NCBI GenBank assembly: GCA_037783545.1
Contig: JBBELK010000515.1
Span: 1-64,000, forward strand
Direction of reading: 5' to 3'
From: Henricia sp. BOLD:AAB3569
Lineage: Eukaryota; Echinodermata; Asteroidea; Spinulosida; Echinasteridae
DNA: 64,000 nt
Positions 1 to 64,000 of this stretch are shown in pieces (positions within the stretch are counted from its first letter, which is position 1; the number at the start of each line of letters is the position of its first letter). The translations under genes and the position numbers were made by a program. A model generated the notes under the pieces. That model had not been told where the DNA came from. It did not search any database and saw only the letters and a program-made list of their open reading frames with translations.

Positions 1-3000
1 TTCGGACTGTCGTTGACACACCCCAGTTTGGGACAGGAAATTGGTCAAAGTGTGGTCCAAACGTCGGCAAATTTGGAAGTCAAGAAATTTTCCGACGAAC
101 TTCAAATTTTGCATGCTCCAAACACTCTATATTCCGCACTTGTCCTGAAAAATTGACAGACTTTCGCCGGGAAATGGCGGAGAAATTTCAGAGTTTAGGG
201 AAAACTGGGTTAAAAAGGGGTTGGGGCTTCCTGACTGCTCCGCAACCCGTGGCTGTCTGTACGCTCCTCTTTGGTGTACTCCTGACTCGTGCGCATGCTC
301 AGTCCTTCGGACTGTCGTTGACACACCCCAGTTTGGGACAGGAAATTGGTCAAAGTGTGGTCCAAACGTCGGCAAATTTGGAAGTCAATAAATTTTCCGA
401 CGAACTTCAAATTTTGCATGCTCCAAACACTCTATATTCCGCACTTGTCCTGAAAAATTGACAGACTTTCGCCGGGAAATGGCGGAGAAATTTCAGAGTT
501 TAGGGAAAACTGGGTTGAAAAAGGGGTTGGGGCTTCCTGACTGCTCCGCAACCCGTGGCTGTCTGTACGCTCCTCTTTGGTGTACTCCTGACTCGTGCGC
601 ATGCTCAGTCCTTCGGACTGTCGTTGACACACCCCAGTTTGGGACAGGAAATTGGTCAAAGTGTGGTCCAAACGTCGGCAAATTTGGAAGTCAAGAAATT
701 TTCCGACGAACTTCAAATTTTGCATGCTCCAAACACTCTATATTCCGCACTTGTCCTGAAAAATTGACAGACTTTCGCCGGGAAATGGCGGAGAAATTTC
801 AGAGTTTAGGGAAAACTGGGTTGAAAAAGGGGTTGGGGCTTCCTGACTGCTCCGCAACCCGTGGCTGTCTGTACGCTCCTCTTTGGTGTACTCCTGACTC
901 GTGCGCATGCTCAGTCCTTCGGACTGTCGTTGACACACCCCAGTTTGGGACAGGAAATTGGTCAAAGTGTGGTCCAAACGTCGGCAAATTTGGAAGTCAA
1001 GAAATTTTCCGACGAACTTCAAATTTTGCATGCTCCAAACACTCTATATTCCGCACTTGTCCTGAAAAATTGACAGACTTTCGCCGGGAAATGGCGGAGA
1101 AATTTCAGAGTTTAGGGAAAACTGGGTTGAAAAAGGGGTTGGGGCTTCCTGACTGCTCCGCAACCCGTGGCTGTCTGTACGCTCCTCTTTGGTGTACTCC
1201 TGACTCGTGCGCATGCTAAGTCCTTCGGACTGTCGTTGACACACCCCAGTTTGGGACAGGAAATTGGTCAAAGTGTGGTCCAAACGTCGGCAAATTTGGA
1301 AGTCAAGAAATTTTCCGACGAACTTCAAATTTTGCATGCTCCAAACACTCTATATTCCGCACTTGTCCTGAAAAATTGACAGACTTTCGCCGGGAAATGG
1401 CGGAGAAATTTCAGAGTTTAGGGAAAACTGGGTTGAAAAAGGGGTTGGGGCTTCCTGACTGCTCCGCAACCCGTGGCTGTCTGTACGCTCCTCTTTGGTG
1501 TTCTCCTGACTCGTGCGCATGCTCAGTCCTTCGGACTGTCGTTGACACACCCCAGTTTGGGACAGGAAATTGGTCAAAGTGTGGTCCAAACGTCGGCAAA
1601 TTTGGAAGTCAATAAATTTTCCGACGAACTTCAAATTTTGCATGCTCCAAACACTCTATATTCCGCACTTGTCCTGAAAAATTGACAGACTTTCGCCGGG
1701 AAATGGCGGAGAAATTTCAGAGTTTAGGGAAAACTGGGTTGAAAAAGGGGTTGGGGCTTCCTGACTGCTCCGCAACCCGTGGCTGTCTGTACGCTCCTCT
1801 TTGGTGTACTCCTGACTCGTGCGCATGCTCAGTCCTTCGGACTGTCGTTGACACACCCCAGTTTGGGACAGGAAATTGGTCAAAGTGTGGTCCAAACGTC
1901 GGCAAATTTGGAAGTCAAGAAATTTTCCGACGAACTTCAAATTTTGCATGCTCCAAACACTCTATATTCCGCACTTGTCCTGAAAAATTGACAGACTTTC
2001 GCCGGGAAATGGCGGAGAAATTTCAGAGTTTAGGGAAAACTGGGTTAAAAAGGGGTTGGGGCTTCCTGACTGCTCCGCAACCCGTGGCTGTCTGTACGCT
2101 CCTCTTTGGTGTACTCCTGACTCGTGCGCATGCTCAGTCCTTCGGACTGTCGTTGACACACCCCAGTTTGGGACAGGAAATTGGTCAAAGTGTGGTCCAA
2201 ACGTCGGCAAATTTGGAAGTCAATAAATTTTCCGACGAACTTCAAATTTTGCATGCTCCAAACACTCTATATTCCGCACTTGTCCTGAAAAATTGACAGA
2301 CTTTCGCCGGGAAATGGCGGAGAAATTTCAGAGTTTAGGGAAAACTGGGTTGAAAAAGGGGTTGGGGCTTCCTGACTGCTCCGCAACCCGTGGCTGTCTG
2401 TACGCTCCTCTTTGGTGTACTCCTGACTCGTGCGCATGCTCAGTCCTTCGGACTGTCGTTGACACACCCCAGTTTGGGACAGGAAATTGGTCAAAGTGTG
2501 GTCCAAACGTCGGCAAATTTGGAAGTCAAGAAATTTTCCGACGAACTTCAAATTTTGCATGCTCCAAACACTCTATATTCCGCACTTGTCCTGAAAAATT
2601 GACAGACTTTCGCCGGGAAATGGCGGAGAAATTTCAGAGTTTAGGGAAAACTGGGTTGAAAAAGGGGTTGGGGCTTCCTGACTGCTCCGCAACCCGTGGC
2701 TGTCTGTACGCTCCTCTTTGGTGTACTCCTGACTCGTGCGCATGCTCAGTCCTTCGGACTGTCGTTGACACACCCCAGTTTGGGACAGGAAATTGGTCAA
2801 AGTGTGGTCCAAACGTCGGCAAATTTGGAAGTCAAGAAATTTTCCGACGAACTTCAAATTTTGCATGCTCCAAACACTCTATATTCCGCACTTGTCCTGA
2901 AAAATTGACAGACTTTCGCCGGGAAATGGCGGAGAAATTTCAGAGTTTAGGGAAAACTGGGTTGAAAAAGGGGTTGGGGCTTCCTGACTGCTCCGCAACC

Positions 3001-6000
3001 CGTGGCTGTCTGTACGCTCCTCTTTGGTGTACTCCTGACTCGTGCGCATGCTCAGTCCTTCGGACTGTCGTTGACACACCCCAGTTTGGGACAGGAAATT
3101 GGTCAAAGTGTGGTCCAAACGTCGGCAAATTTGGAAGTCAAGAAATTTTCCGACGAACTTCAAATTTTGCATGCTCCAAACACTCTATATTCCGCACTTG
3201 TCCTGAAAAATTGACAGACTTTCGCCGGGAAATGGCGGAGAAATTTCAGAGTTTAGGGAAAACTGGGTTAAAAAGGGGTTGGGGCTTCCTGACTGCTCCG
3301 CAACCCGTGGCTGTCTGTACGCTCCTCTTTGGTGTACTCCTGACTCGTGCGCATGCTCAGTCCTTCGGACTGTCGTTGACACACCCCAGTTTGGGACAGG
3401 AAATTGGTCAAAGTGTGGTCCAAACGTCGGCAAATTTGGAAGTCAATAAATTTTCCGACGAACTTCAAATTTTGCATGCTCCAAACACTCTATATTCCGC
3501 ACTTGTCCTGAAAAATTGACAGACTTTCGCCGGGAAATGGCGGAGAAATTTCAGAGTTTAGGGAAAACTGGGTTGAAAAAGGGGTTGGGGCTTCCTGACT
3601 GCTCCGCAACCCGTGGCTGTCTGTACGCTCCTCTTTGGTGTACTCCTGACTCGTGCGCATGCTCAGTCCTTCGGACTGTCGTTGACACACCCCAGTTTGG
3701 GACAGGAAATTGGTCAAAGTGTGGTCCAAACGTCGGCAAATTTGGAAGTCAAGAAATTTTCCGACGAACTTCAAATTTTGCATGCTCCAAACACTCTATA
3801 TTCCGCACTTGTCCTGAAAAATTGACAGACTTTCGCCGGGAAATGGCGGAGAAATTTCAGAGTTTAGGGAAAACTGGGTTAAAAAGGGGTTGGGGCTTCC
3901 TGACTGCTCCGCAACCCGTGGCTGTCTGTACGCTCCTCTTTGGTGTACTCCTGACTCGTGCGCATGCTCAGTCCTTCGGACTGTCGTTGACACACCCCAG
4001 TTTGGGACAGGAAATTGGTCAAAGTGTGGTCCAAACGTCGGCAAATTTGGAAGTCAATAAATTTTCCGACGAACTTCAAATTTTGCATGCTCCAAACACT
4101 CTATATTCCGCACTTGTCCTGAAAAATTGACAGACTTTCGCCGGGAAATGGCGGAGAAATTTCAGAGTTTAGGGAAAACTGGGTTGAAAAAGGGGTTGGG
4201 GCTTCCTGACTGCTCCGCAACCCGTGGCTGTCTGTACGCTCCTCTTTGGTGTACTCCTGACTCGTGCGCATGCTCAGTCCTTCGGACTGTCGTTGACACA
4301 CCCCAGTTTGGGACAGGAAATTGGTCAAAGTGTGGTCCAAACGTCGGCAAATTTGGAAGTCAAGAAATTTTCCGACGAACTTCAAATTTTGCATGCTCCA
4401 AACACTCTATATTCCGCACTTGTCCTGAAAAATTGACAGACTTTCGCCGGGAAATGGCGGAGAAATTTCAGAGTTTAGGGAAAACTGGGTTGAAAAAGGG
4501 GTTGGGGCTTCCTGACTGCTCCGCAACCCGTGGCTGTCTGTACGCTCCTCTTTGGTGTACTCCTGACTCGTGCGCATGCTCAGTCCTTCGGACTGTCGTT
4601 GACACACCCCAGTTTGGGACAGGAAATTGGTCAAAGTGTGGTCCAAACGTCGGCAAATTTGGAAGTCAAGAAATTTTCCGACGAACTTCAAATTTTGCAT
4701 GCTCCAAACACTCTATATTCCGCACTTGTCCTGAAAAATTGACAGACTTTCGCCGGGAAATGGCGGAGAAATTTCAGAGTTTAGGGAAAACTGGGTTGAA
4801 AAAGGGGTTGGGGCTTCCTGACTGCTCCGCAACCCGTGGCTGTCTGTACGCTCCTCTTTGGTGTACTCCTGACTCGTGCGCATGCTCAGTCCTTCGGACT
4901 GTCGTTGACACACCCCAGTTTGGGACAGGAAATTGGTCAAAGTGTGGTCCAAACGTCGGCAAATTTGGAAGTCAAGAAATTTTCCGACGAACTTCAAATT
5001 TTGCATGCTCCAAACACTCTATATTCCGCACTTGTCCTGAAAAATTGACAGACTTTCGCCGGGAAATGGCGGAGAAATTTCAGAGTTTAGGGAAAACTGG
5101 GTTAAAAAGGGGTTGGGGCTTCCTGACTGCTCCGCAACCCGTGGCTGTCTGTACGCTCCTCTTTGGTGTACTCCTGACTCGTGCGCATGCTCAGTCCTTC
5201 GGACTGTCGTTGACACACCCCAGTTTGGGACAGGAAATTGGTCAAAGTGTGGTCCAAACGTCGGCAAATTTGGAAGTCAAGAAATTTTCCGACGAACTTC
5301 AAATTTTGCATGCTCCAAACACTCTATATTCCGCACTTGTCCTGAAAAATTGACAGACTTTCGCCGGGAAATGGCGGAGAAATTTCAGAGTTTAGGGAAA
5401 ACTGGGTTGAAAAAGGGGTTGGGGCTTCCTGACTGCTCCGCAACCCGTGGCTGTCTGTACGCTCCTCTTTGGTGTACTCCTGACTCGTGCGCATGCTCAG
5501 TCCTTCGGACTGTCGTTGACACACCCCAGTTTGGGACAGGAAATTGGTCAAAGTGTGGTCCAAACGTCGGCAAATTTGGAAGTCAAGAAATTTTCCGACG
5601 AACTTCAAATTTTGCATGCTCCAAACACTCTATATTCCGCACTTGTCCTGAAAAATTGACAGACTTTCGCCGGGAAATGGCGGAGAAATTTCAGAGTTTA
5701 GGGAAAACTGGGTTGAAAAAGGGGTTGGGGCTTCCTGACTGCTCCGCAACCCGTGGCTGTCTGTACGCTCCTCTTTGGTGTACTCCTGACTCGTGCGCAT
5801 GCTCAGTCCTTCGGACTGTCGTTGACACACCCCAGTTTGGGACAGGAAATTGGTCAAAGTGTGGTCCAAACGTCGGCAAATTTGGAAGTCAAGAAATTTT
5901 CCGACGAACTTCAAATTTTGCATGCTCCAAACACTCTATATTCCGCACTTGTCCTGAAAAATTGACAGACTTTCGCCGGGAAATGGCGGAGAAATTTCAG

Positions 6001-6995
6001 AGTTTAGGGAAAACTGGGTTGAAAAAGGGGTTGGGGCTTCCTGACTGCTCCGCAACCCGTGGCTGTCTGTACGCTCCTCTTTGGTGTACTCCTGACTCGT
6101 GCGCATGCTCAGTCCTTCGGACTGTCGTTGACACACCCCAGTTTGGGACAGGAAATTGGTCAAAGTGTGGTCCAAACGTCGGCAAATTTGGAGGTCAAGA
6201 AATTTTCCGACGAACTTCAAATTTTGCATGCTCCAAACACTCTATATTCCGCACTTGTCCTGAAAAATTGACAGACTTTCGCCGGGAAATGGCGGAGAAA
6301 TTTCAGAGTTTAGGGAAAACTGGGTTGAAAAAGGGGTTGGGGCTTCCTGACTGCTCCGCAACCCGTGGCTGTCTGTACGCTCCTCTTTGGTGTACTCCTG
6401 ACTCGTGCGCATGCTCAGTCCTTCGGACTGTCGTTGACACACCCCAGTTTGGGACAGGAAATTGGTCAAAGTGTGGTCCAAACGTCGGCAAATTTGGAAG
6501 TCAAGAAATTTTCCGACGAACTTCAAATTTTGCATGCTCCAAACACTCTATATTCCGCACTTGTCCTGAAAAATTGACAGACTTTCGCCGGGAAATGGCG
6601 GAGAAATTTCAGAGTTTAGGGAAAACTGGGTTGAAAAAGGGGTTGGGGCTTCCTGACTGCTCCGCAACCCGTGGCTGTCTGTACGCTCCTCTTTGGTGTA
6701 CTCCTGACTCGTGCGCATGCTCAGTCCTTCGGACTGTCGTTGACACACCCCAGTTTGGGACAGGAAATTGGTCAAAGTGTGGTCCAAACGTCGGCAAATT
6801 TGGAAGTCAAGAAATTTTCCGACGAACTTCAAATTTTGCATGCTCCAAACACTCTATATTCCGCACTTGTCCTGAAAAATTGACAGACTTTCGCCGGGAA
6901 ATGGCGGAGAAATTTCAGAGTTTAGGGAAAACTGGGTTGAAAAAGGGGTTGGGGCTTCCTGACTGCTCCGCAACCCGTGGCTGTCTGTACGCTCT
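1..6995. repeat. 306-bp tandem satellite array, about 23 monomers, cut by the left window edge
   Basis: The same unit recurs head to tail with near identity. The common monomer is 306 bp. A variant is 305 bp because GGGTTGAAAAAGG becomes GGGTTAAAAAGG; it starts a monomer near 205, 2044, 3267, 3878 and 5101. A second marker (GTCAATAAATT instead of GTCAAGAAATT) sits near 387, 1611, 2222, 3445 and 4056. The markers repeat every six monomers (about 1834 bp), so 1682-3515 and 3516-5349 are two copies of a higher-order unit, while 5350-6995 is uniform. Each monomer contains the perfect hairpin CAGTCCTTCGGACTG. Because 306 is a multiple of three, several frames stay open over many monomers, but the 305-bp variants shift the frame and no host family is recognisable, so I treat the array as non-coding. 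The right end is abrupt at about 6995. Confidence 0.95.
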
Positions 6996-7046
6996 TCTCT
7001 CAGGGTGCACCCAAGTAATTTAGGCTCCCAAATGAACCAATGCTAA

Positions 7047-7140
7047 CACTATGAGCAACTAACAATGGAAATTGGGCACAATTAAACCATTGTTAATAAC
7101 AATGGTTTGTGCCAAATTTACATTGTTAGTTGTTCTCAGG
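7047..7140. mobile_element. Palindromic MITE, family A, copy 1
   Basis: A foldback of about 92 bp beginning CACTATGAGCAACTAACAAT, with complementary arms around AACCATTGTT/AACAATGGTTT. A better preserved copy lies at 59810-59900. Two dispersed copies with terminal inverted repeats and no coding capacity fit a non-autonomous DNA transposon. The right terminus of this copy is decayed. Confidence 0.7.
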
Positions 7141-7344
7141 ACAACAACCAAAATACTCATTATAAAGTCTTATCTTTCCAATTCTATGAGAGTAATCCGT
7201 CACTTTTATTGCCTAATTTCCACTTGAAATAAAACTACATACGGCGCACGGATCTCTGCATGCCTATTTAATGGGTGCACTCCTCATGTACTATAGACTG
7301 GCCCCCTGTCCATGTGTTGTTGTTGTTGTTTTTATTTTATGGCA

Positions 7345-7612
7345 TCTTCGGCAACTAAGGCCCTTCATGCCATAAACTACTAGTATACGGTTTTAGCTTT
7401 AACTATACTATATTATCAACTTGAGATGACGAAGAAGGAGTACGTTGCAGTTTCATAAGGAAAACCCCCAGAGAAATTCCCCATGGAAAAACCCACGCGG
7501 TCAAGTAGGGACTGACTGCAAACCCAATGCATGTAGACACGCCCCGGATTCGAACCGGGACGCCAGAGGTGAAAGGCGAGGAAATAACCACTACGCCAAT
7601 CCGACCGCCCCT
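7345..7612 (-). mobile_element. tRNA-derived SINE, family 1 (minus strand)
   Basis: Read on the minus strand this begins with a tRNA-like head: an A-box-like GGCGTAGTGGTT and a B box GGTTCGAATCC near 7550-7560. It continues through a body containing GTAGGGACTGACTGC and ends in a tail resembling GGCATCTTCGGCA followed by T/GTT-rich DNA. A second copy of body and tail lies at 42960-43195 on the plus strand. The family name is unknown to me; the pol III-type head is seen directly. Confidence 0.7.
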
Positions 7613-7636
7613 GTCCATGTGCAGTGCGCATAGTCT

Positions 7637-7790
7637 GCTCTCGCTATACATCGAAGGGGAAGTAAATATGAGGACAGGAAACCAGTCTACATGTACTCCT
7701 GACTTCTGCGCATGTGTCCGAAACGGGCTTCCAGAGCTATGGCTAGACTGGTTCCCTGTCCTCATATTTACTTCCCCTCCGTCGTATTGA
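7637..7790. mobile_element. Foldback element with CTAGACTGG termini
   Basis: Inverted arms of about 45 bp read GAAGGGGAAGTAAATATGAG...ACCAGTCTA on the left and TAGACTGGTTCC...ATTTACTTCCCCT on the right. Related termini flank the element at 61222-61510, which supports a dispersed MITE family. Confidence 0.6.
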
Positions 7791-9213
7791 TCACGTTCAC
7801 AGACGCCATCTTCGTAGGAAAAAAGGCTACTGCGTATTAAACGCCATAAAGTACGCGCACGCACACGCTGGAACATGTTCCAAACACGCGCGTGTGTTGT
7901 TCGAAATACGGCGCAATCGATGCGCGTCAACCAAAAATACGCTCAAAATCATGATGCACGTGGCAATTTGTACACGTGTTGTAGGAAGTGACGTCATTTG
8001 AACGTGATCATAGGGGACCAGTCTAAGCTATGGCTAGGTCTATTGTCTTCGTGTCTCCGCGTACTTCCTTTTCATTTCATTTCATTTCTCAGGAGAACAA
8101 CAAATGTGACAAAGGACACTACAAGCAAAAATACAAAAACAAACAAACAAACAAACAAAAACAAAAAAAAAAATAAAAAAAAATAAACAAGTAATTCAGA
8201 AAACGAGAATGATAATACCCCTGAACACTGCTGAAGGATTGCCAAAAAGCGAACTTAATCACTATCTGGTGGCTCTCCCATAATGCTATCAATTACAGCG
8301 ACAGACAATAAGTACGGCGATCAAAAAGTGAAACTGCACGTTAGAAGAAAAGAAAAAAATTAAATATCTAATTAAAACAAATATATATAAATAAAAGGAG
8401 CAAAGACCTAGACCTCTAGACAATGGATTCGGATGCAGCCTTAGGCTTTTGGGTGGCTGGGCTTATATTAGATTGGTTCCCGATCCCTATAAATTGGTTC
8501 GCTTATTGCGAAAATATTCTCCTATGTGGAATATTTGGAGTATGTGGACTCGGTCAGGGGGCGAGTCGGTCAGGGGGCGAGTAGGTAAGTAGGTTCTCCT
8601 GAGAAATAATAAATGAAATGAAAGTAAGTAGGTAGGTATAGGCGAGTAGGTAAAGGGCGACTTGACCTACCACAGTCATGGTCATTATATTCATATTCAG
8701 CCGGTCATCATATTCAGTCGTTTTATGTGAAATATGTGGAGCGGGAATCAGTCTAATGCACCCGAGTGGGTCAACGTAGTCTCCAGACGTCTAGTCGATG
8801 ATTGGGACGGGGACCAGTCCAGAAACCAGTCTAGGCAGAATCGGAAGCTAGGAAAAAAGGGCCGGTGGAAAAAAAAAACACAGGTAGGCTAAGTATTTAT
8901 TCGGGTTTTTTTATCATTATAATATTCCCACAAGTGGTGGTGATTTTTGTAAGTTTGTAAGTTTAGTTGAAAAACTAAGGGTAGGCCTACAACTATAGAA
9001 TGCAGGGCCCACCATGCCCACTATACACCAATCCGAGCTGCAAAGTCATGGTCCGTAAATTACCCGCCATAGCTGGGGGCCATCCAGTGCCATGAACTGT
9101 GGGTTTTGTGTTGATGATATGCTGTTACATTATGTTGTCACTTCAAACAATTTTGCGTGTTTATTTGCTTGCGAAGCATGTGTACGCGTGCGCGTTGTTT
9201 GCGCTGTTCGATT
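7791..9213. other. Gene-free stretch with low-complexity DNA
   Basis: I see no conserved coding exon here. It holds an A-rich tract with repeated ACAAACAA units at 8130-8190, GTAGGTAAGTAGG-type simple repeats at 8560-8660, and several scattered GACCAGTCTA/TAGACTGGT motifs related to the foldback family at 7637-7790. 9057-9110 pairs with 9488-9545 (GGGGGCCATCCA with TGGATGGCCCCC), so an older element encloses the MITE at 9214-9478. Confidence 0.5.
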
Positions 9214-9478
9214 TATGCGCCTATCAATTGTTTCCCCCACCCCTCCCCCCCGGGCTACCCCACCTAAGAGGTGGGGATTGTCACTTTTTGCGTGACAAAA
9301 TCCCCACCGGCTGGGGCAACACCTCGGGTGCAAAACATGCGCAAAAATGCACAAAAATGCACAGATAATGGGCCAAATTCCCCACCCTGGGGCATGACAA
9401 AAAATGTGAGCAAACCCCCACCTAGGGGGTGGGGTAGCGCGGGAGGTAGGGGTCGGGGAAACAATTGATAGGTGCATT
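9214..9478. mobile_element. G-rich MITE, family B, copy 1
   Basis: Inverted termini read ATGCGCCTATCAATTGTTTC on the left and CAATTGATAGGTGCAT on the right. The interior has short GGTGGGG/CCCCACC hairpins and GCAAAAATGCACAAAAATGC. A second copy with the same interior lies at 16979-17279. The G-rich right part (9424-9460) has at least four G-runs separated by short loops, a possible G-quadruplex. Confidence 0.75.
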
Positions 9479-9479
9479 A

Positions 9480-10708
9480 ACAACAAGGGAAAGCACCCAG
9501 TTCATGGCAGTGGATGGCCCCCAGTAATGGCGGACGTGCAGGGAAGGAGTCCTTAGCAACCGGATTCGTGTATACATGCTATACTTCAATCTCCACGTCT
9601 CCGAAGACGTCGGAGTCACTATGACCCATGGACTAGACAGAATAATTCTGTCCCTACGGGATTTCCCGCAGGGACAGAAGGAATTACCTCTTTCATAAAG
9701 TGGATTGTTGTCATTTTGCATATATTAGCCTGTTCCAAAATAACAAGCAGGATAGAATGTTAATCTTTGAATCATGTTGCAAGTGGGTCATTCCGTGTCA
9801 AGTCAGCCACCCATGTATATGACACCTTTTAAAAAATACCTTAGGTTACCAGACGAAGGAATCCCAAGTTTTAGCTCGATATCTTTACGGTTTTTGCAGG
9901 ATAACCTTTTGAAATTTAAGTGTTCGGCCCCTTCTTTACAAAAGTGAATTGCTCAATGCAGTTCGTAGCATCTTTGAAGCCCCATAACTTATTTTCTAAT
10001 AGTGATAGGGAGCTAAAATTTGGTTTACCTGTAGACTACTGCCCAGATTGCAAGATTCTCTAGTCTGAATCATCAAGTTGTATTATTTGAGGGAGAAAAT
10101 CCTAATTTCTGTAGGGGGCGCTGACTAATTTTCAATTTTTGGAGTTCCCTAGGTCTGAGCTCAACTTATTTTTTCTGGTTGGAATACGTGTAGTTTTTCT
10201 TGGTATTTGGAGCTTTTCCACCACCAGAATGGTTTTCAGGGCTATAGTGCCACTGGTGGGGAAATTGTGGGGGTCTAAATACCACGTCAGATCAAAATTA
10301 CCCTTTCCGACCCTTAAATTCAGACTCCAGATGACCATGTGGGCACTTGATGACGATGATGAGACTTTCACCAGACAAACATACACATTCATTCATTCAT
10401 AAAATGAAATAAAAAGTTTGATTATCAGGCTTCTTCATTATAAACAAAATGTTTATACATACAATGTACATAATGTACATTGTAATTCAACAGAAATTTC
10501 AAAGTAGAGAAACTAGGTCAAGTACTGACAATTAGCCTTTTGCCTGTTTCCCATGAACAGTGTCTGTTGTATCAGTTGATGTATTTCCTTAAAAATACAG
10601 ACCAGACTAAATGTTTGTTGCTATGTGGTGCACGTGGCAGGTATGAAGTACATGTACTTCCATTACTTTTGAATAAATGTCCGGTCAGTAGCTTAATGCA
10701 TACAACTG
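9480..10708. other. Gene-free stretch
   Basis: No coding exon recognised. 9636-9722 matches part of 23505-23590: an ACAGAAT/ATTCTGT hairpin, CGGGATTTCCCG, then CATAAAGTGGATTGTTGTCA. The rest is unique AT-rich DNA; nothing else is identifiable. Confidence 0.45.
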
Positions 10709-10788
10709 TCCCCCCCCCCCCCCACCCCCCCACCCCCCCCCCCCCCCCCCCCCCACCCCCCCCCCCCCCCCCCCCCCCTCGGGCGTGA
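10709..10788. repeat. Poly-C tract
   Basis: About 80 bp of almost pure C interrupted by single A residues. Other C tracts lie at 12870-12912, 17007-17039 and 40072-40087. Such tracts are prone to length error in assemblies, so the exact lengths should not be trusted. Confidence 0.9.
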
Positions 10789-10892
10789 GTTGGCTCAAGA
10801 CAACAGCCGGCTCGCTCCACAGATTTGCGTGTATTTCCTCAGGGTATTGTCACGTCGCTTTGCAGAGTGGAAATTCCCTGAGATCTCAGGAT
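10789..10892 (+). repeat. Dispersed repeat fragment (GGGCGTGAGTTGG family)
   Basis: From GGGCGTGAGTTGGCTCAAG to CTGAGATCTCAGGATGG this matches the right-hand parts of the repeats ending at 29430 and 59395. Only the 3' 100 bp is present here, directly after the poly-C tract. Confidence 0.75.
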
Positions 10893-11069
10893 GGAACGAG
10901 TGATAATGGCCCTCACCTAAGGCTCAGGCTATTATTACTCGTCCAGGCCAAAGCCACTTTTAGTGATTGGATGTGGAATTTTTATTTTAAAAATACATTG
11001 TATTTCTAAATCTTGTGTTTATTGCAGAATTTAAAGATTTCCACTCAAGCTACTTCATCATCGGCAGAA

Positions 11070-12882
11070 ATGTATCGTTTTAACAGCCGAACCGTAGACT
11101 GTAAGGTTTATGTGGGAAACCTGAGCAACGATGCCAGCAGATTCGAGCTGGAAGACGCATTCAATGAGTATGGCGAATTGACGAACGTGTGGGTGGCGCG
11201 AAATCCTCCAGGTTTTGCATTTGTTGAGTTTAAGCACCATCGAGATGCACAACGTGCGGTGGATGCGCTTGACAACCGGTATTGTAAACAATTTTTTTTG
11301 CCTATATAAAATATCTTGCCCAAATACTACCCAAGGGTAGAAAACAAGAAATTTGCAATCTCCAATTTGAAGCAATCTGACCATGCACCTTTAAGCTACT
11401 GTTGATTAACAATAAAAAATTCCTTTGTAAAAAATAACCAGAGTAAGAATTCACACGACCCAATATTATATCCACACAGCCATCTTTGCGGTCGTCGAAT
11501 CGTTGTTGAGATGTCGTCTGGACGAAGCCGGAGTGGGCGTGGTCGTGGCGGCTATGGGGGAGGGGGCCGTGGCCCCCCTCGTCGTTCAATGTCGGATGAG
11601 AAGTGCTATGAGTGCGGCGGACGAGGACATTTTGCCCGAGACTGTTCGTACAATCGCCGCCGTCCACGAAGATCACGGACCAGGTAAGAAAGATCTTTAT
11701 TCATTCTTTTTCCAAATTTTGAAATTGTGAGTGGTTGAAGTTAAAGGAGCATGTTCAGATTTATCCAGAAAATGGATTTCGTTCTAACCTAACAATCATA
11801 TAAAATGCCTCCCTAAAAATACTATCCATGGGAAGAAAACAGGAAATTTGCAATCTCCATTTTGGATGAGTGTTTCGATTAAAAACATGCCCATTGGCTT
11901 CTTGTCAACTTGACTTTATTGCTTGGAATCCACTTACCAACACAAAAAAAAACCGGGAAAAAAACAAAAACACTTCATTTTGGGAGACTTCAACTTTTTT
12001 TTGGGGCCTTAGTAAAAAACCCATGTGAGTATGACCTTTGGTTAAAAATTACTATCATTTTAAAAATTAATTTGTTTACCCACTGCCCTTCTGAATTTTG
12101 TTAAAAGATGACACATATTTTCAGGCGAAAAAAAAATGCTTTTCCCTTCTGTTTTTGTAAAAAGGTCCATTTTGATTTTTCCACTTTTACGAACATACTT
12201 TGCCCCATATCTCAAAACAAGGATTGCTGACTGATTTTTTTCAAAGATCAAATCAAATATCAACTCTGAGTTTTCATGATTTTAATGATTGTTGTAACCT
12301 GGCATTACTTTGCCGCGGGCAAAAAAAAACTGTTTGTGAATCTTTCCCCAAGAGTATCTCAGTAAATCTTTTCAGAGTTAAATCTTTGTCTTTCTAGCTG
12401 TGATATTGATGTTGTGTTCACACTCAACCCATTTACAGGAGTCCTTCGAGATTTTCACCTAGTCTAATTCGACTAATCGTCTAGCTTATGACAACTGCGA
12501 AAACGGTTAGACCGCCAAATTCAAGCATCTAAAGAGCTACTAGTCGCCGTAATCCACTAGCTAGCTCATCACATTACCATCACGATACCAATATTCTCTC
12601 AACATGTGCTCAACATTCGCTCAACGTGTTCTCTATATGTGCTCAACATGTGCTCAACATGCACTCAACAATAGTGACCAACATGCGCCCGACATGCGAC
12701 CGACATGCGACCGACATGTGACCAACATGCGCTCAACATGTGTTCGACATGAATGACCAACATTATAACCAACACATCATGAGCTTCGAGCACCCAAACA
12801 AGTTCTTCAAATTCCAAATAACATGGCCCTGTATTTGGTTTGGAAGTAAATCGAAAGTGTGTATTCAATCCCCCCCCAACCA

Positions 12883-12913
<31 letters not shown>

Positions 12914-15089
12914 GTTTGTTCTTTTTACAAAATATTCAAGGGTATACTTCTATTAAGAGTGAATGCATTTCATTTCAGGTTTTCAGGAAAGTTTGAAATG
13001 TAGAATGCAAATCCAATGAAATACCACAATCAACTGTTTGGGGTAAAAATGCTAACAAAGGTTCATGTCAATTTATTATGGTTTAGCAGTTCAAGGGTCG
13101 ATTTCACTAAACTCTAAGTAAGTTAAGGTCCATAATAAGACTTGTGATGGATTCGAGGGCTGCGATGGATCGTGACTACGATGGGTGCTGCGGTGGATTT
13201 CAACAAACCTATTGTAAGGGCAATGCGTTCGATCATCGATTAGGGGACATTTGCATATTTGCTCTAAGGCTGTTTGCTGTGCTGAATTATGTTTTTAATC
13301 AAACGGTCGCCGGCTACACAAGTTCAAAACAGCTTCTGAGTCCGTTCTGCATGATGTAAGCGCGCGCGTTAAATGTGGCGCGCAGCCTACGGGACACGTA
13401 CCTTGCAATTCTATGCTGCATAGGACACGTGTAGAATACGAACAGCATCATTCAAATTTTTATTCCATGCACACGTACGTACACGACGTTGTGGTCGACG
13501 TAGACGATAGATGGCCAACTGCATAGCTTTCGTGTTTTTGCATGCAGTGAAAACATCGGACACGGAACTGTAGTGACACTTTTTGTCACTTGCTAAAATC
13601 GTAGGTACAGGCCTTGAAATAACCCACGGCACCACGGCAAATTGCCATCGGTGCCCTATGCTTTTGCCGTGTTGCCCTTAAAAGGTCGTAACGCAAATTT
13701 TCCATTTCCTCATTCAGGTGCCCTTTACTAAGGGAAAATTGTCGTGCCCTTTTCAAAATGAATTTCGAGGCCTGTAGGTACAAAATTTTACATTTCTCTT
13801 GCTTATATCTTAGCATAGAATCTATATCAAAAGTGACAATCAGTTTTCGGGGGAGCCAGAGTTTGTCTTGTCTTTCAAAAACGGCGAAAACCATGACCAT
13901 TGTTGGTCAAACGTACGCTACGATGACCAATTGCCTCATCGTAGCTTATGGTGCGTTGCCATGGCAGATATGCATCGTTAAACTCATCGCAAGTTTCTTG
14001 AAATCGTTCTTAGGGCGCACCGCGAGTTACGGAGTGGTAACCCATCACATCTTGGGTTACGATGGATCGTAATTGTTAGTGAAATCGACCCCAGAATTAC
14101 CAAAAGCTATTATGAGTGAATTTGTAATAATTCTTGCATGTTTCTTTTCCCATTATTTGGAAGGGGCGAATGAAATACCAAGGGAAAAATAATTGAAGTT
14201 TTGCGGCAATATTTTCACGTAATGTTTCTCTCTCGACAACTACAGGTCTCGTTCTAGATCCCGCTCACCGCGCCGTCACCGATCGCGAAGTCGCAGCCGT
14301 AGCCAGAGCCATCATCACCGTAGTCGCTCCAGGTCCCGAAGCCGTAGGTAAGAATTGCTCCTACATGCACCCAACATTAAAGGGGAATTACACCCAAGAA
14401 ACAAAAGACATTGTGCTAAACAAGTGTAACTTGTACATTCTTTTTCTAAAAAATAACAAGGAATTTGAGCTGCTGAAAATTGGATACCAACTTCACAAAG
14501 AATGGCTTATAGATGCCGTAATTTTGTCCGGAAACTGGGCAAAAAGTGACGTTTTCTCGGAAAACTCCTCTGTGTACTCCTACAGCAATAATACAGAGCT
14601 CTAAAAAGTGCCGTCCGACTTGTTGAGATCCCAAGATATGTTTTGCAGGATGACAAAATATTTGATACAAAATGCTGTCATCCCATGATAATTATCTCAG
14701 GATGACATCCAGAATGTAGGATGACGACATTTTGCACTGAATATGTTGTCATCGTGCGATAAATTACCACGGAATCTTAACAAGTTGGTTGGCACCTCTA
14801 CAGCTCTGTACAATATATGTGAAGGTTGTCCCCAAAAATGTAATTCCTTGCACAGTTTCCGGACAAAATGGCGGCGCCCATAAGCCATTATTTGTGAAGT
14901 TTGTATCCGATTTTCAGCGTGTCAAATTCCTTGTTCTACACTTGTTCAGCAAAATGTCTTTTGTTTCTTTGTGTATAATTCTCTTTTAAATTACACAGGG
15001 ACTCGAAGGGGAGATCCCGGAAGTGCTGTACCCTGGGGCTATTTTTTTGTCGGGGGCCATTGGTTGCAAACCGCTGTTGTTTACATTGA
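11070..15089 (+). CDS. SRSF7: SRSF7-like serine/arginine-rich splicing factor (RRM, CCHC zinc knuckle, RS domain)
   Basis: Coding exons are 11070-11278, 11480-11683, 14246-14347 and 14999-15089; junction phases agree and give about 201 residues. An acceptor at 11027 upstream of the ATG suggests a 5'UTR intron. The RRM has RNP2 VYVGNL (13-18) and RNP1 [10 protein letters not shown] (45-54). A Gly/Arg linker precedes a zinc knuckle C112-x2-C115-x4-H120-x4-C125. The knuckle separates SRSF7 from SRSF3, which lacks it. Exon 3 encodes pure RS/SR dipeptides. SR proteins of this family act in the nucleus in exon definition, 3' end choice and mRNA export. The last exon is less certain: after RDSKGRSRK the frame reads a Cys-rich tail to a TGA at 15087-15089, unlike known RS tails, so it may be an alternative or mis-chosen terminal exon. 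The 2.6-kb intron 2 carries several repeats. Confidence 0.87.
11740..11866. repeat. Fragment of the AAAGGAGC dispersed repeat
   Basis: Begins TTAAAGGAGCATGTTCAG and runs through ATACTATCCATGGGAAGAAA to GCAATCTCC. Fuller or partial copies lie at 15226-15680, 26975-27292, 40003-40205 and 62645-62830. A shorter piece sits at 11336-11376. All have the same order of conserved blocks, so this is one high-copy non-autonomous family. Confidence 0.7.
12593..12770. repeat. 11/12-bp minisatellite
   Basis: Degenerate tandem units of the form GCTCAACATGT, then GACCGACATGC, repeated about fifteen times. It lies in SRSF7 intron 2. No coding meaning is apparent. Confidence 0.8.
12870..12912. repeat. Poly-C tract in SRSF7 intron 2
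   Basis: About 40 bp of C broken by AA and A. A simple repeat. Confidence 0.85.
13093..14090. mobile_element. Repeat with GGTCGATTTCACTAA termini in SRSF7 intron 2
   Basis: The left end reads AGGGTCGATTTCACTAA and the right end TTAGTGAAATCGACCCC, an inverted pair. The interior is rich in TACGATG/CATCGTA inverted blocks. Related ends occur at 40196-40470 (left end) and 45735-45776 (right end). This fits a non-autonomous foldback DNA transposon. Confidence 0.6.
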
Positions 15090-15225
15090 GTGGGCCAGAA
15101 GTAGGACGATTTATAGCTTCTATTATGTCAGATACAAAAAGGAAAGGGGCTCAGCTAGAAACCCAGATATCCCAGGGTTGGCCTGACTGGTGTTTGCAAT
15201 TTTTTTTAAGGATCATTTGGAGTTC

Positions 15226-15680
15226 TGATAAAGGAGCTTAATTGTTCAAATTTTTCCAGAAAATTGATTTTGTCCTTACCTAAAAACAATCGTACAAAAT
15301 ACCTCCCCAAAATACTATCCATGAAAAGAAAAGTTTGGCATATTTTCTTCACTACTTTATGTAACCGAATAAATTAGTTTTCAAAACTTCTGTGGTTTTT
15401 TGACGATATTCTTGAAAAAAATATGGATTGAGAGCATAGCATTGGTCATATTTTTCTCATTACCATTTTGAAATTTCTCACTCCCAATCAACATATTTCA
15501 AAGAATATTGTTGAAAAACGACATGTTTTGTAAACATCTGTTACATAAAACAGTGCAGTAATTACACCAACCTTTATGCTTCCACATCCAAATAGGAGAT
15601 TGCAGATTTCCTTTTTATTTCAAATGGACAGTATTTTGGGGAGGTATTTTATATGATTGCTATGAACCAGCTATATTCTT
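15226..15680. mobile_element. AAAGGAGC repeat family, long copy
   Basis: Contains the ordered blocks TTTTGTCCTTACCTAAAAAC, CTCCCCAAAATACTATCCAT, CAGTGCAGTAATTACACC, GGAGATTGCAGATTTCC and GGGGAGGTATTTTATATGAT. The outer blocks are partly inverse-complementary, as expected for a foldback element. Confidence 0.65.
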
Positions 15681-15720
15681 AAATTAAATGTGACCGCTCT
15701 GCAAAAAAAGACCAATAATT

Positions 15721-15942
15721 CGCGCAGGCTTGGTCGAATTTTCGCGACCTTAAGTAGAAATCTGCGGCAGATCCATGCTCATTAAAATACAAAAACACAA
15801 TGGAAATTCCTTGCTGTGCCCGGATACCGCCTGGAATGTCCGTGTTCTGCCAGGAATTTCCATTGTGCTTTTGTATTTTAATGAGCGTGGATCTGCTGCA
15901 GATTTCTACTCATGGTCGCAAAAACTCAACCCAGGCTGCGCA
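15721..15942. mobile_element. Foldback MITE
   Basis: Near-perfect inverted arms of about 95 bp: GCGCAGGCTTGG and AAATCTGC.GCAGATCCATG on the left are mirrored by GCGTGGATCTGC.GCAGATTT and CCCAGGCTGCGC on the right. The central blocks AACACAATGGAAATTCCT/AGGAATTTCCATTGTGCT also pair. Confidence 0.75.
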
Positions 15943-16036
15943 ACTAACAGGCCTTTTTTGCTGAGCGAGGTCACAGATAACAATGTTGTTGACAACATGT
16001 TTTTTTTTTTGTTTTTTTTACATTTTCTATTTGCAG

Positions 16037-16128
16037 TAAGTAAAGTTGGTGACACAATAGCCCCTTCCAGGAAAGGACTTGGTCAGAAATCATCAACGAT
16101 GACCCAATTTTTGGCACCGAGTGGGACT
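16037..16128 (+). other. Orphan exon candidate, family unknown
   Basis: A strong polypyrimidine tract and TTGCAG precede 16037, and the block ends at a GTAAGT donor after 16128. The 92 bp are open with an entering 2-nt remainder and give 30 residues starting SKVGDTIAPSRKGLGQ and ending TMTQFLAPSGT. The segment STMTQFL loosely resembles a PCNA-interaction box but lacks the leading Gln. I cannot join it to SRSF7 (joining stops after two codons) or to another gene. It could be a fortuitous splice-site pair. Confidence 0.3.
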
Positions 16129-16365
16129 GTAAGTCCAAGAAATTATTTTCAAGCACTCCAAAACAATAGGTGGTTTTTACCATTTTTTACCAGTTGTCTG
16201 TCATAATAAGGTTATTTAAGGTCAATAACATTCTAATACATATGTGGGACTTATTACACTGTAAATAATAGAGTAAGGCATAATCCACATTTAATGAGGA
16301 CTTTTTTCCCCACCACCTCGTCGAAAGTTACCATGACATGTAATACTATTTCTCAGTATAATCTT

Positions 16366-16737
16366 AAAGCCCTGTCACACATTCTCGGTTTTGCATCATG
16401 GTTGGTCCCTGGTGCGTCCAGGGACCAACAGCAGTGTCCTTGCTTCAATAGGATTGCACAAGGTGGCACTAGGGGCCCCCAACAGGCCACTACGGCTATG
16501 CCGGCAGCCTTGGGGGTTCACTAGGGCTCTAGTAGGGTCCTGCTAGGTTTTACTAGGATTTCAATATCTTCCTGGTTGATGCCGGCAAAGTATTGCACGT
16601 AAAAGCCCACCAGGACACGTTGCTGATTGAAGACGGTTGGTAAGGATTGACTACGGGTCACTAGGATTGACTAGGATTAACTACGAAGTCCAATCGTAGC
16701 TCCACCGGGATGTAAAACCAGGAATGTGAGACTTTAG
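16366..16737. mobile_element. Foldback element
   Basis: The left end AAAGCCCTGTCACACATTCT and GGTTTTGCATC are mirrored by GATGTAAAACC and AATGTGAGACTTTAGCC on the right, with internal GTCCCTGG/CCAGGGAC hairpins and repeated CTAGGATT/ACTAGG units. Confidence 0.6.
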
Positions 16738-16978
16738 CCTTACCGTGCAGCCCCATTGGACATTTGTACCCATTTGAAAAGTTACCACGACTTTGTTCCA
16801 AACTTCCTCTGTGCCAGCACACTTTTTTACCGCATGGCCATGCTACTTTTAACAGGCAAAACTATTGTAATTGACTGGAAAAGTTCCCACATTTTTCTCA
16901 TAAATTTGCAAGAGACATTAGTTTCCCATACTCCCCAGGTGGAGTAAATTTTGTAATTCTACGACCACGTCACGGTAA

Positions 16979-17006
16979 TGCGCCTATCAATTGTTTCCCC
17001 CACCCC

Positions 17007-17039
<33 letters not shown>

Positions 17040-17279
17040 TGGGCTACCCCACCTAAGAGGTGGGGATTGTCACTTTTTGCGTGACAAAATCCCCACCCCT
17101 GGGGCAACATTTAGGTGACAAAAATCCCCACCCTCGGGTGCAAAACATGCGCAAAAATGCACAAAAATGCACACAGATAATGGGCCAAATGCCCCACCCT
17201 GGGGCATGAAAAATGTGACCAAACCCTCACCTAGGGGATGGGGTAGCGCGGTGGGGGAAAGAATTGATAGGTGCATAAC
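16979..17279. mobile_element. G-rich MITE, family B, copy 2
   Basis: The same termini and interior as 9214-9478, expanded by a poly-C run after CCCCCACCCCTCC. The flanks read CACGGTAA on the left and AACGGTAA on the right, a possible short target duplication. Confidence 0.8.
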
Positions 17280-17625
17280 GGTAAGTCCAGTCGAAACAAG
17301 GCTTTAATAGCAAAAACCAACTACCAAGTTAAGGCAATTAAAACAATCCTCTTTAAATGTGACAAAATTCCGGTTCTGTATGTAGCAGCATCTAAACAGG
17401 CACAATTTTTGCGTTCATTTTAATATTCTTGGATTAAATTCACTTTAGTTTTAGTGTTATGCGTATTAAAATATTTATTTTTTGTAGTTGAGAACTTTTC
17501 GAGACTTATCAAATAAATTAGGAAAGTAATTACATGTATAAAAAAACTAAGTTAGATTTTTAATTGTGTATTTAATGCTTTACCAAAGCTTAAATGGACA
17601 TATTATCAGTACTATACCGGTACCC
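17280..17625. other. Gene-free AT-rich stretch
   Basis: No exon or repeat recognised. Confidence 0.4.
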
Positions 17626-18053
17626 AGGGCTGTAGTCGAGTCCCCACTTTCCGAGTCATAGTCCGAGTCCTTGAGTCCGAGTCCAGCAAACATCCGAGTC
17701 CTCAGCAGGCGCAGGCCGAGTCCCGAGTCCTTATTTCAATTTCAAGTGTTAAAGATCGATCGTGCCTGTGATTTTTTGCTTTAGGCCGAGAAAAATGTTT
17801 CTTTGTGAGGTGAGATACATTTCGAGTGCTCAAAATTATTATAAGCGGTAGAAATGATTTATTTTACATTCTCATAATTTTATTTCACATGTTCGAAATA
17901 CTTTCGGCCCCAAAATAAATTGTTTTAATGTACTTTTTGTAAAATGTTGTACATTTATTTTTTTCACTGTCCTTACCGTCCAAATCTGAGTCCTGACTGG
18001 CCGATTCCTTGAAAATCGGGACTCAAGTCCGAGTCCGGACTCGAGTCCTACAG
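17626..18053. mobile_element. GAGTCC-rich inverted-terminal element
   Basis: The left end GGGCTGTAGTCGAGTCC with many CCGAGTC units is mirrored on the right by GTCCGAGTCCGGACTCGAG and CCTACAGC. The terminal repeats enclose about 300 bp of AT-rich DNA. The multiple short motifs look like transposase binding sites of a non-autonomous DNA element (inference). Confidence 0.65.
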
Positions 18054-18522
18054 CGTTGACTATACCATTGTTTAAAGTATTCCTCACGACCAATTTTGTT
18101 AGGAAAAGGCTTCAAAGGTCAACATAAAATAACCTCATTATTTAATATATTTGAATTTGGAAGTGCTCAAACTATGAAATTATTAATGTATTACTACTAA
18201 AGAAACGTTGTGGATATTTGACGGCCTTTTTTCAGTGTCACAAAAAAATTTGACTTTTAGACACGTCTCAGAAAGTTCTCACTACACCAAACACCCCTGA
18301 TTTTTGTTTGCACTGTTGTGATGTTCTTATTTTGTGTATTGATATCATTGTACTTATTTTTAAAACTTGTTTGCCACTTACAAGTTGTCCACTAATACAA
18401 GTAACTAGAGTAAATACTGAAATGACTGTTTATATTGAAGAATCTGCTTTGTCCAACGAAGATTATATATATATATTCTTATTATATTAAAGAGGACATA
18501 TTGACATAGGCCATTATTAAAG
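18054..18522. other. Gene-free stretch
   Basis: AT-rich DNA without recognisable exon, RNA gene or repeat. Confidence 0.4.
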
Positions 18523-18966
18523 TTGCATTGCCCGTGTTTCGGTGAAAGGATTAAAAAAAATTAATTTACACAAGCGAACGAATTTAGAAAGCTTACGTGT
18601 CTCTGTAACGAAAAATATCAAAAACTTAAATTTCCGACGTCGGGAATTGGAGATACAAGCCTTTTTCTTGAAACGTGCTTCACATGTTGTACATGTGCGC
18701 GTACGCTCATATGTACATAGTATGTGTACAATGTACACATGTACGCGCACATGTACATTTACGTCATAACCCTGTCGATTAAATGACCTGCCAGCCTTTT
18801 AATCATTTCTTGTTTTTAATCGACTGGCATTAATCCTTGACGGATTTTTACGTTCTTGGTACCAAATGAAAGCTGATAACTTTTTCTATTCTAGAAAAAT
18901 ACCTATTTAACTTTAAAAAAAAAATTGTACGCCCAAATCGGCCCAAACACGGGCAGTGCAACTTTA
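18523..18966. mobile_element. Inverted-terminal element (AAAGTTGCA termini), copy 1
   Basis: Ends AAAGTTGCATTGCCCGTGTT and ACACGGGCAGTGCAACTTT form terminal inverted repeats. The interior has a TGTACATGTGCGCGTAC-type palindromic core. A copy in opposite orientation lies at 54466-54886 inside NUS1 intron 4. Confidence 0.75.
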
Positions 18967-19222
18967 ACATGGTATTTGTCTGTGGTGTGAACAAATATTG
19001 AACTTTCAGGGGAGGAAAATTGTATTGTCCCATGTTCCGTTAACTGCAATGCATAGTTTATTAATGTGAACACAATGCATGGATAGTATTTTATTTCAGA
19101 AATGCAAAATGTGTAGCACGCACAAGATATTCCAGAAAAATTACAAGTACATGTATACATAAGCTATTTTATTGATGTGAAATATTAGTCGGAAAAGTGT
19201 TTTAAAGGGGGGTATAAATACA

Positions 19223-19370
19223 ATAGACCGTATCGAATAGCCGCCATTTCGTAGGGCACCTTTTGTTACTTAAACCGTTCAACAATGAAAGCACAATATG
19301 TGCAACCATGCATGTCATCAAGGAACAAAGAAACTGCCCCACGAAATGGTGTATATTCTATACGGTCTAT
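19223..19370. mobile_element. 148-bp MITE, family C, copy 1
   Basis: Inverted ends read ATAGACCGTATCGAATAG and CTATACGGTCTAT. The interior includes TTGTTACTTAAACCGTTCAA. A copy of exactly the same length lies at 47011-47158. Confidence 0.85.
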
Positions 19371-19379
19371 ACACGTTCA

Positions 19380-19784
19380 CCACTAATTCTTCCTAATATG
19401 ACATGATAATGACCCAAAAAGTTTAAATTTGGTGAGGAAACATGATTTTAGCACTGAAAAAAGTTCAATGCTCCATGCATTTAGTGCATGAAGTCTCAAA
19501 CGGCGAACATGTATGGTATTTTCCAAAAGAGGTTAACTAGGTGGGATTTTTTCCAAAACTAAATTTCTATGTGTAAAAATTGCTCACACAATTACATTGT
19601 CATTGTGCGTCATGCACGAGTATAGGCACTTTGTATATCAATAAGAAAGCCTCCCCCTAAACATGACCGTCGTTGCAAAAGGTGTATTGTCTGTAATGTA
19701 TGTAGCATTGTAAAATTACCCACACAGGACTATATAGGTTGAATTTTACTCAGAGTTTTAACATTTTAGGATCCACTGTACAAC
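19380..19784. other. Gene-free stretch
   Basis: No exon found. 19580-19690 shares TGCGTCATGCACGAGT, GGCACTTTGT and CCCCCT.AACATGACC blocks with the MITE at 57443-57552 and is probably a decayed relative. Confidence 0.4.
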
Positions 19785-20395
19785 TTAATTTTGTACTGGT
19801 ACTACGTGTCAAAAAACATGTCCTACTTTTGATTTTGAATAACTTTATTATTTTTCAACAGATTTAAACATCACCAAAATTTCACATCACAAGGCCTGAC
19901 AAATTTTCTTGAGTGAGTTTCATCAGTTTTGTCCAAGAGGTTGAAATTAACTGCCATACAAATAAAAACAACCTAAATTTGAGAATTTGCCACTTTTGAC
20001 TTGGCATCCACCATTGTCAAGGAAATTGTCTATGTTTGAGTTCCCTTTGCACCTCTTGAATTGCACGAAATGATTGAGATGGTTTGCGTAACATTTGGAG
20101 TGATCCTGCCTTTCCTCAGAAGCTTTCGGCCCAGCACACACATTCCACCAATGTCTCCAGCGACCTATTGACATTGAAGGAGGCCAAGTCGAAGGTGGCG
20201 AATTATAAAATTGACTTTTTTGTATGGCATTGAAATCCTAACCTTTTGGACAAAACTGATGAAAATCACTCATTTACATAATCACTCATTTACATAATGT
20301 GAAATTTTGGTTTAAATCCATTTAAAAATTACGGAGTTATTTAAGATTAAAAGTAGGACATGTTCTTTTTTTGACATGCAGTACTTTTTATCTAG
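19785..20395. mobile_element. Long-arm foldback element
   Basis: The left arm holds ACATGTCCTACTTTTGAT, TTCACAT and CATCAGTTTTGTCCAA. The right arm mirrors these as TTGGACAAAACTGATG, ATGTGAAATTTTGG and AAAAGTAGGACATGT. The arms are about 150 bp around a 280-bp centre. No intact ORF. Confidence 0.7.
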
Positions 20396-20771
20396 AAGGG
20401 TATACTACAGTTTAGTGTGATTTGATTTTGGTTTGCAGCTGTTAATATGTATTGTATTGTGGAAAGCTAATTTCTTCATGAGAACAATTTGAGTTTTCAT
20501 AACTCAGTGCACATGCCCTTGTATATTTTAGGTAAAAAAGTTGTGAATTTGGATTGGTACACTTAATTCAGTTTCGCTCGTTACCCACCGCCCTTGCAGG
20601 GCACTGGGAAAGGCTAAATTAGTGTGCATAACCTGCCTTGCCTGCTGGGAAAAAACCAACAAAAAACTTGTTTTTTTGTCTGTTTACAAGAAAAAGATGA
20701 CCTCATGGTCATGTCATACTTTGGCCATTGAGGGCTCATAGCGATTTGTGCGCGATGGGTATGAGCGAATT
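20396..20771. other. Gene-free stretch
   Basis: No exon or known repeat recognised. Confidence 0.4.
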
Positions 20772-20958
20772 AATAAGGGATTTTCGCATTCCGTGGCCAT
20801 CATGAAAAAAGATGGCTGGTACCAATGATTAGCGCCATTGTAAATGACGTCAGTCGGTGAGGTATCTGCCATTAGCGCTTTTCATTGGCTGCCAGCAATT
20901 TCGTTCTCTCTGCTGGATCTTTTTTCAAGATGGCCACGGAATGCGAAAATCCCTTATT
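20772..20958. mobile_element. MITE with near-perfect 33-bp termini and an internal CRE-like site
   Basis: Left and right ends are inverse complements over about 33 bp (AATAAGGGATTTTCGCATTC...) with one mismatch. The interior carries a perfect TGACGTCA at about 20847 and an ATTGG box. Confidence 0.85.
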
Positions 20959-21284
20959 CAGTGTGCACAAAAACATGCAAACATTATTACTGAAAAAGAA
21001 TCTGCATAAATTCTTTAATAAAAATTTTAGATACTTAACTCGATTAAATTGCCCACTGGCTTTCGTGTCTGTTGCTTATGCATACAAAAAGTTGTTTGGC
21101 AAGGAAAAAAAATATTTTGAACATGTCTTCGATCATATTCCTATAAATTGCATTTTATTGCTGGTTATTTGTTCTTTATGCTAAATATCATGTAAAACAG
21201 AGTATTGCTTGTTTTTAGGTTGTGAATTTGCTTTATTAAATGTTAGCGAGTACTATGCAAGAGTTGAAATGTGTTTGAATTACA
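20959..21284. other. Gene-free stretch
   Basis: Open-frame DNA here shows no domain, splice context or conservation that I can recognise. Confidence 0.4.
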
Positions 21285-21775
21285 AAGCTGGGAAGGACCA
21301 AATTCGGGATGAGAGAAAAATTGTACGGGCTTTATCGGGATTCGAACCCGCGACCTCTGACTCGCGAGGCAGATGCTCTACCAGCTGAGCTATAAAACAG
21401 TTGATATATCGGTACTCCCTCAGGTTTTCCCTGTGGACCAAATTCTTCTCTTGGTGTTGCATGGTGACGCAACTGGGAAAAGTAACGAACACATCTGGTA
21501 TGGTGCCTGATCACCATTGAAATGAAACAATAACCAAACTTGGGATGAGAGAAAAATCGTAAGGGCCTTATCGGGATTCGATAGGGAAAACCTGAGGGAG
21601 TATATATACCAACTGTGCCTTATTGCTCAGCTGGTAGAGTATCTGCCCGGTAAGTCTGAGGTCTCCGGTTCGAATCCCGATAATGCCCTTACAATTTTTC
21701 TCTCATATCCCAAGTTTGATTGTTTCATTTCAATGGTGATTAGGCACCAAACCAGATGTGTTCAAAACTGGGAAG
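21285..21775. mobile_element. Two tRNA-derived SINE copies in inverted orientation (family 3)
   Basis: 21285-21530 reads on the minus strand: tRNA-like TAGCTCAGCTGGTAGAGCAT with B box GGGTTCGAATCCC, then CAATTTTTCTCTCATCCC and a tail with CATTTCAATGGTGAT. 21535-21775 is the plus-strand copy with TTGCTCAGCTGGTAGAG and CGGTTCGAATCCC. A third copy lies at 40888-41045. The minus-strand head resembles tRNA-Ala (CGC at the anticodon position), but the stems are imperfect, so these are retroposons and not functional tRNA genes. Confidence 0.75.
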
Positions 21776-22254
21776 GAATTTATATATTCTCTAGCTTTTT
21801 AGCAAAAAGTACTTCGATCATTTTGTGTGCTTAGCAAAAATTGGCAAAGTACCATTTTAGCTTTTATAAACCTCATTTTGCTAAGCACACCTTTTCTGTG
21901 CTACATGCCTCCATTAAATAGGATAGGACCCAGGACTATACCCCTACTGCTTAGTACGGAAATATTGTGCTCATCAAAATCAGGTTACGAGATAAAACTC
22001 TATGTCATCTGCATTTTGATTGCTATAATAAGCAATATTTACGACTACTCCATCACACAAATTTCATGCTCTTTGGTTTTAACGTTTAATATTTTGTATC
22101 TATGTAGATGTATTGTATGTTATTGCTTTAGTTTATACTGTAAAGCGCCTATTTGGCGCTATATAATATTGCTATTATTATTATTATATTTCCTTCCTGG
22201 GTGGTGCAGATGCACAAAGAATATTTTTAAAAAACAGGTACTAAGAACAAGTCT
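21776..22254. other. Gene-free stretch
   Basis: No recognisable exon. It includes GCGCCTATTTGGCGC and an (ATT)n tract near 22175. Confidence 0.4.
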
Positions 22255-22310
22255 ATTTAAATCATAGAGTTGTATAAGCCTTATAACTTATACAACTCTA
22301 TGATTTAAAT
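22255..22310. repeat. Perfect 24-bp-arm hairpin
   Basis: Arm one starts ATTTAAATCATAGAGTTG and ends GTATAAG. An 8-nt centre CCTTATAA follows, then the exact inverse complement CTTATAC...GATTTAAAT. There are no mismatches. Confidence 0.9.
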
Positions 22311-22379
22311 GCACATGTTGGAAGGCATGTGTTCACTTGAAACACGACTCGACTGCTGAGGGCGCTTCATCAGTTTATC

Positions 22380-22754
22380 CAGGGACGGGCGGGGTGGAGT
22401 CGCTGCAGCTATGTGTTGTGTTTACAAACTTCTCACAAAAGCCACAAACCGAGACCGTTAATATTTTAGGAGTAATTATAGAATACAGGGCCCACTGGCA
22501 CTAGTGAGCAGCTGTTATTGGTTTACTATAGTGTTACTGTTAGTGTTAGGTCTGGATAGGTGCGAACGGCTTGTGCCTTGTTCAGTTGTTGTGCTATGGA
22601 AGAAGGGTAAACACTGCGGTCATTTTTATCCCGTGTCTGTGAACGTGACCGGAGATCCACAGAGCCGGATCTCCAGATATTGTCCTCGTACAGTGTCGTA
22701 GGCCGGCCCTGCATTCTATTATTATTAATTGTACAAAATTTTAGAATTCTGAGG
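22380..22754 (+). promoter_or_regulatory. Probable promoter/5'UTR region of spermine synthase
   Basis: The region upstream of the chosen SMS ATG has a GC-box-like GGGACGGGCGGGG at 22382-22394 and no TATA box near the start, as usual for housekeeping genes. 22482-22722 is bounded by AGAATACAGGGCC and GGCCCTGCATTCT, so part of the leader may be a MITE. The transcription start is not visible. Confidence 0.35.
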
Positions 22755-25700
22755 ATGGCGTCGACAACACTGCTAAATTTCCATGTGCCATCTCAAGTGC
22801 TCTGTAATGCAGGTAAGGGAGTGTCATGAGAAAGTGAGTTGGGAAATAATTTACAAGTCGGACGTCACGTCACATAAGGCCAAGGGAATTAAAGGTATTT
22901 TTTCATATACATTGAACACGGATTTGGGTAAATTTATATGTTGGAATCGATAGCTTATTCAATTCTAAGATATACTTCCCACTGACACTTCCGTCGCAAA
23001 TGTTGCATTTCTGAGATAAATAAATAATAAAATTACTGCATAAAGTAATGCACAAAATGACGTGGCGAGCGGTCTGTGCGTAAGCGCGACAACAGAGGGC
23101 GCTGCGCGCGCGTGTGAATGGTTATCTCATGCACTAACTGAAGGCAATTTTTGAGGAAGAAAATGTGATTTTTCTACAGAAAAGCAACATTTGCGACAAA
23201 AGTGCAAGTGGGATGTATATCTTAAAATTACATTATGTGTTGATTCCAGGAGGTAATTTCCTTAAAATCTTTGTTCAATGTATACGAAAAAAATACCGAA
23301 TTAAATTTCATGTTTTGCGTCCGAGCATAAAATAAAACAAATGCGGCATTTTTATATTTTTCATTATTCATTATTTTTTATGAAATCTTTCAAATAGACA
23401 AAGTTCGATTTTGATTGAAAATATCATCTCACATTTACACAGATTATCTTCTGTAAATTCCAAAACAGCATTTATCGCATACCGGGTAAATTGAGCAAGC
23501 GGTAGCCTAGACAGAATGATTCTGTCCCAACGGGATTTCCCGTAGGGACAGAAGGAACCCCTTTCATAAAGTGGATTGTTGTCATTTTGCCTCAAAATTA
23601 GAATCACACCCAAAAATGTCCTCCTAGTTGTGTCCTACAGTGGTTTGAGATGTCCATGATTGGAAAATGATTACAAAATAAGACTTACAGAACCGTTTTT
23701 GAAGCCAAAATTTACTCTTGCGTGGAATCCGGACGAGGATTTTCTTCGTAACTGTAAATTCTGGACACTAGAGGGTGCTGTTACGAACTAGTGACTTTGG
23801 CTATGGCTTTGCTGTTGCCATGGGCAGACAATAAAGGTCCTTAGAAACAGCATAGTAACAGCATGGCTATAGCCAAAGCCACTAATTCAGAATTTACAGT
23901 TACGAAGAAAATCCTCGTCCGGATTCCACGCAAGAGGACATTTTGGCTTCAAAAACAGTTCTGTAAGTCTTATTTTTATATCATTTTCCAATCATGGACA
24001 TCTCAAACCACTGTAGGACACAACTAGGCGGAAATTTTTGGGTGTGATTCTAATTTCGAGGCAAAATGACAACAATCCACTTTATGAAAGGAAAGCTCAC
24101 TGACTAGCGGTAGCCAAAATATGCGTCTTAGAAATCGGTCGTTTTCCTGCAAAATCGTGGGTGTAAACTGATTAGGAGAGAGCTCGAAGAATGCACCAAG
24201 CCAACAAAGATATCTTCAACTTAAGTCTGATTAGTCTTGTAGTTCAACACGCTGTCTCGTTATCTGCTTAACTAAAGCTTTGTCAAGAAAGCCTTAATGC
24301 AACAGGAGTACATAGCATGTATGTGAGGGCGCGCACTGTGTGTAAGAGCACATATTTACGCCTGGAATGAAAACCACGCACTCGACGACGCTCACAAAGA
24401 TTAACTGATAATCATTTTTGTGGGCTAAAAAAAAAAAACAAGGGGCATGTGTTTTACAACAATCTCCTCAAACTGTGTTGCCTGTGTTGACCGTGTGCTA
24501 TGCATGCGTAGGTTAATGCATAGACTACGCAGGAATCCGTCAATGCCAAATTTTGGGTATTCTCTGGAGAAAAAAAGGGTGTGGGTGAAAAACGGACCCT
24601 CCGGATCCTTCCAGATCTTCCGGATCTTTTTCAAAAAAGGCTATTTAATGAACAGAAAGTGCTTAGTTTGACTTCTTAATACGCTTTCATACCTTTTACC
24701 GCCATGTACAGGCCTTATTTTTAAAGATCCGGCGTGGAAAAAAACCAATTTCTTTTTTCTTAGTGTCCTGCACTTCCTACGCCTATTTCTTCGAAAATTT
24801 CACTTTGTGGATAGTCGATGTGGTGTATGATTACAAATTAGTGCAATACATGGTAATAAAAGATATGTAAGCGTATTTAGAAGTCAAACTAGGTACTTTC
24901 TGTTCGTTAAATATCAATTTTTAACAAAGATCCGGAAGATCCGGAGGGTCCAACTTTCACAGACTGCCAGAAAAAAACTTGCATATTGCTCGCGGCCATC
25001 GAACTCTCAATCCGGCTTTCAATGTGACTCGTACAGCTAAACGGCCCAAACATTGTACTATTTGAAACTAATTTGCTTGAATTCAGACCTAATGTAGAAA
25101 AAAAAGAAATAAAAATCACGAGTGTCCATTCAGGTTAAATTTATGATCGTGAAAAAAAAAATGCGACACGGGCCTTTTGAAATGGAAGAACTCACTGAAA
25201 ACTTCAACTATTTCCATGTTTTTTGTTGCCATCAAAAGCGGCCATATTCTGTGATTATCATATCACTGGTGCCCATGAGTTTCCAGCCAAAACAGGACCA
25301 AATTTTTAGTAGAAACATGAGCTTCGGAAACGGGTCAGTGGAGATTTTGCCGCAAGCTTCAACACTCTTCAATAATATAATTTTAAAAAGTTTCATTTTC
25401 TGACTTGTGTGTTCACATCACGTAGCTGACCGGAAGGCGGTGCAGAAACAAATAGATGACATTTTCCGTGAAGCTGGATTCAACAGCCAACCTCACACCG
25501 TTGTATTTGAATCTGGGCAAAGTGGTTTGACGCTGTACACAGGTACAGATGGAAGGTACGTGTATGACTTTGAAACAGCTGGAAAAAATGCAGTTTTTCA
25601 AATGCTTGTTAATAGATCATTACCTAAACTGCATGAGCAACAAAAGAAACGCAAAATAATTCCTCCGCTTAGAGTAGGAATGTTCTGCACACAGCTGTAT

Positions 25701-28700
25701 GCAGTCATGCATAATGAAGCTGTTATTTAAATGTAAATATTTCGATGTCAACTTAAAGGGCCCCTTATTTGGGATTTTTATCAATGAAATCTATGCTATA
25801 AAATCAATATACTCAGTTACATTCATAAAAATCCTATTTGGAGCTTGTTTTGGGGGATAAAACAAAGGTTTTTATGCTAATGCGAATATGCATATATTCA
25901 TGACCAAGGTCATAATGTCACAAGAGGCAGACACAGGAAAATCACATTCAGCTGTGCACAAAAGATTCCACCTTTTTCTCAAACGTCCTGGAACTTTTGT
26001 AATCCATGACTGTTTGAGTTTGTTCTACATGTTTCCATGACGAAACTGGGGGAGAAAACTGCATCAATTTCCCAAAAATTCATACTTTAAGTCTTATGTT
26101 TTTTCTTAACTTTTGCCTTCTGTCTTCCTTTCGTGATGCGCTCCAAACAGCGCTCTCTGTCTGTGGTTTATTGCAATAAAATCTTCAAAGTTGAAAAATG
26201 CTACCTTTTTATTGATTTTACATCCAAATGAACAATACGTCGCAAAGCTGACATTGTGACGAATATGCAATGGCTTTAACACTGTATAATCATCACTATG
26301 TCAGCTTTTCGACGTCTTGCTGAACAAGTGATCCATCATATGAAGCAAAGATTAGGCAAAAAGTTGTTTAGCATGTCATAGCCCTTTAAGGGGCCCCTGA
26401 AATGCTAAATAACTTTATGCACATTTGTTGTAGTATACAAAGGATTACTTGTTTAGAAAGACAGTAGTACTGTTCATTTTGATGCCCCATCAATAAAAGA
26501 TGGCATTTTTTAGCTTTGAACATTTCTTTACAGAAACTCACATAAAGAAGGCACTATTTGGGGCATGTCACTTTAGGAACACACAGTAGAAAAGCAAAGA
26601 AAAAACATAAGACTTTAAACTGAAATTGTGGAAAATTGCTGCAGTTTCCAGCCTCAGTTTTTATGGCTTACAACAGGCAACATGTAAAACAAACCCAAAC
26701 ATGCCAAACAATCAAGGGTTGCAAAAGTTTCAGCAAGTTGGACAAATTACTGAAATCTTTTGTGCACAGTTGAATGAGCTTTTCCTGTGTTTGCCTAATG
26801 TGACATCACAACTTTGCTCATGAATATGTAAATATTCATTAGCATAAATATAAAAACCATTGATTTTAACCCCTAAAACAACTTCCAAGTAGAGTTTTTA
26901 TGACTAAATGGATGGAGTGGTTGCATAGCATAGATTTCATTAATAAAAAATACCATTTCAGGGGCCCTTTAAAGGAGCGTGCCATATCACATTTTTGAGC
27001 CCCCATTTTTCCCACGGGTATTAAGATTTTGATATATCATTTGTCATATTTTGTTCGTTACCATTCTGAAATTTCGCGCTCTCAATCCGTAGCCAATATT
27101 TTCAAGGATATTGTCAAAATACCACAAAGCAGTGCATGATCTCACCAACCTCTTTGCTTCCAGTTCCACATCCAAAGTGGAGATTGCACATTTTTGTTTT
27201 CCTTTCATGGATAGAGTGGGGAGGTATTTTAAATGATTATTATGTTGAAACGAAATCCATTTTCTGGAAATTCTGAACAGTTCCTTTAAATACAAAAGAA
27301 ATTTAAGAAAAATATTGCACTTCTTTTGTTGCTCAGTACATGTATATTATATAGAAGTATGTAGCAGAAGCTACAACGTTGAGGGCGCACCCCATGATAT
27401 ACAAATTTGTGCATGCAAATTGTGACCGGTTTTTAAACCTGCCATTTCCTTGGGAGACAAAATGTAATGCGTAGCGAAAAGGGTGCCCTCTGGACTAGTG
27501 GTCTGTCTAATCTGTTTTCTTCTTTCCGAAAAGAGATTAGACACGCCACTAGTCTAAGGGGCACGCTGTACGCTGCGTATTACAGACCAAACACAAAAAG
27601 TCAGACTTTGGCAAGTCTAGATAAGGTAAAAAAACTGCCGTATAAAAACAGCGTTTTTCACAGGGTTGCTGACGTCTAAAATACAAAATGTTTATTTTTC
27701 GTTAAAATAAAGTAAATGCTTTAAAAATTCGTTCGGAGAAAAAGTATCAAATTTGTTGAGAACCATAGACAACATAACTTTAATGAGACCTTTATTTTTA
27801 GACCTTTATTTTTTATCCATAAGACCTATACTTTTGTTAAATTAAAAAAAAAAATTATCTTACAGGACAGCTGTGGTGCAGAACTATCCAGGTGGACTTG
27901 TCACAGTTAACATACAACAGATTGTCCAAGAGGGGGAGGAAGCTCAACTGACGGAACAGCAGTTACAAACGTTGCATAGCAAACTCGCAAAACTGTTGGG
28001 TTGTGAGAAATCTAAAAGGTCAGAATAACTCTGGTGTGAAACTTCTAATTTTAGCGAATTTCTACTTCGTTTTTTTCTTAGCGTGCCAGATTTTATTTTC
28101 CACTTACTGATGGATGCCAAATTTTTCTTTTGACTAATGGAGTAATGTCTTAGAAGCAGACTTGCGTGCAAGTTTAGTGTCCATAACACAAATACATGTA
28201 TGTATGTTGTGGTGCTTCTCGTTACCCCTAGTCATTGGGCTCTATTCTTTAATTGAACCTTCCCTGAGGAGTATACAACCCCAGCTACCTGTTAGGCTCT
28301 CTCAAGCTGATCAAACAACACCTTTACTGCCCTCACAGGTACCAAGCTTCTTCACTAGCTGTTTTTTGTTCAGACACAATTTAACTGCCCAGACAAAAAA
28401 GAATCGGCTTCCCGGACAAAAATAATCAATTTTCTCTCTAGATATAAAAAATACATGTACCTCGAAAAAAAAAGCCGTGTCATTCCAAAATTACCTCGAT
28501 AAGGTGTAAAGTCACCAAACATCATATGCTGGCATATTATTGTTCACTTAGCATGCGTGCAGTGCCCTCACATGACAAACATTGGGATGGTCACTGTTTG
28601 CCATGTGAGGGTGCAGTTCAGTGTGTCCGATCAAGACATCCTCTTGCAACAGTGCCCCTTTAACGTACTCCCTAACTCCTGCGTACAGTGGCCCTGTTGA

Positions 28701-31700
28701 AACAGGCCCCATTTCGCGGTGGGACAAGCGACTGAAATCTTGTCGCCTCTGCTGGACCGATCAGGACGCATGGGCAGTGCATTGCAGCATGATTGCAGGC
28801 ATTCAAATGTAACGCACGCAGATTGTAAACACCGTGCATGCATGTGATACATGCATGCACGTATCACGGGGTATTATGGCCGAGCGGTCTAGTGCGTCGA
28901 ACTTAAGTTCCTGTGCTAGTACTAGAATGTAGGTTCGATTCCGGGTTGTGGCACCTGTGCCCTTGAGCAAGGCACTCAACCACACTTGCTCCCATTCCTG
29001 TAATTGGCGGTCTTTCCGCTGTTGGATGTGGTAAATAAATAAATAAATACATGTACTAGGTAATGCTGGCCATTGTCCGCGTCGGCGATTGGCTGCTATT
29101 TAAAGCATACTGGGGAATCCGTTCCATTACATTCGTCAGCATGCATCCCTGTTATTATTTTTAAAAACTGCGGAGTAAATTAAGATCGTCGTTTGAAAGT
29201 TTGGTAGGAATAGGAAAGTCATAAGGAACAGAACCCAATACAATTTCTGGAAAGTATAGAAATCGTTTCTTTTCATCATAACATGACCGAATTGATTAAA
29301 TTACATCAAAATGACTCGGGCGTGAGTTGGCTCAAGACAACAGCCGGCTCACTCCACAGATTTGTGTGTATTTCCTCAGGGTATTGTTACGTCGCTTTGC
29401 AGAGTGGTAATTCCCTGAGATCTCAGGATGATCAAGACTGTGACTAGTGGAGAATCCTGAGAGAGATTTGCTCCTGGTTGGAGAGGGGCAATTTATAGCA
29501 AAGTGTCTTCCCCAAGGGCACATGCACCATGAACACAGCCTGGATTTGAACCCATAACCTGGCGAACAGAGGTCCTGAGTTTGATATGCCAAACTACTCG
29601 GCCACAGTACTCCACACTGAGTCCACATTATTTTACTTCTACGTATAAAAGAAAAAATACAAGTAACATTTATTTTTTCATTCAGGTTTCCAAACATCAA
29701 AAGAGGCGTTGGTCCCTGTGATCGGTACATACCAACCGTCGACAATCGTCTTGTTGAGTACGACTTTGACCGAGTCGTTTTTGAGAAGGATACGGAGTTT
29801 CAGAACGTTAAGATTCTTCACTCGCCTCAATATGGAAATGTGTTGATTCTTGATGACGACCCGAGTAAGTGTACACTGTATCAACCCTTTTTGTCCGACA
29901 TACGTGTACCATAAAGTGCGTTAATTTATATTTTACACGTGTGACACCTGCATGGTTATTTCGCCGTCACGTGACACATGTTTTTGCCCTGGGACCAATT
30001 TTATAAAACATGTTGGAACCTGTTTTCTGATTAGGCAGAGCTCTCTCCATTTCATAAAACTTGTTGACCTACATGTAGCAAACCAACCCGTATACTAACC
30101 TACCGATTTTTATTTTTTTTTGCCAACACGACGCCATCTTTTTAGGCGCCGTACGCGGCAAAATACAAGATACATATTCCAACAGATACAAAAGCTGTTG
30201 GCAACAGGCAAGGTTTTTCTGTGGTAGTCATCACAGTCATTCCAAAATTGACACATTACCGATGATGGTACATGTATTTGAAATTTATAACGTTGATATA
30301 AGCAAAGCAGACGATGAACTTGTTAGAACAAAACAGACGACAGCATGGCGCGTGCACTCTTTTTGCGTACTCAGAACAACAAGCTTTATGAAATACGCTC
30401 TTGCTTGAGCAAATCAAGAAAATTAACCATACGTTGTATTTAATCAGAATTTGTGTGTCATAAAACCTTTATTGTGAAATTTTCTCTGAAAATTTGCAAA
30501 GACAAATAGAGATCATTAACAATTTTATTTTGTCAAATTTTCTGTCAGATTTAGCCGAGAGCGACATTGCCTACACAGAGGCCATTACTGGAAACGGTCG
30601 TGAGAATTATAGCGGAAAAGACGTTCTAGTTCTTGGAGCCGGGGACGGCGGAATTCTTCACTTCTTGCGTCAGCAAGATACAGCCTCGATCATCATGATA
30701 GAAATATCCTTTACTTTTAAAAACAGGAACAACTGCATTACATAACTAAAGAATAATGTAGAGATTTCAGCCACATAGATGTAGTAATACTTTGGAAAAC
30801 CTGAAAAATCCATGCATGGTTTTTGTGTTGAATGAATGGTAAAAAAGTTGTCTGCAGACAACCTTTTAAAAAACCCACCTTCAGTTGACAATTTCTCCTA
30901 CAAAGGTACCTTTTTACACGGACAAAACAAATAATGTGGTGTTTGTTACCATTGCTATCAACACTTTTAGTTAGTTTTTCTTGTTAAATTGTGAAGTAAA
31001 ATTTGGCTTGAAGCTCTCTATATGCTCGTCAAAAAAGAAACATAAGATATAATCTGACCGAAAGATTGAGGAGGCTATGGAGATACGTTGTATAACATCT
31101 TCGTTCTGTAATGTGTATTAACACCTCTTTTGACTGCATCAGCCTATGTAAGAGCCACTGAGGCAGGGTGCGCCACTCTGCCTGAAGTGCCTCCCTGAGC
31201 TCCTGCACTTGTAGGACTGTTTGGCAGACGTGCAGCTCTAGAGATCATCTCATCCCATGCAGGTTCATTCAGGTTGATAACCCAAGAAAATTGGTTTTCT
31301 GACACATCTGGGTCTTTCTATAAATTAGGGGTCCAAAAGTGTGTCATTTAGTTTCCCCTGTTACACCAGGGCCCAATTTCATAGAGCTGTTTAACAGCCC
31401 ATTTTCCCATATTTCATAGACATCGTTAACGGTAAGCAACTGAAAACCTGCCTAATGCTATGTTTATATACACCAAAGCACGACCAAGTTAGGGTCGACT
31501 TACGAGTTGTAAAATTCTGTATTTCTTAGACTCGTGAGTGGTCATGAAACTTTTGTCAAGGGGGCGACCGAGAAAGTTTCCCGACCGTTTTGAACCGTTC
31601 CATACGGTCGGGGAACTTGTGCCGAGCGATGGCGATTCCCCGGAGTTATTGCGAGGTTCAGGACTAACTTACGATCTTCTGACAAGTAACATAGGAGGAA

Positions 31701-34700
31701 CTTAAAGATAGTATACATGATTGGTACAAATAGTTTTATCCCCCTGTGTGATTGAAGATATGCATGATTAAAACCAACCTGAGCAAAAACCAGCTCCGTA
31801 CTTTGTCAAACTTTTGAGAAAACAGTCAATAAAGGGTTTGCAGTTATTTTGCCCCAAAACCACTTCGCCCTGAACCACGGCCTGTGCACAAAGTGGTTTT
31901 GGGGCGAAGTGGCATTTGGGCGATGTAGTGTTGCGACGAAGTAATTTGGGGCGAAATGGCACTCGGGCGAAGTGGTTTGGGGCAAAATGGTTTTGGGGCG
32001 AATTGAATTTTCGTCTCATGAGACGAAAACTAATTGTTTTACTCATTTCTTAAAGACTATAGCATTTCAGACTACTATTTCAGGGGAAGTTTTCTACGGT
32101 CATCATGTTTATATTGTGTAAGTTAGGCGTAAATCTGTGAACATTTCTGATTTTCGAGATTACCAATGATCAGATGATGTATACTGCCTTTAAGAAAAGT
32201 ATGTTTCCTTTTTGGAAGAAAAATTAGTAAGGCCATGAGTAAACGTGACGCACAAACAACCGCGCAACATGCGTTAAGGTAATCTTTAGAGATAATCAAT
32301 TACTGAGAATTATAAATCAATATTCAATAAATGTGTACAATATATTCAAACAATATTTTAGCTGAGATTATTCAAAAGTAAATAAAAAATAGTTACTTTT
32401 TGTTACTTTCCTTAACTTCCCGTGAACATCGATAAGGTTGTGATTGATGCAGCTGTCAAATATCTCAGAGGAATCTGCTTTGATTCCATGGACGACCTAC
32501 AAGGTCCAAATTATCAAGTAAGTAAAAAGTTACTCTTTCTAGTCGACATAGTATGTGGTAACTCTATCAAGTTGGGGAACAAATTACAGTGATGTCCATG
32601 TAGATCAGTATATGTTGTCTTAATATTGCACGCTGAAAATTTACTTGTACATGGGTCTTTTATTTCCACAGTAAAGGGTGCATTTTGGCAACACAGGCCA
32701 TATTTTCGAGGAAATACCTTTGTCTGGTCTCAAAATAAATAAGTTTAAGTTACAGATAGGTTACAAAAAAGGTTACAAATAATGTGACCATGGAGGCAAC
32801 ATGCCTTTCTTAAAACCCTGTGTACAAATTTCCAATATGCGCTCGTAACTTGTTACATTTTAGGCCGTACCGGTTACGAGCGTATATTGCTCACAAAAGA
32901 AACATGCTTATACAGTAAACCTTGGATAAGTCGGATCCAACGGGACTGAGCGATTTTATCCGACTTAAGCGAAAATCCGACTTCCGCGAAAATCCGACTT
33001 ACGCGAAGATGAAAAAACGCATAGGGATTCATTGATCTCCAACTACCCAACGGTCGACAGTCAAAAAAGCATGAATTCCAACACCAAAACATGTTATTTT
33101 TACACTACATTTTCATACTTTTGTATAAAATTGTATACATTTTCAGCATCATTTGCCGTGCGCGATCACATTTTTTGTGCCTCAAGCGTTGCCATTGTCT
33201 GATCGTGGCCATGCAGTATATCTACACACGTGTACTGCTCAGCCCGCCCACCTTGGTCAATGAAAAATGCACCCTGTGATCACGTGTGCACATAGAAACT
33301 GCGGCTGAAAATGCACATGTGTGCAAGTGTACGGTCCATGCCAGTTCGGGAAGCTGCATGGGGCGGCCATAAAACCGGGAAATTCCTTAAAGGCCCTGTA
33401 GATGATCTGTTTTTAAGCGATTCTGCGAATAAAACCATTATAAATTAAAAGAAGGACATCAACAAACTCATCCGAAGAAATTTCAGCTTTGTCAAAATGT
33501 ACCACGTTTAAAAAAAATATGAAAATCCATATGCATTTTCCTGTCTTGGCGGGGTGTTTTAAATATTCGTTCTCAGTTGATCGGGTACTATGTGGCTTGC
33601 GTCATGCACTCTGATCTGTGGCGCACATACTGCGTGTGCGCACGATCCATAAAAATGCATCGCGTTCGGTTGGAACACGCACATGGAGTACACAGCGCCC
33701 ATGCATTTTGGACCTCGTTTGCTAACGATCTAAATAATTTCATCTTTACGGATTATTTTCTTGTAAAATTATATCATTTTGAGCGAAAACCTTTGATTGG
33801 ATAGTTGCTATTAATTCAATCTTTACTTTCAGAACTTTTCCCCTGTAAACTCGTCGATTACTTTTTGGGGTCATTGCAAATGATCCACTGGGCCTTTAAC
33901 TCCCTGCGAACATGTCAACTTTTGTCAATCCGACTTAAAAGAGGTAACCCACAAAGGAATTGAACAAATGTTCCAGATTGATGTGTTCGAGATAAGCACA
34001 AATCCGACTTACGCGATCCGACTTAAGTGATGATTTTGATTAGGAATAAGCAATTTTGTCTGAGATAAATGAAACGTATCCGACTTATGCAAGGTTTACT
34101 GTATATAGTTTTTGAGATATGGTAAAATCACACAAAGATATGGGCAAACCACAATACATTTACAAAATAAACTGTGTGAGAGTTTTGAAATAAAGCACGT
34201 AATTACTGTGAATGTTTACACTGTTCGCAGGTAATCGTTGACGATTGCGTTCCGGTCCTGAAACGCTATGCTGCCGAGGGCAGACACTTTGATTACGTCA
34301 TCAATGACCTGACGGCTATTCCAATTACCACGGAGCCACAAGGTAAGTCAACGATTATGGCAAGTGTCCAAGGCCAGTTGGGGGTGGGGGGTTATCCCAC
34401 CTTCGGACCACGGGTAAAAGCTACCCAGGTTAAGTGGCATTTTTTGGTCAGTGAACCCAGGTAATTTGTAACCTCGATATTTCTTGTGGGAATACATCTC
34501 TCTATCAATCAGAAATTGATTTACCTTGCGTCGGGGAGACTGAATATTAATTAGGATTTGTTTTTCCCTTACCCGACGTAATTAATAACACTGTATACTC
34601 GGTGCTTTCCGAAGATTGACACTATGTAAAAATTCATAGTGTGCTCGGGTGGCACTCGAACCAAAGACCTCCTGCAAACAAGGCAGACTTCTTAACCACT

Positions 34701-37344
34701 CGACCACCGAGCTAGTCGGTGTTATAATTGAAATACAGTGTTAATAATTATGTCAGGTAAGGGCAATACATCACTATCCCAGGTAATCTGTATATTGAAT
34801 TGTACACTACTCAAAATAAGTTAGGGATATTGTGGGGTGTACACAGATATTTTGAGGGTATGCATTCCGCTTGAATGATTTTGTTAGACAATTGTACCGT
34901 AATTTTCGGAATATAAGCCGCGGCTTATACGTTAATTTTGCCAAAAAAAAGGTTCCCGGCGGCTTATAAACCGGGCGGCTTATACGCCGAGCTCAAAAGA
35001 TAAAAATCATTATATGCTCATATATTATGTATTATGTATCGTGGTTCGTGAAACGATTCTATAATTTTTGTATAAAATTTTTTATTGTCAAAAAACGATG
35101 TTGAAGGCCGTCGCACGCGCACGAAAAGGTGTGCAATTTTCCCAGGTGCAGAGTGTTCCGATCTTCGTTGGTGACCCATACATCGATGTAAGGCTTGCCA
35201 CCTCTCCTGGCCTTCATTTTGGCAGGAAGCTTGGTCATCGGGATCTTGTCCTTCCTCCACCGTCGAACCATGGACTCGTCCACGTTGAATTCTCTCCCCG
35301 CCGCTCTATTGCCGTGGATTTCAGCAAAGTCCGCGGCTCTTCTTTTCAGATCGATAGTGTAACTATGTCTCTTGGAAGGCATTGTGCTAATGTGTTTGAC
35401 GATTAACAGTGATGTTAAGACCGACGACACGGGCTCTTTTATCGTGCTCAGTCATGCAAATTCAGAACCCGCGAAGTCCTGTGATAGGTACTTTGGCAGC
35501 CCACAGATCATGATTGGATAGGACAATAAGATCTATTCCTATGCAAATTTAAAACCGGGATTGGTTCGTTGGCGGGATACAGATCCTGATTGGACAGAGT
35601 ATTAGGATCTGAATCCCCTCCAGGATCCTCCCTGGTGATATTTAAGACAACATGACCACGTGAACCTACATCACATTTTGAAATCCATCAACATGAAGGT
35701 ATTCATTGAGGGCGTTTTAGCTGTTGGCATGTGCCACTATGACAACCGTGAGCTCACTGTTGGGGCAAGATACACGCTTCGACGTGACTGCAACAACGTA
35801 CGAGACGTCAATGCAGTAGCAATAATTGACCAGGAGGGGAAGAAGAAAGCAAGCCTAAAGCGAGATGCTGCGAGATTGCTGGCCAAGCTGATGGACAGCA
35901 AAGACGTATCGGTCAACATGGACATCGGATTTCTCATCAAACCCAAGAGAAATGCCTTCTTTCACTCTCCTCGGTTTGGAGTGGCACAACGCTGCAACGT
36001 GGGTTTTTTTTTAAGAAGCAACGATGAAGAAACTGTGAGACGCATTATATGCAAGGAATGCTTCACTTTTTATTTTGCTTGAAATGTTAAAAGACGACAC
36101 CAAAACCAAACAGTCCTTTTCAGGACTACCAAAAATCAAAAGAGAATGGTCTGTGGAATTGCCCATGTTTAAAGTTTAATAAAAGCTACATCTGCCAAAC
36201 AGTTCAAATAAAAATTACAAATATTATGTACCCTTAGTATAAATCCGGAAGTCAGATTTCTATCCGAATATTACACCACTGGGGCAAATTCACTAGACAA
36301 TACTCCATGGAAAAAATAAAACTATAGGGAAAATGCGACAAACAATGCTCCAAGAATTCTTTATAAAATCCATTAATGCTTTTTCCAATAAAGCCCCTTT
36401 TTGATTTCAATGAGGTTTTCTCTTGATACACTCATCAAAACAACCCGACCACAAAGCTCTCTTTGAGGCTATGCCGTGCCGACAGAGAGTGTGACTACTG
36501 CAGTGCGTGGGCGCTCGAGCGCGTGACACGCGGTGAGGCACTTACGGCCGGCGGCAGTTCTTTGTGATCGATCTGTGGCCGACAAAATGGTGCGGCTCAT
36601 AAGCCGGGCGGCTAATACGCCGACGGTAAATCTTGTTCCTGGAATTTTCGGGCGTCGCGGCTTATATTCCGGGCAGCTTATATTCCGAAAATTACGGTAT
36701 CTGCACAACAGACACCTTGTCACAAAAATAGGTAAAAGGTCATTTAAAAATTAAATTCCAAAATTGACAACAATGAACATACAGTAAAACCTGCTACATG
36801 TATTAAGGCCACCTTGATAAACAGGCCACCTGCATATAGTGGCCACCCACCTTTGGTCCCAAATGCCATGTGTATAATGCTTAAGAAACCTCTATAACGA
36901 GGCCACCATAGGGTGGCCACTATAGACAAGTTTCACTGTACCAATATCCATAACTTAATTAAGTATTGTATACATAACAGCTGCATTATGCATGACTGCA
37001 TGATGCTTCCGTATCCTGAAAATTCCCACTCTTGGATTGACTGCTTTTTCTTTCCCAATAAACATTTTTGTGTTTCTTTTGTTTGCGGTACCTGTGCCCT
37101 TGGGCCAGGCACTCAACCACACTTGCTCCATCCTTCGGAAGGGATGTAAAGCCGTTGGTCCAGTGTGTTAGGTATAAATGGTAATGCACTCTAAAGATCC
37201 CAGAGCATTCTTTCGTGAAGAGCAAGGGGATTCCCCGGTGTCTCAGGCCATTTCTAATTCTAATTCTTCATGGGTTTCCTCACGCTTGCGAGTGACAGTG
37301 CAATGAGCACTATTGAGGAATCCTTGGTATGAATACCAGAAAGA

Positions 37345-37378
<34 letters not shown>

Positions 37379-40300
37379 CGATGTCAACTTTGAAAGCTAG
37401 AATGTATCCAAACTGCAATGATAACTGTAAGAAAGTGGATTAAATATTTTGGGTTATGTGACTGGTTTGAAGTTGCCAATTGATCTGAACGAAGAGAGAC
37501 GTATACACGACATCGAACTTAACTTGAAATAAGATGTCACTGGTCTATTGAATACCTCCCTTGAATCCGATGTGATTGTTCACTTACAGGAGAACTGTGG
37601 GATTTTATGAGGCTTATTCTGGATCTGTGTATGAGGGTGTTGAAGCCATCTGGCAAATATTTTACACAGGTGAGCTGCCGTAACTGTTCATAGATTTATA
37701 GTCCCATGGGCGGATTGCAAAAAAAAATTGACTTACATTGTAGCCACTGGTCTAAAGCCCGCCGCACACGTGAGGTCGTTTGCTGAGCAAACGGTCATTC
37801 GTATTTTGCTGCGTTTTTTGCCTCGCGAGGCCGTGAGCCAAAAATCTAACGTGTTTGATTTTTTTTGCCTCGCGTGGCCAAAATCTCACGTGTGCGGTGG
37901 TGATGAGCCAAGTGCTGAGCTAAAATGAATGTAGCTGGCCAAATAAAACCACGCACGCGATGCGGAAACAGCGCGCGCCCGCGAACACCGCCAAGGTCAT
38001 CACACTTTAGCAAAAGTTTCGTGACCTTGGCGGTGCCCGCGCTGTATTCATATCACATGAATAGGGGACGGTTTTAATTGGCCAGCTACATTCATTTTAG
38101 CTCAGCACTTGGCTTAGCACCCCCGCACACGGTGAGATTTTTGCCACGCGAGGCAAAATAAATCAAACTTGTTAGATTTTTGTCTCACGGCCTCGCAAGG
38201 CAAAAATCGCAGCAAAATTTAACCGCACACGTGAGCCAAGTGCTGAGCAAATGGCCACGAATGACCGTTTGCTCGGCAAACGACCTCACGTGTGCGGCGG
38301 GCTTAAGAACGGTCTTTTATAGCCGGCCATCCAATATAGCCAGTCTATGCTTAGTCACTGGTTTAGCCCATTGCAGTAAACCAGCATAACTGAAGTAAGG
38401 CTGTGCCAACCAAAAAACACGCACATCTTAGAGGAAAGTGACGAAGCTGGCTATCCTTGCATGATTTCAAGCCAAACAAACATCCTCACGAAGCCTCTTT
38501 TGCTGACGCGTGTGTGGTGCAGTTTTTGCAGGGAAACTGACCGCGAAAGTTATCAAATAGCACTCAAAACCTCTAATGGTTTTGTTCGTATTTTTTCATG
38601 CAAAAGTACGAGATGTAGCGCGGTGTCCAAAAATTATAGCCTGCTTGCCGCAGGCTTAAATTTTAAGACTGGTCTAACTTTAAGACCACGATATTGCAAG
38701 CGGGCTATAATCATAGGCCGGCCTTAGTGGACGCCGCGTTAATTGACTAAGCCTATAGACTGGTCTTAGACCCTATGTTGCAATCCGCCCCTGGTTTATT
38801 TCGGCATTTTTTAAAAAGTATTAATGGGTGATCGGAATATTTTAGGGATTATGACCCAGGGACCGCCAAGGTGAATAAATTTGATACAAATGTAGGCAAA
38901 TGTCCATAGGTTTGGAAAATCTGGATGGTGGGAAAAAACAACTTGGCTTCACCAGGATTCGAACCGGTGAAACCCACTGCAATACCGTGATTCGAGTCCA
39001 CCAGTTGGCTTTATAGCTTAGTTGGTAGGGCATCTGCACGTTAAGCAGAAGGTTCGCAGTTCGAATCACGGTTGAGCCAAGTTGTTTTTCACTGCATCCA
39101 GATTTCCCAAACTCATGGATAATTTTTTAAAAAGGTGCATTGAAGCCAAATCCACAGCAAGTGTAAATGCTACCCAGGTCTGATTTGCCTTTTATGATTC
39201 ACCCTTTGGGTAGGGTCAGACCCCACGATTGTCGAACCGGCACCAAGTATAAATTCTAACCGAACATGGATTCGGCATTTTGAGCGTCTTTGGCTCGAAG
39301 CTTGTGTGGTGTGCATCGCGTAGTAGCATTCTACTGAATCAAGTGCAAATGCAAAATGCAGCATGCACAATTCAGCAGTTACTTTTACAGTTAGAAATGC
39401 AGATTCAATTTAGATGAGGATGTATTAAAAATGCTTTCCAACCGCTAATATTTGTTGGATTTTGGGGGGATTTGGATGGGGTTATACAGGGCAATGGAGC
39501 CAATATGACTGATGCCTTAGCAATGTACGAAGAACAACTGAAGAAACTAAGTTTCCAGGTCGATTTCAGCAAGGAAATGGTCTGTGTGCCGTCTTACTTG
39601 GAGATGTATCCTTTCAAACATGCAAGCTCAAAGGTGTAGTCTGCCCTGGACATAATCTGTGCCTTAAAGGTGCAGTCCTCTCTGACATCCGTGGTTTCGG
39701 ATATGCAGATAGTAAAATGAAAACTGAATGTTCTAAAATATGGTTTGAAGTTATACCAATTCAGGTAAAATGAACCTTTTTAACAGGTTAAGCACGTAAA
39801 TTAGACGAATGTCATCTCAAGAAAATGCGGAGGAAATTTGGCATAAACGGAAGCACTGAAAAATGTTTGCCATCCAAGTTGATTATGTGGTTTTCAGTAC
39901 ATTATTGTAATCTAAATTCCCTTTGTGTCGGATTTTTGTGAAGCGACACGCATCAAATCTACACACATAACATGTGAAAAGGGTTCAGTGTGAATCCACT
40001 TTAAAGGAGCTTGCTCAAATTTGTCAAGGAATTGGATTTTGTTGTAACACAGCAATCATATAAAATACACGCCCCCCCCCCCCCCCCAAAAAAAAATACT
40101 ATCCATGGGAAGAAAACAGGAAATTTGCAATCTCCAATTTGGATGTGGAAGCAAAAAGGTTGGTGTAATCACTGCACTGCTTTATGGAACCAGGGGTCAA
40201 TTTCACTAATGTTTACGACTCGTCGTAACTGAAGTTGCGATGGGCTAACCCTTCTGTAAATCACGATGCGCCATACGAACGATTTCAAGAAATGTGCGAT

Positions 40301-40734
40301 GAGTGTAACGATGCATATCTGCCATGGCAACGCACCGTAAGCTACGATGAGGCAATGGGTCATCGTAGCGTTGCGTACTTTTTGACCAACGATAGTCGTG
40401 TTTTTTTGCCTTTTTTAGACGACGAGACAAACTCTGGCTCTCAAAAAAAATAATCGCCACTCTTGATAAGTTAGTTTACAAATAAAAAAAATATGATAAA
40501 TGATATTAAATCAACGTCTCAACACCCATGGGGAAAATGAGGGGCTCAAAAATACGCTCCTTAAAACGGATTAAACAAAGTTGCTTATTGGCCAATTATA
40601 TGTCAGTAATAATACGTGAAACGGTATTCGTTCTCTGTATTCAAAGCACATTCTGTATACTGCTATTTTTCCTTAACTGTGCCCCAATTGTCAGGTGGGT
40701 GTTTTACGAAATCTGGAAGAAACTCGACACTTGA
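22755..40734 (+). CDS. SMS: Spermine synthase, ten coding exons
   Basis: Exons: 22755-22812, 25426-25555, 27866-28018, 29686-29864, 30549-30703, 32428-32517, 34231-34342, 37590-37669, 39490-39605, 40695-40734. All junction phases agree, giving 370 residues (vertebrate SMS is about 366). The enzyme transfers aminopropyl from decarboxylated S-adenosylmethionine to spermidine in the cytosol. The N-terminal half (exons 1-3) has the SMS-specific dimerisation domain absent from spermidine synthase. The catalytic half has DRYIPT and GRLVEYD-like motifs in exon 4, [14 protein letters not shown] (203-208) and VINDLT with D281 at the family's catalytic Asp position. The tail is [10 protein letters not shown]. 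The start ATG has A at -3 and G at +4. Introns 5 and 9 carry U12-type signals. The introns are loaded with transposons, including one with its own gene (34897-36697). The first AATAAA after the stop is at 40906-40911, inside a SINE. Confidence 0.95.
22894..23297. mobile_element. Foldback MITE, family D, copy 1 (SMS intron 1)
   Basis: Left GGTATTTTTTCATATACATT and right TGTATACGAAAAAAATACC are inverse repeats. Inner blocks GCAAATGTTGC/GCAACATTTGC pair too. 51871-52038 is a shorter copy in NUS1 intron 1. Confidence 0.75.
23560..24091. mobile_element. Foldback element with arms of about 205 bp (SMS intron 1)
   Basis: 23560-23764 and 23888-24091 are near-identical inverse complements. Examples are CCTTTCATAAAGTGGATT with AATCCACTTTATGAAAGG, and CTTCGTAACTGTAAATTC with GAATTTACAGTTACGAAG. 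The centre adds a pairing of AGTGACTTTGGCTATGGC with GCTATAGCCAAAGCCACT. No coding capacity. Confidence 0.85.
24577..24968. mobile_element. 392-bp MITE, family E, copy 1, with 9-bp target duplication
   Basis: Flanked on both sides by AGAAAAAAA (24568-24576 and 24969-24977). Ends are GGGTGTGGGTGAAAA and TTTCACAGACTGCC, with inner inverted GGACCCTCCGGATC/GATCCGGAGGGTCC. Copy 2 is at 49431-49813. A 9-bp duplication is typical of Mutator-like elements; the family assignment is inference. Confidence 0.9.
25756..26971. mobile_element. Element with long inverted arms and TTTAAAGGGCCCC termini (SMS intron 2)
   Basis: Left arm from TTAAAGGGCCCCTTATTTGG and right arm ending CAGGGGCCCTTTAAAG. Paired blocks include AATGAAATCTATGCTAT/ATAGCATAGATTTCATT and ATTCATGACC.AGGT/GCTCATGAAT. 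A third terminus-like CCTTTAAGGGGCCCCTGAAA at 26385-26405 suggests two elements nested or in tandem. No transposase ORF. Confidence 0.7.
26975..27292. mobile_element. AAAGGAGC repeat family copy (SMS intron 2)
   Basis: Begins TTAAAGGAGCGTGCC and ends GAACAGTTCCTTTAAA. It keeps the CACATCCAAAGTGGAGATTG and GGGGAGGTATTTTAAATG blocks. It abuts the preceding element. Confidence 0.7.
27463..27584. mobile_element. Foldback MITE (SMS intron 2)
   Basis: TGTAATGCGTAGCG and GGTGCCC...GACTAGTGG are mirrored by CCACTAGTC...GGGGCACG and CGCTGCGTATTACA. AGATTAGACA/TGTCTAATCT pair in the centre. Confidence 0.75.
28780..29430 (+). repeat. Promoter-like dispersed repeat split by a SINE, copy 1
   Basis: 28780-28813 (GCATGATTGCAGGCATTCAA) and 29080-29430 are contiguous in the copy at 58966-59395. 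Here they are separated by about 265 bp that contain a tRNA-derived SINE. The repeat carries GATTGGCTGCTATTTAAAGC, an inverted CCAAT box next to a TATA-like box, and ends with CTGAGATCTCAGGATG. This may be a retroelement or LTR fragment. Confidence 0.7.
28868..29050 (+). mobile_element. tRNA-derived SINE with V-SINE-like core (copy a)
   Basis: The tRNA-Leu/Ser-like head has ATGGCCGAGCGGTCTAGTGC (A box) and GTAGGTTCGATTCC (B box). The core is GCCCTTGAGCAAGGCACTCA, which resembles the central domain of V-SINEs. The 3' end is (AAAT)n. Confidence 0.8.
29455..29616 (-). mobile_element. tRNA-derived SINE, V-like core (copy b, 3' truncated)
   Basis: Read on the minus strand: GTACTGTGGCCGAGTAG, a B-box-like GGGTTCAAATCC, then TGTGCCCTTGGGGAAGACAC. 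It lies 70 bp before SMS exon 4. Confidence 0.7.
30770..30975. repeat. Dispersed repeat shared with 55775-56480
   Basis: Shares CCTGAAAAATCCATGC.TGG, ATGGTAA.AAAGTTGTCTGC, TTTCTCCTACAAAGGTAC and GTTTGTTACCATTGCTATC with the later copy, where a piggyBac-like MITE interrupts it. Confidence 0.7.
31065..31285 (-). pseudogene. Tc1/mariner-type transposase fragment
   Basis: Minus-strand translation gives [17 protein letters not shown], then after a frameshift [17 protein letters not shown] and [12 protein letters not shown]. This matches the C-terminal part of Tc1-family DDE transposases, where a WDEL-R motif precedes LR.AL.EEW..IP. It is broken and short. Related fragments are at 42298-42346 (+) and 45000-45180 (-). 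Confidence 0.75.
31846..31998. repeat. Degenerate GGGGCGAAGTGG repeat
   Basis: Imperfect units of GGGGCGAARTGGYNTT repeat about ten times inside the AT-AC intron, partly in inverted orientation at the left end. Confidence 0.75.
32913..34101. mobile_element. Pogo/Tigger-like element with subterminal repeats (SMS intron 6)
   Basis: Ends CAGTAAACCTTGGATAAG and CTTATGCAAGGTTTACTG are inverted and flanked by TA on both sides, as expected for Tc1/mariner-superfamily insertion. ATCCGACTTANGCG motifs recur near both ends (three in 32955-33010, four in 33925-34095), probably transposase binding sites. No transposase ORF remains, and a second inverted element (33388-33899) is nested inside. Confidence 0.85.
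33388..33899. mobile_element. Nested element with TTAAAGGCCC termini
   Basis: The left end TTAAAGGCCCTGTAGATGAT is mirrored by ATGATCCACTGGGCCTTTAA. It sits inside the pogo-like element 32913-34101, so it inserted later. Confidence 0.6.
34630..34735 (-). mobile_element. tRNA-like SINE head
   Basis: The minus strand shows CTCGGTGGTCGAGTGGTTAA (A-box type) and a B-box-like TTTGGTTCGAGTGCC separated by a tRNA-sized interval. There is no good acceptor stem, so it is a retroposon fragment and not a tRNA gene. Confidence 0.55.
35059..35382 (-). pseudogene. Truncated pogo/Tigger transposase, N-terminal DNA-binding region only
   Basis: Begins [15 protein letters not shown] and continues with [20 protein letters not shown] and MVRRWRKDK. 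This is the helix-turn-helix (Brinker/PSQ-like) motif at the start of pogo-like transposases, followed by the KARRGGKP linker. About 108 residues in all. After the linker the sequence no longer resembles the family, and neither the CENP-B-type second HTH nor the DDE domain is present. It runs outward toward the left terminus. Because the frame is open it could still be a small terminal-binding protein, but an internal deletion product is the simpler reading. Confidence 0.75.
35454..35644. promoter_or_regulatory. Bidirectional promoter-like interval of the transposon
   Basis: Between the two divergent ORFs are two perfect octamers ATGCAAAT (35454-35461, 35541-35548), three ATTGG boxes (35513, 35560, 35589) and a TATA-like GATATTTAAG at 35637, about 55 bp before the HIRAN ATG. 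Octamer plus CCAAT plus TATA recalls histone gene promoters. Function is inferred. Confidence 0.5.
35693..36082 (+). CDS. HIRAN-domain protein encoded by the transposon
   Basis: 129 residues from the first in-frame ATG (A at -3), single exon. Residues about 5-70 match the HIRAN fold: a hydrophobic strand [27 protein letters not shown], the signature [13 protein letters not shown], and a helix [20 protein letters not shown] domains, as in HLTF, bind free 3' ends of single-stranded DNA; most occur in large remodellers, so a stand-alone version in a transposon is unusual. The C-terminal 60 residues ([27 protein letters not shown]) are unrecognised and have three Cys. An AATAAA lies 96 nt past the stop. 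No stop or frameshift is present, so the gene looks intact. It is probably element cargo or a transposition accessory factor; the role is not shown by sequence. Confidence 0.72.
   Translation: MKVFIEGVLAVGMCHYDNRELTVGARYTLRRDCNNVRDVNAVAIIDQEGKKKASLKRDAARLLAKLMDSKDVSVNMDIGFLIKPKRNAFFHSPRFGVAQRCNVGFFLRSNDEETVRRIICKECFTFYFA
36178..36183 (+). promoter_or_regulatory. Polyadenylation signal of the HIRAN gene
   Basis: AATAAA in TTTAATAAAAGC, 96 nt beyond the stop codon at 36080-36082 and still inside the transposon. Confidence 0.5.
36782..36939. mobile_element. Short Tigger-like MITE
   Basis: CAGTAAAACCTGCTACATGT at the left and ACAAGTTTCACTG at the right, flanked by TA, with AGGCCACC/GGTGGCC repeats inside. 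It lies 84 bp from the HIRAN transposon. Confidence 0.75.
37084..37375 (+). mobile_element. SINE with V-like core (copy c, 5' truncated)
   Basis: Starts at GCGGTACCTGTGCCC (core), runs through ATGTAAAGCCGTTGGTCCAG, GATCCCAGAGCATTC and GTGACAGTGCAATGAGCAC and ends in an (AAT)n tail at 37347-37375. The tRNA head is missing. Confidence 0.8.
37709..38803. mobile_element. Nested palindromic elements (SMS intron 8)
   Basis: Outer ends GGGCGGATTGCAA (about 37709) and TTGCAATCCGCCC (38803) are inverse repeats with ACTGGTCTAAAG/AGACTGGTCTTAGA inside. Within lies a 555-bp palindrome, 37753-38307, with arms from AGCCCGCCGCACACGTGAGG to CCTCACGTGTGCGGCGGGCT. Its centre has CCGCCAAGGTCA/TGACCTTGGCGG. No ORF of note. 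Confidence 0.8.
39007..39078 (+). mobile_element. tRNA-Asn-like retroposon head
   Basis: 72 bp with TAGCTTAGTTGGTAGGGC (A box), a five-base-pair anticodon stem TCTGC/GCAGA enclosing ACGTTAA (GTT, Asn, but C at the usual T33) and B box GGTTCGCAGTTCGAATC. The acceptor stem pairs only in GGCT/AGCC. Just upstream a minus-strand tRNA-like half (GATTCGAACCGGTG) makes an inverted pair, which marks this as SINE-derived. Confidence 0.6.
40003..40205. repeat. AAAGGAGC family fragment in SMS intron 9
   Basis: TTTAAAGGAGCTTGCTC, ACTATCCATGGGAAGAAA, GGTTGGTGTAATCACTGCAC and TATGGAACCAGG. The last blocks reappear in reverse at 45776-45815. Confidence 0.65.
40196..40470. mobile_element. GGTCAATTTCACTAA repeat, left-end copy
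   Basis: GGTCAATTTCACTAATG followed by TTTACGACTCGTCGTAACTG and CATCGTAGC/GCTACGATG inverted blocks. It is related to 13093-14090. Its first 40 bp recur inverted at 45735-45776. Confidence 0.6.
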
Positions 40735-40887
40735 TACTGCACAGTTTGACTTGCGTTTAGTTCTACAAATGAGTGCTCACAGGAGCGCAGGAAACCGATG
40801 TACATGTAATGTTTTTAAAAGGCCTTGAATCATGTACGAGGGTTTTATATTTTAAAATTAATTTTTAAGAATGCAATATATGGTGTG

Positions 40888-41045
40888 GTGCCTAATTATC
40901 ATTGAAATAAAACAACCAAACTTGGTATTAGAGGAAAAATCATATGGGCCTCATCGGGATTCCAATCCGAGACCTTTGACCCACTGGGCAGATGTTCAAC
41001 TAGCTGAGCTATATAAGGCACACTACAGTGGGTTTTGGGGGTTTT
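40888..41045 (-). mobile_element. tRNA-derived SINE, family 3 copy
   Basis: The minus strand has TATAGCTCAGCTAGTTGAAC, TCGGATTGGAATCCCGATGA, then TCCTCTAATACCAAGTTTGG and ATTTCAATGATAATTAGGCA. It is homologous to 21285-21775 and provides the first AATAAA (40906-40911) after the SMS stop. Confidence 0.7.
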
Positions 41046-41104
41046 ACAAAATTTTAAGGTATGTTTTAATTTTTTTAATGTTTTACCTTGAACAATTTCA
41101 ATAT

Positions 41105-41315
41105 TATATAAATTTAACACCCTGTTTACACTTGATCCCATGCTCGGGGTCAAACACCGAGCTCGGGATCAGCCTTGGATCACAAACTGAGTGTAAACGC
41201 TCTACTCGGGACCAAATTTGCCCCGGATCAGACTCCGAGATTTTGGTCTGGCATTGGTGGAGGGTTCGATCCCGAGCTCTGGATCAGTTTGCGGTTAGAT
41301 AAGCAATTAATCTTT
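41105..41315. repeat. Repeat with GAGCTCGGGATCA hairpins
   Basis: GTTTACACTTGATCCCATGC and GAGTGTAAACGCTCTACTCG, plus CCGAGCTCGGGATCAGC and GATCCCGAGCTCTGGATCAG, form a set of inverted and direct blocks. Origin unknown. Confidence 0.45.
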
Positions 41316-41689
41316 ACCGCAACCTGCCACATCTGCTCCACAGCCGGAGCGGGGGAAAAGCCCGCGAAGTTCAAGTGAATTGGGACCTAAATTGTCCTTG
41401 TTATCAGCAGAATCTCATATAGAACGTGTAAGTCCCACGGCAGGTCACACTTCTGGGGACCGGTCAGGGAATGGCTATGGGGTTTTAATGTTGTGACGAT
41501 ATTTTTTGAATTTTTACTTTTTCTTACCGCGTTTATAAGCACCAATAAATGGCGAGCACTTTAAATTCCACCGATTCAATAAATAAAATTAAGAAAATGT
41601 TGTCTGAACTTGTCACAAACAAATAAAAATGTTTGACCTTTAGTGTCCGGTTTGCAAAACTTGTACCTTTACGAATTACAGGCTCAGGC
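41316..41689. other. Gene-free stretch
   Basis: No exon or repeat recognised. Confidence 0.4.
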
Positions 41690-42255
41690 TTGGTGCATCT
41701 CAGAAATATTAACGTAGCTAAACAAATATCTGGTTTTAACGTCAACTTGAACGATCACTTCTGTTAAGAGTAGATAAAACCACCAACAAAAACCCAAACA
41801 AATAAAGTACACAAGGCCAGGACAGAAAATGGCAAAGACCGTCTGAAGCCGAATCAAGTGCTTTTGAAACCAGCCATAGTAAATAATATTTGCGCCAAAA
41901 CACTGGTGCTAAAATATCTGCGCCTCTTGCAGATTACCAGCGATGTGCTGCGTTGTTTTTATATGACATACAGGGTTACCAGTTTATCTCAGAGACTGAA
42001 AAGGGTCAGATTTATAATTTCATGAACTTTTTTTCAATTAACTTTCCCACAAGTAATAAATGGGATTTTAAGAATTTTTAAAGTGGACCCTGAATCGTTT
42101 GGTGAAACTGCTTATTTTGACATGGAGCCAAAATGTTACAGAGAAAACGGTCACTGCACGCGCTTTAGCTCGTATACAAGGTCCCCGGAAGTCGATGAAT
42201 CTCGCAGTCTACAGGAAGCTCTCAAGGTCAATTTACACGGTCTATTATCAGTACT
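41690..42255. repeat. Dispersed repeat, copy 1 (pair with 62875-63420)
   Basis: Shares many ordered blocks with the later copy: GAGTAGATAAAACCAC, GCAAAGACC.TCT, GTTTATCTC.GAGA.TGAAA, AATGGGATTTTAAG, AGTGGACCC.GAATCG, GTGAAACTGCT and GGTCAATTTACACGGTCTAT. Open frames inside differ between copies, so the conservation is not at protein level. Confidence 0.65.
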
Positions 42256-42297
42256 CTTATTATCGAGGTCACGTGTAAATGTATATTTCAATAAGCA

Positions 42298-42346
42298 AGA
42301 CTTCAGGCAGCGTGGCGCACCCTGCCTCAGTGACTCTCACTCGTCC
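42298..42346 (+). pseudogene. Tc1-type transposase scrap
   Basis: ACTTCAGGCAGCGTGGCGCA and CCCTGCCTCAGTGACTCTC repeat the conserved block seen at 31140-31190, here on the plus strand (LQAAWRTLPQ-like). Confidence 0.55.
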
Positions 42347-42959
42347 ATGTATCATGAATTGATTACCGACACTGGAAAATGGTCTTTCTGACATCACAGC
42401 TAGTACTGCATTATGACTTCTATTAATTTACATAAATAGTGCACAAGTTTTGGTGTTGTAGAAATAACTAAGACAATTGACTGCAAAAAGTGGATTTATC
42501 GTACTTTTTCCATTTTGGGGGAAATTCCACAGTTATGTGTAAGTTTGATTGCCTTCCATGCAAATGCTCCCGAGCCAACGGAACTTTGTTGTCGGGGACC
42601 GTGATTCGATATGAGTGCAACCTCTATGTTTTTGTGTGCATGTTTATTATTCATGATTATGTACATGTACATATGCTAATCAGGCCACATAGATTTTCTG
42701 AAGAAACTTTTAAGTTGCACATTTCCACACATGTACTTCCGCTGAATAAATATGCTCCAAATTTTATTTTATGTTAATGAATTTGGACAGTGGATTGTAT
42801 TAAAAAGATCATTAATAATTAGTTATATTAATTACCAATTTTACTCTTCAGTCTTTTAAAACATACCGAGAGACTGGTATTTTAAACAAATCAGTTCTGA
42901 AGGGACCTACGATCACGCCGCATTAATTCGTAAAAGGCCGTTTTGCTCCCACATAAAGT
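42347..42959. other. Gene-free stretch
   Basis: No exon or repeat recognised. Confidence 0.4.
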
Positions 42960-43195
42960 TTCTTCGCCGGGCCTCTCTCCCGGCAGTCGTAGTGGTGTCC
43001 CAGGTTCGAATCCGGGGCGTGTATGTGGATTAGGTTTGCAGTCCCTACTTGACCGCGTGGGTTTTCCTCCCACTTCTAAAACTGCAACTCATTCTTAGTC
43101 ATCTTAAGTTGATAATAAAGTATAGTTAAAGCTAAAACCGTATAGTTGATGGCATCATCAAGGGCCTTATTTGCCGAAGATGCCATAAATTAACA
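42960..43195 (+). mobile_element. tRNA-derived SINE, family 1 (plus strand)
   Basis: CAGGTTCGAATCCGGGGCGT (B box), TTTGCAGTCCCTACTTGACC, GCGTGGGTTTTCCTCCCAC and the tail GGCATCATCAAGGGCC with TTGCCGAAGATGCCATAAA. It is the reverse-orientation counterpart of 7345-7612. Confidence 0.75.
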
Positions 43196-43619
43196 ATAAC
43201 TTTCTCTCCCTCTTTCTCTTCGGAGCACCCTGCTAAGCGGTTGGCCATAAGTCGGACAGACTCACACCAAATGGCCAAAGGGGCATCTACTGCTATGTCT
43301 TCTTAGCTCTTTTTGTATTGGGCGAGTTGATCGATAACCTGATAACATTTTTAAAAGTTATTAATAGATGCAAACTTGGCACGTTTGTTAACATCTTGGT
43401 GTTTAATTATCATGTTTGAATACAATTTAAATATGAAATAAGATACTGCATTGGTTTATGGGATTTATAGCCATGAATATCTGTTGTAGTGTTTAGTTTC
43501 GTCAGTTGATGAAAATAATGTAGTCTGTAGTTAGGTGTTCTTAGAGAGCGGCCTATGCCAAAAGGTAAGCTGATATTTTTATAAGAGTACTACCATTTGC
43601 ACATGTGGGCTGTATATGT
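43196..43619. other. Gene-free stretch
   Basis: No exon or repeat recognised. Confidence 0.4.
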
Positions 43620-43952
43620 GGGTACTGTGGCTGAGTGGTTTGGGTCATCATAGTCAAAACTATGGGGTTGAAAACTTGGGGTTGCGGGTTCAAACCTCCC
43701 CCCGGCTGCGGTACCTGTGCCCTTGAGCAAGGCACTCAACCACACTTGCTCCATCCTTTGGAAGGGATGTAAAGCCGTTGGTCCAGTGTGTTAGGTTACG
43801 CACTTTAAAGATCCCAGAGCATTCTTTTGTGAAGAGCATGGGGATTACCTAGTGTTTCTGGCCATTTCTAATTCTTTATGGGTTTTCTCATGCTTCGGAG
43901 TGACAGTGCAATGGCCACTTTTGAGAAATCCTTAGTATGAATACTAGAAAGA
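43620..43952 (+). mobile_element. Full-length SINE with V-like core (copy d)
   Basis: Head GGTACTGTGGCTGAGTGG and B box GCGGGTTCAAACC, core GTGCCCTTGAGCAAGGCACT, body ATGTAAAGCCGTTGGTCCAG, and tail GTATGAATACTAGAAAGAAA. It is the most complete reference copy in the window. Confidence 0.85.
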
Positions 43953-44160
43953 AAAACAAATAATATACACAGTTGAATTAAGATAGCGAAGGTTAGATCG
44001 GGTCAGCTAAGATAAAAAGGTGTTTGGAATTTGGGCAAGAGCTGATTTACATCTGGAAAGTTTGGTTAAAGTCAAAGTTTTTTCGGCCAGTGGGTAAGTT
44101 TATGATCAGATCATCGCAATCTTTTTAATGGAATTTATTAACTCTGATGTACAATATATG

Positions 44161-44487
44161 GGTAATTTCCAAAATTAGGGGTCCAAAAGTGTGACATGCT
44201 TTTAAAGATTTTTAAGTGTGTTTAGTGATTGAAAGTGGTTTTCCAATAGAAAATATTTGTTTTTATTTTCATAAATGCCACTTAAATTTAACGTTTATGT
44301 GTGGATAAGGCACATGCAAACTCATTCTACAGCTAATTTTCATTCAAGAATATGATGCTATAATCACAGGTCACAGTCCACATGTATTACGAAGAATCTG
44401 TGATCACGAGTGGCAATTTTTGATGCACAGGGTGTCGTACATAACTGGGACACCAAATGTTTTGGACCCCTAATTTTGGGATTTACC
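44161..44487. mobile_element. Inverted-terminal element with AATTAGGGGTCC ends
   Basis: GGTAATTTCCAAAATTAGGG and GTCCAAAAGTGT are mirrored by TTTTGGACCCC and TAATTTTGGGATTTACC. A solo end occurs at 31324-31350. Confidence 0.7.
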
Positions 44488-44999
44488 ATACATGTATACA
44501 CATGTTATATGTCAAGCAATTTTCCTGAGAAAACAACGTTTTTATGCCATGTTGCTCAAATACTTTTTTTTTAATGTTTCAAAATCTCTTTTAGTTTATA
44601 ACTGGAGAGTAAATTCCAGACCATGTTGTTCTATTTATGTAGGTTTTTTTCTGTGACTACCACGTCACCACTTGCATTTACGTTTGACACCAAACTTTAG
44701 AACAAGTTCATCTAGCAAATAAATAGAGATTGGTGGCCATCAAGTGCGAGTCCGACTCTGTTGTCTCGAGAAGAAGTAATTCTTCACCCCGTGGACGAGC
44801 CACCCTAGTCACCAACCAACCCCCGGGATTGCCATTTATACAGTCAAATGCTGTTTGTGAATCTTAAATTTAATATTTGCACAAACTTATGCATGAAATT
44901 TACATATGCAAACAATACAAATTAGTGCGATCGACACAATATACTCATAAAGAAGAAATGCAAAATTTTTCTCTGATCAAGGAGGCCAAAAGATATAAC
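44488..44999. other. Gene-free stretch
   Basis: Nothing recognisable. Confidence 0.35.
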
Positions 45000-45180
45000 A
45001 TATTATTTGTATGAACACCTCTTGTAGCAAGACTGACTGCACCAGCCTCCGGAAGAGCCACTAAGGCAGGGTGCGCCACTCTGCCTCCCTTACATCATGT
45101 TGGGGTGTATAGGAGGTACGCAGATGCAGTGGTCAGCTCATCCCAAGCAGGTTTAATCGGGTTGATAACCCAACTGTAGG
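45000..45180 (-). pseudogene. Tc1-type transposase fragment, second copy
   Basis: The minus strand shares CTTGGGATGAGCTGA (AWDEL-like), GGCAGAGTGGCGCACCCTGC, TCTTCCGGAGGCTGGTGCAG and AGAGGTGTTCATACAAAT with 31065-31285. It has several stops and is shorter. Confidence 0.6.
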
Positions 45181-45734
45181 ATTCTCCCAGAAACAGAAAT
45201 GTCACATTTCCCTGCTGTTTGGAATCACTTTGTTCAAACAAGTCCACTTGGACCTGGACGAAATCACTGAAGTGGAATACAGTAGTCTTGAAAGTGATTC
45301 CAAAGTGATTGGTCGATCAGTGCACAAGTTCACTATTGATTGCTTTCCGTGACGTAGAACATCCGGGAATGTTTGGGCGTCAATAGACGCACATGAACAC
45401 GCATAAAAAATACTCACCATTCGAAAATGTTGAACGCGCGTGTTGCGATACGTTCAAATTATTGAGCATGTTGTCAGTTTGCAAAAACGAAAGTGTTTTT
45501 ACTTAATCGCGATTTTTAGCCCGAAGAAATGCATTTTATCTAACAGCCATAGAGCAACAAAGGTAAGTGCAACCAATGCGCTTTTTTGGCCGGTAATCAC
45601 TCGAGTCACGTGGTTCATGAAAAATGACACCCAAAATGGTGGATGGAAGGCGTGTTGTCACCGGAGAGCAATCAATTCAACAGACTTCTGTTTTCTGTTT
45701 TCATCAATAATTGATATTTTAAGAAAATCGCATC
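45181..45734. other. Gene-free stretch
   Basis: Only short GGAATCACTTT/AAAGTGATTCC inverted blocks at 45221-45310 are noticed; no exon. Confidence 0.4.
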
Positions 45735-45830
45735 TTCAGTTACGACGAGTCGTAAACATTAGTGAAATCGACCCCTGGTTCCATAAAGCAGTGCAGTGAT
45801 TACACCAACCTTTGCAGCAAATCTTATAGA
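45735..45830. repeat. Inverted partner of 40157-40235
   Basis: CAGTTACGACGAGTCGTAAA, TTAGTGAAATCGACCCCTGG and TCCATAAAGCAGTGCAGTGA are the exact or near-exact reverse of the block at 40157-40235, 5.5 kb away. Confidence 0.75.
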
Positions 45831-46019
45831 ATTACATTGTGTATAGCCAATTTTGTGGCAAAAAAGCTGTTTTTTTACAAAAGCTACTTTAAAAACCCTG
45901 GGGCTATTAAAAGCTGCACTTATTTTAAGCTTAGGAGCAGACACACATACAAAAATAAACTTGCAAAAACCATGAAAGTCTCTGTTCCTGTACATCACAC
46001 ACACTGCAATTCTTCATGC

Positions 46020-46225
46020 TGGAAAGATTACCATGCACGGACACCCACAGAGACCCCCATACACTAAAGCTATGGGACAACTGTCGACATTTTATAGGTT
46101 TTTCTTAATAAATTTATGACACTTTCCCTCTTAATTTTGCGTATCAAACTAAAATTTTTACATGGTTTATATGCCAAAACAAGGAGAATTCTGGTTGTCC
46201 GTGCATGGTAACTAACCCCAATTAT
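46020..46225. mobile_element. Foldback with CCATGCACGGACACCC ends
   Basis: TTACCATGCACGGACACCC on the left and GGTTGTCCGTGCATGGTAA on the right. A related unit is at 63515-63690 (CATGCACGGACACCCAGATT, ACCATGTAAAAAGTTTG). Confidence 0.65.
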
Positions 46226-46513
46226 TTGTCCCCCCTTACATCCAACATTGACAAATTCAAAATCGGCACTGTACTGGCAGCCTTATTTCAAATGCTGAGC
46301 CCTTGTATGTGATACGTCGCAGGCGTTTCATTTGCAAAATCGATTCCTCAAAAAGATGGAATGGATTTTAATCGACTTCAGAGAGAACTCAGTACAAGAC
46401 GACTATAAAATACATTATTGTAAACCTATATATGGGCCTGTACAGTAAAAACTGCTCGGACTGTTTCTGAAAAATGAAGTATACTTTGGGCAAGTTTGAT
46501 TGACTATAGTTAA

Positions 46514-46922
46514 TTATAACACGCCTCCGTCTGATTCTCAATTCTGACTGGCTGAAACACAGTCACGTGCATAAAATTTGCATCAGCGTGAACTAGACGC
46601 GCGTATCAAGCTTCGAATGCATGCGTCATTTCCTGCTGGTGTTCCTGACTGGGCACTAGTCTCATAAACTAGTGCCCAATTACTGAGCCCTCTGGAGGTT
46701 GCCAACTGTGTTAGTGAACAGCAACTCGGAAACCGATGCTAGAAAGCCAAACGTTCCTTAAAGTTTAACGAACAAACTGCCTAACTCTTGGGGTGCTTAT
46801 TGTTGAAGGGTTCAATGTTCAAAATTCTGCCTTTTTGTACAAAAACCTACATAATGATGGATTGCTTCTTTAATCTTAGCATATTTCATTGCATTAATAT
46901 TTTGGACAGAGGCGTGTTATAA
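46514..46922. mobile_element. Inverted-terminal element with TTATAACACGCCTC ends
   Basis: TTATAACACGCCTCCGTC and GACAGAGGCGTGTTATAA pair with one mismatch. An internal GGGCACTAGT/ACTAGTGCCC hairpin and GTCACGTGC are present. Confidence 0.8.
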
Positions 46923-47010
46923 AACATATGGACTGACATAATTAGGTCACCAGTGGACACCTATGTATCCCTTGGGACTGAATGACCACAAAAGGGTCCT
47001 AGGCTATATA

Positions 47011-47158
47011 ATAGACTGTATCGAATAGCCGCCATTTTGTGGGACACCTTTTGTTACTTAAACCGTTCAACAATGGAAGAACAATATGTGCAACTATGCA
47101 TTTCCTAAAGGAACAAAGAAACTGCCCCACGAAATGGCGGCTATTCGATACGGTCTAT
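47011..47158. mobile_element. 148-bp MITE, family C, copy 2
   Basis: Ends ATAGACTGTATCGAATAGCC and GGCTATTCGATACGGTCTAT. It has the same interior and length as 19223-19370. Confidence 0.88.
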
Positions 47159-47917
47159 ACATGTACATGTAGAACACTCACAGCCCCTTGGGGCCCATAG
47201 ATGTGCACTAGTGACCTCATTGCCAGTCCATATGTGTAACGGTATACTATAGTTGCGATGGTTAGTCGTGTCTGGTCAACCATTTGGAACCAGCCCATAG
47301 CGCACGGGTACCCAACAGGTATTGAGTTGAGTTCTGCACAGAACCAGTTGACTAACCAAAGGCGTTCGCACTTGAACGCAAGTGCACGTGTGCTGCCAAA
47401 TGTTTAACCAGTGGTTTAACTCTAGTCGTAAATTGAACTTTCTCTGTTTTTGAGTTGTGGTCAGACCAGGTATATCCATATTTATTTGAATACATTTGCA
47501 CCTTTAAATTCGCTGGCAGAGTGTGACGTCAATTTCCGCGTGGACGCGTTCACTTCTTTGACAATGGTTCACGCTACTTGCATGGCAATGCGTTTCTCCT
47601 TTCGTTATTGCACAGAAGCCACAAGGGGAACATTTTCTGTTGAGTTTTCTGCTACAACCATCACGAAATGAGGAGGCAGGATAGTGTGTCGCTACGAGAG
47701 TAGGTATGAGCAAACCATTGCAAGTCATTATTGTCCTCATTTTCTAATATTTCCTTCTAAAATAATAATAGAAAAATACCCTGTGCGCAAACACAATAGA
47801 TGTAAAACGTGAGCGTAAACCAGTAACCATAGTTGCGGTCCTGCGCCCGCAGTGTGATGTCACGACTCTGCCAGCGAATACACAATTTTACCAAAATGGT
47901 CGTTATAACATGTCCAT
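47159..47917. other. Gene-free stretch, presumably 3' flank of the phosphatase gene
   Basis: No exon recognised. It would contain the 3'UTR of the minus-strand gene at 47918-48463. Confidence 0.4.
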
Positions 47918-48463
47918 TCACCAAACTAAGTTCTTGTACTCGGCTTCGTACACATCCGGTATCATCCCAATTCGGGAATTCACCATCTTAACACTACTGT
48001 GCCCAAAAAGCGCTTTCTCGTACACAATCATCTGTCGCCAAAAACCTGCATTTGGGTGTACGACCGGTCGTCGCGCCTTGACAAATGCGTAGGCCTGACG
48101 AAGCGTCATACGGCTGTATTTCATCAAGTAGACAATGCAAAGCGTAGCAGATCTGCTCCGTCCAGCGAAACAATGTACCAGCACTCGACCGCCCTGTTTT
48201 TTTACGCCGTGTACAATGTCCGCGACTCGGTCAAAGTAGTTATAAAGCGGGGCTGAGGGAATATCGTCGACCGGGATGCGCGTTGTAGTGATCTGTTTTG
48301 GGTAATGGGGCATCGGGCATTGTGTGCTGAGAGTCGCGTTAACGACGTGGGTAATCCCTCGCACGTTGAGGTTCGTGGCGCTACTCGCAGCCTGGGCGCT
48401 GCTTATCAGGAGAAAGTCCGTCAGTTGCGCCATGGAGTGAAATGCGGACGGGGCGTAGGCCAT
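47918..48463 (-). CDS. Atypical dual-specificity phosphatase, DUSP14/18/21 type
   Basis: 181 residues, uninterrupted. The start chosen is the ATG at 48463 (AAAATGG, strong context); the open frame extends upstream only without an ATG. The active site VHCFAGRSRSATLC carries C98 and R104 of the C-x5-R loop, and the general acid Asp is in PVDDIPSAPL (66/67). Flanking family motifs are NVRGITHVVNAT, YFDRVADIVH, VKARRPVVHPNAGFWRQ and IPDVYEAEYK. The last is typical of DUSP14/18/21, which dephosphorylate Ser/Thr/Tyr on MAP kinases and other substrates in cytosol or mitochondria. A splice acceptor TTTTTCAG at 48541 on the minus strand suggests a 5'UTR intron, as in vertebrate relatives. Which paralogue it is cannot be decided, so no symbol is given. 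Confidence 0.93.
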   Translation of the reverse strand: MAYAPSAFHSMAQLTDFLLISSAQAASSATNLNVRGITHVVNATLSTQCPMPHYPKQITTTRIPVDDIPSAPLYNYFDRVADIVHGVKKQGGRVLVHCFAGRSRSATLCIVYLMKYSRMTLRQAYAFVKARRPVVHPNAGFWRQMIVYEKALFGHSSVKMVNSRIGMIPDVYEAEYKNLVW

Positions 48464-48540
48464 TTTTGTGACGTTTAGCACCAGCTTGTCCACTTGCACA
48501 TTGAGCAAATGTCACATCTCATATTCTTGTATGTAGCAAC

Positions 48541-48879
48541 CTGAAAAAGAAAGGTAATGCATTAATTACTTTTTTCTTACAAACTTAATAACCCGTATAT
48601 TGACATAAATGCATTGAATACACGTTAGTATAAAGGTACTCTTCTTTCATGTCAAACTGAACAATTTTGCAGAAAGAACTCCAAACCCAGCCACTGTCTG
48701 GGACTCCATCTACAAATATATGGGGTAGTCCAAGTAACTCCCTAGGGTGTCTGTAAAATCGTATTGATTTGAGGATTAAAGAGTGGTAGGGTTAAAATCG
48801 CTTTTTTAACACTAGGACGTGACATGATGTCGTGTCGCATCTTAATGTTAAAGTGATATCGATTTAAATTTCCGTTAAT
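48541..48879. other. Upstream DNA of the phosphatase gene
   Basis: Begins with the presumed acceptor of a 5'UTR intron. No further exon is recognisable. Confidence 0.35.
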
Positions 48880-49055
48880 ATTCTGTCGGTCGTGGCCACA
48901 TCACATATGAGTGAAAACAACGGTGTGCCCATATGGTGACAAGCGAAGGAACAAAGCCATTGTCTACGCAACACGTACACGTAAGCATTTGTTTTCACTC
49001 CAGTCACGGTGCTATGCCCGTATACAAAGGCATATGACACGGAATATGACACCAG
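48880..49055. mobile_element. ATTCTGTCGGTCG MITE, copy 1
   Basis: Shares ATTCTGTCGGTCG, GTGAAAACAA, TTGTCTACGCAACACGTA, ACTCCAGTCACGGTG and ACAAAGGCATATGACAC with 61264-61475 in the same order. The right terminus is decayed. Confidence 0.7.
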
Positions 49056-49155
49056 GTCAACAAAGCTAAGGTTACCTCAGCTCTGACCATAGCCCTATCC
49101 ATAGATTTTGAACTCAATTGAAGTCTGGAAGTTGTGACTGCATGCAGATACTTTT

Positions 49156-49916
49156 ATTATTTCTTTCTGGTATTCATACAAAGGATTCCTCTAAAGTGCC
49201 CATTGCACTGTCACTCGCAAGCGTGAGGAAACCCATGAAAAATTAGAAATGGCCAGAGAACACCGGGGAATCCCCTTGCAGGCTTGCAAGAATGTTCTGG
49301 TACATTGTATCTTTAAAGTGTGTTACCTAACACACTGGACCTTTACACCCCTTTCGAAGGATAGAGCAAATGTGGTCGAGTGCCTTGCTCAAGGGCACAG
49401 GTACGTACGTGTACCACAGCCGGGGGAAGGGGGTGTGGGTGAAAAACGGACCCTCCGGATCCTTCCAGATCTTCCGGATCTTTTTCAAAAATGGCTATTT
49501 AATGAACAGAAAGTGCCTAGTTTGACTTCTTAATACGCTTTTATACCTTTTACCGCCATGTACAGGCCTTATTTTTAAAGATCCGGCGTGGAAAAAAACC
49601 AATTTCTTTTTTCTTAGTGTCCTGCACTTCCTACGCCTATTTCTTCGAAAATGTCACTTTGTGGATAGTCGATGTGGTGTATGATTACAAATTGGTGCAA
49701 TACATGGTGGTAAAAGGTATATAAGCGTATTTAGAAGTCAAACTAGGTACTTTATGTTCGTTAAATATCAATTTTTAACAAAGATCCGGAGGGTCCGACT
49801 TTTACAGACTGCCGGGGGAAGGTTCGAACCCGCGACCCCAAGTTTTCAGGTATGATTTGCGAGTAGACCCAAAGTCATGAAACTTGAAAGTGGCCAAACC
49901 ACTCGGCCACGGTACC
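49156..49916 (-). mobile_element. SINE with V-like core (copy e) interrupted by a MITE
   Basis: The minus-strand copy has its head at 49823-49916 (TACCGTGGCCGAGTGGTTTG, B box GCGGGTTCGAACC) and core plus tail at 49156-49421 (GTGCCCTTGAGCAAGGCACT). The two parts are separated by the family E MITE, and joining them restores the order seen at 43620-43952. Confidence 0.85.
49431..49813. mobile_element. MITE family E, copy 2, inserted in a SINE
   Basis: Flanked by the 9-bp duplication GGGGGAAGG (49422-49430 and 49814-49822). Sequence and termini are nearly identical to 24577-24968, including GGACCCTCCGGATC repeats. The high similarity suggests recent activity. Confidence 0.93.
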
Positions 49917-50374
49917 CTATCATCACAATGATCAATACTAACGAATATTCACAATAGCGGAAATGACAAAATCCCCCACAGCGTTTTTTCAGTTCGTATG
50001 TTTTTGTTTAAAGTGGAGAAAACCTACGCATTAAAAGTCGTCCAAAAGACTTGAAAGGAAAGAAAGAAACGAAATGTCAGCTCTGTGAAAAGTGCAGGGC
50101 GCCCTCTTGCGACCTGCCTTTTTAAAGTCTGTCTAGGATCTGGTACCCATTTCAACAGTCTTCATAATGAGAATATTTCTAGATTGGTTGCCTGACTATT
50201 TTGCGTGTCACGCCGCCGGTCGATCGAGGGCACGGGGGCAACAGCTGGTATTTCATCATGTGGAAAATATCGTAATTTTTAAAAGTTGTTTGAGGCTGAA
50301 AACAATGGACGTTTTCCGGAAATATTGTCTCCAAAAATCTGCAGTGAAGGTGTCGCACATTCCCTGCAACAAAT
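49917..50374 (+). promoter_or_regulatory. NUS1 upstream region
   Basis: The only DNA between the SINE and the NUS1 ATG. No TATA box in a convincing place and no other gene; promoter by position only. Confidence 0.3.
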
Positions 50375-53300
50375 ATGGCTTTTTATGACGGAGCTGTCCT
50401 GAAGTTTGTGCACGTTACTTTTGGTCTTGTACATTTTTTGTGGACGTGGTTGTGGAACTGGAAACCATTGCTAAAAAAACTGAGCAGTCAAAATCTGACC
50501 CTGGCAAAGACAAAGTGCAGGCGAGACGCCAAAGATTTAAGTAAACTCCCGTGCCATCTTGGTCTGCTGTTGACAGAGGAGAACATTTCCTACAGAGATG
50601 TTTGCGCTGTTTTGGTGTGGAGTATGGCACTTGGAATTTCTTACATAAGTGTTTATGATTGGCAAGGTGAATGCAATGCCAATAAACCTTATCGACGTTC
50701 TCAATGCATTATGGGATTGGATGACACAATTGCCCGGCCAAATGTGCATAAACCTATGAGGCGGACACCAACTCGGCAACTTTTTTACTCATTTTCACGA
50801 AAACCAAAAAGATTTAAAGAATCAACCTCCCACCACTTTATCTTTGACACATATCAAACATTCTGACAAACATGTCCCGAAACAGAAATGTTGCAAATGC
50901 GAGAAATCTTTGGGGATTCCCTTCGTATCGGTAGAGTCCGAGTACCACGCTCGCAGCTCGGTATGCGCTATGCAACATACGCCGTAAAATTTATATTGGT
51001 GGGGGAGTCCGTGTACACGGACTCGTATGCAGCACACTCAATCCGTCCAGCACTGTGCCGATACGGCGTGTGTTGCATAGCGCATACCGAGCTGCGAGCG
51101 TGGTACTCGGACTCTACCGATACGAAGGGAATCCCCAAAGATTTCTCGCATTTGCAACATTTCTGTTTCGGGACATGTTTGTCAGAATGTTTGATATGTG
51201 TCAAAGATAAAGTGGTGGGAGGTTGATTCTTGAACTCTTTTTGGTTTTCGTGAAAATGAGTAAAAAAGTTGCCGAGTTGGTGTCCGCCTCATAGGTTTAT
51301 GCACATTTGGCCGGGCAATTTTGTCATCCAATCCCATAATGCATTGAGAACGTCGATAAGGTTTATTTATTTTATAATTTTAGGAAAAAGACCATACACG
51401 TTCACCAGTTGAGACTCCATGCACTAAGTCTATGGAGCATGACATAAAAATCCCAAGTCTTTTCAAAGAAAAAGTTGAAATTTTCTCACTGCTAAAATTT
51501 CCTATAAACTAAATTAACACTTTGTCATAGGCCTATCATATTATTAGGAAAAATTAGTGTTGAACGTGTATGGAATTTATAACTAGGCCTAGGCCTGTGC
51601 ATTTTCGAAACATTTGTTTTATTTCGATTGAATATTCAATATTTGATGCATGAATTTGACAAAACGGTTTGGCGTGAAATTAATTGATTTTGGCACATCC
51701 AAACACACAGCTCACAGGCCTTTTTATTGCTGACTTTGCCGCCTCAAAAAAGAATCTGTGCTGCAGAAATTATCGTCGGCTTTACAGTGGACTCGTGGTT
51801 GAACGCAAATGACATCAAAATAATGTTCACTTATTCCTAGCTGAAAGACATGTTTGGTTTGAAATAATTGGGGTATTCTTTCCGTATACATTGAACAAAG
51901 ATTTGAAGGAAATTACCTCCTGGAATAAACATTTGCGACAAAAGTGCAAGTAGGAAGTATCTTAAAATTGGATGATCTGTTGATTCCAGGAGGTAATTTC
52001 ATTCAAATCTTTGTTCAATGTATAATTTAAAAAATACCGAAATTGGAGTGGAAAAAGCACATGTACCAACTATTTGATAAAATAATTTTTCTGTTAATTT
52101 ATGTCAAGAACAAGATTGAGTGGTTGCTAGATTTTGCATTTTTTCCCTCTTTTTCTTACAGGAACACTAAAAAGGAACGCAGTACTCCTCAAAAGTCATT
52201 TAGATAAATTACAAGAAGAGATTTTGGGAAGGGAAAAATCCAAATACACATACAAAATTCACCAGAGTCGTAGTAAAAAACATAGCAGTGATGGTACGTA
52301 TTTCAACTTTTTGAAAACAATATTTGCATTCTCATTACTCACGAAGATTGTGCAGTTTAATTATCATGCTTTACCACTGTTTGGTTAGTGATGAGAATAT
52401 TTTCCTACCAATTAATGCGTTCATCTTCTTCCAAAATTGACCTTATCGCAAATACCACCACCGCTTTCGTGAGTTTCCACAAAAGCAGAACTATATTGGG
52501 GCACACTGCCCCATTTTTCCCACACTAGTGCAGTTCTGCTTTTGTGCAAACTCACCTAAGCGGTAATTACAATGTACAACAAGGTCTATAGAAGAAATAA
52601 AATTAACTTGTTCTTGGAACATAACGTATTAAAGCCCCAAAAAACTAAGTCTGACAGCATACCTTTTTAAAAACCTCCCTGTACAAATTTCCCACGTAAC
52701 TTACATCCTGGAAGCCTGTCCGCATTGAACTTTTTTTGGAAAAACTTACCAAGATGATGGGTACATTGTACTTTCCCATTTTAATTCCATTGCGGACAGC
52801 CTAGGACGCTGTCCTCTAAGTAACTTTTTCCGAGTCCAGCTGTTACTTTTTCTGGCCAACTGCTCCCCAGGAAAATTTACCACGAGACTTTTCCCGAGAT
52901 GATAAGTCCAGTGCGGACACAGCGAGTCGGTAACAGTGCTCTGGAAGCGTACGTCCAGGCCGTGAAGGTCATACTATGAAGGGACACTGCGCATGCTCTC
53001 CCACAGTCTCAGTAAAATTCTCCTAGGTGTCAAAAATTCCAAATGCCGACAGCAGTAAAATTTACCTATTTTTCATTTTACCATCGTCTTGGTAACCCCT
53101 CCCAAAAAACAGACTAAAATGTCCTACAAGTGTCTGTCCATGTTACATACATGTTTTACTCAAAAGTGCACTTTTCCGTACCGGGTACAAAGGAATATTT
53201 TGTAGTTCAACACCCACAGGCTTTTACATTAACTCAAATCACAAAGGCCAATGGCCCGATTTGGCCCTGATTTCCCTTCAAGATACTTGAGGCCAACTTG

Positions 53301-56300
53301 GCCAGCACGCCCTATCCTGCAAAATTTTATGAGGCTTGTACACAGTAATAACCAGTACGCATTTGGAACAAAGTTGGCTATGTGCCCCTCCTGTTGGCCT
53401 CGGTGGCTTTTGAAATTCAGATAGGCCGGAGTGACCGGCCTCTTGTTTTCATAACGTTGAGGCCTGCAGCCATAAAATTAGGCCATGTAAATTTTGTTGA
53501 ATGTTGTTTAGTGATAAGATTCAGTCAACTCTTATTTACGTTTATTTTTTTTTAATTATTATTTTAACTTTCAGAGGGAGCACAGGTTCACATTGCATTA
53601 TTATCTCCCTCGGATGGTAGACTTGACCTAGTGCAGACTGCAGGGGACTATTGCCATGCGGTGGCCAACAGTATACTAAGACCAAACGACATTACTCCTG
53701 ACTTGGTTAACTCTATGTTGCATTGTAAGTATATCTTTACATGAATTTGTATTGATTTAGTTTTCAAGTCCAGGTTAAAGATAGTGTTAGTGATTTTGCA
53801 CAAATTTGCATAAATTTGGGCAGTGCCATTTTGTCTGAAAACCAGGAGAAGAATGACGTTTTTGAGTGTGCGTTTTTGTGTAATGCCATCGAGCACTAAA
53901 TGTCATTCGTTACCCAGTTTTTAACAAAAATTTGCAGCGCCCATACTGCATGGCAGTATAGCCAGGGTTTTCTTGGAACATAGATGTCCTGAGCTGACTT
54001 AAGCGGCATCGCCAAGGGGGAGCACGTGTCCCTCCCTCTCCCTCCACCCCCCGAAAAAGTGTCATCATTCCCCCGTGTGCGCCCCCCATCACCCCCACCC
54101 CCCCATAAATTAAACTTGAGGTTTGCACAACTATGTGTAAGCTGCTTTGCGTGCCCCCTTCCAATGTGCTGTTCTCCCCCTTCGCCCCCTCTCCTCCCTC
54201 TCACAGCGGCTGCCTGACTTATACACAAGTTGTTTTTGTCACACACATCCTTTATAATCACACATGGAGATAATGCTATATGTACTAGTTTTCCATTCCT
54301 TTAATACGTCTATTTCCCCTCTACTCATGTTTGTAGCCACCAAAGGATTCCCTGACCCTGATCTGCTTGTGATGTTTGGGCAAACGGAGTCTCTCCTTGG
54401 ATATCTTCCCTGGCAAATACGTCTCACTGAGATCTTGTGAGTATTTCATTGATTACTTAAAATTGCACTGTCCTATTTTAGGCTGATTTGAGCCTCAAAT
54501 CTTTTTTAAAAAGTTAAATTGCTATTTTCTTTAACAGAAAAAGTTATCAGCTTTCATTTGGTACAAAGTACGTAAAAATCTGTCAAGGATGAATACCAGT
54601 CGATTAAAAACAACAAATAATAAAAGACTGCCTCCGTCTTTTATTCGACAGGGTTATGACGTAAATGTACACATGCGCGTACATGTACGTGTGTACATTG
54701 TACACGTATCATGTACATATGACATGTATGAGTGCGCGTCTGCGCACATGTACAACTTGTGAAGCCCGTTTCAAGAAATTTAAGTTTTTTACAGAGACAC
54801 CTACATGTGTAAGCTTTCTAAATTCGTTTGCTTGTGTAAATTTATTTTTTAATCCTTACACCCAAACAACGGACAGTGCAACTTTAAGGGGCCGTCCAAA
54901 GTTGTCAACATTTTGTCTTGCAATAAACATTAATGTGTCCTAACTTGTGTCCTAGGACACATAAAATTAAGACACCTAATGTGTCCTATGTCTTTAAATT
55001 ATTTGACATTTCCTGCTCAATTCCGACAAAAGGAGCCCTGTGACTAGGATAAAAAGTTTTTTTTTGGATAGTTTGACTTTTTAAACTGAGTTTTCACTCA
55101 AAGGTAATTATGATTCAAGCTGGGCCTATGTTAATTACGAACGTTTTCAAAATGTTTCTCCCGCCACTGTCACGCGTATGTACAGCAGCAACGACCGGCA
55201 AGTAATGTAATGCGCATGTGCGACGGCATGCAAACACACCGGTTGCGATTGAAACACTGTTTGCAATGTATAAACATTTATGTCTTAGCTAAGATATTGG
55301 ATATTGCAAGACATTTTTTAGTGTGTCGTAGCTAAGATGTCATAAATTCAGTTGGGACATGTACATGTTTGATGTGTCTCAGACTTAAGATGGTTATATT
55401 GCAAACCACCCCTGGACTTAAAAAACAAAAAAGTTCTTTGTTTCAGAAAGAGCTTTATATCAGGCGGCAATATTATGAATCTACTGTACACTACACGAGC
55501 CAGTAGTATTTGTAACAACTGTTTGGTATATGCAATTTGGAATCAAAAGTATCTATCACCCAACACAGGAAACGGCCAGTGAGTAAGATTTTTAGTATCA
55601 GTTAGGATGTGATGTGAAGTTTCCTGCTACCAAGGTTTTGCAAAAAGGAAAACAATACTTTCTTTTGTTAGGAATAGAATATATGATTGGTAAACTGTTA
55701 ACGGTGTTAATGTCCACTAGTAAGTAAAAGCCTATGTCAACATGGTCAAGAAAACTGCCTTGTATACATGTAAATATTTTAGCCGCAGAGATGCAGTAGT
55801 ACAGTACATGTACTTCAGAAAACCTGCAAAATCCATGCGTGGTTAACTCTTTCAGTGCCAAAAACGTAAATTTACGATCTATCGCATGTACCCCAAAAGT
55901 GCCAATATCGTAAATATACGATCAGGATTTCAACATTTTTTTTCTCAAAAACGCCAGACACTGTAACTATACGGTGCAATTTCATTCCCGTACAACCTGG
56001 GGATTCCCCGTAGTACGCAATGTCTCCGAGTCGGGAGTCGGATTTGCGACATTTGCAAAGATGGCGGCCCATAGAGTCAGACGGGATACGCGTTTTTTTG
56101 GCAAAAAGTGTCAAATCGCCCTCTGCAAAGGAAAGTGCTTCAGTATCTACCACTCCAAAAAAACAATACTACTAAGGCTGATTTGTGCAGAGGACATAAC
56201 AAAGACCAAGATACAACAAGTTTGATGAGTTAAACTTATTTATTGATTTGTTTACAGAATTTCAAAGAATTACCAAAAACGTTGGAAGTCTGGCACTTTA

Positions 56301-56671
56301 GGGGTACATTTTGAAAAAACGCTGGCACTGAAAGATTAATGGTAACAAAGTTGTCTGCAACTTTTTTTAAAACCAATTTCTCCTACAAAGGTACAATTTT
56401 ACACGGGGAAAAAAATCCATGGTGTTTGTTACCATTGCTATCAACACTTTTAGTCAGGTTTTTTTTGTCAACTCGTGAAGTAAATGTTGTGTAACTGCAA
56501 ACGATGTATTAGGCTTTAAGACATACATGTAGATGGGGTTGTACATTTTTCTAGTTTTTCAATTTTTTTTTATTTTCTAGGTCCATGCCAACTCACTGGA
56601 GTATAGACTACGAATCATTCATCAACGTTCTACATCAGTATGCAAGAACACATCAGAGATTTGGAAAGTAA
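50375..56671 (+). CDS. NUS1: NUS1 / Nogo-B receptor, dehydrodolichyl diphosphate synthase complex subunit
   Basis: Exons 50375-50666, 52162-52293, 53575-53724, 54337-54436, 56581-56671, with consistent phases, 254 residues (human 293). The N-terminus has a hydrophobic membrane segment (about residues 6-30, [17 protein letters not shown]). The cis-prenyltransferase-like domain follows: [63 protein letters not shown]. It ends in RFGK, which preserves the RxG motif that NUS1 contributes to the active site of the NUS1-DHDDS enzyme. The complex makes dehydrodolichyl diphosphate at the ER for protein glycosylation. All splice sites are U2 type. A long inverted repeat starts 14 bp after the exon 1 donor. 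The first AATAAA (56781) lies in a MITE. The N-terminal arm is shorter than in vertebrates. Confidence 0.94.
50681..51367. repeat. 304-bp-arm inverted repeat at the start of NUS1 intron 1
   Basis: 50681-50984 and 51064-51367 are inverse complements of equal length. For example AATAAACCTTATCGACG pairs with CGTCGATAAGGTTTATT, with a mismatch near the inner end. The 79-bp spacer contains the perfect palindrome GTCCGTGTACACGGAC. The outer left end is 14 bp after the exon 1 donor. Open frames on both strands are mirror artefacts. It is either a foldback transposon or a segmental inverted duplication. Confidence 0.93.
51871..52038. mobile_element. Foldback MITE, family D, copy 2 (NUS1 intron 1)
   Basis: GGGTATTCTTTCCGTATACA at the left, TCTTTGTTCAATGTATAATT and AAAAATACC at the right, with paired TTACCTCCTGGAAT/ATTCCAGGAGGTAA. 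Related to 22894-23297. It ends 123 bp before exon 2. Confidence 0.75.
52454..52567. mobile_element. Small foldback (NUS1 intron 2)
   Basis: CCGCTTTCGTGAGTTTCCAC and AAAAGCAGAACT are mirrored by AGTTCTGCTTTTGTGCAAAC and TCACCTAAGCGG. Confidence 0.7.
52568..53574. other. NUS1 intron 2, remaining sequence
   Basis: Unique intronic DNA. 52830-52930 has scattered CCGAGTCCAGCTGTTAC-like and GACACAGCGAGTCGGTAAC-like inverted pieces, too weak to define an element. Confidence 0.3.
54466..54886. mobile_element. Inverted-terminal element (AAAGTTGCA termini), copy 2, NUS1 intron 4
   Basis: Ends AAATTGCACTGTCC and GGACAGTGCAACTTT. The interior has AGCTTTCATTTGGTAC, GTTATGACGTAAATGTACA and a GTACATGTAC-rich core matching 18523-18966 in reverse. 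Confidence 0.75.
54887..55774. other. NUS1 intron 4, unassigned part
   Basis: No exon or clear repeat. Confidence 0.35.
55847..56335. mobile_element. piggyBac-like MITE (NUS1 intron 4)
   Basis: Flanked by TTAA (55843-55846, 56336-56339). Termini CTCTTTCAGTGCCA and TGGCACTGAAAGA are inverse repeats, and repeated CGTAAAT.TACGATC units lie at the left. TTAA targets and CYCTTTCAGTGCC-type ends are typical of piggyBac elements. It interrupts a repeat whose uninterrupted form is at 30770-30975. Confidence 0.82.
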
Positions 56672-56720
56672 CAAAGTCACAATTCACATTTGCGATCGTG
56701 TCTGCGAAAACCCAAACAAT

Positions 56721-57114
56721 GACCCCGTTCTCACCAGAGAAATCTCTCGTTCGACGAAGATTAGTTAATCATTGTTAGTTAATAAAGCGTGCGTTCACAT
56801 CTCACTTCACGAAGATCTAACGAAGATCGAATGAAGAGCAGTACCGTTCAAATTAGACAACTGCTAACAAAGATCGAATGAAGCTTCATCGAACGACGGG
56901 AGCATTCCCATTACAAATTTGTTTCGTCGAATGAAGCGATCTCTTCATCGAATGAAGCTATTTGCTTCATCGAATGAAGTGATTCGCTTCATCGAATGAA
57001 GTTATTCTAATCATCGTCGAATGAAGAGGCGTGCGTTCGCATCAGGAAAACTCTTCGCCAAACCATCGTCAAATCTTTGTTGAACGAAGCGATTTCTCTA
57101 GTGAGAATGGGGTC
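56721..57114. mobile_element. MITE in the NUS1 3' flank with CTTCATCGAATGAAG repeats
   Basis: GACCCCGTTCTCACCAGAGA and TCTCTAGTGAGAATGGGGTC form the termini. The centre has four CTTCATCGAATGAAG hairpin units in tandem (56960-57005 and neighbours) and further GAAGATCGAATGAAG variants. The left end begins 49 bp after the NUS1 stop. Confidence 0.85.
56781..56786 (+). promoter_or_regulatory. First AATAAA downstream of NUS1
   Basis: AATAAA 110 nt beyond the stop codon, inside the MITE 56721-57114. None occurs between stop and MITE. Confidence 0.4.
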
Positions 57115-57442
57115 CTCGTCAAAATCTTTAAGAATGCAGCCGAGTGTATTTCATCAATCTACATATAATGCTGAACAAATCCTCCAAATTTCATGAAGAT
57201 ATCTCAAAAATTGACTGATATTATGACTTTCCACTTGATCTGGAATTTGGAGCATCTACAACCAAGAAATATTCTTTTTCTTTCAAGATTTTTTTTCAGA
57301 CGGGCCTTGTTAAAATACATTTTAAGACATTTAAAAGTATTAGGGGAGAAAATTGAAACTCAAAATTATAGACTGAATCAAAATGTTGACTTCCAATATT
57401 TGTCAGAATTCGCTGGTATGGCAAAAGACCCTTTCCGCAGGC

Positions 57443-57552
57443 GGCCATGACAGGGGGCAGTTGCATTGTTATCATGCGTCATGCACGAGTGGGCACTTTG
57501 TGGATCTATTGTCACATCATTTAAATATGAAAACCTGCCCCCTGTCATGGCC
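57443..57552. mobile_element. 110-bp MITE with perfect 18-bp termini
   Basis: GGCCATGACAGGGGGCAG and CTGCCCCCTGTCATGGCC are exact inverse complements. Confidence 0.85.
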
Positions 57553-57559
57553 ACTGTTG

Positions 57560-58960
57560 CAAAGGTTATATTACTCTACATGTAAGTCCAGATTTTTGCC
57601 GACATGTTCACATTTAGTTGGATTTTATGTATTTTGATGGTGCTTGTCAATGTTGTACTTGTATCCAAAAAATTTCCTCATTTTTCTTTTGTACTTAATA
57701 TAATAGTTGTTTGTCAATGGCATTGATTGCTAAATGTTATTTTAAATTTCAATACAATTTTGGTTTAGTTGGAGTTGCATTATGCACTTTTTTTTCTGCT
57801 TGATGCAGTGCGTGAAATGGTGGGTCTTATCAAATGAATTTTAAAGTCTGTGGTTTTATTTGAAGAACGATTTAAGCCTTTTTTTATTCATAGTTCTGAG
57901 ATTGCCCAGTTAACCCTGCCCACTTAGTTACTGTTGCTATGCCTCACAAGTCATCGCAAAAATGGCAACACACAATGCAGGCAACGATGAGGATTCAGCG
58001 CTTGGAGCATCAAAAGCACAGATTTATTGGAGAAAACTCAAATTTTTATGTTTCAGGGTCGTCAGTTATATTAGCAAACAGGGATGTCAGGGGCGTTGGC
58101 TGGGGTGTGCATACGCACTGCTCTGCCCCCGCCCCCCACTAGTTGAAAGGAGTTCCATCTTGCAATTTTATTTTTAATGTTACCTGCAAGGTATTGACAG
58201 ATCTCTGCTGTTGTCAAACACGATCCTCTATCTGATTTTAAATATATGCCAAATTTCAGAATGAAACAAATCGAGGGTGGTGTAAGAGGGCACCATCCTA
58301 TTGTCCTATTTTATATCACACCCTCGTAAAATTGTGAGTTAATGGAACACTTGAATGCTGAATTTGTAATTGTCAACCTCAAGAACATTAACAACCATAT
58401 TGTGTCTGACGTAAATTTGTTTTAAGTAAGAACAATTATTGTACTAAATCAGGGTAGAACAAAAATTGAATAAAAATGTATACACCACATGTACAGTATT
58501 TGAAAGACGATTTCCCGTCCGAAATAGCTTCAATGGACCAACTCATTAATTCATTAGTAGCAGTACATGTAGATGTTTATGAATGAATTGTCGCTTGTTA
58601 GAAATTCGTCCAGAATTCATGGAGGGACATTAAATTTCAAATATAAATGTTCGGACCACAAAATGTGTCGATGTGAGCATGCAATACTTGAAAACATGCA
58701 GACATGCAGAGCATGTAATTAGCCAGTCCTCAATTCCATGAGTCTCGGTGCTTAGCTTTCAAAATGCTTTTAAAGACTAAAGGCGGATACACACTATCGC
58801 GGAAAAATCACACTTTCGCGCTGCGCTCACCGCATTGCATGAGCTCCAAATCACCGATTATTCCAAAATAGAAAATTCCACTCTGGTAACTTGGGGCTTC
58901 TCTGATACCTCATTGGCTGCGCGTTGGAAAGGTCAGCGCACCGCGGTCAAAGTTCAACAA
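57560..58960. other. Gene-free stretch
   Basis: No exon or RNA gene recognised. Open frames near 57940-58180 show no domain. Confidence 0.4.
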
Positions 58961-58965
58961 ATCAG

Positions 58966-59395
58966 GACGCTTGGCAGTGCATTGCAGCATGCTTGGCAGT
59001 GCATTGCAGCATGATTGCAGGCATTCAAATGTAACGCGCGTCGACGATTGGCTGCTATTTAAAGCATACTGGGGAATCCGTTCCATTACATTCGTCGGCA
59101 TGCATCCCTGTTATTAATTTGAAAAACTGCGGAGTAAATTAAGATCGTCGTTTGAAAGTTTGGTAGGAATGGGACAGTCATAAGGAACGGAACCCAGTAC
59201 AATTTCTGGAAAGTATAGAAATCGTTTCTTTTCGGCATAACATGACCGAAATGATTAAATTACATCAAAATGACTCGGGCGTGAGTTGGCTCAAGACAAC
59301 AGCCGGCTCGCTCCACAGGTTTGCGTGTGTTTCCTCAGGGTATTGTTACGTCGCTTTGCAGAGTGGAAATTCCCTGATATCTCAGGATGGCTTAA
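58966..59395 (+). repeat. Promoter-like dispersed repeat, copy 2 (uninterrupted)
   Basis: Continuous version of 28780-29430: GCATGATTGCAGGCATTCAA, then GATTGGCTGCTATTTAAAGC, GGAATCCGTTCCATTACATT, GATCGTCGTTTGAAAGTTTG, GGGCGTGAGTTGG and a terminal CTCAGGATGG. There is a short duplication of GCTTGGCAGTGCATTGCAGC at its left. Confidence 0.75.
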
Positions 59396-59809
59396 TATGT
59401 ATAACGTCTGTCGCTCTACCAGGAGAGCAGACGTATTCAATACATGACTCGAGCTTTTGTTGTATCATGTTTATGTATAGGCCCTAACGTCTGTCGCTCT
59501 ACCTGGCCCGATATTCCGTCTCCCAACTTTTACTTTACCCAGGGACATTCAGTTGGATTGTACAAATCCACATAATAATTTGGCTCAATGTTATTAGCAT
59601 AACAACAGAAATGTTAAGACGTTGGTTTTTATGCATGTCCAAAATTATCCCCACCCCATATAAGGTTCATAATAAATGTTTGTGATGATGCACATGCATG
59701 CTTTTGACATTCCTGCGATTCTTGTTATGCAACTGTTCCAAGATGTGTATACATCAAAATTTGAATGCATTCCTAAAATGTGGTCTATTGAATGTACAGT
59801 GCTAGTTTT
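59396..59809. other. Gene-free stretch
   Basis: AACGTCTGTCGCTCTACC occurs twice (59402, 59485). Nothing else. Confidence 0.35.
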
Positions 59810-59900
59810 CACTATGAGCAATTAACAATGGAAATTGGGCACAAACCATTGTTATTAACAATGGTCTGTGCCAAATTTCCATTGTTAGTTGCTCATAGTG
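59810..59900. mobile_element. Palindromic MITE, family A, copy 2
   Basis: CACTATGAGCAATTAACAAT at the left and ATTGTTAGTTGCTCATAGTG at the right, with complementary arms almost to the centre. Confidence 0.85.
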
Positions 59901-59959
59901 TTTGCTAGTGAGGAATGTTATGGAACGACACTCTGCTTTAGACTATAATTTATAAATAA

Positions 59960-60545
59960 GGCATTAAGGGAGCTGACGCAATCGTTCTCAGTTCATGGTC
60001 AGTATGGCGAAGAAGAAAGAACCGTGAGGATCTTCGGTTGTGCATTGCGAATGCTCAGGAGGATTGGAAGGATATACCAAGGTATTTTGAATAAGGTATT
60101 ATTATTATTAATGGTTTAAATTAACTGCCACCTTTGCGTGCTGTACGTGGGGAAAAAACCGCACTGGTTTTGTTTTTATTAAGATACACCAGAGACCTGG
60201 ATGCACCCTGATTGGTAACGACCACGTGGATTATTTGAAAGTGAATGGACCACTAGACTACACGTGTTTGCTGGCTGGTGGCGCTGTACTGCAAGAAAAA
60301 AAATCAGACTGGCTTCAATATCTAACTACACACACGAACACGATTATACATGTACATGTACTGGACATACTTATTTGGAATATGTGGTTCGGAAACCAGT
60401 CTATCTTTTCCTTATTTACAGCCACTAGAGGTCGCTCTGTGCTCAACAACTTTGCTAAAAATTTGGCACAACTTTCTCGTTTTCCATCAGATTTTAATGG
60501 TCAGCACTACAATTTCTTTATTCGTCTTCTTACACAAGGTAAAGT
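59960..60545 (+). other. Possible unassigned coding fragments
   Basis: A block ending at 60079 before GTATTT reads SSWSVWRRRKNREDLRL in one frame. Another, 60421-60539, is bounded by TTTACAG and a GTAAAG donor and reads SVLNNFAKNLAQLSRFPSDF. I recognise no family, and the motif CCACTAGAGGTCGCTC at its left is repeat-like in this window, so chance is likely. Confidence 0.15.
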
Positions 60546-60649
60546 ACAAGTCATTAATTGCAGTAAACCACGAAGGTATAATTACCGTACGCATTCGGCA
60601 CCACATGATGAAGTTCCGACCCGTGAATGAAATTTTATTATTATTATTA

Positions 60650-61004
60650 TTATTTATTTCTGGTACTGAAACCAAGGATTCCTCAATAGTGCCCATTGCA
60701 CTGTCGCTCGCGCGGCAAGCGTGAGGAAACCCATGATGAATTAGATACGGCCAGAGACACTGGGGAATCCCTTCTCTTCACGAAGAAATGCTCTGGGATC
60801 TTTAAAGTGCGTTACTTTACCTAACACACCGGACCAACGGCTTTGCATCCCTTCCGAAGGATGGAGAAAGTGTGATTAAGTGCCTTTCTCAAGAGCACAA
60901 GTGTCACAACCTGTCGCGGCCCGGAATCGAACCCACATTCTAGTACTAGTATACTGGCAGGAACTTGAGTTCGGCGCACTAGACCGCTCGGCCATAACAC
61001 CCCA
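60650..61004 (-). mobile_element. Full-length SINE with V-like core (copy f)
   Basis: The minus strand has head TTATGGCCGAGCGGTCTAGT with B box GGGTTCGATTCCGGG, core TGTGCTCTTGAGAAAGGCAC, body ATGCAAAGCCGTTGGTCCG and GATCCCAGAGCATTTC, and a tail into (AAT)n at 60635. Confidence 0.85.
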
Positions 61005-61221
61005 CAATTTTGTCCCTTGGCTCTGATATTTGCGCAATACCTACATGCACTCGCCCCAACGTTCAAATATTCTGAAGAGTACGCATCGATCCGATGTCTA
61101 GTCTAGTTTTGGTGAAATCGTGGGTCATAATTTAGACCCTTCGTGAGATAAAATACAGACTGTTTGCCCAAAATCAAATATGCGCATGCGCGAGAGCTGA
61201 GTGAGACTAAAGAGGTCAACA

Positions 61222-61510
61222 CTAGACTGGTTCGCTGTCCTCATATTCACTTCCCTTCGTCATATTCTGTCGGTCGCCGCAACGTCACTGGAGTGAAAAC
61301 AAACTTGTGTCTATGGTAATACATCATGTACAAAGCCGTTGTCTACGCAACACGTATCTAAGCATGAATGAATTTGTTTTTACTCCAGTCACGGTGTTAT
61401 GCCCGTTAATATACAAAGGCATATGACACCGGGTCACAAAAATGCCTGGATATGCGACCGACAGAATACGACGAAGGGGAAGTAAATTTAAGGACAGAAA
61501 ACCAGTCTAG
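61222..61510. mobile_element. Nested foldback with CTAGACTGG outer and ATTCTGTCGG inner ends
   Basis: CTAGACTGGTTCGCTGTCCT and ACTTCCCTTCGTCATATTCT are mirrored by AGAATACGACGAAGGGGAAG and GGACAGAAAACCAGTCTAG. The inner unit is related to 48880-49055. Confidence 0.8.
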
Positions 61511-61532
61511 CTTGTGTTGACCACTTTAAAGA

Positions 61533-61852
61533 GAGGGATTCCCCGGTGTCTCTGGCCGTTTCTAATTCAACTTGGAAGTTGATAGTCATTCGAATATATG
61601 TTAATAGACCTGTTCGGGTTTTTCGCACACAATGGAATTAGCATACTCATGTATATTCTGGTACAGTGGACCTTTGACATGTATAGTTTGGTTCCCGAGT
61701 AGATGGCATTCCACAATAAGTGATAGGATTAGGAACTGGTTCATAGTACTGGTATGTCAAAGGTCCGCTGTACCAAAAATAATATCCAATTCCATTGATC
61801 CCATTCCTGTAATTGGCGGTCCTGCTGTTGAATGTGGTGAATAAATAAAGTT
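61533..61852 (+). repeat. SINE fragments
   Basis: 61533-61568 holds GGATTCCCCGGTGTCTCTGG and 61799-61852 holds CCATTCCTGTAATTGGCGGT with an AAATAAA end, pieces of the V-like SINE body and tail. GTACAGTGGACC/GGTCCGCTGTACC form an inverted pair between them. Confidence 0.55.
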
Positions 61853-62441
61853 TCCTGCCCTCATCATGTTTATATCGTGTAAGTTATGTGTAAATCTGAA
61901 CATTTCTGATTCTTCGAGATACATTTACCAATCATGTATACTGCCTTTAAACTACGGCGCTCCGTACGGCATTTGTTACGCAACATACATTAAAAGCTCA
62001 TGTACATGTACAAGCAACAGCCGTTGACACTTCAACATAACCTAGTATAAAAAAAGTATGGAGTTACAGTGTTGCACAAAAACTGTGAAAGTAGGCATCG
62101 TATGATACCTTACCTAATTGCATGCCTTTTTACTTTTTAGGGTGAGGTAAGGCAACAATAGTGAGTTTTGGCTTCTGAAACTGTGTTTTAAAAGCATCCG
62201 TTTTCGGAGTTGTTTGTGAAAGGTCTTTCCACCTGTGTGAGTCTTGGCCACAGTATGGGGCTATAATATAAAGCATGAATTCCGTTCACTGATCATCATT
62301 TCATGCCATGTGCAAAGTCTTATTTATGGGGCCAATGCAATGCATTTTATCAATATTAAAGGTGGGAAATTTTGAATAAATTAAAATATTCAAATTCCAA
62401 TGGCATTGTGTTCGTTTTCATCTTCAGTTGAACGAGTCGGA
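61853..62441. other. Upstream region of NDUFAF4
   Basis: No exon recognised. An in-frame ATG at 62400 exists but has no family support. A promoter is expected here by position only. Confidence 0.35.
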
Positions 62442-62586
62442 ATGGGAAATACTTTGAAGACAGGATTGCGCACTGTTCAACGATTCAATGCAGAGAACCG
62501 TGCTCACAGGTTAATGGATAAAGACAAAGTACGGACTGCACCGAGACATCCATCGACGGCAAAAGCTATCAAACAACTGCAAGACA
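62442..62586 (+). CDS. NDUFAF4: NDUFAF4, first coding exon (partial gene)
   Basis: 48 complete codons: MGNTLKTGLRTVQRFNAENR, AHRLMDKDKV, then TAPRHPST, ending at a GTAAGA donor (62587). NDUFAF4 (complex I assembly factor 4, mitochondrial) has the same MG start, the RNFN-ENRAER-like motif and the APRHPST motif. The Gly2 could be myristoylated. The ATG at 62442 (G at -3 and +4) is preferred over the upstream in-frame ATG at 62400 because homologues start with MG. The next exon was not found before 64000, so the gene continues beyond the window. Confidence 0.85.
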
Positions 62587-62644
62587 GTAAGAAAAAAAGG
62601 ACGAATTCCGTTTACTGGTCGCCACTTATTTTCCTTATAATGGC

Positions 62645-62830
62645 TTAAAGGAGTGTGGCCAGATCACATTTGTTTAACCATAATTCCCCGGGTTTACCTC
62701 ATGGGTCATGAAATTTTTATATCATAACATCCATCATATTTTTTTCATTACAAATCTGAAACTCCCATGGTTCTAGGCCGCATATTTCGGAAGATATCGT
62801 GGAAAAACCACATATTTTGTAAACTAATTT
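62645..62830. repeat. AAAGGAGC family fragment (NDUFAF4 intron 1)
   Basis: TTAAAGGAGTGTGGCCAGAT, ATGAAATTTTTATATCATAA and CATCATATTTTTTTCATTAC follow the left part of 26975-27292. Confidence 0.6.
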
Positions 62831-62874
62831 TCGACTTTGAAAAAATTTGGCGCAAAGCAGCTAGAGATATAGTA

Positions 62875-63420
62875 GCGTTGCTAAACATGCTGAATCAAAT
62901 ATCGGGTTTGAACATCAACTTAGACGTTCACTTCTGTTGAGAGTAGATAAAACCACAAAATCACAAACAAGGTATACATGTACATGGACGGAAATTGCAA
63001 AAGATGGAAATCGCAAAGACCCTCTTAAACCGAAACAAGAACTTTTGAAAACGGCTATATTACAACATATTCGCGCCAACTACATGGCACCAAAATATTC
63101 GTGCCACTTGCGGACCTACCAGCGACACGCTGTCATGGCTGTGTGGTTTTTTCTAGCAGTTTATCTCGGAGATGAAAGATTATATTAAACATTTGTTTAA
63201 CCTTTTGCTTAACCTTTCGCACAGGTGATAAATGGGATTTTAAGGTTTTTTACAGTGGACCCCGAATCGGTAGGTGAAACTGCTAATTTTGACGTGGTGT
63301 GAAAATGGTATCGAAAAAACAGTCGCTGCATGTGTTAAAACTTGTATACATACGAAGTCTCTGGCAGTCGACGAGTCTCGTGGAGTCCTAAGTCGAGGTC
63401 AATTTACACGGTCTATGGAC
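62875..63420. repeat. Dispersed repeat, copy 2 (pair with 41690-42255)
   Basis: See 41690-42255. Block order is conserved, including CAGTGGACCCCGAATCGG and TCAATTTACACGGTCTATG. Confidence 0.65.
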
Positions 63421-64000
63421 TGTGACACTTGCTCTTATACTTTCTTGAGATTTGCCTTGTCTTGAATTGCGACTTAAAAACGTCTGACTTGAATTGATAC
63501 TTGCTCTTAAAGATGTACTGTCCGTGCGTTTTGCATGTGGCACCTCAAAAAAAATAAAGGATTTTTAATTGATATTTTTCCCCGGGGTAAATCATCATGC
63601 ACGGACACCCAGATTTGCCTTATGATGATCTATAAACCATGTAAAAAGTTTGTTTGATGATAAAAATGCAAAATTAAGAAGGGGAAAATGTTATGCAGGA
63701 GAAGAGATTTGACAGGCCACCAGCCCAGAGGGCGTGCCGAACGCCGCGCACCACAGACCAAAAATGGGAAGTCGGACTTGGGCAGGTCTAGGCAAGCAGT
63801 GTTCTCCACTGCTAGAAATTGTCCAGGCGCGCTGAACAGCGCTCTCACGATATGATACCACTGAGTGGCTAGTGAATTATGTCTGGTGACTTTACACCTA
63901 CTTGGAATGATTTGGCTGTACTTCTTAGGTGTTTTAGAGGGGAAAATGGATCATTTTTGTCTTAGCGGCAAATTTGTCCGGGTGGCCTGCCCGGACAAAA
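63421..64000. other. NDUFAF4 intron 1, right edge
   Basis: 63515-63690 is a relative of the foldback at 46020-46225 (GCACGGACACCC). 63710-63800 resembles 27540-27620 (CAGACCAAA, GTCAGACTT/GTCGGACTT and GGCAAGTCTAG/GGCAGGTCTAG). No second NDUFAF4 exon seen. Confidence 0.4.

Follow-up and report, generated by a model that had tools for sequence, protein, structure and literature searches.

A pogo-type transposon family of the sea star Henricia that pairs a transposase with a HIRAN-domain gene and has putative histone-type 3' ends

Introduction

Cut-and-paste transposons gain copies when their excision is timed to replication or is repaired from the sister, and their inheritance needs expression in the germ line or the early embryo. 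A survey of the pogo superfamily, in the accessible part of its text, describes one or two open reading frames (ORFs) which encode transposases; 'cargo' and 'additional ORF' are not mentioned in the survey (PMC7386202). The same portion of the survey reports for the family Passer a BrkDBD domain, which occurs in the derived gene POGK, and a DD35D signature in nearly every member (PMC7386202). Helper genes on DNA transposons are exemplified by the TET/JBP-bearing elements of fungi (PMC12730594, accessible part).

Two cellular systems are relevant as well. As stated in the available text, the HIRAN domain of HLTF binds to replication forks, and its residues N90 and N91 are essential for fork reversal (PMC4666394). 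In animals, SLBP and U7 recognise the stem-loop and the downstream element of histone-type 3' ends (PMC5636114, accessible part), and the stem-loop is required for replication coupling (PMC2781718, accessible part).

Here we describe a pogo-type element of Henricia sp. BOLD:AAB3569 which has a HIRAN gene. It is located in a stretch of 64,000 nucleotides, hereafter the window. Further copies were searched in the genome assembly (740.7 Mb, 2104 contigs; C-numbers denote contigs). Groups or subfamilies of copies are defined by percent identity.

Results

Element boundaries

The sequence-only reading of the window had proposed a TA-flanked element with inverted termini and an intact 129-codon ORF. 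This was confirmed (Table 1). The element spans 34895-36699 and is bounded by 27-bp inverted termini with the TA inside each end; the right terminus is the reverse complement of TACCGTAATTTTCGGAATATAAGCCGC with one mismatch. At up to three mismatches these two ends were the only terminus matches in the 64 kb, with 0 expected from shuffles. Seven copies bounded by both ends, chosen among many end matches in the genome, all had TA and differing flanks (7/7), and so the family is mobile. A terminus search of viral contigs gave no relative.

Table 1. Features of the element in the window, and HIRAN copies in the genome
Feature	Position	Strand	Remarks
Left terminal inverted repeat	34895..34921	+	TACCGTAATTTTCGGAATATAAGCCGC; TA = 34895-34896
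Subterminal repeat	34959..34990	+	GCGGCTTATAAACCGGGCGGCTTATACGCCGA; extra copies 36592-36623 (91%), 36657-36688 (84%)
Pogo-type transposase gene, 5' end	35188..35382	-	ATG at 35382; translation ...GGKPY; remainder missing
Divergent intergenic region, putative promoter, 310 bp	35383..35692	.	motif cluster
Octamer	35454, 35541		ATGCAAAT
E2F-like sites	35569; 35468		TTGGCGGG at 35569; CCCGCGAA at 35468
CCAAT motif	35513, 35560, 35589		ATTGG
TATA-like site	35639		TATTTAA
HIRAN-domain ORF, 129 aa	35693..36082	+	Pfam PF08797, E 4.5e-9; constraint
Histone-type 3' stem-loop	36112..36127	+	AGTCCT-TTTC-AGGACT, then ACCA; 29 nt past HIRAN stop
Purine stretch, like a histone downstream element	36137..36146	+	CAAAAGAGAA; likeness to host histone genes
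Right terminal inverted repeat	36673..36699	-	TA = 36698-36699
Near HIRAN copies (3)			window; C329, 95%; C636, 88%, with stop
HIRAN copies C46, C412			57%; open frame, without first four residues
HIRAN copies C291, C175, C151			3' half
HIRAN copies C1202 and two on C290			decayed (third group)
HIRAN copy C297			3' scrap

Other repeats were seen in the window. Positions 1-6998 are a satellite array (unit 306 bp, 22.9 copies, 99% matches). A MITE-like pair with 38-nt inverted arms lies at 34559-34770; between its arms a tRNA-like sequence (34641-34713) scored 25 bits in Rfam, below cut-off. About 130 bp past the right end of the HIRAN element is a short inverted-repeat pair with ACCTGCATATAGTGGCCACCC arms (36828-36931).

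The HIRAN gene

The ORF matched the HIRAN profile with 36.4 bits (curated cut-off 24.7), so the domain assignment of the sequence-only reading stood. HIRAN is the sole domain of the protein above cut-off. A PDB search with the window protein at E<=1 retrieved HLTF HIRAN chains alone (best E 0.0021). The likeness to the HLTF domain is one of sequence and includes the NN pair, to which HLTF N90 and N91 align; in C46 and C412 the equivalent of N90 is H (HN instead of NN). The element's protein differs in that it stands alone, its ORF having no RING or ATPase part, and in that the equivalent of the HLTF contact residue Y93 is R. A single-sequence AlphaFold model (pLDDT 40.9) was too poor for use. 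In prokaryote, phage, plasmid and viral collections no relative of the protein was found, which is unsurprising for an animal element.

Searching the genome at the protein level yielded 12 HIRAN matches among 12 candidates. The 11 besides the window copy are truncated, frameshifted or interrupted. Thus, the expectation that the ORF occurs in other copies was correct for its presence; complete from ATG to stop it is found in the window copy alone. The C46 copy scored 24.4 bits with PF08797, slightly below cut-off. A T-run in the HIRAN gene was considered as a splice site and dropped, the downstream frame being conserved in C46 and C412; the break of C297 at the T-run is a deletion which fused transposase with the HIRAN 3' part, not splicing.

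With the HIRAN profile, four places in the genome were hit: each of the three near copies and a further one on C481. The latter (L091, C481:472400-472950) looks by eye like an HLTF-like HIRAN exon and is the sole profile match outside the element. Possibly it is the source of the transposon's HIRAN gene. Since a host HLTF-like exon exists and the element's protein has no other above-cut-off domain, HIRAN might also be viewed as a dominant-negative decoy which keeps host HLTF-type repair off the element ends or off forks; we consider such a role improbable.

The transposase gene and the parent form

In the window copy the N-terminal part of a transposase is all that is left; its matches to BrkDBD (E 0.013) and HTH_28 are both below cut-off. 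The remnant is 91% identical to C329 over 35430-35188. In C329 (L009) transposase and HIRAN are encoded on opposite strands, and the transposase gene starts from the intergenic region which it shares with HIRAN. Its exon 1 contains HTH_Tnp_Tc5 (3.2e-6) and its exon 2 DDE_1 (1.5e-18), both above cut-off, split by a predicted GT-AG intron of 221 bp. The spacing of the last two catalytic aspartates is 36 residues. A GT-AG intron, placed by sequence only, is present in the transposase genes of C329 and C254; the HIRAN ORF has none. A PCNA-box pattern was searched in the transposase and not detected.

C329 has defects of its own: it has ATA at the HIRAN start codon, a stretch of 23 nt near the HIRAN 3' end is missing and the left end was not found. 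C46 and C412 are without HIRAN start and promoter. A complete element with both genes intact was not found in the assembly. Judged by these sequences, the window copy was derived by deletion and has no functional transposase, and the parent form, as shown by C329, is a divergent pair of transposase and stand-alone HIRAN in a pogo-superfamily transposon. The claim of a pogo-type element with its own HIRAN gene was borne out, and the arrangement recurs in other copies. The notion of a transposon with cargo had to be corrected; two divergent genes in one element describe the parent better.

The element shares with the pogo superfamily (Passer/Tigger-like) the TA target site, short inverted repeats, the combination of HTH_Tnp_Tc5 with DDE_1 and the 36-residue spacing. 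It differs by the second gene, HIRAN, and by histone-type 3' ends on both genes. For the family Passer, with its BrkDBD domain and DD35D signature, the element gives a BrkDBD match below cut-off and an aspartate spacing of 36. With the TET/JBP-bearing fungal elements, going by the accessible description, it has in common a non-transposase gene on a DNA transposon, yet their helper gene differs from HIRAN. We know of no histone-type regulation in those fungal elements.

Selection on both genes

Between diverged groups synonymous changes prevailed. For HIRAN, window versus C46, pS was 0.81 and pN 0.32 (Fisher p 2.8e-16). For transposase exon 2 the values were 0.72 and 0.24 between C329 and C254 (p 4.7e-19), and 0.70 and 0.18 between C329 and C46. 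Because the coding of both genes was kept despite saturated synonymous sites, HIRAN is an old, selected component and not recent cargo. Constraint among the near copies was not significant (p 0.083 and 0.33; pooled 0.054). Purifying selection on HIRAN, which had been suggested as a check of the sequence-only reading, is therefore seen between diverged groups and is not significant within near copies. The similar synonymous divergence of the two genes, which were compared in different copies, fits joint descent.

HIRAN is lost or broken in many copies. Together with the HLTF-like exon at C481 this would suit a passive passenger which was taken up from a host gene, such as the part of HLTF that encodes HIRAN, and hitch-hikes in the element. 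However, transposase sequence adjoins HIRAN at 9 of the 12 matches and in all three groups (C636, C175 and C151 have none beside HIRAN), and the synonymous excess between groups is strong. Mere hitch-hiking is thus very improbable.

Histone-type 3' ends

Both genes have a stem-loop and a purine-rich downstream element 25-31 nt past the stop codon. The HIRAN stem-loop of the window scored 31.9 bits with Rfam Histone3, slightly below the cut-off of 34 (E 9.4e-7 for a 2-kb stretch), and was the sole match at E<=10 when the 64 kb were scanned (E 3e-5). The transposase gene of C329 has its own stem-loop 31 nt past the stop. On the HIRAN side it was present in nine of the 12 matches (window, C329, C636, C297, C46, C412, C291, C175, C151). 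For the transposase, 31 exon-2 matches gave 30 loci, of which seven repeat a place, leaving 23 distinct places; by a pattern with six paired positions 12 of these had the stem-loop and 11 did not. None was detected at C4 (two), C290 (two), C1202, C195, C682, C428 and C309; in C254 one pair of the stem is broken (27.6 bits), and C52:640439 matches weakly (21.5 bits, E 0.2). Above the Histone3 cut-off of 34 were the transposase sides of C46 (38.1 bits) and C671 (37.4 bits). The HIRAN side of C46 scored 24.0 bits and was absent at E<=1 in a larger scan. In the decayed third group no stem-loop was detected, neither by Rfam (two copies) nor by pattern (C1202, C290 twice).

Four short copies which consist of ends only (C708, C117, C476, C542) had no histone stem-loop by the strict pattern. 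This indicates that the stem-loop travels with the genes, not with the termini. A hairpin near the right end was rejected as a histone stem-loop; it passes the loosest pattern only and has another loop. AATAAA is located 44-54 nt past the stem on the HIRAN side of the window, on both sides of C46 and in C254; therefore polyadenylation is possible in several copies. On the transposase side of C329 there is no AATAAA within 200 nt.

Compensatory changes distinguish the stems of the two genes, and also those of different groups. On the HIRAN side AGUCCU/AGGACU contrasts with CGUCCU/AGGACG, on the transposase side AGCCCU/AGGGCU with GGCUCU/AGAGCC. Covariation was scored in 22 stem-loops (18 distinct rows), one with a broken pair. 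The covariation score was 0.507 compared with 0.208 for shuffled rows and 0.000-0.123 for slid partners. Changes on both sides were seen in 3/6 pairs, in 19 cells. The score and the 19 cells were each reached by 0/500 shuffles, and related rows in the alignment may beat shuffles without structure. Two of the five measures did not exceed shuffles, i.e. the number of both-sided pairs (261/500 reach 3) and the pair types (360/500). Paired cells amounted to 99.1%, a percentage which is biased because the rows were selected for showing the stem-loop.

In the host, the genes for H2B, H4 and two H1 histones end alike, 27-34 nt past the stop; in H2B and H1, CAAAAAAGAGA / CAAAAGAGA occupy the position of the downstream element. 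The 3' ends of the C46 transposase and of host H2B agree at 40 of 42 positions, and thus a histone origin of the 3' end is likely. This agreement would also be expected if an ancestor had captured a piece of the host histone cluster, with promoter and 3' ends as functionless leftovers. Yet each of the two genes has kept its own stem-loop, and the compensatory changes separate groups in which synonymous sites are saturated. Moreover, stem-loop plus downstream element are the best conserved of six segments compared between window and C329 (100% identity, against 97.8% for the first 323 nt of the HIRAN coding sequence, 95.8% for the promoter, 93.8% for the stretch which precedes the stem-loop, 91% for the transposase part and 87% for the 3' UTR). 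We therefore consider functionless leftovers as quite improbable, even more so than the decoy role.

The same stem-loop and host-histone sequence evidence is compatible with another use. Oocytes and early embryos store and translate histone mRNAs, and germ-line or early-embryo expression suits transposon inheritance. The histone-type 3' ends could serve such expression, or an escape from poly(A)-linked silencing, and replication coupling would be incidental. However, the HIRAN partner is left unexplained by this, its relative HLTF acting at forks (PMC4666394, accessible part), and we regard it as rather unlikely.

The divergent intergenic region

The sites between the two genes are those which we take to be octamer, CCAAT, E2F and TATA motifs. 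The joint counts of octamer, CCAAT and E2F were reached in 0/20000 shuffles, the motif set having been picked after the sequence was seen. A milder version of the cluster had no second occurrence in the window. C1202 and both C290 copies retain a single octamer, a pair of ATTGG motifs and the TATA-like site, and their E2F-like site is mutated. In C636 two ATTGG, TTTGGCGGG and TATA are kept; octamers are absent in the stretch compared. The second octamer, found in window and C329, is within a stretch missing from other copies.

Replication-dependent histone genes occur as divergent pairs (H2A-H2B, H3-H4). The element has in common with them the divergent order, a stem-loop with downstream element about 30 nt past the stop and promoter motifs of the histone kind. 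It differs in that it encodes transposase and HIRAN, is inside a transposon and has an intron in the transposase gene. Histone genes are usually intronless, and the predicted transposase intron counts against a histone-like regulation.

Other repeats with a histone stem-loop

The genome was scanned for further stem-loops, and the best 75 of 128,444 first-look candidates were scored. None of these 75 was at the places of the HIRAN element's stem-loops. Among the matches listed were about four further dispersed repeat families (grouped by blastn) which have a downstream element besides the histone stem-loop; the adjoining sequence, read over 0.7-1.5 kb, contained no histone coding sequence. Tentatively, and with some doubt, histone mimicry may be a general transposon strategy in this host, which would place several unrelated elements under replication-dependent histone control, the HIRAN element along with a putative fork-binding helper.

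The first of the repeats (L066-L069 on C15, C84, C119 and C161) is about 2.3 kb long, has inverted ends of CAAGTCGTCCCCGAGT-like subrepeats and a canonical stem-loop with downstream element (46.9 bits); at least three more places had an equal score. In 3 kb there was no match to core histones, HIRAN or pogo transposase; H1 was checked in L066 only. A second set of related repeats comprises L070, L072, L073, L078-L080 and L085-L087, in which 0.7 kb of sequence showed no histone gene; in L072 and L079 the stem-loop is a few nt past a shared C-terminus ...DKTLSLFSACRHMIG.VI*. A third set consists of L074, L075, L077 and L083; L090 is listed with it. Here C498 and C1010 each contain two stem-loops in inverted order, separated by about 5 kb; on C1010 the interval holds an ORF which by eye resembles a C2H2-finger gene. 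A fourth dispersed repeat (L088 and L089 on C11 and C760) has a histone stem-loop of 34.4 bits. Finally, C835:231615-336473 is an array of stem-loops spaced mostly by about 4.1 kb. As the one unit read (L084) holds H4, this probably is the host histone cluster.

Discussion

The histone-type ends on both genes suggest an element which times its activity to DNA replication. Our preferred reading, to which we assign a probability of roughly 0.6, is that the element with HIRAN and transposase is under the kind of control known from divergent replication-dependent histone genes, and that co-expression in S phase aids a replication-linked transposition. A histone-like promoter together with SLBP/U7-type 3' ends would restrict both mRNAs to S phase, or alternatively to the fast cycles of embryonic and germ-line cells. 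Transposase and HIRAN would then be produced together while DNA is copied. HIRAN may bind free 3' ends or fork junctions and so may aid transposition onto, or repair from, replicating DNA, which would result in a higher copy number. The window copy, having lost most of its transposase, would rely on another copy. Points against this reading are the transposase intron, the AATAAA past the stem in several copies, the decayed third group in which no stem-loop was detected, the replaced HLTF contact residues and the lack of a complete intact element among the copies found. The joint S-phase production of a transposase and a partner which binds forks or 3' ends is inferred from the roles of SLBP/U7, of the stem-loop and of the HIRAN domain in HLTF; for a replication-coupled transposition itself, which the sequence-only reading had suggested, the histone-type 3' ends and the promoter motifs, not noticed in that reading, are indirect support.

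In the literature searched, with partial coverage of subscription journals, neither a pogo element with a HIRAN gene nor a transposon with 3' ends of the histone type was found; an earlier description is possible. If true, this would be, as far as the literature was searched, the first transposon to use the histone stem-loop under selection. The cell's S-phase mRNA programme and a putative fork- or 3'-end-recognising protein would then give the element a direct route to replication timing.
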